Origin: an uncultured Solirubrobacterales bacterium
GTDB lineage: Bacteria; Actinomycetota; Thermoleophilia; Solirubrobacterales; 70-9
DNA: 34,610 nt
NCBI GenBank assembly: GCA_903933815.1
Contig: CAIZLN010000151.1
Coordinates: 1-34,610, forward strand
Direction of reading: 5' to 3'
A model generated the notes under the pieces. The model was given only the letters and a program-made list of their open reading frames with translations, had not been told where the DNA came from and made no database searches. Of this stretch, positions 1-34,610 are shown piece by piece. How positions within the stretch are numbered: the first letter of the stretch is position 1; the number at the start of each line of letters is the position of its first letter. The translations under genes and the position numbers were made by a program.

Positions 1-112
1 AACTTGACGGCAGGCAACTGGGAGCGTGCTCTTGAACAGGAAATTCAATGGTCGTCAGTGGGGCGACCTTCCGAGCAAAAGCTCAAGCAATGAAATCGAA
101 AAAGGAGACCGT
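1..112 (+). promoter_or_regulatory. Upstream region of pstS, weak promoter candidate
   Basis: This stretch contains no convincing gene. A TTGACG hexamer at 4-9 is followed after 17 nt by TGCTCT at 27-32, which is a weak -35/-10 pair. A strong Shine-Dalgarno (AAAGGAG, 101-107) lies just before the GTG at 113. An in-frame open stretch reaches back to a GTG at 26, but its translation is not a signal peptide, so it is treated as leader. No convincing Pho box was recognised. The true promoter may lie left of the window. Confidence 0.25.
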
Positions 113-1093
113 GTGTCCAGTTCCAAGTCAAAATTTCTAGCCGCTCTTGCCGCCGCCGGCGTGCTCGCCCTGGGCGTGACCGCCTGCAGCAGCGATGACA
201 GTAGTGACAGTGGTTCTTCGGGTAGCGATCTGAGCGGAAACATTCGCATTGATGGCTCAAGCACCGTCGCACCGCTGACTGAAGCGATTGCCGAAGGCTT
301 CCAGGCCGAAAACCCGAACGTCAAGGTCACGGTCGGTACCTCCGGCACCGGTGGCGGGTTCGAGAAGTTCTGCGTCGGAGAGACCGATGCCAACGATGCC
401 TCGGATGCCATCGACGACGAACAGAAGGCGATGTGCAAGAAGAACGGCGTCGAGTGGGAAGAAATCCAGGTGGCCAACGATGCGCTTTCAGTCGTTGTCA
501 ACCCTGAGAACCCGGTCCAGTGCCTCACCGTCGACCAGCTTTCGCAGGTCTGGGAGTCAGGCTCAAAGGTCAAGAACTGGAGCGACATCACGAATCTCGA
601 TCCGTCCTTTGAATCTGAACTGACCCTGTTTGGTCCCGGTACCGATTCCGGCACGTTCGCCTACTTCACCGAAGCGGTGAACGGCGAGGAGGGCAACCAG
701 CGCACTGACTACAACAATGTCGGTGAGGACGATAACCAGACGGTGACCGGAGTCTCCGGTGCGCCGGGTGGCATGGGCTACTTCGGTTTCTCCTTCCTTC
801 AGGAGAACGAAGGAACGATCAAGGGCCTCGAAATCGACAATGGGGATGGCTGTGTCCCGCCCTCGGCCGAGACGGTCCAGGACGGCACCTACAAGCCGCT
901 TGCCCGGGAGCTCTACATCTACCCGTCGGCCGAGGCGCTTGCTCGTCCCGAGTTCGACGCGTTCATGGAGTACTACCTCGCGAACGTCAACTCCATCGCC
1001 GATCAGGTCGGATTCATCGGCCTCACTGACGAGCAGCTGACCGACAATGAGCAGAAGCTCCAGCAGCTGATCAGCGAAGGCGCCTCCAGCTGA
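113..1093 (+). CDS. pstS: Phosphate ABC transporter substrate-binding lipoprotein PstS
   Basis: Extracytoplasmic phosphate-binding protein that delivers phosphate to PstCA. The 326-residue product begins with a lipoprotein signal peptide whose lipobox VTAC puts the lipidated cysteine at residue 25, followed by a Ser/Asp-rich linker. PstS-family phosphate-site segments are visible: DGSSTVAPL, GTSGTGGGF, GPGTDSGTF and the later GAPGGMGYFGF. The GTG at 113 is chosen over the in-frame GTG at 26 because AAAGGAG ends 5 nt upstream and the signal peptide then starts cleanly. It is first in a pstSCAB-phoU operon. A hairpin directly follows the stop codon and may keep PstS more abundant than the membrane components. 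Family assignment is firm. Confidence 0.96.
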   Translation: MSSSKSKFLAALAAAGVLALGVTACSSDDSSDSGSSGSDLSGNIRIDGSSTVAPLTEAIAEGFQAENPNVKVTVGTSGTGGGFEKFCVGETDANDASDAIDDEQKAMCKKNGVEWEEIQVANDALSVVVNPENPVQCLTVDQLSQVWESGSKVKNWSDITNLDPSFESELTLFGPGTDSGTFAYFTEAVNGEEGNQRTDYNNVGEDDNQTVTGVSGAPGGMGYFGFSFLQENEGTIKGLEIDNGDGCVPPSAETVQDGTYKPLARELYIYPSAEALARPEFDAFMEYYLANVNSIADQVGFIGLTDEQLTDNEQKLQQLISEGASS

Positions 1094-1113
1094 ACGCCAG
1101 CACTGGCGTTTTC
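1093..1113 (+). terminator. Hairpin between pstS and pstC (attenuator or mRNA-stabilising stem)
   Basis: AACGCCAG at 1093-1100 and CTGGCGTT at 1103-1110 form a perfect inverted repeat, giving 7 pairs around a 4-nt loop, followed by a run of four T. It begins on the last base of the pstS stop codon. The position suggests partial termination or protection of the pstS message from 3' decay. The effect itself is inferred. Confidence 0.5.
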
Positions 1114-1133
1114 AGGTAAACAGCAAAGCAACG

Positions 1134-2102
1134 ATGGAAGCACGGGATACAATCGGAGCCTTCGGGGCGAGGGGAGCGGACAGACCGCTCCCTTCCCTGG
1201 AGGCTCCGTCTCCCCGCTATGGGGAGAAGCTGATCAAGGCTTTGCTGGGGGCGGCTGCCTTTTTGTCGGTCATCACGACAACGGCGATCGTGGTGTCGCT
1301 TCTGATCCCGACCTTTGACTTCTTCACCAAAGACGACATCGGACTCGGTGAGTTCCTGTTTGGAACAAACTGGGCTCCGACCTTCGAACCCTCCTCGTTC
1401 GGCGTCCTGCCGATCCTGGTCGGAACCCTCAGCACCAGCCTCTGGGGCATGCTCTTCGCGGTGCCGATTGGTCTTGCTTCGGCCATATGGCTGAGCGAGT
1501 ATGCCTCGCCCCGGCAGCGCAAGCTTGTGAAGCCCGTTCTCGAGGTACTGGCCGGCATCCCCACGGTTGCAATCGGCATCTTCGGACTGGTCTTCCTCAG
1601 CCCGGTAATTGCCGAGGTGCTCCCCTTCATGGTCAACGTACCGCCCTTCAGTGCCGGCGTGGCCGGACTGGCGATTGGTCTCATGATCGTGCCGATCATC
1701 GCGTCGATTTCCGATGACGCGATGCGATCGGTGCCGTCCGGGCTCCGCGAAGCGGCCTACGGCCTCGGAGCCACCAAGATGAAGGTGGCCACCCGGGTGA
1801 TCTTTCCGGCGGCGATCTCCGGCATCATCGCCTCACTGGTCCTGGCGGGCTCGCGCGCCGTGGGAGAGACCATGGTCGTGCTGCTGGTTGCCGGAGCTTC
1901 CCCGAACCTGACCTTTGACCCGGGCTCATCCGTCCTGACGATGACCGCCTTTATCGGCCAGACGGCAACGGGCGATATTTCTACCGGTTCGATCACATAC
2001 GACACGATCTTCGCCGTAGGCTCACTGCTCTTCATCATCACATTGGCACTGAATCTGTTCGCCATACGCATGGTGCGCAAGTACCGGGAGGTGTACGAGT
2101 AA
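1134..2102 (+). CDS. pstC: Phosphate ABC transporter permease PstC
   Basis: One of the two membrane subunits of the high-affinity phosphate importer. The 322-residue product has a polar N-terminus of about 30 residues, then about six hydrophobic segments starting near residue 35. The cytoplasmic EAA loop that contacts the ATPase reads [15 protein letters not shown]. The family pattern of a long first periplasmic loop ([19 protein letters not shown]) is present. The ATG has only a weak ribosome site, so translation may rely on upstream reading. The stop TAA overlaps the pstA ATG by one base, indicating translational coupling. Confidence 0.95.
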
Positions 2103-3052
2103 TGGCCGCGGCTACCGGAGGAGGCCCGGGGACCGAAAGGACGCGGCTGGCAAGCTCAGGCGCCCGCGCGGTAACCCTCAGGCAACTGAGCACCCAGCCA
2201 CGGGCCGATGTCTGGAAGGGCAATATCTTTCTGGCTGTCGTGCTGCTCGCGGTCACCTTGGCGCTCGCGGGGCTTGCTGCGATCATTCTGCAGGCGGCAA
2301 TCGAAGGTGCGCCTGCCTTCAGCACCAAGCTCTTCACCAACGGACCCTCGACAATCAACCCCGAGGATGCCGGCTTCCGACCAGCCCTGATCGGCACTCT
2401 CTACCTGATCCTGGGCGTGATCTTTCTGGTCGTGCCGCTCGGGGTGGCTGCCGCCGTATACCTCGAGGAGTACGCCGATGGCGAGCGCTGGTGGAACCGG
2501 ACCGTCGAGTTGAATGTCCAGAACCTTGCGGGCGTACCGTCGATCATCTACGGCATCCTCGGCCTGGCCTTCATTGTCAGGGGTCCCCTGGATCTTGGCT
2601 TCATTCTGGCAGCGGGTTCCCTGACCCTGGCACTTCTGGTGCTGCCAACCGTGATCCTTGCCTCCCGCGAGGCGATCCGGGCGGTGCCTCCGTCGATCCG
2701 GGAAGGATCGCTCGCGCTCGGTGCTACCCAGTGGCAGACAATCAGAAGGCAGGTCCTGCCGGCCGCCATTCCCGGCGTCGTCACGGGAGTCATTCTGGCG
2801 ATCTCCAGGGCAATCGGCGAGACTGCGCCCCTCTTGCTGGTCGGTGCAGCCACCTTTGTGACTTTCAACCCGACCTTCACCGGCGACAACGGCTATTCGG
2901 CCCTGCCGGTCTTGATCTTCAACTACGCATCGAGGCCTCAGGAGGAGTTCCGGGTGCTGGCCGCTGCGGGTGTGATCGTAATGTTGATCGCCCTGCTTGC
3001 GATGAACTCTTTCGCTATCTGGCTTCGCAACAGATACGAGCAACAATGGTAG
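2102..3052 (+). CDS. pstA: Phosphate ABC transporter permease PstA
   Basis: Second permease subunit, partner of PstC in the PstSCAB phosphate importer. The product is 316 residues with about six membrane segments, the first near residues 38-60. The EAA-loop segment [15 protein letters not shown] precedes the conserved VLPAAIPGV stretch. The N-terminal 35 residues are polar and variable, as is common in actinobacterial PstA. The start overlaps the pstC stop by one base. The stop at 3050-3052 lies just before the pstB start, and the SD for pstB overlaps this stop. Confidence 0.95.
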
Positions 3053-3063
3053 GAGACACCGGT

Positions 3064-3990
3064 TTGAGTAATGATCCGACAGAGCAGCTCGGCCTCGCCG
3101 GGCAACCGAACGAGGATGGCCAATTGCATACCGAAGGTCCGAAGGAAGACAAGGGTCTGACCCGCCAGATCGCCGTCACCCGGGAAACCGAGAGCGGCGG
3201 CGACATCTGGGCCAAGGACAAGGTCTTTGAGGTCAAGGACGTAACCGTGTCCTATGGCAACAAGGCTGCGGTCAAGGATGTGACCATGGACATCTTTCAA
3301 AACGAGGTCACCGCCCTGATTGGCCCGTCCGGCTGTGGCAAGAGCACCTTGATCCGCTGCCTGAACAGGATGAACGACCTCGTCTCGAGCGCGTCGGTAG
3401 ACGGCGAGATCCTCTACCACGGGCAGGATCTCTACGGACCAAAGGTCGATCCGGTGCAGGTCCGCAAGATGATCGGCATGGTTTTCCAGAAGCCGAACCC
3501 GTTCCCCAAGTCCATCTTCGACAACATTGCATTCGGACCTCGGGTCCTCGGCATGGACGACATCGATGATCGGGTCGAAAAGGCCCTGCGTGGGGCGGCA
3601 CTCTGGGACGAAGTCAAGGACCGCCTTGACGACAATGCCTACGGAATGTCAGGTGGTCAGCAGCAGCGACTCTGCATCGCCCGCACGATGGCCGTGGAGC
3701 CGGAAGTAATCCTCATGGACGAGCCCTGTTCGGCACTCGACCCGATTTCCACCGGCAAGATCGAAGACCTGATGGCGGAGCTCAAGGAGGAGTTTTCGAT
3801 CGTGATCGTCACTCACAACATGCAGCAGGCGGCCCGGGTCTCCGACAAGACCGCCTTCCTGATCGTTGAGCTTGACGCCACGGAAGACAACCGCTGGGGC
3901 CAGCTTGTCGAGTACGACGAGACCGGCAAGATATTCACCAACCCACGGGATCAGAGGACTGAGGATTACGTGACGGGCAAGGTCGGCTGA
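3064..3990 (+). CDS. pstB: Phosphate ABC transporter ATP-binding protein PstB
   Basis: ATPase that powers phosphate uptake. From the TTG at 3064 the product is 308 residues: Walker A GPSGCGKS at 87-94, Q-loop FQKPNPFP, signature SGGQ at 196-199, Walker B ILMDEP with Asp219, and the switch histidine in VTHNM. The run of asparagine and proline after the Q-loop is typical of PstB. TTG is preferred because AGGAG (3051-3055) lies 8 nt upstream; an in-frame ATG at 3046, inside the end of pstA, is the alternative (314 residues). About 50 residues precede the ABC core, a hydrophilic extension absent from the 257-residue E. coli protein. The DNA is also open further upstream in this frame, but that part is a shadow of pstA. 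Confidence 0.94.
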
Positions 3991-3992
3991 CC

Positions 3993-4697
3993 GTGGCCCA
4001 GATCAGAGACAGCAGCAGGATCCGGGTTTCCTACCAGGAAGAACTGGCCCGCCTCGAGGAGCAGGCCCTGGAGGGCTTCGACATGGTCGTGGTGGCCCTT
4101 GACCGCACGCTGGAGGCGATCGCCAACCAGGACATCGAACTGGCACAGATCGTCATGGACAGTGACGACCAGCTCGACGGCCGCTACCTGGAAGTGCATC
4201 AGGGTCTGATTACGCTGCTGGCGACTCAGTCGCCCGTGGCCACTGACCTTCGGCTCATAGCGGCCCTCCTTCATGTGATCAAGAACATCGAACGCATGGG
4301 CGACCAGTGCGTGAATACGGCCAAGTTGATCCCGTTGACCGGCCATGAGCCGCCGGTCGACGACCGAATGATTCAGCGCATCGTCGCGATGGGCAAGCAG
4401 GCGCGGATCCAGATTGTTCAGGCCAAACGTGCGTTCATCGATCGGGACGTTGAGATGGCTCGAAACCTCGTTGTCCTCGATGATGAAATCGACCGCCAGA
4501 ACCGTGAGTGCTTTGCGCTTGCGATCGAGATCGGCGACGACCTGGACCGGCGCGAGTGGGCGATGACCATGCTGCTCGCAGCTCGGGCCCTGGAGAGGAT
4601 CGGCGACAACACCGTCGATGTCGGCGAGCAGGTCGCTTTTATCGTCACCGGGCTGTTCCGCGAGTTCGAGGACGCTTCACACCCCGACATCGTCTGA
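3993..4697 (+). CDS. phoU: Phosphate signalling complex protein PhoU
   Basis: PhoU couples the Pst transporter to phosphate-responsive two-component signalling and prevents excess uptake. The 234-residue product has two PhoU helical repeats. The first contains ATDLRLIAALLHVIKNIERMGDQC and the second a matching ALERIGDNTVDVGEQV; these E-R-x-G-D segments carry the metal-contacting acidic residues of the family. The GTG start lies 2 nt after the pstB stop, with AAGG about 10 nt upstream inside pstB. Its place directly after pstB is the standard order. No phoR/phoP genes are in the window, so its signalling partner must be elsewhere. Confidence 0.94.
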   Translation: MAQIRDSSRIRVSYQEELARLEEQALEGFDMVVVALDRTLEAIANQDIELAQIVMDSDDQLDGRYLEVHQGLITLLATQSPVATDLRLIAALLHVIKNIERMGDQCVNTAKLIPLTGHEPPVDDRMIQRIVAMGKQARIQIVQAKRAFIDRDVEMARNLVVLDDEIDRQNRECFALAIEIGDDLDRREWAMTMLLAARALERIGDNTVDVGEQVAFIVTGLFREFEDASHPDIV

Positions 4698-4736
4698 CCT
4701 CATCCGGTCTCTCTGCGAAGATCGCGGCAGACCCTG

Positions 4737-5642
4737 ATGATCTGTGCAGCTATTGATATCGGCTCGAACACGACCCGGATACTGGTCGCCGAGCAGAAGG
4801 ACGGCCAGCTGGCCAAGGTGATGGAGCAGCGGGCCTACACCCGTATAGGCAAGGCCAGGGACAGCAAGGGGCGAATCTCGCGGGAGAAGATCGAAGAGGT
4901 CGCCGAAGTGGTGGAGACCCAGGTCAGGCTCGCTCAGGAGGTCGGTGCGGAGTCCTTTCGGGCTGTCGCAACCGCCGCGATCCGGGACTCCAGAAACGGA
5001 AAGCAGGTTGTCCGGGCAATTTCTGAAAAGGCCGGCATCCCTGTCGAAATAGTGAGTGAGCACGAGGAGGGTCGGCTGGCGTTCATCGGCGCGACCAAGT
5101 CTCTCGGTCATCCGAGCGAGGGGCGGATTGCGGTCGTGGACGTCGGTGGTGGCTCGACTGAGATCACGCTTGGAACCCTCGGAGAAGGGGTGGATGAAGT
5201 CATGTCCTGGCCGATCGGCTCCGGGATGCTGGCTGACGAGATCATCGGCAGCGATCCACCGTCGGCCTCGGAGGTCCGCAAGATCCGGGATCACGTGGAA
5301 GATGTCTTCGCAGGCGTCGAGATCGAGAAGCCGGAGCAGGTCGTCGCCGTCGGTGGCAGCTCCACGTCGCTGCGTCGGCTGGTCGGTGTCGTACTCGAAT
5401 ATGAAACTCTCGAGCGCGGAATCCGGGTGCTCTGTGGTGACTCAAGCACCGAGGTGGCCCGCCAGTTCGAGCTTGATCCGGTCCGGGTGAGGATTCTGCC
5501 GACCGGTGTGTTGATCCTCGAGAAGATCTCGGAGATCCTGGGTGGCCCGCTCCAGATTGGCAAGGGTGGCATTCGTGAGGGCATCGTCCTGGACATGCTG
5601 AACGGGGAACTGGGTTTCGTCGCCCCTGCACTCACCGGCTGA
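4737..5642 (+). CDS. Exopolyphosphatase, Ppx/GppA family (short form)
   Basis: Predicted to release phosphate from the ends of polyphosphate, or possibly to hydrolyse pppGpp. The 301-residue product has the ASKHA-fold phosphate loops AIDIGSNTTRILVAE near the N-terminus and VVDVGGGSTEI near residue 137. It is about the size of the short single-core Ppx proteins and lacks the C-terminal HD-type extension of E. coli Ppx. The ATG starts 39 nt after phoU, with no clear SD or TANNNT box. Lying between phoU and ppk1, it fits a polyphosphate-turnover role better than stringent-response signalling, but sequence alone does not separate Ppx from GppA. Confidence 0.88.
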   Translation: MICAAIDIGSNTTRILVAEQKDGQLAKVMEQRAYTRIGKARDSKGRISREKIEEVAEVVETQVRLAQEVGAESFRAVATAAIRDSRNGKQVVRAISEKAGIPVEIVSEHEEGRLAFIGATKSLGHPSEGRIAVVDVGGGSTEITLGTLGEGVDEVMSWPIGSGMLADEIIGSDPPSASEVRKIRDHVEDVFAGVEIEKPEQVVAVGGSSTSLRRLVGVVLEYETLERGIRVLCGDSSTEVARQFELDPVRVRILPTGVLILEKISEILGGPLQIGKGGIREGIVLDMLNGELGFVAPALTG

Positions 5643-5657
5643 ACCGTCCCTTCCGGA

Positions 5658-5663
5658 TAGGGT
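5658..5663 (+). promoter_or_regulatory. TANNNT box before the CHAD gene
   Basis: TAGGGT sits exactly 7 nt before the GTG at 5671, the spacing expected of a -10 element whose transcript begins at the start codon (leaderless). No good -35 was seen. Confidence 0.5.
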
Positions 5664-5670
5664 GGCCGCT

Positions 5671-6693
5671 GTGAACGATCATCGGGCTGCGATCGACAAG
5701 GAAGAAGAGGAGCGAAAGTTTCGCGGGGACGCCGCGATCGTGCTCGAACAGCGGGTCGGCCGGATCAACGAGATCAGCAAGGGCCTGCTTGATGTCACCG
5801 ACACCGAACCTGCTGAGGCGATGTGGCTGGCAGCGCGACGGCTCCGGGCGGCACTCGATCTGTTTCGACCGGTGCTTTCAAAGGCCCAGTTTTCCGGCAC
5901 CCGGGACGAAGTGCGGCAGCTGATCAGGGTGCTCGGCCGTCGACGTGACATCGACTCGATGATCGCGGCGTTCGAGGCGATCGGGGTGGAGATGGATGAA
6001 GGCGGTGAGTACGGCCTCGCCCGGCTTGTCGATTCGCTGCGCGCCCAGCAGGCAGACTGCAACCGGATACTCGCCTCGCTTGCGAACGGACGCCGGCTGC
6101 AGGCTCTCCGGGTGAGGGTGGAGGACCTCAGCGGCAGTCAGTTCGAAGGGGTCTCCGGCCCTGAGACAACGGCCTATCGTGTGCCCGGGACCGTTCCCCG
6201 GAGCGCCCGGCGTCTGGTGGCCCGGAGGCTGGAACGCCTGCGAAAATCCGTACCCCGTGCTCTCGAGCCATCCGCCGTCAGGGAGCAGCACCGGATGCGG
6301 GTCTCGGCTGAGCGCCTCCGCTATTCGCTGGAACTCACCGCCGAGGCCCTTGGTACCCAGGCCCACACTGCCCGCAGGGCGGCCCGGGGATTGCAGGATG
6401 TGCTCGGTGAGATGCGCGATTGCGACATCGCCCTGCCGACCGCACGGGATCAGGTCCGGGTGTTCGAGCAGGAAGATGTCAGGACGATTATCGAGCGGGC
6501 CCGCGGCAGTCGCGACCTCGATCCTGTGCTGGTCCAGGCGGCACCCAACCGCATGCTCTATCGGGGTCCCCACCTGGCGTCGGTCCACCTGGAGGCCCGT
6601 CGGCAGATGCTCTTCGAGAGGTTCCGGAGGCTCTGGCTCGAGCAGTCCCGTCAGGGCGTGTGGGTTGCGCTTGAAGCTTCGCTTGGTGACTGA
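5671..6693 (+). CDS. CHAD domain protein (polyphosphate-associated)
   Basis: CHAD domains are helical, conserved-histidine proteins known to bind polyphosphate. The 340-residue product has the two-fold helical layout. The second half has the family motif in full (QHRMRVSAERLRYSLE, then LQDVLGEMRDCD). The first half keeps ARRLRAALDLF, but the expected H-x-M-R reads EAMW at residues 49-52, so the first basic cluster is degenerate. The start is taken at GTG 5671 because TAGGGT lies 7 nt upstream; GTG 5662 would add three residues and overlap that box. No CYTH domain is attached. Position directly before ppk1 supports a link to polyphosphate, perhaps granule binding. Confidence 0.85.
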   Translation: MNDHRAAIDKEEEERKFRGDAAIVLEQRVGRINEISKGLLDVTDTEPAEAMWLAARRLRAALDLFRPVLSKAQFSGTRDEVRQLIRVLGRRRDIDSMIAAFEAIGVEMDEGGEYGLARLVDSLRAQQADCNRILASLANGRRLQALRVRVEDLSGSQFEGVSGPETTAYRVPGTVPRSARRLVARRLERLRKSVPRALEPSAVREQHRMRVSAERLRYSLELTAEALGTQAHTARRAARGLQDVLGEMRDCDIALPTARDQVRVFEQEDVRTIIERARGSRDLDPVLVQAAPNRMLYRGPHLASVHLEARRQMLFERFRRLWLEQSRQGVWVALEASLGD

Positions 6694-6723
6694 AGCTTCA
6701 CAACTCCGGGGGAGTCAAAGGGA

Positions 6724-6729
6724 TAGCAT
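6724..6729 (+). promoter_or_regulatory. TANNNT box at the ppk1 start
   Basis: TAGCAT overlaps the annotated ATG (6728) and sits exactly 7 nt before an in-frame TTG at 6737. If it is a -10 element, a leaderless mRNA would start at that TTG. An AAAGGGA just before the ATG supports the alternative. Confidence 0.4.
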
Positions 6730-8833
6730 GGCCGCCTTGACTGAACTTACGGATCCTTCCCTCTACTTCAATCGCGAGCTCTCCTGGCTCGATTTCAACG
6801 AGCGTGTGCTCGAGCTTGCAGAGGATGATTCCGTACCGCTGCTGGAGCGGGTCAAGTTCTGCGCAATCTACGGGTCGAACCTTGATGAGTTCTTCATGGT
6901 CCGTGTCGCCGGGCTCTGGGATCAGGCAGATGCAGGAATTGACGCTCGGGGGCCCGACGGACTCGCGCCGTCGGAACAGATCAAGGCCATTCGCTCTCGC
7001 TCGCTGGAGTTGGATCGGCGGCTCCATGACTGCTTTGCCGGCGTGCTCGAGCCGTTGATGGTTGAAGAGGGAATCCGCATTTCGAAGCTGGAGTGGCTGT
7101 CTGCTGAAGAGCGGGTTCAGGTCGACCGGATCTTCAAGCGGCAGATCCTGCCGGCCCTGACGCCACTCGTGATCGGTCTGGGCCGCCCCTTCCCCTACAT
7201 CTCGAACCTCTCTCTGAGCCTCGCGGTTCTCCTTCGCGATCCTGAGACAGCCACCCGGGTTCTGGCCAGAATCAAGGTGCCGACCGAGTTGCTCGGTCGC
7301 TTCATCGAAGTCGGCCAGGACGACAACCGCATTCTGGTGCCGCTCGAGGAAGTGATTGCCGGCAACCTGGCGCTGTTGTTTCCGGGCGTTGAGGTGTTGG
7401 ACCACGGTGCCTTCCGGGTCACCCGCGACGCCGATTTCAACATCAGCGACGAAGCTGATGATCTGCTTGAAGCAGTCCAGAACGAGTTGCGTCGCCGCAA
7501 GTTCGGTGAGGTGGTCCGGCTCGAAGTCTCCGAGAACATGATTGACGCACTCAGAGAGTCACTGATCGAGGTCCTGAAGCTTCAGGAAGATGAGGTTTTC
7601 ATCAGCGCAGGGCTGCTCGGTATGGCAGATCTTTGGGATGTGGTCAAGCTTCCCGGCTACTCCAGGCTGCGCGATGCAACGTGGAGTCCGGTCACTCAGC
7701 CACGACTCCAGGGTGATGAAGAAGGCGGTTCGATCGACATGTTCGCTGCCATCCGGCAGGGCGACATCATGGTCCACCACCCCTACGACTCGTTCAGCGC
7801 ATCAGTCGAACGGTTCATTGCCCAGGCCGTCAGGGACCCTGAGGTTCTGGCAATCAAACAGACCGTGTACCGCACCAGTGACGATTCTCCGATGGTTGGT
7901 TCGCTGATCAGGGCTTCGGAACGAGGCAAGCAGGTCGTCTGCATGCTGGAACTCAAGGCCCGCTTCGATGAGCAGGCCAACATCGACTGGGCCAAGCGCC
8001 TCGAGGAAGTAGGTGTTCATGTCGTCTACGGAATACCCGGGCTGAAGACACACATCAAGGCGTTGCTGGTTGTGCGTCGTGAGGGTGACCGCGTCCGCAA
8101 CTACGTCCACATCGGCACCGGTAACTACCACTCGACCACAGCACGGCTCTACACCGACCTCGGCATCTTCACCTGCAACGAGCAGGTAGGTGCCGATGTA
8201 TCTGATCTCTTCAATGTACTCACCGGTTACGCCCGTCCCGATGCCTACCGCCGGGTTCTGGTCTCCCCGGACACGATGCGCCCCGGGATTCTCGAGCAGA
8301 TCGAGAAGACGGTCGAGGCCCACCTCGAAGGCCACGAGACCCGGATCTCGCTGAAGCTGAACTCCCTGGTTGACCAGAAATGCATCAAGGCGCTCTACGC
8401 GGCGTCCCAGGCGGGGGTCGAAATAGAGATCAACGTTCGTGGAATCTGCTGCCTGAGGCCCGGTGTGCCCGGGGTTTCCGACAACATCAGGGTGATCTCG
8501 ATCGTCGGGCGTTTCCTCGAGCATTCGAGGATATACGCGTTCCGTCGTCGTGATGAGAGCACCGTCCTGATCGGCTCGGCCGACCTGATGCCACGTAACC
8601 TCGACAGCCGGGTGGAGCTGGTCACCCCGCTGCTGGATGAGACCGCACGTGACCAGGCGCTCGACGTGCTCGAGCGGTGCTTTGCCGACAACATGAACTC
8701 CTGGGTGCTGGACAGCTCTGGCAACTGGTCACGGCTTTCGCCCGAGGGAGGCGAGAAGCGTGATGTCCAGATGGAGCTTCGCGAGCGCCACCAGGCCCTG
8801 GCAGCAACCACAGCCCCCCAGCTGGCCAGCTGA
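6728..8833 (+). CDS. ppk1: Polyphosphate kinase PPK1
   Basis: Makes polyphosphate reversibly from ATP through a phosphohistidine. The 701-residue product (E. coli is 688) has the N-terminal signature NRELSWLDFNERVLELA, then GSNLDEFFMVRVAGL. Two active-site histidines are visible: His442 in THIK and His461 in HIGTGNY, 19 residues apart, the same interval as His435 and His454 of the E. coli enzyme. The phospholipase-D-like C-terminal half continues to LMPRNLDSRVELVTP. The reading frame is open far upstream (to 6179), but that part is a shadow of the CHAD gene. The start is either ATG 6728 (AAAGGGA upstream) or TTG 6737 (leaderless). It sits 34 nt after CHAD and 9 nt before the DUF47 gene. Confidence 0.95.
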   Translation: MAALTELTDPSLYFNRELSWLDFNERVLELAEDDSVPLLERVKFCAIYGSNLDEFFMVRVAGLWDQADAGIDARGPDGLAPSEQIKAIRSRSLELDRRLHDCFAGVLEPLMVEEGIRISKLEWLSAEERVQVDRIFKRQILPALTPLVIGLGRPFPYISNLSLSLAVLLRDPETATRVLARIKVPTELLGRFIEVGQDDNRILVPLEEVIAGNLALLFPGVEVLDHGAFRVTRDADFNISDEADDLLEAVQNELRRRKFGEVVRLEVSENMIDALRESLIEVLKLQEDEVFISAGLLGMADLWDVVKLPGYSRLRDATWSPVTQPRLQGDEEGGSIDMFAAIRQGDIMVHHPYDSFSASVERFIAQAVRDPEVLAIKQTVYRTSDDSPMVGSLIRASERGKQVVCMLELKARFDEQANIDWAKRLEEVGVHVVYGIPGLKTHIKALLVVRREGDRVRNYVHIGTGNYHSTTARLYTDLGIFTCNEQVGADVSDLFNVLTGYARPDAYRRVLVSPDTMRPGILEQIEKTVEAHLEGHETRISLKLNSLVDQKCIKALYAASQAGVEIEINVRGICCLRPGVPGVSDNIRVISIVGRFLEHSRIYAFRRRDESTVLIGSADLMPRNLDSRVELVTPLLDETARDQALDVLERCFADNMNSWVLDSSGNWSRLSPEGGEKRDVQMELRERHQALAATTAPQLAS

Positions 8834-8842
8834 GAGGCGAGC

Positions 8843-9460
8843 GTGCGTTCAAGGCTTCTATCGCGTGACCGGGCATTCTTCGATCTGTTTGCCGAAGCCG
8901 GTCAGAACACCCTGCGAGCCGCCCGCCTGCTCGAAGAGATGATGTCCGAGTGGCCTGACGACTCAGGCCTGAATCGCGAGATCCTGATTACCGAACAGGA
9001 AGGCGACCGGATCACCCACGACATCATCAAGCAGCTCAACACGAGCTTCTTTACTCCTATCGACCGTGATGAGATCTACGGTCTGGCAACCAAGCTCGAT
9101 GATGTCGTCGATTACATCGAAGAGGCGGCCGACTTCCTTGGTCTCTACAAGATCGAAGCACCGATGAGCCAGGCTTACGAGCTGACCTCCATTCTGGTCG
9201 CCTGTTGCCAGCAACTGGAGGGTGCACTCGCCAACCTGCGCAAGTTCCGTGGAATGGATCAGTACCTGATCGAGATTCACCGACTCGAGAACGACGGCGA
9301 CCGGGTCTCCCGCGACGCTGTCGCCGCGCTTTTTTCAACCGGGATAGACCCGATGGTGGTGATCAGGTGGAAGGACGTATTCGCCGTGCTCGAGAAGGCA
9401 ATTGACGCGACCGAGTCGACCGCCCACATCATCGAGGGCATCGTCATCCGGAACGGCTGA
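8843..9460 (+). CDS. DUF47 family PhoU-like protein
   Basis: DUF47 proteins are PhoU-like helical proteins, normally encoded beside the low-affinity phosphate transporter Pit and thought to regulate it. The 205-residue product has the family pattern of acidic metal-site segments: EQEGDRITHDIIKQLN, DEIYGLATKLDDVVDYIEEAAD, and the second set ENDGDRVSRDAV and DVFAVLEKAIDATES. The GTG start is 9 nt after ppk1, with a purine-rich GAGAGGCGAG upstream. No pit gene is in the window; the next gene is an unrelated small membrane protein. It is the second PhoU-type protein in the cluster. A role with ppk1 or with a distant Pit are both possible. Confidence 0.88.
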   Translation: MRSRLLSRDRAFFDLFAEAGQNTLRAARLLEEMMSEWPDDSGLNREILITEQEGDRITHDIIKQLNTSFFTPIDRDEIYGLATKLDDVVDYIEEAADFLGLYKIEAPMSQAYELTSILVACCQQLEGALANLRKFRGMDQYLIEIHRLENDGDRVSRDAVAALFSTGIDPMVVIRWKDVFAVLEKAIDATESTAHIIEGIVIRNG

Positions 9461-9479
9461 GGCTGCCGGGTAGCATGGG

Positions 9480-9836
9480 TTGCGCTTGCTGGTAGCCCGG
9501 AACATCTCGATTATCGCCGTGCTCGCTCTCGGGGTGGCATTCCTGCCCAGGGGCGGGGACATTGCCTCAGCCGTATTCACGGCCATAACCATGGCTTTTC
9601 TCGCGGTGCTCACGTTGGCCGTCTACGGTGCCTCACGGTCAAACAGCACGACCCTGCTCGCCCTTCCAGACTCCCGTCGCTTCGTGCTCTACAGTGCGCT
9701 CGGCCTGATCGTGCTGCTTGTTGCCGGATCCTCGAAGATGTTCGACACCGGGCTTGGCACGCTGGCCTGGATCCTGCTGCTCGGCTCAGCCGTGATCGGT
9801 ATCTGGCTGGTCTGGTCGGAGGCGAAGAGCCTCTGA
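9480..9836 (+). CDS. Small multi-pass membrane protein, function unknown
   Basis: I do not recognise a family. The product of about 118 residues has roughly four hydrophobic segments: near residues 8-23, 28-48, 66-84 and 90-112. The third begins after a short polar loop, SRSNSTTLLALPDSRRF. It ends LVWSEAKSL. The start is unsettled: TTG 9480 or TTG 9486, with a TAGCAT at 9471-9476 that is 3 or 9 nt away, so neither has the usual spacing. It follows the DUF47 gene by 19 nt and its stop overlaps the start proposed for the next gene. Base composition is like its neighbours. Confidence 0.65.
   Translation: MRLLVARNISIIAVLALGVAFLPRGGDIASAVFTAITMAFLAVLTLAVYGASRSNSTTLLALPDSRRFVLYSALGLIVLLVAGSSKMFDTGLGTLAWILLLGSAVIGIWLVWSEAKSL
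9818..9835 (+). promoter_or_regulatory. Ribosome binding site and CTG start of the EEP gene
   Basis: GGAGG at 9818-9822 lies 10 nt before CTG 9833-9835, which overlaps the upstream TGA by two bases. It is the only apparent start signal that preserves the N-terminal catalytic motif of the EEP protein. Confidence 0.6.
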
Positions 9837-10642
9837 ACTGGCGGCTGCTGTCCTGGAACCTGTTCCACGGACGCGACTTCCCTCCGGAGCCCTCGTCCGG
9901 TGGTCCAGGAAGGCGCCTGACTGGACGTCCGGTCAAGGGTGAGGAATACGTTCTGCTCAACCGTGATCTGTTCTACGAGTTCGCGGCACTGCTCTCGGCA
10001 GCCAAGTGGGATGTGGCCCTGCTTCAGGAGGTGCCTGTGCGCTGGGGGGAGCGTCTCGCCGAGGCGACCGGTTCCGAAGGCAGGGTCACGCTGACTGCCC
10101 GCAACTGGATGCGCCCCGTGACCTGGCCGCTGGCCCGCAGTCGACCTCATCTGACCGGAAGCTGGGAGGGGGGCTGCAACCTGATCCTGGTCCGGAAGGG
10201 AAGACCTGGCGCTGAGGTCGTTGACCATCGCACGGCAACGCTGGCGCGACTGCCTGAGAGGCGAGTGGTCTCGATGGTCACCACGGGTGCCGGACTCTGT
10301 GTCGCCAACCTGCATGCCTCAACCGGCAAGGGTGCGGCGGCCGACCTCCTGGAGGCGGCTGAGACCGCGGTGGACTGGGCCGACGGCAATCCACTCGTCC
10401 TCGGGGGAGACTTCAACCTCAGGCCGCGCTCGGCGGACCTGTTCGGCCGGCTGGAGAGTGAGCTCGCTTTTTCTGCCCCGACCGAGCCGGGAGCGATTGA
10501 CCACCTGCTTGTTCGGGGTGCCGAGGTGCTGGATCCGTGTGGGAGCTGGGCACCGGAACGGCGGGACGTACCCGATCCGGAGACGGGCCTGAAAGTCCGG
10601 CTCTCCGATCACAGTCCGGTGGTCTGTCGCATTTCAGCCTGA
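9833..10642 (+). CDS. Endonuclease/exonuclease/phosphatase family protein, probable CTG start
   Basis: Metal-dependent phosphodiesterase fold (EEP: nucleases, phosphatases). All catalytic motifs are present if translation starts at CTG 9833 (269 residues): Asn9 in SWNLFHGR, Glu66 in LLQE, His161 in NLHAS, Asp193 and Asn195 in GDFN, and Asp259-His260 in SDHSP. From 9461 to 10012 this frame has no ATG, GTG or TTG, so the first standard start (GTG 10013) would remove the first catalytic strand and leave 209 residues. The CTG overlaps the previous stop as CTGA and has GGAGG (9818-9822) 10 nt upstream, as in a normal coupled start. The substrate cannot be told from the sequence. No signal peptide was seen. 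Confidence 0.82.
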   Translation: MNWRLLSWNLFHGRDFPPEPSSGGPGRRLTGRPVKGEEYVLLNRDLFYEFAALLSAAKWDVALLQEVPVRWGERLAEATGSEGRVTLTARNWMRPVTWPLARSRPHLTGSWEGGCNLILVRKGRPGAEVVDHRTATLARLPERRVVSMVTTGAGLCVANLHASTGKGAAADLLEAAETAVDWADGNPLVLGGDFNLRPRSADLFGRLESELAFSAPTEPGAIDHLLVRGAEVLDPCGSWAPERRDVPDPETGLKVRLSDHSPVVCRISA

Positions 10643-10644
10643 TC

Positions 10645-10666
10645 ACCCGGCCCGTCACTGGGTTTT
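10645..10666 (+). terminator. Possible Rho-independent terminator after the EEP gene
   Basis: ACCCGG (10645-10650) can pair with CTGGGT (10658-10663), with one G-T pair and a 7-nt loop, followed by a short T run to 10666. The stem is short, so the assignment is tentative. It separates the phosphate block from the pseudopilin genes. Confidence 0.4.
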
Positions 10667-10735
10667 GACCCTTCTCTTGCGGATCCGTTACGCCGCCATA
10701 GCCACCGTTGAGCGGTCTCACCGGATGCTTGTCGC

Positions 10736-11077
10736 ATGTTCCTTCAGAAAGCGACAAGTGATGAGCGCGGCTCCGTCTCCCTTGAGCTCGTCGGTGCGGT
10801 GCCGGTCATCTTGCTCTGTCTTCTGGTGGCAGCGCAGATCACGGCTGGTGGTTACGCACTCTGGTCGGCCGGGCTTGCCGCGCGGGCTGGAGCCCGGGCC
10901 GAGTTGACCGGGCGTGACCCTGCTGGCGCGGCACGTCGCGCCCTGCCGCCGGGTCTCAGCGCCGAGGTCAGGGTGGAAAGTGGGAAAGCGGTAAGGGTTG
11001 GCGTGTTGCTTCCGCGACTGATTCCTGGTCTGCCGAAATCCAGAGTCGTCGGGACGGGCGACTTGGGGGGAGGTTGA
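10736..11077 (+). CDS. TadE-like pseudopilin
   Basis: The 113-residue product has a short basic leader and then ERGSVSLELVGAVPVILLCL. This is the TadE-type prepilin layout: a glycine cleavage site with glutamate five residues later, followed by a single hydrophobic helix, and a mature domain of about 75 residues. TadE proteins are minor subunits of Tad/Flp secretion systems. No SD or TANNNT box is evident before the ATG. It is followed after one base by a second TadE-like gene and then the large TadG-type fusion. No Tad ATPase, TadB/TadC, Flp pilin or prepilin peptidase is in the window. Confidence 0.75.
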   Translation: MFLQKATSDERGSVSLELVGAVPVILLCLLVAAQITAGGYALWSAGLAARAGARAELTGRDPAGAARRALPPGLSAEVRVESGKAVRVGVLLPRLIPGLPKSRVVGTGDLGGG

Positions 11078-11078
11078 T

Positions 11079-11408
11079 GTGCTGACGGACCGCTCCGGAC
11101 AGGCCTCGGTCGAGGCGGTTTGCGGAATCGCCGTGCTGACGCTTACCGGCCTGCTCTGCTTTCAACTGCTGGCAGCCGGATATACGGTCACGATTGTTGA
11201 CGGTGCGGCCGAAGCGGGCGCGGTCGCTCTGGTCCGGGGTCTCCCGGTGAGGTCGGCAGTTCGCGACTCGCTCCCGGGCTGGGCAAGGTCGCGGGTGTCG
11301 ATTCTCCGACTTGGCGAGGCGGTTCATGTCAGGGTCCGTCCACCGTCGCCTTTCGAGTCGGTCGCCGATCGCCTGGAGGTCAGTTCGACAGCGACCGCGA
11401 AGCCCTGA
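11079..11408 (+). CDS. Second TadE-like pseudopilin
   Basis: The 109-residue product starts LTDRSGQASVEAVCGIAVLTL, again with a glycine followed by E at position +5 and then a hydrophobic helix. The remainder is a small basic domain containing VRVRPPSPFE. The arrangement of two small TadE-like proteins followed by a TadG-like one resembles the actinobacterial tad cluster pattern (Rv3655c/Rv3654c type). GTG 11079 starts one base after the previous stop; the overlapping ATG at 11077 is out of frame. The stop overlaps the next ATG, so the three genes are coupled. Confidence 0.7.
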   Translation: MLTDRSGQASVEAVCGIAVLTLTGLLCFQLLAAGYTVTIVDGAAEAGAVALVRGLPVRSAVRDSLPGWARSRVSILRLGEAVHVRVRPPSPFESVADRLEVSSTATAKP

Positions 11409-13384
11409 TGAACAGAATCGTGTTGATGACGACCGTGGGCCGGGCGGGCCGGCTCGTTGAGGCTGCAGCGATCGAGGCAATGGGGTCAGGCGATTCTGCG
11501 GGAGCTGTCGGTTCGCCGCTGCTGATCGAGACGGGTCCGGTCAAGCGGCGTCCGCCGACCCTGCTCGCAACACGTTCTGCCAAGGATCTTGAGGAACGGT
11601 TGCGCGGCGTTGACCCGCAGGCGCGGGTGGCCGCTCGCGGTGCCCTCTGCTTCGCGCAGATTGATGGAGAAGGCAACTACCCGTTTCGGATCAAGGCACT
11701 TCTGGAGAACGCTGGAGATGCGTCGGTGGTGGTACTGGCCTGCCCTTCCGGGCACTACAGGCGGGTACTCGAGGCACTGGGTCGCCGGGTTGATCTCGTT
11801 TTGTTGGTGTCGACTCCTGAACCCTGCCCGGCTGATCGGGCCCTGCTGGATGTTGCTCTCGCTGAGGCCGGTGGGGCTGCTGGATCGGTTGAGACACGTA
11901 TCGAACACCGGGGTCGCATTTCGGCACGTCGCGCGCTCGCTGGCTCCAGGGTGGGGATCTCGCCCCGGCCAGTTGCCGGAGGCGGTTCCTCTGAGTCGTC
12001 GTCGGACATTTCCGGACCGGCCGTCGGACGGCGGCCCGGGCTATGGGGGAGGACTCTGGGCAGCCGTCTGCGGGGGGAGCGGGCGCAGGCGACGCCGCTG
12101 GTACTGGGGTCCGTCTTCGCTCTGGTCGCGGGAGCGGTAGTGCTTGTCGCGGTAGCCGGGGCGATAACAGGCAAGGGGAAGGCCCAGCGGGCGGCAGACC
12201 TCTCGGCTCTCTCGGCGGCGCGCTCGATGAAGGACGACCTTCCCCGCCTCCTGGCTCCGCCGACCCTGCCAAACGGCATGTCCAACCCGGGACACATGCC
12301 AAAGCCCGTTTACCTGACCCGGGCCAGGCTGACTGCGGTCCGGATCGCGACTGCCAACGGGGCGTCTCCGCTCACCGTATCGGTTCGCTTTCCGGACGCG
12401 TTCTCTTTTGCACCTGTGGTCGCCAGGGTCATGATCAGGGTCGCGACCGCCGGTTCCGGGCCTGTCGATCCAGTCTGGGCAAAGGCCCGGGTCGGGGCAC
12501 CGGTGTTATCGGGCGCCGTTCCGGCCTTTGCCAGCGGAGGTGGCTACTCGGGGCCCCTGGCCGAACGTCAGGGATACGGGATGCGTCCTGATGTAGCGGC
12601 CGCGTTCGATCGACTGGTTTCAGCAGCTGCCGCAGCCGGGGTCACGGTGGTGATCAACTCCGCCTTTCGCTCCGACGCGGAGCAGGCGGTGCTGTTTGCC
12701 GCCAACCCTGACCCGCGCTGGGTTGCTCCGCCCGGAACTTCGCTCCACCGTTGTGGCACTGAGCTTGACCTCGGCCCGGATTCGGCATACGGGTGGCTGG
12801 CCGCCAACGCGGGCCGCTTCGGGTTCCTCAAGCGCTACTCCTGGGAGCCGTGGCACTTCGGTTTCACGGCGGGTCCGGAGCCGTGTTCAGAGGCCGGTAA
12901 CCGGGTGGCCGGCCTCGCGGACCGTTCACAGTCACTTCCCGACTCGGTACCTTCGTTTGTGCCAGCCCGCTTCCGCAGGCCGATCCTCGCTGCGGCCATG
13001 AAGTGGGGGGTTTCAGCCGCTCTTCTTTCCGCCCAGCTCATGGCCGAATCGGGCTTTGACCCGAGCGTTGTCTCCAGCGCCGGAGCCCAGGGCATAGCCC
13101 AGTTCATGCCAGGTACGGCCGCGGCCTACGGACTTCGTGATCCGTTCGATCCGGCCCAGGCGATCGAAGCCCAGGCTCACCTGATGAGCGACCTGCTGAG
13201 GCAGTTCGGAGGAAAGCCTGCGCTCGCGCTGGCCGCCTATAACGCCGGTCCGGGCGCCGTATCGCCATGCGACTGCATTCCGGACTACCCGGAGACCCAG
13301 GCTTATGTGGCCCGGATCCTCTCCCTGCTCGGAGGGGCCGGAGCAATCTCCCAGCTGCCAATGGAAATCGAACTGGTCGACTGA
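11408..13384 (+). CDS. TadG-like membrane protein fused to M15 peptidase and lytic transglycosylase
   Basis: A 658-residue multidomain protein with no obvious frameshift. Residues 1-215 are an unrecognised, probably cytoplasmic domain; DASVVVLACPSGHYRRVLEA and RVDLVLLVSTPEPCP faintly recall a CpaE/MinD-like fold without a P-loop (speculative). Residues 222-280 are TadG-like: RGERAQATPLVLGS and a transmembrane helix, without the Glu of TadE. Residues about 400-490 are an M15 (VanY-like) D,D-peptidase with zinc ligands His447, Asp454, His483 and acidic Glu480. Residues about 525-650 are an SLT lytic transglycosylase with Glu547 in MAESGFDP and AYNAGPG at 610-616. The expected topology places both wall enzymes outside, one cleaving peptide bonds and the other glycan. 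The start overlaps the upstream stop. Confidence 0.85.
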   Translation: MNRIVLMTTVGRAGRLVEAAAIEAMGSGDSAGAVGSPLLIETGPVKRRPPTLLATRSAKDLEERLRGVDPQARVAARGALCFAQIDGEGNYPFRIKALLENAGDASVVVLACPSGHYRRVLEALGRRVDLVLLVSTPEPCPADRALLDVALAEAGGAAGSVETRIEHRGRISARRALAGSRVGISPRPVAGGGSSESSSDISGPAVGRRPGLWGRTLGSRLRGERAQATPLVLGSVFALVAGAVVLVAVAGAITGKGKAQRAADLSALSAARSMKDDLPRLLAPPTLPNGMSNPGHMPKPVYLTRARLTAVRIATANGASPLTVSVRFPDAFSFAPVVARVMIRVATAGSGPVDPVWAKARVGAPVLSGAVPAFASGGGYSGPLAERQGYGMRPDVAAAFDRLVSAAAAAGVTVVINSAFRSDAEQAVLFAANPDPRWVAPPGTSLHRCGTELDLGPDSAYGWLAANAGRFGFLKRYSWEPWHFGFTAGPEPCSEAGNRVAGLADRSQSLPDSVPSFVPARFRRPILAAAMKWGVSAALLSAQLMAESGFDPSVVSSAGAQGIAQFMPGTAAAYGLRDPFDPAQAIEAQAHLMSDLLRQFGGKPALALAAYNAGPGAVSPCDCIPDYPETQAYVARILSLLGGAGAISQLPMEIELVD

Positions 13385-13398
13385 CCGATTACAGGCAC

Positions 13399-13404
13399 TA
13401 AGGT
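13399..13404 (+). promoter_or_regulatory. TANNNT box before the MaoC gene
   Basis: TAAGGT lies exactly 7 nt before the ATG at 13412, and there is no SD. It suggests a leaderless transcript separate from the pseudopilin operon. Confidence 0.5.
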
Positions 13405-13411
13405 CTGCCTT

Positions 13412-13882
13412 ATGGAGAGACTTGAGATTTCGGGACCCGAGGCGATTGAGGGGCTCATTGGCAGGTCGGTCGGGCCGACCGAGTGGCGGGAGGTTACTCA
13501 GCAAATGGTCAACCGTTTCGCTGAACTGACCGGGGATCACCAGTGGATCCATGTTGATGTCGAGCGGGCGAGAACGGAGAGCCCCTTTGGCACCACGATC
13601 GCTCATGGAAACCTCACCCTGTCAATGATCGACGGATTCCGGGACCAGCTGATCACGGTTACGGGGGGGTTTCAACTGGGGGTCAACTACGGCTGGGACA
13701 AGGTGCGATTTCCGGCTCCGGTGCCGGTCGGTTCGCGACTCAGGGCTTTAGCTGAACTCGTCGCATCAGAAGACCTGGGCAACGGCTGGTTTCACAATGT
13801 GACCCGGTTCACGGTTGAGATTGAAGGCGGGGAAAAGCCCGTCTGCGTGGCCGACAGCGTTGGTCGTCTGCTCGCCAGCTAA
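13412..13882 (+). CDS. MaoC-like hot-dog dehydratase/hydratase
   Basis: Predicted (R)-specific enoyl-CoA hydratase-type enzyme of the hot-dog fold. The 156-residue product matches the usual single-domain length and shows the hydratase motif: FAELTGDHQWIHVD with Asp42 and His47, then FGTTIAHG with His65. The N-terminal element EISGPEAIEGLIGRSVGPTEW resembles the NodN/MaoC subgroup. It is transcribed toward a crotonase gene on the opposite strand, and both would act on acyl-CoA thioesters. The natural substrate is not evident. Confidence 0.88.
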   Translation: MERLEISGPEAIEGLIGRSVGPTEWREVTQQMVNRFAELTGDHQWIHVDVERARTESPFGTTIAHGNLTLSMIDGFRDQLITVTGGFQLGVNYGWDKVRFPAPVPVGSRLRALAELVASEDLGNGWFHNVTRFTVEIEGGEKPVCVADSVGRLLAS

Positions 13883-13899
13883 GGCGGCAGGACTGTCGC

Positions 13900-14730
13900 T
13901 CAGCGACCCTCGAACACGACTTCGGAAGACCGACCCTCAAGAAAAGCGGCCACCGCCTGGCGCAGGTCTTCGGTGCCCATCGACTCGGCTATGCCGTGGC
14001 GCTCAAGCTGAAGGTGCTCAGCGATGGTGTGGTCGAGGCTGCCATGGACCAGCTGCTTGACCATCTTCACATAATGCGGAGATTTCGCGGCGAGCTTCTC
14101 GGCCTTGGCCTGCGCGCGCCCCATCAGTTCGTTGCCCGGCACTACTTCGGAAACCAGCTTCTCTTCGAGGGCTGCCTGGGCGGTCAGATTCGGGTCGTTT
14201 AGCAGCAGCTCGACGGCCCTGGCCGGTCCGACGACGCGTGGCAGAAAGTAGGTCATGCCACCGTCGGGAGAGGCGCCTATCCGACCGTACGCGCAAGCCA
14301 GAAAAGCATCTTCAGAGCAGATCCGGATGTCGCATGCCAGCGCCAGCGACAGGCCGGCCCCGGCGGCTGGACCGTTGATCGCCGCGATCACCGGGTAAGG
14401 GATGCGCTGCATGTCGATCATGCCCTGATGCAGGGTCTCAGCGCCGGCCCTCACACCGGCAACTATGTCTACGTCCGGTTCCTCGATTCCCTTCTTGAAC
14501 CAGTTGATGTCGCCGCCAGCACAGAAGGCAGCGCCCGCCCCGGTGATGATGAGGGCTCTGAGGTCGGCACAATCAGCCAGCCAGCTGAACACGGTCGGCA
14601 GCTCGAAGATCATTTCCGGGTTCATCGCGTTGAACGACTCGGGCCGGTTCAGGAGCAGCGTTCCGATCTCGCCTTCGATCTCGAGACGCATGGTGTTCAG
14701 GGCCGGGGGAGTTGCGGCTTTAGGACTCAT
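13900..14730 (-). CDS. Enoyl-CoA hydratase/isomerase (crotonase) family protein
   Basis: Crotonase-fold enzyme acting on acyl-CoA. The 276-residue product has oxyanion-hole segments CAGGD (70-74) and INGPAAGAG (118-126). The catalytic region reads YGRIGASPDGGMTYFLPR; the first glutamate of classic hydratases is not apparent, while Asp156 in SPDGG resembles isomerase/PaaG-type members, so isomerase activity is as likely as hydration. The ATG at 14730 is preferred because TAAGGT on this strand ends 8 nt upstream; a TTG at 14739 would overlap that box. It is convergent with the MaoC gene (17 nt apart) and divergent from uvrC (36 nt between starts). Confidence 0.88.
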   Translation of the reverse strand: MSPKAATPPALNTMRLEIEGEIGTLLLNRPESFNAMNPEMIFELPTVFSWLADCADLRALIITGAGAAFCAGGDINWFKKGIEEPDVDIVAGVRAGAETLHQGMIDMQRIPYPVIAAINGPAAGAGLSLALACDIRICSEDAFLACAYGRIGASPDGGMTYFLPRVVGPARAVELLLNDPNLTAQAALEEKLVSEVVPGNELMGRAQAKAEKLAAKSPHYVKMVKQLVHGSLDHTIAEHLQLERHGIAESMGTEDLRQAVAAFLEGRSSEVVFEGR

Positions 14731-14738
14731 CGGCCCCA

Positions 14739-14744
14739 ACCTTA
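14739..14744 (-). promoter_or_regulatory. TANNNT box before the crotonase gene
   Basis: On the minus strand this reads TAAGGT, 8 nt before the ATG at 14730. It lies only 9 bp from the oppositely directed box of uvrC. Confidence 0.45.
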
Positions 14745-14753
14745 TCCAGTGCC

Positions 14754-14759
14754 TACTCT
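14754..14759 (+). promoter_or_regulatory. TANNNT box before uvrC
   Basis: TACTCT lies exactly 7 nt before the GTG at 14767. With the crotonase box it forms a compact divergent promoter. Confidence 0.45.
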
Positions 14760-14766
14760 TTGAGAA

Positions 14767-16653
14767 GTGAGCAGCCGTGCAGAGACAAGTGAAGAACGGA
14801 CCCGCCGCATCGTCTCCGAGCGGCGCTCGTTGCCGGATGCCCCCGGCGTCTACCTGTTCCGGGACCGCGATGACCAGGTGATTTATGTCGGCAAGGCGAA
14901 CTCGATCCGCAAGCGGGTGGCCTCACATTTCAGCGGTGGCAACGCCGAGATGGTCCGTTTGATCGACGAAATCGAGTTCCTTGTGACTGATGCGGAGTCT
15001 GAAGCACTGATCGCCGAACAGAGCTTCATCAAGCGCTACCGGCCTCGCTTCAACGTCAAGCTGCGCGATGACAAGTCGTACCCATACATAGCGGTGAGTC
15101 TCGACGAGGAATACCCGAGGGTCTACTTCACGAGGGAGCGCCACCGCGCCGGACGGGCCTATTTCGGCCCCTTCTCCTCGGCCCGGAGGGTGAGGGAGAC
15201 CCTGGATCTCCTGGGAAAGCTCTTTCAGTACCGGACCTGCGAGGGCAAGGAGCCGGGACGCAGGTCCGGCAGTCCGTGCCTGGACTACTTCATCAAGCGT
15301 TGCGGGGCGCCGTGCGTCGACTATGTCGACCGCGATTCGTACCGGGCCAATATCGACCTGGTGGTCGACTTTCTGTCGGGCCGCTACGGTCAGATCGAGG
15401 AGGATCTCGAGGCCCAGATGGAGGCGGCTGCAGCCGCGCAGGACTTCGAGAAGGCGGCCGCCTTCCGGGATCGCCTGCTTTCCGTGAGATCCCTGTTCGA
15501 GCGCCAGCGGATCTCCGGGTCAGCGATCGGCACCGCTGATCTGATCGGCATCGCGATTGAGGGTTCCGATGCAAACGCCCAGGTTTTTCAGGTTCGCGAT
15601 GGAATTCTCGCTGAGCGACAAAGCTTCTATCTTGAGATCCCGGCCGACAGCGACCTGGCCCAGGTCACCTCGGAGTTCATCGAGCAGTTTTACTCGACTT
15701 CACCCGCAGTGCCGAAAAAGATCGTGCTCGGTCCGGACATGGTCGACCGGGTCGAGTCCGTGAGCACATTTCTTGCCGAACGTCGTGCCGATTCGAAGAT
15801 CGAAGTAAGAATCGCCGAGCGGGGAGACACCCGCAGGCTGCGGGAACTGGCAGAGAGGAATGCCCGCCTTGCTCTGGATCAGGACCGTCTTCGGACCGAG
15901 CACCGCCGACAGCGCCGGGTCGAGTCGCTGAGTTCGCTGGCTGAAGTACTCGGCATGGATGAACTGCCGGTCCGGATAGAGGGCTTCGACATCTCCAACC
16001 TCGGGGGCGAGCACACCGTCGCTTCGATGGTCGTGTTTGAAGGTGGCCGCCCGAAGAAGTCGGACTACCGCCGGTTCAGAATCCGTGGCGAGGAGTTGCG
16101 GGACGGGCCGGATGACTTCGCCTCGATGGAGGAGGTACTCGGCCGGAGGATGGCCGCCCACCGGGAGCAGGCCGACCTCTCACCCCACGACAAGGACCGA
16201 GACGAGAGCTTTGCCGCCATGCCGTCCCTGGTCCTTATTGATGGTGGCAAAGGCCAGCTGGCAGCAGGCATACGAGCGCTGGAAGAGTTCATCGAGAACG
16301 GAGTGACGGTGATCGGGCTGGCCAAACAGATGGAAGAAGTCTTTCGGCCGGGCAGTTCCTCTCCGGTCAACCTGCCAGCCGATTCGGAAGCTTCACTGCT
16401 GCTCCAGCGGGTTCGCGACGAGGCCCACCGTTTTGCGATCACCCATCACCGCGGCCGCCGGGACAAGGCGATGACCGGCTCCGTGCTTGACGGAATTCGC
16501 GGGGTCGGGCCGACGCGCAAGCGGTTGCTGCTCAAGCACTTTGGATCGCCTGAGAACCTGATCGCCGCCGGACGGGAAGAACTCGAGGCGGTGCCCGGTC
16601 TGCCCGGTAAGGTGGCTCGCGAGATCCATGACCAACTGAATCGCATCGGATGA
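14767..16653 (+). CDS. uvrC: UvrABC excinuclease subunit UvrC
   Basis: Makes both incisions around DNA lesions in nucleotide excision repair. The 628-residue product is full length. The GIY-YIG nuclease is at residues 22-100 (GVYLF with Tyr29, YVGKA at 40-44). A UVR/UvrB-binding segment (AQDFEKAAAFRDRL) lies near 220-235. The RNase-H-like 5' nuclease has Asp408 in FDISNLGGEHTVAS and Asp492 in LIDGGKGQ. Tandem helix-hairpin-helix motifs (VGPTRKRLLLKHFGS and AVPGLPGKVAREI) end the protein. The GTG start lacks an SD but has TACTCT 7 nt upstream. The stop overlaps the rapZ start as ATGA, the usual uvrC-rapZ pairing in Gram-positive bacteria. Confidence 0.96.
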   Translation: MSSRAETSEERTRRIVSERRSLPDAPGVYLFRDRDDQVIYVGKANSIRKRVASHFSGGNAEMVRLIDEIEFLVTDAESEALIAEQSFIKRYRPRFNVKLRDDKSYPYIAVSLDEEYPRVYFTRERHRAGRAYFGPFSSARRVRETLDLLGKLFQYRTCEGKEPGRRSGSPCLDYFIKRCGAPCVDYVDRDSYRANIDLVVDFLSGRYGQIEEDLEAQMEAAAAAQDFEKAAAFRDRLLSVRSLFERQRISGSAIGTADLIGIAIEGSDANAQVFQVRDGILAERQSFYLEIPADSDLAQVTSEFIEQFYSTSPAVPKKIVLGPDMVDRVESVSTFLAERRADSKIEVRIAERGDTRRLRELAERNARLALDQDRLRTEHRRQRRVESLSSLAEVLGMDELPVRIEGFDISNLGGEHTVASMVVFEGGRPKKSDYRRFRIRGEELRDGPDDFASMEEVLGRRMAAHREQADLSPHDKDRDESFAAMPSLVLIDGGKGQLAAGIRALEEFIENGVTVIGLAKQMEEVFRPGSSSPVNLPADSEASLLLQRVRDEAHRFAITHHRGRRDKAMTGSVLDGIRGVGPTRKRLLLKHFGSPENLIAAGREELEAVPGLPGKVAREIHDQLNRIG

Positions 16654-17600
16654 ACACTCAGAGCGAAGGCCAAACCGAAGTCGAAGCAAAAGTGACGGAG
16701 TCAGCCGGAGGGGACGGCGGCATCGGTTCGGAGGCTGGGAGGTCTGTCGACCTTGTTCTGATCACTGGTCATTCCGGCGCGGGCAAGTCCGAGGCGATCG
16801 CTGCCTTTGAAGACTGCGGCTACTTCTGTGTCGACAATCTGCCACCGCGAATGATCGGTGCCCTGGGTGAGATGTTCCGTTTGCCAGGCAGCGGGGTGGA
16901 GCGGGCGGCAGTGGTCTCGGATGTTCGGGGAGGGGAGTACTTCGACGAACTGATTCAGGTTCTTGATGATCTCGGAGAGGAGGGCCTCCACACTCAGGTC
17001 CTCTTTCTCGAGGCTGACGAAGAGACCCTGACCGACCGCTACAAGGAAACCCGCCGGCGCCATCCCCTCGCCCCCGAGGGACGGGCTCTGGAAGGGATCC
17101 GGGCCGAGCGGGAACTGCTGGCTCCTCTGCGCCTCCGGGCAGATCTGGTTATTGACACGTCGGCCGACACGGCGGCGATGCTGAGGAGAAAGATCCGTGA
17201 GCGCATGGTGGACGTCGGCGACGATTCCCGCCTGGCGGTAAACCTCGTCACTTTCGGGTTCAAAAACGGACCGCCGCGGGATGCCGATCTGACCCTTGAT
17301 GTGAGATTCCTGCCCAACCCTTACTACGACGAGGAACTGCGGCCGATGACCGGCCTCGATCCCGAGATCAGGGAATTCGTCGAGGCAGGTACCCTCGCCG
17401 GTGAGTTCTACGGCCGCCTGATCCCGTTGCTGGAGTTCCTGGTGCCCGCCTACGTGACAGAGGGCAAGAGCCACCTGACGATCGCGATCGGCTGTACAGG
17501 GGGCCACCATCGCTCGGTCACCGTCGCAGAGAGGCTGTGGAGCGATCTCGCCCAGCGCGATGATGTAACTGTGAGTGTGACTCACCGGGATCTTCCCTGA
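16650..17600 (+). CDS. rapZ: RapZ/YvcJ family nucleotide-binding protein
   Basis: P-loop protein. E. coli RapZ is an RNA-binding adaptor controlling amino-sugar synthesis, while the role of Gram-positive YvcJ-type proteins is less clear. The 316-residue product has a polar extension of about 33 residues, then Walker A GHSGAGKS at 40-47, GYFCVDNLPP, FLEADEETL, and the RapZ C-terminal domain with VTFGFKNGPP, DVRFLPNPYY and GCTGGHHRSV. The start overlaps the uvrC stop by 4 bp. In many Actinobacteria and Firmicutes yvcK and whiA follow; here neither is present and an ABC exporter gene follows 92 nt later. Confidence 0.93.
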   Translation: MNTQSEGQTEVEAKVTESAGGDGGIGSEAGRSVDLVLITGHSGAGKSEAIAAFEDCGYFCVDNLPPRMIGALGEMFRLPGSGVERAAVVSDVRGGEYFDELIQVLDDLGEEGLHTQVLFLEADEETLTDRYKETRRRHPLAPEGRALEGIRAERELLAPLRLRADLVIDTSADTAAMLRRKIRERMVDVGDDSRLAVNLVTFGFKNGPPRDADLTLDVRFLPNPYYDEELRPMTGLDPEIREFVEAGTLAGEFYGRLIPLLEFLVPAYVTEGKSHLTIAIGCTGGHHRSVTVAERLWSDLAQRDDVTVSVTHRDLP

Positions 17601-17680
17601 ACTGTTCACCGGGTCTGCCGGACCGACCACCGGGCACGCTGGTGGCTGATGCCGGAGCGGGTCCGAGGCGCTCCGCAGCG

Positions 17681-17686
17681 TAGGAT
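17681..17686 (+). promoter_or_regulatory. TANNNT box before the first ABC exporter gene
   Basis: TAGGAT ends 6 nt before the GTG at 17693, which has no SD. It suggests the exporter pair has its own leaderless promoter independent of uvrC-rapZ. Confidence 0.45.
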
Positions 17687-17692
17687 CCCCAC

Positions 17693-18610
17693 GTGCCTGA
17701 ACCGGTCATCAGCATTGAAGGTCTTCACAAGTCCTACGGCGACGTCGAGGCTGTGAGAGGTGTCGATCTGCGGGTGGAGGCCGGGGAGATCTTCGCTGTG
17801 GTCGGTCCCAATGGTGCCGGGAAAACCACCACCCTGGAAATTCTCGAGGGCTACCTGGACCGGGACGCAGGGAGGGTCGAGGTCCTCGGTACGGACCCGG
17901 CCGAACCGACACGGGCCTGGCGCGAGCGGATCGGGATCGTGCTCCAGGAGACTGCACTTGAGACGTTGCTCAGCGTGCGTGAGTCCCTTGAGCTCTACGC
18001 GGGCTACTACTCGGCCCCGCGTCCGGTTGACGAAGTGATCGATCTGGTCGGCCTTGCCGGTGAGGCGAATCGCCGGGCCGGTCGGCTTTCGGGTGGGCAG
18101 AAACGACGGCTGGATGTCGGCCTGGCCCTGGTGGGAGACCCGGACCTGCTCTTCCTGGACGAGCCGACCACCGGCTTCGACCCATCGGCCCGGAGACAGG
18201 CCTGGCAGATGGTGGCCGGACTGCGTGACCTCGGGAAGACGGTCCTGCTGACCACGCACTACATGGAGGAGGCGCAGTTCCTCGCAGATCGTGTCGCGGT
18301 GATCAACCACGGGGTGGTGGTGGCAGACGATACGCCGGAGCGGCTCGGCGACCGGGGAAATCTGCCGACCCGGATCAGCTTTCAGGTTCCGTCCGGAGGT
18401 CCTTCGCCTGAGGAAGCAGGGATCGAAGGCATAACCATCGAGCCGGGATCCCACGATGAGATATTGAAGGCGACCTTCGAATCGAGTTCCCCGACCGCCG
18501 ATCTGGCCCGCCTGACAAGTTGGGCCGTGGAGGCAGGGATAGAGCTTGAGTCCCTTGAAGCCAGGCGACCGACTCTCGAAGACGTCTATCTGGACCTGAC
18601 GAACCGGTGA
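17693..18610 (+). CDS. ABC-2 type exporter ATP-binding protein
   Basis: Energising subunit of a two-gene exporter of the DrrA-like class. The 305-residue product has Walker A GPNGAGKT at 38-45, Q-loop VLQET, signature LSGGQ at 132-136, Walker B LLFLDEP ending at 158, and switch His189 in TTHYMEEA. About 80 C-terminal residues form the accessory domain usual in drug or lipid exporters. The GTG start lacks an SD and has TAGGAT 6 nt upstream. The stop overlaps the permease GTG by 4 bp. The cargo is unknown; drug, lipid or polysaccharide are all possible. Confidence 0.92.
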   Translation: MPEPVISIEGLHKSYGDVEAVRGVDLRVEAGEIFAVVGPNGAGKTTTLEILEGYLDRDAGRVEVLGTDPAEPTRAWRERIGIVLQETALETLLSVRESLELYAGYYSAPRPVDEVIDLVGLAGEANRRAGRLSGGQKRRLDVGLALVGDPDLLFLDEPTTGFDPSARRQAWQMVAGLRDLGKTVLLTTHYMEEAQFLADRVAVINHGVVVADDTPERLGDRGNLPTRISFQVPSGGPSPEEAGIEGITIEPGSHDEILKATFESSSPTADLARLTSWAVEAGIELESLEARRPTLEDVYLDLTNR

Positions 18611-19377
18611 CTTCGATCCGCCTCGCCCTTCATGAGTTCCGGTTCAGTCAGAAGATCTTCTGGCGGAACCCAGGCTCAGTTTTCTTTACGGTTCTGCTGC
18701 CGGTGCTGTTTCTGGTGATCTTCGGAACAATTTTCGGCAACGATCCGATCGACACGCTCGGGGGCATTCCGACCACCACCTATTACGTGCCGGCGATCGT
18801 CACGCTGGCAGTGGTCTCGGCGACCATGGTGAGCCTTGCCGTGAACCTCACCACCGCCCGCGAGGCCGGGCTGCTCAAGCGCGGCCGCGGCACACCTCAA
18901 CCGTCCTGGGTCTTCATCGCCGGACGAGTAGGGAATGCGGTTGTCGTTTCGGCGCTGATGGTGGTCGTGGTCACGCTGGTTGGCAAGTTGCTCTACGGCG
19001 CACCGGTCCCCTGGAGGCACGCGCCCGAAATTGCCCTGACCCTCGTCATCGGTGCTGCGTCGTTCTGCTGTCTCGGGGTTGCTTTGACTGCGATTATCCC
19101 CTCCCGCGAAGCCGCCCCTGCGATCACCAATGTGATCACTTTGCCGCTGTATTTTCTCTCCGGTGTGTTCATTCCGGAGAACGAAATACCGGACGGGGTT
19201 CTTGCCTTTGCCGGGCTTTTCCCCGTGAGGAACTTCTTTGAGGCTTTCTTCACCGCCTACGGATCGGACACCACCGGATTCAGCGTCGAGTGGTTGAGTC
19301 TGCTCGCGGTTGCAGCCTGGGGGCTGGCAGGTCTGGTGCTGGCGGTCCGGTTCTTCCGCTGGACACCGAAGCCCTGA
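18607..19377 (+). CDS. ABC-2 type exporter permease
   Basis: Membrane partner of the preceding ATPase. The 256-residue product has about six membrane segments. It includes the ABC-2 family N-terminal element FRFSQKIFWRNPGSVFFTVLLP, a cytoplasmic loop LLKRGRGTPQPSWVF, and the hallmark LPLYFLSGVFIPENEIP before the last helices. The start overlaps the ATPase stop (GTGA), so the two are translated together. Nothing in the sequence points to a particular substrate. Confidence 0.9.
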   Translation: MTSIRLALHEFRFSQKIFWRNPGSVFFTVLLPVLFLVIFGTIFGNDPIDTLGGIPTTTYYVPAIVTLAVVSATMVSLAVNLTTAREAGLLKRGRGTPQPSWVFIAGRVGNAVVVSALMVVVVTLVGKLLYGAPVPWRHAPEIALTLVIGAASFCCLGVALTAIIPSREAAPAITNVITLPLYFLSGVFIPENEIPDGVLAFAGLFPVRNFFEAFFTAYGSDTTGFSVEWLSLLAVAAWGLAGLVLAVRFFRWTPKP

Positions 19378-19384
19378 ACTTCAA

Positions 19385-19390
19385 TAGCCT
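19385..19390 (+). promoter_or_regulatory. TANNNT box before the VOC gene
   Basis: TAGCCT lies exactly 7 nt before the GTG at 19398. The same hexamer with the same spacing precedes tgt. Confidence 0.45.
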
Positions 19391-19397
19391 TGAGCAG

Positions 19398-19760
19398 GTG
19401 CTCCATCACGTCGTCATAGAGGTCAGCGACATTGAGCGCTCGGCAGAGTTCTATGACGCTCTGATCTCTCCGCTTGGCTGGAGGCGCCACGGCAACGAAG
19501 CTGAGGCCATCGGGTACGGCATCGGCAGGCCGTCCCTGCTGATCACCGAGCGGCGCAGCGCCAGTACCGACGGCGCCCTCGTAGCCCTCGCCGCACCAGG
19601 AATCGCCGCGGTGAAGGCGGCATGGGAAGCAGGCTGTGCGAATGGCGGTCGCAGCGTGATGGAACCGGGAGAGACGCGGGGCCATGGTTCCGGCTCCTAC
19701 TCGGCATATCTTCGGGACCCCGACGGTCAGGAGATCGAAGTCACGGTCAGCAGGGACTGA
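19398..19760 (+). CDS. VOC (glyoxalase/bleomycin-resistance/dioxygenase) family protein
   Basis: Small vicinal-oxygen-chelate fold protein of 120 residues with two beta-alpha-beta-beta-beta units. It starts VLHHVVIEVSDIERSAEFYDAL, with His near position 4 as likely metal ligand. It ends SYSAYLRDPDGQEIEV, where the glutamate is the other typical ligand. The GTG at 19398 gives the usual VOC N-terminus; upstream in-frame sequence is a shadow of the permease gene. TAGCCT lies 7 nt before the start. The substrate is unknown, and a role in methylglyoxal detoxification beside glycolytic genes is only a guess. Confidence 0.85.
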   Translation: MLHHVVIEVSDIERSAEFYDALISPLGWRRHGNEAEAIGYGIGRPSLLITERRSASTDGALVALAAPGIAAVKAAWEAGCANGGRSVMEPGETRGHGSGSYSAYLRDPDGQEIEVTVSRD

Positions 19761-19773
19761 ATTGCAAACCGTG

Positions 19774-19803
19774 TTGACCGGCTTTTGCCAAGCCCACTAA
19801 CAT
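19774..19803 (+). promoter_or_regulatory. Promoter of the gap-pgk-tpiA-gpmI operon
   Basis: TTGACC at 19774-19779 and TAACAT at 19798-19803 are separated by 18 nt, the best -35/-10 pair in the window. The predicted start near 19810 gives a leader of about 30 nt containing the SD AAGGGAAGGA (19822-19831), 8 nt before the gap ATG. So unlike most units here, gap is a leadered gene. Confidence 0.6.
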
Positions 19804-19812
19804 CGGCCATAA

Positions 19813-20841
<1,029 letters not shown>

Positions 20842-20866
20842 TGCCCTTCCCGCAAGGAGGCTGAAG

Positions 20867-22054
20867 ATGGCGTTTTCAAGACAGTGCGTGCGGGACGCGG
20901 ACGTCGACGGCAGGCGGGTTCTGGTCCGGGTCGACTTCAACGTGCCGCTGAAGGACGGAGAGGTCGCCGACGACACCCGGATCCGCGCTGCACTGCCGAC
21001 CATCAACCACCTTCTGGAACGGAACGCGAGGGTTATCCTCGCGTCGCATCTCGGCCGCCCCAATGGTCAGGTGGTGGAGGGACTCTCGATGGCCCCGGTC
21101 GCCGCCCGTCTGGCCGAGCTGGTCGGCCGCGAGGTCAAGCTCTCGCCCGAGGTGGTCGGTGCTCGGGCATCGGCTCTGGCACAGGCCCTTCAGCCGGGAG
21201 AGATTCTGCTGCTGGAGAACACCCGGTTCGAGTCGGGCGAGACCAGCAACGATCCCGAACTGGGGCTGGCCCTTGCCCGCCTGGCAGATGTGTTCGTAAA
21301 TGACGCCTTCGGCACGGCCCACAGGGCCCATGCCAGCAATGTCGGCATCGCGGCCGACCTGCCCTCCGTCGCTGGCGAGCTCCTGGAGAAGGAGGTCATC
21401 AACCTGAGCGCGGTTGCTGACGATCCTGCCCGGCCGCTGGTCGTGGTTCTCGGCGGAGCCAAGGTATCCGACAAGATCGGCGTGATTGACCGCTTCCTCG
21501 AGATCGCCGACGAGGTGTTGATCGGGGGGGCCATGTGCTTCCCGTTCTACCGGGCCAAGGGTGGCTCGACCGGTGACTCCCTGGTGGAAAATGAGGGCAT
21601 CCCGCTGGCCGCGGAGGCCATCAGAAAGGCCGCTGCCGGCGGCTGCGAACTCTGCCTGCCGGTGGACCTTGCTCTCGGCCGGGAGTTCTCGGCCGATACC
21701 GAGGTCATGAATGCTGAAGGAACTGAAGTCCCCGATGGCTGGATGGGTCTCGACATCGGACCGGTCACTGCGGCTGATTACGCCGCACGTATCTCTGCGG
21801 CCGGCACCGTGCTCTGGAACGGGCCGATGGGAGCATTCGAGCTTGGGCCCTTCGAGAGCGGTACCCGAACCGTGGCTGAGGCAGTCGCCGCTTCACCCGC
21901 CTTCACCGTTGTGGGGGGCGGTGACTCGGTAGCCGCACTCGTCCAGTTCGGATTGACTGATGGGGTCGACTGGGCTTCAACAGGTGGAGGAGCCTCGCTG
22001 GAACTGCTCGAGGGCAGGGATCTGCCGGGCGTCATGGCGTTGAACGAAGCATGA
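20867..22054 (+). CDS. pgk: Phosphoglycerate kinase
   Basis: Transfers phosphate from 1,3-bisphosphoglycerate to ADP. The 395-residue product has the N-terminal substrate-site motifs RVDFNVPL and SHLGRPNG, the hinge-side motif VVLGGAKVSDKIGVI, and the C-terminal nucleotide-site GGGDSVAAL near residue 350. A perfect AAGGAGG (20854-20860) lies 6 nt before the ATG. It follows gap by 25 nt in the same operon and precedes tpiA by 18 nt. Confidence 0.97.
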   Translation: MAFSRQCVRDADVDGRRVLVRVDFNVPLKDGEVADDTRIRAALPTINHLLERNARVILASHLGRPNGQVVEGLSMAPVAARLAELVGREVKLSPEVVGARASALAQALQPGEILLLENTRFESGETSNDPELGLALARLADVFVNDAFGTAHRAHASNVGIAADLPSVAGELLEKEVINLSAVADDPARPLVVVLGGAKVSDKIGVIDRFLEIADEVLIGGAMCFPFYRAKGGSTGDSLVENEGIPLAAEAIRKAAAGGCELCLPVDLALGREFSADTEVMNAEGTEVPDGWMGLDIGPVTAADYAARISAAGTVLWNGPMGAFELGPFESGTRTVAEAVAASPAFTVVGGGDSVAALVQFGLTDGVDWASTGGGASLELLEGRDLPGVMALNEA

Positions 22055-22072
22055 TGGGGGAGTGAGCGACCG

Positions 22073-22831
22073 ATGAGCCGACGACCGTGCATAGCGGCGA
22101 ACTGGAAGATGAACAAGACGGCTGATGAAGCTGACGACTTCCTCGACCCCTTCCTCCCGTCGCAGTCCGCCGATGGACCGGAAGTCATTATCTGCCCGAC
22201 GTTTCTCGCCCTTGGCCGGGTTGCCGAGCGTTGCGCCGGAACCTCCGTCCGGGTGGCCGCACAGAACATGCACTTCGATGACTCCGGCGCTTACACCGGT
22301 GAGGTATCGGCACCGATGCTGCTCGATATCGGCGTGGACGGGGTGATCCTCGGCCACTCCGAGCGACGCCAGTACTTCGGCGAGACTGACGAGGACCTTG
22401 CCCGAAAGGTCAGACGTGCCGTTGAAGCCGGTCTCGAACCGATCCTCTGCTGCGGCGAGACCGACGCGCAGCGGGAGTCAGGTGACATGGAGGCGGTTCT
22501 CTCCCATCAGGTCCTGACCGATCTCGCCGAGGTCCACACCGAGGATCTGGACAAGGTCGTGATCGCCTATGAACCGATCTGGGCGATCGGCACCGGCAGG
22601 ACCGCCTCGGACGGGCAGGCTCAGGAGGCGATCGAGTTCATCCGCAGCCTGTTGCGTACGAGGGATGACGCCAAGGCTGACCTGGTCAGGATCCTCTACG
22701 GCGGCTCGGTCAAACCGGGCAACGCCGAAGCGCTGCTCGGGATGCCCGACATCGACGGTGCTCTGGTCGGTGGCGCCGCACTTGACCCCGATGACTTCGG
22801 CGCAATCGTCGCCGCAGCCGGCAACGGCTGA
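22073..22831 (+). CDS. tpiA: Triosephosphate isomerase
   Basis: Interconverts dihydroxyacetone phosphate and glyceraldehyde 3-phosphate. The 252-residue product has all catalytic residues in place: Lys12 in ANWKMNKT, His95 in GHSERR, and Glu167 in AYEPIWAIGTG; the phosphate-binding LYGGSVKPGN is near the C-terminus. The stop overlaps the gpmI ATG by one base (TGATG), so the two are coupled. Its position after pgk is the classic order. Confidence 0.97.
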   Translation: MSRRPCIAANWKMNKTADEADDFLDPFLPSQSADGPEVIICPTFLALGRVAERCAGTSVRVAAQNMHFDDSGAYTGEVSAPMLLDIGVDGVILGHSERRQYFGETDEDLARKVRRAVEAGLEPILCCGETDAQRESGDMEAVLSHQVLTDLAEVHTEDLDKVVIAYEPIWAIGTGRTASDGQAQEAIEFIRSLLRTRDDAKADLVRILYGGSVKPGNAEALLGMPDIDGALVGGAALDPDDFGAIVAAAGNG

Positions 22832-24366
22832 TGTCGATCCCCGCGCCGGAAGCACTGCCGGTTCCGAGTGTCGCGCTGATCATTCTTGACGGCTGGGGTC
22901 TCGCTGAGCCAGGGCCAGGCAACGCCGTCTCTCTCGCCGACACGCCCGTTTTCGACCATCTCCGGGCGCAGGGGAGGACCGCTGAGCTGACCGCCTGCGG
23001 CCCGGCAGTCGGGCTGCCGGAGGGCCAGATGGGCAACTCCGAGGTCGGACACCTCAACCTCGGCGCCGGGGCGATCGTCAAGCAGGATCTCGCCCGGATC
23101 GACTCATCCGTGGCCGACGGCAGCTTCTTCGAAAACGAAGCACTGGTTGCCGCCTGCCGTCGGGCGGTGGACAGTCCCCGCGGGCGGCTCCACCTGATCG
23201 GGCTGGTTTCGGACGGCGGCGTGCACTCCGGCTGGGAGCACCTCGAGGCCTGTATCGAACTGGCCTCTCAGGAAGGTGTGCCGGACCTGGTTTTCCACGC
23301 CATCACCGACGGACGCGACACCCTTCCCCACGGCGGCGCCCATTACGTTGAAGAGCTTGAGCGCTGGCTGCGCTCTGCGGGAAGCATCGGAACCGTGGGC
23401 GGCCGCTACTACGCCATGGACCGCGACACCCGCTGGGAGCGGGTCAAGCTCGCCTACGACGCGATCGTTCACGGCGAGGGGCCGAAGGCACCTGACTCTG
23501 CTGCCGCCATTCGTGAGTCATACGAAGCGGGTCAGACCGACGAGTTCATCAAGCCGAATGTGATCGGCGGCTACGACGGAATGGCCGAGGGCGATGTCGC
23601 GATCATCATCAACTTCCGGCCTGACCGGGTTCGTGAACTGAGCATGGCCCTGGCTGATCCTGCCTTCGACGGATTCTCACGGTCCGGTGGGCCGCTGGTG
23701 GACCTGACCACGATGACCGTCTACCGCAAAGGCTGGCCTTACCCGGTCGCATTCCCGGAGGATCGCCCCTCGGTCACCCTTGCTCAGGTGATCTCGGAGG
23801 ACGGAGGGCCACAGATCCATGTTGCCGAGACGGAGAAGTACGCCCATGTCACCTACTTCTTCAACGGTGGCCGTGAGGAAGAGTGGCAGGGGGAGCACCG
23901 CAGCCTTGTGCCATCGCCGCGTGATGTTCCCACCTACGACTTCAAGCCCGAGATGAGCGCCCGTGCCGCCGCTGACGCCTTCATCGCCGGTTGGAAAGAG
24001 TACGGTCCGCGTTTCGGCGTCATCAACTTTGCCAACCCTGACATGGTCGGGCACACCGGTGTGATCCCGGCCGCGGTCAGCGCGATCGAAGCAGTGGATG
24101 CCTGTCTGGGAGACGTCGTAGAAGCTGTCCACGAGTCCGGTGGCGCATGCCTGATAACGGCAGACCACGGCAACGCCGACCACATGCTCGAGCCGGATGG
24201 CTCGCCCAACACCGCCCACTCGCTGAACCCGGTGCCGCTGATACTCACCGTTCCAGGCCCGGACCTCGCTCCCGGCGGGGTGCTTGCCGATGTCGCCCCG
24301 ACCGTGCTCGAGATGCTCGGTGTCAACCAGCCTGCGGCGATGACCGGTCACTCCCTGATCACCTGA
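22831..24366 (+). CDS. gpmI: 2,3-bisphosphoglycerate-independent phosphoglycerate mutase
   Basis: Cofactor-independent, metal-dependent conversion of 3- to 2-phosphoglycerate. The 511-residue product has the alkaline-phosphatase-like metal motifs LIILDGWG and ITADHGNADHM, the phosphorylated Ser70 in QMGNSEVGH, and HAITDGRDTLPHGG, NFRPDRVREL and FANPDMVGHTG. It follows tpiA with a one-base overlap. Enolase and pyruvate kinase are not in the window. A long open frame on the opposite strand is an artefact of GC-rich codon use. Confidence 0.96.
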   Translation: MSIPAPEALPVPSVALIILDGWGLAEPGPGNAVSLADTPVFDHLRAQGRTAELTACGPAVGLPEGQMGNSEVGHLNLGAGAIVKQDLARIDSSVADGSFFENEALVAACRRAVDSPRGRLHLIGLVSDGGVHSGWEHLEACIELASQEGVPDLVFHAITDGRDTLPHGGAHYVEELERWLRSAGSIGTVGGRYYAMDRDTRWERVKLAYDAIVHGEGPKAPDSAAAIRESYEAGQTDEFIKPNVIGGYDGMAEGDVAIIINFRPDRVRELSMALADPAFDGFSRSGGPLVDLTTMTVYRKGWPYPVAFPEDRPSVTLAQVISEDGGPQIHVAETEKYAHVTYFFNGGREEEWQGEHRSLVPSPRDVPTYDFKPEMSARAAADAFIAGWKEYGPRFGVINFANPDMVGHTGVIPAAVSAIEAVDACLGDVVEAVHESGGACLITADHGNADHMLEPDGSPNTAHSLNPVPLILTVPGPDLAPGGVLADVAPTVLEMLGVNQPAAMTGHSLIT

Positions 24367-24452
24367 CCCGCTGTCAGTCGGAGTGGGCCGGCCCGCCCGG
24401 GCTGGTCTGTCGAAGGGGCACGACCGCCATCCCGGTTGGAGCAGCGGCAGGA

Positions 24453-24458
24453 TAGCCT
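24453..24458 (+). promoter_or_regulatory. TANNNT box before tgt
   Basis: TAGCCT lies exactly 7 nt before the ATG at 24466. There is no SD, which suggests a leaderless start for tgt and the exporter pair after it. Confidence 0.5.
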
Positions 24459-24465
24459 GCGACGG

Positions 24466-25680
24466 ATGCGCCATGATCCGGTCCGCCTGACCTTCGAGAT
24501 CCACGCCCGTGATGCCGGCGCGCGTCGCGGCACGCTCCAGACTCCGCACGGACCGGTGGAGACCCCTGCCTTCATTCCGCTGGCGACCAAAGGCAGTGTT
24601 CGGGGAATGTCGTCGAGAGAGGTCAGGGCGCTCGGGTACGAGCTCGTGCTCGGAAACACCTACCACCTGCTGGTGGCCCCGGGCCCGGAGCGGATCGAGC
24701 GGGCTGGCGGGCTGCATAAGTTCATGGCATGGGACGGCGCGATCATTACTGACTCTGGTGGTTTTCAGGTGTTTTCCCTCGCTCACGGGGGGGTCAGCGC
24801 CGAGGTGAAGGGAACGGGTCGCAAGATGCAGGGCCTGGCAGCGACCCTGGGGATCGAAGAGGAAGGGGTCAGGTTCCGCTCCTACCGTGACGGATCGGAG
24901 TTGCTGCTCTCCCCGGAGAGTTCGATGTCGGTGCAGGCTTCGCTTGGGTCCGACATCGCTTTGACCTTCGACGAATGCACCCCGTTTCATGCCGACCGCG
25001 ACTACACCGCGAGGTCGACCGAACGTACTCACCGGTGGCTGGACCGTTGTCTCGACTGGCACCGGGAAAATGGCCCACCGGGTCAGGCCGTGTTCGGGAT
25101 CGTGCAGGGCGGGACCTACGAGGACCTGCGGCTTGAGTCCTGCGAGGCGGTCAGTGGCGCCGCTGTAGACGGGATCGCAATCGGCGGTACTCTCGGCCGC
25201 GACAAGGAGGAGATGGCCGAGGTGCTTGGCTTCACGGTGCCGGCACTGCCAGTGGAAGCGCCGAAGCATCTGCTCGGGATCGGTGAGGTGGACGATTTGA
25301 TGAAGGGCATCGCACTGGGTCTTGATGTCTTTGACTGCGCTGTGCCAACGCGCCTCGCCCGCCACGGGATGGCCTTGGCACCACTGCCGGAAAAGCGCTT
25401 CCGGTTCGACCTGCGCAAGGGCTACAGTGCGGGCAGGCGCGGCCCGCTGGTAGAGGGTTGCGGCTGTACTGCCTGCTCTGATTACGACATTGACTATCTG
25501 AACTACATATCCCGCTCCGAGGAGCTGACTGCGGTTCGTCTCCTGGTAGAGCACAATCTCTCTTACATGGAGCAGTTGATGACGGGAGCCAGAGAATCGA
25601 TATCCGCCGGCCGTTTCGGTGACTACAGCCGATCTGTGCTGGAAGGTGCCTCACCATGGCAGGCGGCGGAGATCCGATGA
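24466..25680 (+). CDS. tgt: Queuine/preQ1 tRNA-guanine transglycosylase
   Basis: Exchanges guanine-34 in GUN-anticodon tRNAs for a queuine precursor. The 404-residue product has Asp96 in ITDSGGFQVFSL, the catalytic Asp290 in LDVFDCAVPTR, the substrate-pocket FGIVQGG, and a zinc site made of Cys332, Cys334, Cys337 and His363. The ATG at 24466 is chosen over an in-frame TTG at 24436 because TAGCCT ends 7 nt before it and the conserved domain begins at residue 7. No queuosine biosynthesis genes are nearby. The stop is 16 nt before the next ABC gene. Confidence 0.94.
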   Translation: MRHDPVRLTFEIHARDAGARRGTLQTPHGPVETPAFIPLATKGSVRGMSSREVRALGYELVLGNTYHLLVAPGPERIERAGGLHKFMAWDGAIITDSGGFQVFSLAHGGVSAEVKGTGRKMQGLAATLGIEEEGVRFRSYRDGSELLLSPESSMSVQASLGSDIALTFDECTPFHADRDYTARSTERTHRWLDRCLDWHRENGPPGQAVFGIVQGGTYEDLRLESCEAVSGAAVDGIAIGGTLGRDKEEMAEVLGFTVPALPVEAPKHLLGIGEVDDLMKGIALGLDVFDCAVPTRLARHGMALAPLPEKRFRFDLRKGYSAGRRGPLVEGCGCTACSDYDIDYLNYISRSEELTAVRLLVEHNLSYMEQLMTGARESISAGRFGDYSRSVLEGASPWQAAEIR

Positions 25681-25696
25681 AGGCGGGGAACTCCTG

Positions 25697-26617
25697 ATGC
25701 TCGCATCGTTCGAAGGGGTCGGAAAGAGCTTCGGTGACACCGTCGCACTCGAGGGGCTTTCCTTCGGAGTGCCGGAGGGTTCGGTTTGCGGGCTGCTCGG
25801 TCCCAACGGCTCCGGCAAGACGACCGCGATCCGTCTCCTTCTCGGCCTGACCCGGCCGGACGCAGGCTCGACCAGCCTGCTCGGGTCGCGGAGTGGAGGC
25901 CGCAGCTTCGCGGGTGCCATCCGCCAGACGGGTGCACTTGTTGAGGGTCCCTCACTTTATTCGCGCGCCTCCGCACGTCAGAACATGAGGATTCAGGCTG
26001 CGGCACTCAGGCTGCGGCGGCCGGAAGCGGAGATAGATGGCCTGCTTCGTCTGGTCGGGCTTGAGGAAAGGGCCGCAACCAGAGCCGGTGGCTTCTCGAT
26101 GGGCATGAAGCAGCGGCTGGGGCTGGCGATCGCACTTCTCGGAAGTCCCCGCCTGGTCATCCTCGACGAACCGACTAACGGACTGGACCCGTCAGGCATC
26201 GTCGAGATCCGGGATCTGATTTCAAAGCTGCCGGAGCGCGGCATGACCGTGCTCGTCTCATCTCACCTGCTTTCAGAGGTCGAGCTCATGTGCGATCGGG
26301 TGACGATCATCAATCGCGGGCGCCTGGTCGCCGACGGCAGGCTGTCCGAGGTCGTCGGCTCCTCGGGCGACGGGGCCCGCTACAGCGTGACGGTGTCCGA
26401 ACACGAGGTATCTGCAGCGGTCGGCTGCCTTGTTTCCCTCGGCCTCGTCGCCGAACCAATGGGACGCGGCCTGATTTCAGTTTCCGGCCCGGTAACCGAT
26501 GGCTCTCAGCTCAGCTGCGTGCTGGCCGCCGAGGGTATCTACGTTTCCGGGCTGAGCCAGAATAAGCCGGACCTGGAGAGCGTTTTTCTCAGCCTTACCG
26601 AGGGTGGTACATCGTGA
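25697..26617 (+). CDS. ABC-2 type exporter ATP-binding protein (BcrA-like)
   Basis: Second exporter ATPase of the window. The 306-residue product has Walker A GPNGSGKT at 35-42, a variant signature FSMGMKQR at 133-140 in place of LSGGQ, Walker B LVILDEP at 153-159, and SSHLLSEVE with the switch histidine. FSxGMKQR is typical of bacitracin/lantibiotic-type BcrA ATPases. The ATG at 25697 is chosen over an upstream in-frame start at 25619 that lies inside tgt. The stop overlaps the permease GTG by 4 bp. The cargo is unknown. Confidence 0.91.
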   Translation: MLASFEGVGKSFGDTVALEGLSFGVPEGSVCGLLGPNGSGKTTAIRLLLGLTRPDAGSTSLLGSRSGGRSFAGAIRQTGALVEGPSLYSRASARQNMRIQAAALRLRRPEAEIDGLLRLVGLEERAATRAGGFSMGMKQRLGLAIALLGSPRLVILDEPTNGLDPSGIVEIRDLISKLPERGMTVLVSSHLLSEVELMCDRVTIINRGRLVADGRLSEVVGSSGDGARYSVTVSEHEVSAAVGCLVSLGLVAEPMGRGLISVSGPVTDGSQLSCVLAAEGIYVSGLSQNKPDLESVFLSLTEGGTS

Positions 26618-27336
26618 GGGCGGAAATCCTGAAGGTACGATCCATGCCGACCCCGCGCTGGTGTCTGATCGCCGTCGGCGTCTGCGCTCTGGTGGGAATG
26701 GCTGTGGTCTGGCGGTGGGGCCTCGGCTCCGATCTGGTGGCTTTCGATGTCGCAATAGGTTTTCCGCTTGCGATCGCCTCGATCGCGTTCGGGGCCTGGG
26801 TGTTCGGGGTCGAATACGGCCAGAACACACTGCGGCGCACCTTGACTGCCGATCCGCGTCGACTTCGACTCTTCGTCACCAAGCTGACGGTGGCATTGAC
26901 CCTGGTTGCGCTGGCTACCGTCGTCATCTACCTGGTCGCACTCCCGCTTTACGGCATCGCAGCGGACCGCCACGGTGAAGCAGTTGCCATTAACGACTAT
27001 CGCGACCTGGTCCTTGGCAGCCTGATCTCCAACCTCGTCTATGTGATCGTCGGCGGGGCGCTCGTGCTGATCACGGGCAGCATGGCCGGCGGGGTTACTG
27101 CCGCCCTGATCTTTCTTTTCGTGGTCGACACGGTGCTCGGGGTGGTGCCGAAAGCAGGCGACTACAGCCTGGGCGTGGCATTGACCGACATTCTCATCGC
27201 GATCCGGCCCACCGGTGACGGCCTGTTCGCCGGCAGTGGTCACTCGACCCCCGAGGCCGTGGCGATCCTGGCGGCCTGGCTGGTCGGGCTGGCCGGGTTG
27301 GGCTGGCTGCGCCTCTGGCGAAGCGACGTCAAGTAG
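26614..27336 (+). CDS. ABC-2 type permease partner
   Basis: Membrane subunit paired with the BcrA-like ATPase. The 240-residue product has an N-terminal basic segment MRAEILKVRSMPTPRW, typical of ABC-2 permeases, and about six hydrophobic segments. The loop GVEYGQNTLRRTLTADPRR matches the family pattern in which the EYxxxTLR segment precedes the cytoplasmic loop. The start overlaps the ATPase stop. It ends 32 nt from the convergent kinase gene. Sequence similarity to named exporters cannot be judged from here. Confidence 0.85.
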   Translation: MRAEILKVRSMPTPRWCLIAVGVCALVGMAVVWRWGLGSDLVAFDVAIGFPLAIASIAFGAWVFGVEYGQNTLRRTLTADPRRLRLFVTKLTVALTLVALATVVIYLVALPLYGIAADRHGEAVAINDYRDLVLGSLISNLVYVIVGGALVLITGSMAGGVTAALIFLFVVDTVLGVVPKAGDYSLGVALTDILIAIRPTGDGLFAGSGHSTPEAVAILAAWLVGLAGLGWLRLWRSDVK

Positions 27337-27368
27337 AGCGCCTGTCCGCGCCTGAAGCAGAGCTCGAA

Positions 27369-28568
27369 CTAGCGCGTGTTTTCGCGCAGGTAGTCCCGAA
27401 GCTCGCGGGTCACGTCGTTGACTGACTCGCCTGCCCACTCGCGTACCTTCACTGATGCCGCACGGTCGGTCAGTGAGATCACCAGGCCCGCAACCAGCAG
27501 GGCGATGAGCACCAGGGCCAGCAGGCCGGCGAAAAACCGGATGGTCCGGTTCAGCAGGGATCGCTTCTTCAGTACAGGGCGTGGGGGTGGGCCTTTGTAC
27601 CTCGGAGGAGGCTGCGTCGGCCGGTGAGCGGTTCTGGTGGTGCGCTCGAGCGGGCGGGTGGCGGTTTCAGCCATCGGAAAGTGGTCGGGCGTGCGTGGCC
27701 CCTCGTCGTCAAGCAGCACGGTCACGTCCTCTCCACGCAGTCCGCGTTCGAGGCCGTCCAAGAAGGCTCCGGCGGTAGTGAACCGGATTCGCGTGTCTCC
27801 CTCGAGTGCCCGCATCACCGAGGCGCTCACAGTCTCGGGGACATCCGCGTTGTAGGTTCGCGGCGAGAGGGGCTTCTCATTCTGCTGGCGCACGGCCAGC
27901 TCAGCCAGAGATGACCCTTCGTACGGAAGCCGGCCGGTCAGGAACTGGTAGAGCACGACTCCGAGCGCGTACACATCGGTAGCAGGCGTCGCTTCGTCGC
28001 CGCGGACCTGCTCGGGTGCCAGGTAGGCAGCCGTCCCGACCACGGATCCGACCTGGGTGATCCGTGTCTGTTCGGCTGCCCGGGCTATCCCGAAATCCGT
28101 GAGCTTGCAGGTCATCGGACCACCGCCGACCGGGCCGCCGACCACCATCAGGTTGCCCGGCTTGACATCCCGGTGGATGATCCCGTGTCGGTGGGCGTAC
28201 TCAAGACCGGCGCAGGCCTGGACACCAATCTCCACCGCAACCTCCGGATCCAGCACACCTTCGCTCTTCAGAATCTGCGCTCCGGAGCGACCTTCCACGC
28301 ATTCCATGACGATGAAGTGCCGGCCGTGGTCGACCCCGGTGTCATAGACCTGGACGATGTTCGGGTGGATCAGCTTGGCCACCGCCAGGGCCTCCCGCCG
28401 GAACCGGGCAACGAATCGGTCATCGTCAGAAAGGTGCTCGGCCAGGACCTTGACTGCGACCGTGCGCTCGAGAATGCGGTCCTTGGCGCGGTAGACATTC
28501 GACATCCCCCCGGAGCCGAGCTTGTCCATCAGTTCGTAGCGGCCGCCGAGGACCGTCGGGTTTGCCAT
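27369..28568 (-). CDS. PknB-like Ser/Thr protein kinase, membrane-anchored
   Basis: Hanks-type kinase of 399 residues. Visible elements: glycine loop GSGGMSNVY (18-26), Lys40 in AVKVL, catalytic Asp134 in HRDVKPGN, Asp158 in DFG, and GTAAYLAPEQ in the activation region. A proline-rich juxtamembrane stretch around residues 300-335 (PTQPPPRYKGPPPRP) precedes a single transmembrane helix at about 345-366. The outside tail is only about 32 residues (KVREWAGESVNDVTRELRDYL) and looks like the first part of a PASTA repeat, where PknB has several full ones. It starts 3 nt after the lipoprotein gene stop, so the pair is probably one operon. Targets are unknown. Confidence 0.92.
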   Translation of the reverse strand: MANPTVLGGRYELMDKLGSGGMSNVYRAKDRILERTVAVKVLAEHLSDDDRFVARFRREALAVAKLIHPNIVQVYDTGVDHGRHFIVMECVEGRSGAQILKSEGVLDPEVAVEIGVQACAGLEYAHRHGIIHRDVKPGNLMVVGGPVGGGPMTCKLTDFGIARAAEQTRITQVGSVVGTAAYLAPEQVRGDEATPATDVYALGVVLYQFLTGRLPYEGSSLAELAVRQQNEKPLSPRTYNADVPETVSASVMRALEGDTRIRFTTAGAFLDGLERGLRGEDVTVLLDDEGPRTPDHFPMAETATRPLERTTRTAHRPTQPPPRYKGPPPRPVLKKRSLLNRTIRFFAGLLALVLIALLVAGLVISLTDRAASVKVREWAGESVNDVTRELRDYLRENTR

Positions 28569-28571
28569 CGC

Positions 28572-29117
28572 TCAGCTGCCGCCTGTCGGGGGAGCGATGC
28601 CGCCGGTCGGTGGGCTTACCCCTCCGGAACCATTGTCCGGTGGTACCGGGGTCGGCACCGGTACTGGTGCGGGTTCGGGCGTCGGCTCAGGTGTCGGAGT
28701 CGTACCGGTTCCCGCCTGCCCGGTGGGGCTGGTCGGTTCCGGCTCCACCGCACCTGTGTCTTCGGCGGGCAGATCAGGCCGGAGCACCTCGACTGCTGGC
28801 TCGGAGTCGGCCTCCTCGCAGTTGTCCTGGACCTTGATCTGAAGACGGGTAACGCCGTCCAGCAGGTTCAGCCTGAGGGTCGGGTCCACTTCGCTTCCAA
28901 GGGATTCCACCACTTCACGCACCTCCTCGGCGGTCGCGAGCGCTTCGAAACAGTTGCCGTCCCTGACCAGCTGCTTCACCTGTTCGAGGTCGGCATCTAT
29001 CTGCCTCGCGGTATCCCCCGGGACGAGATTGCTGCGGTCCTCGCCACAGCCCGTGGCAAACCCGATCGAGGCGATCGCAGCGAGCAGAAGGGTCAGTTTG
29101 AGGGTGATTGCGGGCAT
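28572..29117 (-). CDS. Putative lipoprotein, function unknown
   Basis: I do not recognise a named family. The 181-residue product has a signal peptide ending in lipobox FATGC, with lipidated Cys24, then a helical domain of about 85 residues (IDADLEQVKQLVRDGNCFEA, then EEVREVVESLGSEVDP) with two further cysteines, and a Pro/Thr/Glu/Gly-rich tail of about 70 residues (PTPEPTPEPAPVPVP) likely to span or bind the cell wall. TAGACT lies 8 nt before the ATG. It is encoded directly upstream of the kinase, so it could be a surface partner or sensor for it; that is inference. Confidence 0.78.
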   Translation of the reverse strand: MPAITLKLTLLLAAIASIGFATGCGEDRSNLVPGDTARQIDADLEQVKQLVRDGNCFEALATAEEVREVVESLGSEVDPTLRLNLLDGVTRLQIKVQDNCEEADSEPAVEVLRPDLPAEDTGAVEPEPTSPTGQAGTGTTPTPEPTPEPAPVPVPTPVPPDNGSGGVSPPTGGIAPPTGGS

Positions 29118-29125
29118 GTAGTTCG

Positions 29126-29131
29126 AGTCTA
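29126..29131 (-). promoter_or_regulatory. TANNNT box before the lipoprotein-kinase operon
   Basis: On the minus strand this reads TAGACT, 8 nt before the ATG at 29117. No SD is present, which is consistent with a leaderless transcript. Confidence 0.45.
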
Positions 29132-29168
29132 GAGAAAGAGTCTTCGGTGTCTGCGGGGGCTCTCCGCG

Positions 29169-29909
29169 TCAATGGCCTTGAAACAGCCGGTCGGCCAGGT
29201 GCTGGGGCAGGCCTGCTTCGACTATCGCTTCGGCGGCGATTTCAACCGGGTACTCGACCCGATGAAAGCTGGCGGTCAGGCTGTCTGTTTCCAGGGCCAT
29301 CCAGGCGGCTCGCCGGTCCCGGTCCCTCGGCTGACCGACGCTTCCCGGGTTGATGAGCCACTGCCCGGCCACGAGTGATTTCTGTGTGCCGTCCGGGGCC
29401 AGCTCCGATGTGATTCTCGACATTTCGTCCACCCGGGTGAAGTAGAGGGCAATGTGGGAGTGCCCTATCAGTGAGACCCTGTACTCCTGAACGTTCAGAC
29501 AGTCCTCGGCCAGGTCGGTTTCGACGACGTATTCCCAGATGGGGTCGCGTGGGGAGGCGTGGTAGAGGCCGAATCCCTCCCTCTGCCCGCTGGCCTGGCC
29601 ACCAAGCCCGCTCAGCACTCCCGTCGAGTATTCGCTCAATGCGTTCCGGGTCCACAGTGCAGCCTCAGCCGCGCTGGGACTGAAGGTCGAGATGTCGATC
29701 TGCCCCAGTGCAGCGAGGTCGTGGTTTCCGACCAGCCAGACGGCACACCGCTGCTGCAGGAGCCGGACGCACTCGTTCGGGCTTGCCCCGTACCCGACCG
29801 CATCGCCGAGGCACCAGATTTCGTCCACGCTGCTTTCGTCAATGGCACCGAGAACCGCCTCGAGGGCGGGCAGATTGGCATGGATGTCGGAGATCACGGC
29901 AGCTTTCAT
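29169..29909 (-). CDS. Calcineurin-like metallophosphoesterase
   Basis: Predicted two-metal phosphodiesterase or phosphatase of the YfcE/MJ0936-like class. The 246-residue product shows the complete motif series: SDIHANLPAL (Asp8, His10), GDAVGYG, GNHDLAALG, GHSHIALY, and the C-terminal NPGSVGQPRDRD. The insert between GNHD and GHSH is of ordinary size. The ATG at 29909 gives the family N-terminus MKAAVISDIH; a GTG at 29921 would add four residues. Neither has an SD or a close TANNNT box. It is read divergently from the M48 protease gene, 70 nt away. The substrate is unknown. Confidence 0.88.
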   Translation of the reverse strand: MKAAVISDIHANLPALEAVLGAIDESSVDEIWCLGDAVGYGASPNECVRLLQQRCAVWLVGNHDLAALGQIDISTFSPSAAEAALWTRNALSEYSTGVLSGLGGQASGQREGFGLYHASPRDPIWEYVVETDLAEDCLNVQEYRVSLIGHSHIALYFTRVDEMSRITSELAPDGTQKSLVAGQWLINPGSVGQPRDRDRRAAWMALETDSLTASFHRVEYPVEIAAEAIVEAGLPQHLADRLFQGH

Positions 29910-29965
29910 ATGGATGAGCACCGGGCGCTTGACTCAGCACAGGCATCACGCCGGGAGCGGCCCCC

Positions 29966-29972
29966 TATCGTA
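29966..29972. promoter_or_regulatory. Divergent TANNNT boxes between metallophosphoesterase and M48 protease
   Basis: On the plus strand TATCGT (29966-29971) lies 8 nt before the M48 ATG. On the minus strand the same bases read TACGAT (29972-29967), so one short segment could serve as the -10 element in both directions. The metallophosphoesterase transcript would then have a leader of roughly 50 nt. Confidence 0.35.
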
Positions 29973-29979
29973 GAGCCCC

Positions 29980-31248
29980 ATGACTGCCGCGCCGGACGCA
30001 CGACCTCGATTGAACGACTACGCCCCGGCGCTGGTCGCTCTGGCCGCCGTGCTGTTCGCATTCCTGGTGGGGCAGCTGCTCGGCCCCGGGGATCCACCGG
30101 TCGATTTCGATCAGGCCGACAAGTTCACCTGGTTCGAGCAGGCGGGGCCGGGTGGAACTGAGGTCGCTGAGCGGTACCGCAGCCGGGTCCGCCTGATCGC
30201 CGCATTCGGGATGTTTTCGGGGATAGCGGTACTCGCATTTCTGGCCTTCTACAGGGGCCCACCCGTCAGGCACCTGCTGACGGTTGCCTCCCGGAATCCG
30301 TGGCGCGGTGCGGCTGGCGTGGGTGCGATGCTTGCCGTCGCTCTGGCCATCGCCGGGCTGCCTGCGTCGCTCCTGTCCTTTGACCTCGGCCGGGACTACG
30401 GTCTGGTGACGCAGGACCTCGGCGGATGGGCGGGCGACAGGCTGCTCTCCCTCGCATTCTCGATTCCGCTTACGGCGCTGTTCGCACTTGCCAGCTACGC
30501 AGCGTGGCGCCGGTTCAGGAAACGGTTCTGGGTCGCCGCCAGCGCCCTCGGGGTACTTTTCGCCTTCTTCTGGCTCTGGCTCTGGCCCGTGGCTGTGTCG
30601 CCCCTGTTCAACCGGTTTGAGCCGCTGCCGCCTGGCCCGGCGCGCGCCGAAGTCATGCGACTGGCCGGGCTGAGCGGCGTCGACGTGGGACAGGTCTACT
30701 CGGTTGACGCCAGTCGCAGATCGGTGGCACTCAATGCCTATGTGCATGGCATCGGTACCAGCAAGCGGGTCGTCATCTATGACAATGCCCTCCGCAACCT
30801 GTCCGGTGATGAGTTCACCACTCTGGTCGCCCATGAGCTGGCTCACGTCGAATCGAATGACATCTATCGCGGGCTGGCCTTCGCCATTTTGGTCATCCCG
30901 CTGGGAGCCCTGGCGATTCAGCTGGGGGCTGCTGCGATCCTGAGGAGAAACGGTGACTCCGAAAGCAGCCCTGCCGTCCTCCTGCCACTGGCGCTGGGAC
31001 TCTCGGTGATGATGATGCTGCTGGCCATTCCCGGCAACCATCTCTCCCGTCAGATCGAGATCAAGGCCGATTACAGAGCGATCGAGTTGACCGGAGACCC
31101 GGCCGCGATGGTCAGGCTGCAGCGGCGGATAGCCGAAAGCAACCTGAGCGACCCTGATCCGCCGGTGGTCTGGCAGGCCCTGTTTGCTACTCACCCTCCC
31201 GCACTCGACCGCATCGGGCTTGCCCTGGCGATGCAGGAGAAAGAGTGA
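29980..31248 (+). CDS. M48 family zinc metalloprotease, Ste24/CAAX-protease-like
   Basis: Integral membrane protease of 422 residues. Several hydrophobic segments cover residues about 14-35, 70-90, 105-130, 150-170 and 185-205. The zinc motif HELAH has His285, Glu286 and His289; the third ligand is Glu360 in EIKADYRA. Two more hydrophobic segments lie between them, as in Ste24. The C-terminal FATHPPALDRIGLA is also a family hallmark. Bacteria generally lack prenylated CAAX proteins, so a role in membrane protein quality control is more likely. It starts with TATCGT 8 nt upstream and no SD; the stop is one base before the rlmH TTG. Confidence 0.92.
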   Translation: MTAAPDARPRLNDYAPALVALAAVLFAFLVGQLLGPGDPPVDFDQADKFTWFEQAGPGGTEVAERYRSRVRLIAAFGMFSGIAVLAFLAFYRGPPVRHLLTVASRNPWRGAAGVGAMLAVALAIAGLPASLLSFDLGRDYGLVTQDLGGWAGDRLLSLAFSIPLTALFALASYAAWRRFRKRFWVAASALGVLFAFFWLWLWPVAVSPLFNRFEPLPPGPARAEVMRLAGLSGVDVGQVYSVDASRRSVALNAYVHGIGTSKRVVIYDNALRNLSGDEFTTLVAHELAHVESNDIYRGLAFAILVIPLGALAIQLGAAAILRRNGDSESSPAVLLPLALGLSVMMMLLAIPGNHLSRQIEIKADYRAIELTGDPAAMVRLQRRIAESNLSDPDPPVVWQALFATHPPALDRIGLALAMQEKE

Positions 31249-31249
31249 T

Positions 31250-31666
31250 TTGAAGCTCACGGTAATGGCCGTCGGGCGCATCCGCGCACCTTTTGACGCT
31301 GCTGAAGCGCATTACCTCAGGCTGCTCAAGGCCAGGCAGAAGGTTGAAGTAGTCGAGGTCAAAGATGACGAGGCGATGCTGCGCAGGGTGACCCCCAGGA
31401 GTCACCTGGTGGCCCTTGATCTGGGCGGAAAGACGATGGACTCGATCAGCTGGTCGAGCTGGCTGGAAAGCCGCCGGCTTGCTGCCCGGGATGTGTTCTT
31501 CCTCATCGGCGGCCCCGAAGGACTGGGCGAAGAGGTCCAGAGACGCAGCGATGAATCAGTGTCCCTCGGACCCCAGACGATGGCCCATCAGCTTGCCCGG
31601 ATAGTCCTGCTGGAGCAGATCTTCAGGGCCGGCAAGATCCTCGCGGGTGAGAAGTACCACCTGTAG
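31250..31666 (+). CDS. rlmH: 23S rRNA pseudouridine-1915 N3-methyltransferase RlmH
   Basis: SPOUT-fold methyltransferase acting on helix 69 of 23S rRNA. The 138-residue product has the knotted SAM-site sequence FFLIGGPEGLGEEV and the C-terminal signature HQLARIVLLEQIFRAGKILAGEKYH. It is a little shorter than the usual 155 or so residues. TTG 31250 is chosen because AGGAGA (31235-31240) is 9 nt upstream and the N-terminus KLTVMAVGRI fits the family; the frame is open upstream only as a shadow of the protease gene. It begins one base after the M48 stop, so the two are coupled. Confidence 0.93.
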   Translation: MKLTVMAVGRIRAPFDAAEAHYLRLLKARQKVEVVEVKDDEAMLRRVTPRSHLVALDLGGKTMDSISWSSWLESRRLAARDVFFLIGGPEGLGEEVQRRSDESVSLGPQTMAHQLARIVLLEQIFRAGKILAGEKYHL

Positions 31667-31687
31667 CCGGGCTTCGGGCCTGAACCG

Positions 31688-31693
31688 TAGGAT
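31688..31693 (+). promoter_or_regulatory. TANNNT box before argS
   Basis: TAGGAT lies exactly 7 nt before the GTG at 31701 and overlaps an in-frame ATG at 31692, which argues that GTG is the true start. Confidence 0.5.
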
Positions 31694-31700
31694 GGTCGTC

Positions 31701-33323
31701 GTGGCACGAACTGACCCTGTCTCAAGTCTGCTTGAAGTCGTGACTGAAGCCGCCCGCGAGCTCTCGGGCGACCGTTCGGTTCTGCCCGCGCTTGATCCAG
31801 CCCCTCGTCCGGAGTTGGGAGACTTCAGCTCGAATGCGGCGATGCTGATCGCCAAGCCTCTAGGGCGCGCACCACGCGAGGTCGCTGTCGAGCTCGCCGA
31901 CGCAGTGTCGGACCGGCTGGGCGAATCGCTGGAGCGGGTTGAAGTTGCCGGACCCGGGTTTCTCAATCTCTTCCTGGCGGACGACTGGTACCGGAAAGCG
32001 GTGGAGGAGCTTTCCGGCGACTCAGCACCGGTGCCTGCTGGCGGTGAGTCCGAGCGGATTCTGGTCGAGTTCGTCTCGGCAAACCCCACCGGACCGCTGA
32101 CTGCGGCATCCGGTCGCCACGCGGCTTATGGTGATGCGGTCGCAAGGCTGCTCGTCGCGACCGGCCATCAGGTCTCGACCGAGTACTACGTCAACGACGG
32201 AGGCAGCCAGGTCGAGAGTTTTGCTGCCTCGATCGCCGCCCGGATGAACGGGGATGAACCCCCCGAGAACGGTTATCGCGGCGACTACGTCAACCAGCTC
32301 GCCGACCGGGCCCGCGAAACCGGAATCGGACCGGAGGAACTTGAGCGTCTCGCGCTGGAAGGGGTGGCCTGGATGGTCGAGAGCATCCAGCAATCGCTCG
32401 ACCGTTTCGGCGTGCAGATGGACGATTTCTTCTCCGAGCGTTCGCTCTACCAGGACGGCCTCGTGGAAAAGGGGTTGGAACGTCTGCGAAACGCTGGCCA
32501 CACCTTCGAGGAAGGTGGTGCTCTCTGGCTCCGGACGACTGAGTTCGGCGATGACAAAGACCGTGTCCTGGTCCGCTCCGGTGGAGAACCGACCTACTTT
32601 GGCGCCGACGTGGCCTACCACGCTGACAAGGTCGAGCGTGGGCACGTCCGGCTGCTTGATGTGCTCGGCGCCGACCACCATGGCTACGTGGCGAGAATGG
32701 ACGCCGCCATCAAGTCACTCGGCAAGGAAGACGTCGCTTTCGAGGCTCGCATTCTGCAGATGATCCATCTGGTCGAAGGCGGCAAGCGGACCAAGATGTC
32801 CAAACGGGCCGGAGACATAGTCACCCTCGATGAACTCGTAGCCGACATCGGTGTCGACGCAGCCCGGTTTTTCCTTCTGCAGCGCAGCCACGACAGCACC
32901 ATGGATCTTGACCTCGACCTGGCTCGCTCCCAGTCCTCCGACAACCCGGTCTACTACGTCCAGTACGCCCACGCGCGCATTCAGAGCATTTTGCGAAAGG
33001 CGGCCGATCGTCCGGGCACTGGCAACGGAACGTCGCCAACCCTCCGGACACCGGTCGAGCCAGCCGAAAAGGCGTTGATCTCACTGTTGCTTGCCTTTCC
33101 AGCGGAGGTCCATCAGGCCGCCGGGCGCCGGGCGCCACACCGGATCTGCGCATACGCGACCGAGACCGCAGCGGCATTTCACGCCTTCTACCGGGACTGT
33201 CAGGTGGTGGATGCTCCCGGTGAGGGAACGGAGCAGGCCCGACTGGCACTCTGTGAGAGCACTGCCGCCACCCTGCGTTCGGCTCTCGGGCTACTCGGTA
33301 TCTCGGCGCCGGAGAGCATGTAG
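31701..33323 (+). CDS. argS: Arginyl-tRNA synthetase with altered HIGH motif
   Basis: Class I synthetase charging tRNA-Arg. The product of about 540 residues has the ArgRS N-terminal domain (PELGDFSSNAAMLIAKPLGR), the catalytic core, KMSK at residues 365-368 (TKMSKRAGDIVTL), and the helical anticodon domain with NPVYYVQYAHARI. Where other ArgRS read PLHVGHGRG, this one reads PLTAASGRH, so HIGH is replaced by TAAS at residues 134-137. The surrounding SANPTGPL and AAYGDAVARLL are normal and the gene is otherwise intact. GTG 31701 is preferred (TAGGAT 7 nt upstream); ATG 31692 adds three residues. It is the only synthetase in the window. Confidence 0.93.
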   Translation: MARTDPVSSLLEVVTEAARELSGDRSVLPALDPAPRPELGDFSSNAAMLIAKPLGRAPREVAVELADAVSDRLGESLERVEVAGPGFLNLFLADDWYRKAVEELSGDSAPVPAGGESERILVEFVSANPTGPLTAASGRHAAYGDAVARLLVATGHQVSTEYYVNDGGSQVESFAASIAARMNGDEPPENGYRGDYVNQLADRARETGIGPEELERLALEGVAWMVESIQQSLDRFGVQMDDFFSERSLYQDGLVEKGLERLRNAGHTFEEGGALWLRTTEFGDDKDRVLVRSGGEPTYFGADVAYHADKVERGHVRLLDVLGADHHGYVARMDAAIKSLGKEDVAFEARILQMIHLVEGGKRTKMSKRAGDIVTLDELVADIGVDAARFFLLQRSHDSTMDLDLDLARSQSSDNPVYYVQYAHARIQSILRKAADRPGTGNGTSPTLRTPVEPAEKALISLLLAFPAEVHQAAGRRAPHRICAYATETAAAFHAFYRDCQVVDAPGEGTEQARLALCESTAATLRSALGLLGISAPESM

Positions 33324-33330
33324 GCGGCTC

Positions 33331-33927
33331 CTAAAGGTCGAACTCGGCGAGGTCCCGGTCCAGTCGGGCAGAGTCGGAGCCACCCGGCTTTGGTGAAGAG
33401 CTGCCGCCGGTCTGATCACCCGGGTCATCGGGATCACGGGATCGCCGCCACCGGATTGCTGACCACAGCACACCGAGGGTCGCAAGGATCAAACCGATGA
33501 GCGGAACAAGGTAGACGAAGAAATTGATCTCGTCGTCGTCGGGTAGTCCGAGGACCTGGGGTCCGTACTCAAGCACCAGGGCGTCTTTGATCTCCTCGTT
33601 CGTTTTGCCCTCGCGAATCAGCCGGCGCATGAACACCCGCTGCCGCTCGGCCGCCGGTGCCCGTGACATCCCGAGCAGGGTGCCGCAGATCGGACACATG
33701 ACTTCGTCCTCAAGGTCGGGCAGGTTCGCCCGGATCTGAACCGGCATTGCTACGGAAGATCCCCCTGATCGCGAATCCGGCCCGGCCTGCGAGGCGCTCG
33801 TGGTGTCAGTTCGTGCTGGCGTCTCGGCCACGGCAGTGGTCGCAGATGCTCCGGCGAGTAGCGCCGTTGTCAGCACCAGCGCCGCCAGCCGGCCGTGAAT
33901 ACCTATCACCGGGCGGGCCTTGTTCAA
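33331..33927 (-). CDS. ccmH: Cytochrome c maturation protein CcmH
   Basis: CcmH handles reduction of apocytochrome c cysteines before heme attachment in System I maturation. From TTG 33927 the product is 198 residues: a signal peptide (RLAALVLTTALLAGASATTA), a linker, the redox pair Cys78 and Cys81 in MCPICGTLL, the family helix pattern RLIREGKTNEEIKDALVLEYGP, a transmembrane helix at about 135-158, and a polar tail. The TTG is chosen because GAGG lies 5 nt upstream and the start is 7 nt after the upstream gene stop; GTG 33909 is an alternative. The frame is open to 34191, but that part is a shadow of the thioredoxin gene. Confidence 0.87.
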   Translation of the reverse strand: MNKARPVIGIHGRLAALVLTTALLAGASATTAVAETPARTDTTSASQAGPDSRSGGSSVAMPVQIRANLPDLEDEVMCPICGTLLGMSRAPAAERQRVFMRRLIREGKTNEEIKDALVLEYGPQVLGLPDDDEINFFVYLVPLIGLILATLGVLWSAIRWRRSRDPDDPGDQTGGSSSPKPGGSDSARLDRDLAEFDL

Positions 33928-33934
33928 GATGGCC

Positions 33935-34477
33935 TCATCCCGAGCCGGGCCCCTCGGGTTTTCCGCGATTGAGCGCGGGCGCCGCGAACTCTTCGATCTC
34001 CTCAACGCTGCGGAATGGCCCGGGGAAGTGGGCGACCAGGTTGCCTTCCGGATCCACCAGGAAGGACTCGGGAACCCCGGTGGTCTCGAGATCGTCAGCG
34101 TATGCACCGCTCGCATCGCGAAGCTGCTGGTAGGTGATGTCGTACTCGCGCATGAAGGCGAGGGCGTCTTCTGTGAGGTCCCTCGTGTCAACTCCGAGCA
34201 CCGCTATCCGGGCGCGATTCTCCCACTCGAACCGGTCGAGGGCAGGGGACTCATCGCGACACGGCACACACCAGGAAGCCCAAACGTTGAGCAGCACCCA
34301 CTCGCCGCGGTAGTCGGCGAGTGAGCCCTCTTCCCCGGGGGGCAGGGTCGGAAGGGTGTTCGTCGGGACCGGCTCGCCGGTGGCAATCCCGCCGTCACCA
34401 GCGTTCACCAACCCCCAGGCCAGGAACCCGATCAGGGCGGCCACACCGATTGCGACAAGTGAAGTACGGAGGATCAA
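33935..34477 (-). CDS. TlpA/CcmG-like membrane-anchored thioredoxin
   Basis: Extracytoplasmic thiol-disulfide oxidoreductase of the TlpA/ResA/DsbE class. The 180-residue product has an N-terminal anchor helix at about 5-24 and a thioredoxin domain with WASWCVPC, where Cys70 and Cys73 form the redox pair, and the cis-proline region TTGVPESFLVDPEGN. Sitting directly upstream of ccmH on the same strand, it probably supplies reductant for cytochrome c maturation, as CcmG does. The TTG start has no clear SD; TACTCT lies 8 nt upstream. The other ccm genes are not in the window. Confidence 0.88.
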   Translation of the reverse strand: MILRTSLVAIGVAALIGFLAWGLVNAGDGGIATGEPVPTNTLPTLPPGEEGSLADYRGEWVLLNVWASWCVPCRDESPALDRFEWENRARIAVLGVDTRDLTEDALAFMREYDITYQQLRDASGAYADDLETTGVPESFLVDPEGNLVAHFPGPFRSVEEIEEFAAPALNRGKPEGPGSG

Positions 34478-34485
34478 ACCGCTTC

Positions 34486-34491
34486 AGAGTA
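34486..34491 (-). promoter_or_regulatory. TANNNT box before the ccmG-like gene
   Basis: On the minus strand this reads TACTCT, 8 nt before the TTG at 34477. It is the same hexamer as before uvrC. Confidence 0.4.
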
Positions 34492-34596
34492 TGAACAAGG
34501 ACTCATTCCGGTTCTCCGCGGGGCATTCGGTTCAAGCGTGGAGGGCCTCTTCTGATTTCCGTTTCGGCCGCTACGAACCGCTCTCTTGATTTGGCG

Positions 34597-34602
34597 TAGG
34601 GT
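34597..34602 (+). promoter_or_regulatory. TANNNT box at the right edge, predicting a plus-strand gene just outside
   Basis: TAGGGT, the same hexamer as before the CHAD gene, is followed by 8 nt to the window end. By the pattern seen here, a plus-strand start codon should lie at about 34610-34611. The rest of 34492-34610 shows no convincing gene. Confidence 0.3.
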
Positions 34603-34610
34603 CTGCGATC

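What the first reader, a model, noticed from the sequence alone, without database searches (positions are those of the whole stretch)
32091..32126. Arginyl-tRNA synthetase whose HIGH signature is TAAS
The codons read G-P-L-T-A-A-S-G-R-H-A-A-Y-G-D, where ArgRS family members normally read P-L-H-V-G-H-G-R-G. Both histidines of HIGH, which stabilise the adenylation transition state in class I synthetases, are missing. The flanks are conserved and KMSK is present, and the gene is otherwise intact, so this looks like a functional variant rather than decay. The histidine two residues downstream (GRH for GRG) might compensate. In ArgRS enzymes lacking KMSK, a lysine before HIGH substitutes for it; here that position is glycine and KMSK is present, which fits that rule. 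I suspect the change is shared across a Thermoleophilia lineage, but cannot verify it.
Basis: partly seen in the sequence, partly recalled or inferred. Interest (0 to 1): 0.75.

Follow-up and report, generated by a model that had tools for sequence, protein, structure and literature searches.

The report
Arginyl-tRNA synthetase without the HIGH motif
The only arginine-charging enzyme found in this bacterium's genome lacks the HIGH signature long treated as a hallmark of its enzyme class, and so do many relatives and a separate bacterial lineage, which makes it a natural test of what that motif is for.

Summary
In detail: argS at window ~31692-33323 (+) reads NPTG-PL-TAAS-GRH where relatives read HVGH-xR. 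It is not an error, decay or a private oddity. TAAS is fixed in 17 of 17 genomes of the genus in which argS was read, while its codons vary synonymously. Of 158 class genomes whose native motif I read (a sample biased towards relatives), 78 lack the first His; 72 of these lack both His and the Gly. A Bacillota lineage has its own version (VVVQ/NVVN-like, 24 of 24 genomes). The first-His state changes at least 7 times in a careful tree of the class. No second argS was found in the window's genome; 35 of 41 good order genomes with such a gene have one match. The rest of the active site, the fold, rlmH-argS synteny and purifying selection look intact. Most likely it is the sole working ArgRS, catalysing without the HIGH side chains. 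The GRH histidine is not a general substitute. The closest precedent, GXHH IleRS2, keeps two His. Ten paper searches showed no report of HIGH-less ArgRS. Catalysis is untested.

The parts
31692..33323 (+). argS, arginine--tRNA ligase, 543 aa from the ATG at 31692 (a GTG at 31701 behind AGGATGG is a possible alternative start)
   Evidence: ORF; TIGR00456 396 bits; Pfam PF03485, PF00750, PF05746; only argS match in the genome
32100..32111 (+). TAAS in place of HIGH (residues 137-140), at the N-terminus of helix alpha-1 in the model
   Evidence: AlphaFold helix 138-156
32112..32120 (+). GRH after the motif: Arg142 conserved (at least 97% in both groups), His143 lineage-specific
32067..32084 (+). 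E126 to N131 (EFVSAN), conserved strand-loop before the motif; E126 and N131 invariant in 89 rows
   Evidence: equation of N131 with yeast ArgRS residue 153 is my own, by spacing, and was not aligned here
32595..32609 (+). Y302 to D306, both invariant in 89 rows, probably arginine binding (recalled from yeast ArgRS)
32673..32681 (+). D328-H329-H330; D and first H present in 124 of 124 aligned ArgRS
32793..32807 (+). KMSK-R loop; last Lys in 63 of 63 HIGH-less rows, Arg in 124 of 124
31184..31666 (+). rlmH (SPOUT methyltransferase) directly upstream; same neighbour beside HIGH-less and HIGH-bearing argS in relatives
   Evidence: PF02590 117.8 bits

Best explanation
This is the organism's only, housekeeping ArgRS of the compact KMSK-bearing bacterial type, and it aminoacylates tRNA(Arg) without any side chain of the HIGH signature. 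Shown: the motif is TAAS, it is conserved within the genus, argS has a single match in this genome, it sits in the conserved position beside rlmH, relatives are under purifying selection, and the rest of the active site is conserved. Inferred: the transition state of Arg-AMP formation is stabilised by what remains. That is the backbone N-terminus of helix alpha-1 (where TAAS sits), the Lys-Arg of the MSK-R loop, the conserved Arg two residues after the motif, and the DHH histidine, with tRNA-induced closure of the site, since ArgRS activates arginine only with tRNA bound. On this view the HIGH histidines became dispensable in this subfamily, so the motif switches repeatedly while each lineage fixes its own version.
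For: One argS match in a 94.7% complete genome. 35 of 41 order genomes that are HIGH-less, at least 90% complete and at most 5% contaminated have exactly one TIGR00456 match, among them the single-contig genomes G093, G103 and G139. TAAS fixed in 17 of 17 genomes of the genus with synonymous codon variation at all seven positions. dN/dS 0.06-0.27 in 13 HIGH-less pairs, the same range as 13 His1 pairs of the same subfamily (0.05-0.27). 51 columns at least 97% identical in both groups; MSK Lys 63/63, following Arg and DHH first His 124/124. Model pLDDT 94.5, nearest solved structure ArgRS 3fnr; a HIGH-bearing sister models with closely matching secondary-structure elements. rlmH beside argS in both kinds. 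Three other class I synthetases of the same genome keep HMGH, HVGH and HLGH, so the change is not genome-wide. A second phylum has its own HIGH-less clade. PMC10450160 reports that an AVGA mutant of a LeuRS urzyme outdoes the wild-type urzyme and credits backbone interactions.
Against: No biochemistry was found for any of these enzymes. In full-length LeuRS any signature mutation cuts activity severely (PMC10450160 section 13), and mutating the first His costs about 10^3-fold in several class I enzymes (stated in PMC10485003 section 6). I could not examine model coordinates, so the proposed catalytic residues are inferred from conservation alone, and they are equally conserved in HIGH-bearing enzymes. 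The genome is a fragmented draft of 168 contigs, so a missing second argS cannot be fully excluded; G310, G311 and the other g90 genomes with two argS show that a second one can occur.
Confidence: 0.72

Rival explanations
1. The histidine three residues after the motif (GRH, His143) takes over from HIGH, as the third His does in GXHH IleRS2.
For: GRH in 66 of 78 HIGH-less genomes against 8 of 80 with His1; about one helical turn further along the same helix (inference).
Against: 12 of 78 HIGH-less genomes of the class have N or G there, 23 of 23 Bacillota HIGH-less rows have A or S, and some HIGH-bearing enzymes have it too (L190, L119). Independent pairs are not significant (median p 0.375), though underpowered. 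It could still hold for the lineages that have it, the window's included.
Confidence: 0.12
2. The motif is lost under selection by a natural inhibitor of the ArgRS adenylate site, as G/AXHH gives IleRS2 mupirocin hyper-resistance.
For: Repeated switching; five of seven genomes of genus g90 carry the HIGH-less enzyme plus an E. coli-type HVGH ArgRS, an arrangement like IleRS1/IleRS2; direct precedent PMC10485003.
Against: I know of no such inhibitor and did not search for a linked biosynthetic cluster. Most HIGH-less genomes tabulated have one copy. It explains why, not how, and does not exclude the best explanation.
Confidence: 0.2
3. The TAAS protein is a non-catalytic paralogue and a canonical argS was missed in the assembly.
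For: The genome is a 168-contig draft. g90 shows that a canonical second ArgRS can coexist.
Against: One match in G000, one match in 35 of 41 good order genomes including single-contig ones, conserved substrate residues and rlmH synteny.
Confidence: 0.04
4. Sequencing or alignment artefact.
For: None found.
Against: 17 genomes of the genus agree; the alignment is gapless across NPTG-x-x-motif-x-R in the HIGH-less loci printed.
Confidence: 0.01

Closest known systems
Bacterial KMSK-type ArgRS (C. jejuni 3fnr as nearest solved structure)
   Same: Domains, fold, NPTG strand, DHH, MSK-R, DALR domain
   Different: HIGH replaced by TAAS: first His, Gly and second His all absent
IleRS2 with G/AXHH signature (PMC10485003)
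   Same: A class I synthetase with a naturally altered HIGH motif, acquired more than once and with reversion
   Different: IleRS2 keeps two His, the third taking over from the first. Here no His or Gly remains in the motif, and the enzyme is mostly the only copy
TrpRS TxGN signature (recalled)
   Same: Thr at the first position
   Different: TrpRS keeps the Gly and has Asn at the fourth position (recalled)
AVGA mutant of LeuRS / LeuAC urzyme (PMC10450160)
   Same: Removal of both HIGH histidines, there in the laboratory
   Different: Keeps the Gly; severe loss in the full-length enzyme, whereas HIGH-less ArgRS is the apparent sole enzyme of its host

Membership tests
Arginine--tRNA ligase (TIGR00456) | Profile score over curated cut-off | tested here: met
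   396 bits against 261.65
Arginine--tRNA ligase (TIGR00456) | N-terminal, catalytic and DALR domains | tested here: met
   PF03485, PF00750, PF05746 above gathering
Arginine--tRNA ligase (TIGR00456) | Arginylation of tRNA(Arg) | not testable with these tools
   needs biochemistry
Class I aminoacyl-tRNA synthetase | HIGH signature | tested here: not met
   TAAS; 0 of 63 HIGH-less rows match the PS00178 pattern as I recall it, against 58 of 61 His1 rows
Class I aminoacyl-tRNA synthetase | KMSK signature | tested here: met
   KMSKR at 32793-32807
Class I aminoacyl-tRNA synthetase | Class I catalytic fold | tested here: met
   model pLDDT 94.5; Foldseek best hits are ArgRS, then CysRS and MetRS
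G/AXHH IleRS2-like altered signature | His at positions 3 and 4 | tested here: not met
   TAAS has none

The most novel reading that the evidence does not exclude
The HIGH signature is dispensable in KMSK-type ArgRS. Natural, single-copy, 'signature-free' class I synthetases have arisen repeatedly in at least two phyla, and they run adenylation on backbone, MSK-R and DHH contacts with tRNA-driven closure.
Probability: 0.55. Interest if true: 0.8.

Novelty: new variant of a known kind. Interest (0 to 1): 0.68.

Why it matters
HIGH is the textbook mark of class I synthetases and is credited with transition-state stabilisation. Apparently essential, single-copy enzymes without it make the open question of how much catalysis its side chains provide directly testable: swap TAAS and HVGH both ways in natural enzymes that already work. 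It also warns that motif-based annotation and inhibitor design aimed at HIGH would miss these enzymes.

Tried and rejected
Universal compensating residue elsewhere: I ranked every column of the window's protein by how far HIGH-less groups differ from HIGH-bearing groups. Outside the motif and the position three after it, the next-ranked columns (222, 370 and 352 in that call's numbering) differ in frequency but overlap, and none separates the groups. Second argS in the window's genome: none found. Genome-wide loss of HIGH: three class I synthetases found with PF00133 keep HMGH, HVGH and HLGH (I take them for ValRS, LeuRS and MetRS from recalled sequence context); one fragment at a contig end showed KMSKS only, and the remaining class I enzymes were not checked. 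Single origin of the loss within the class: 0% of 200 bootstrap trees in the careful 61-row tree; the direction of each change (loss or regain) is not resolved. Published description: ten searches, of which I saw the listings (in the first 20 of 38 and of 26), gave the IleRS2 paper but no HIGH-less ArgRS; most papers of subscription journals are not in that library. Structural look at the site: no model coordinates are laid in the script box, so distances could not be measured.

Rows left out of counts: tblastn hits covering under 380 query residues, and identical proteins (247 to 234); E. coli-type argS L180-L187 from the trees and; trees thinned by identity, L166 and L170 left out. L167 (G165, HAAS) matches in two separate pieces; it is counted as His1-bearing and was not mended. 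One search covers 158 genomes chosen partly by similarity to the window, so 78 of 158 is not a frequency for the class. In one search, the 71 order genomes that are HIGH-less were tabulated and 41 passed the quality limits. The six with more than one match are G111, G115, G145 (one match each by protein search), G159 (split over two contigs), G310 and G311 (second, HVGH argS). G309, read later, also has a second argS and would make it 35 of 42. Of the 27 pairs, one is an E. coli-type pair and is in neither set of 13.

Full report
Observation. The argS gene at about 31692-33323 on the + strand is open throughout. It scores 396 bits to TIGR00456 (cut-off 262) and has all three Pfam domains of an ArgRS. 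Its HIGH position, 32100-32111, reads TAAS; KMSK is present at 32793-32804. The only TIGR00456 match in the window's genome (2.03 Mb, 168 contigs, 94.7% complete) is this gene.

Extent. A class-level protein search found an argS in 143 of 149 genomes; a family search with TIGR00456 in 47 of 50; an order search in 223 of 232. I read the motif in 158 genomes with the native type (a sample partly chosen by similarity). 78 lack the first His (TAAS 22, TVAS 18, TAAG 14, TVAA 9, VAAS 4, NAAT 2, TVAH 2, TIGS 2 and five single forms), and 80 have it (HVGH 31, HVGG 24, HIGH 12 and others). Of the 78, 72 lack both His and the Gly; the exceptions are TVAH (2), TIGS (2), TVGS (1) and TAGS (1). HIGH-less forms are in five of the ten families sampled.

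Second phylum. Two records titled Firmicutes and Bacillota showed VVVQ and NVVN. In a search of G348 and relatives (26 genomes, 25 with a match), 23 have this type of ArgRS, and all 23 lack His at all four positions and lack the Gly; two others have a different, HIGH-bearing type. With G349 that is 24 of 24. In a sample of 119 genomes of the phylum of G348, I read 29 of the best loci: 7 HIGH-less and 22 HMGN or HVGH. The HIGH-less Bacillota rows form one side of a well-supported branch.

History. With the motif columns removed, a careful tree of 61 rows of the class needs 7 changes of the first-His state, all 7 forced by well-supported branches, and 0% of 200 bootstrap trees have a single change. 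Quick trees need 9 for 90 rows and 10 for 124 rows with Bacillota. First-His loss and Gly loss go together in independent pairs (on average 6.3 of 8 with, 0 against; median p 0.031, range 0.016-0.063). Direction is unresolved; HAAS (L167) and NAAT are possible intermediates.

Function. In the window's genus all 17 genomes with a readable argS have TAASGRH, and every one of the seven codons shows synonymous variants, which is direct evidence that the odd motif itself is maintained. dN/dS lies at 0.06-0.27 in 13 HIGH-less pairs and 0.05-0.27 in 13 His1 pairs. 51 columns are at least 97% identical in both groups. The MSK lysine is in 63 of 63 HIGH-less rows and 58 of 61 others; the Arg after it and the first His of DHH are in 124 of 124. 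The first Lys of KMSK is not conserved in either group (14 of 63 and 22 of 61), so many of these enzymes lack that as well. The rlmH gene lies next to argS beside both HIGH-less and HIGH-bearing copies among loci with enough flank, so these are orthologues in place. 35 of 41 good-quality order genomes with a HIGH-less argS have one argS match (35 of 42 with G309).

Structure. AlphaFold models of the window's protein (pLDDT 94.5) and of a HIGH-bearing sister, L190 (95.8), both start helix alpha-1 one residue into the motif. Foldseek ranks ArgRS structures first for both, with 3fnr at the top. Coordinates could not be inspected.

Compensation. Comparing columns between groups found no other position that separates HIGH-less from HIGH-bearing enzymes. 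The GRH histidine is common in HIGH-less enzymes of the class but not general. I therefore favour redistribution over substitution: the chemistry rests on elements already present. That step is inference. ArgRS needs tRNA to activate arginine (passage in PMC7916415), which may lessen dependence on HIGH.

Replacement and coexistence. Seven of seven g90 genomes have a TAAS ArgRS and five of them also an E. coli-type HVGH ArgRS; G205, G206 and G207 show only the E. coli-type, the last two in genomes 78-79% complete. 'E. coli-type' is my label from the recalled sequence context. This resembles the IleRS1/IleRS2 situation and keeps the inhibitor-selection rival open.

Literature. PMC10485003 (abstract, passages, section 6) describes G/AXHH in IleRS2 with retained activity and mupirocin hyper-resistance. 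PMC10450160 (abstract, sections 13 and 22) reports the AVGA results. PMC5919687 (passages) notes that HIGH makes few ligand contacts in solved complexes unless ATP is bound. PMC11580382, PMC7916415 and PMC9437257 were seen in passages only; other papers only in listings. No paper found in ten searches is shown there to describe a HIGH-less ArgRS.

Verdict. It is a new variant of ArgRS; its chemistry is untested.

Noticed in passing
L171:5390-7096 (+), genus g78 of the same family: A very divergent ArgRS-like gene (TIGR00456 92.8 bits, below cut-off; motif HVGH) between an ABC-transporter ATPase and a chorismate-binding/glutamine-amidotransferase gene; may be a biosynthetic cluster using a synthetase relative.
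   Followed up: partly
L180-L184, L326-L331 (g90 genomes G308-G311, G313): HIGH-less native argS coexists with an E. coli-type HVGH argS; in G205, G206 and G207 only the E. coli-type was found.
   Followed up: partly
L167 (G165): argS with HAAS, a possible intermediate; the match falls into two pieces, either a frameshift or an assembly fault.
   Followed up: no
window 33331-34477 (-): CcmH-like and thioredoxin-fold (AhpC/TSA, CcmG-like) genes downstream of argS on the other strand.
   Followed up: no
ArgRS rows of the class and of Bacillota in the alignment: The first Lys of KMSK is replaced (by Q, R, S, A or T) in 49 of 63 HIGH-less and 39 of 61 HIGH-bearing rows.
   Followed up: no
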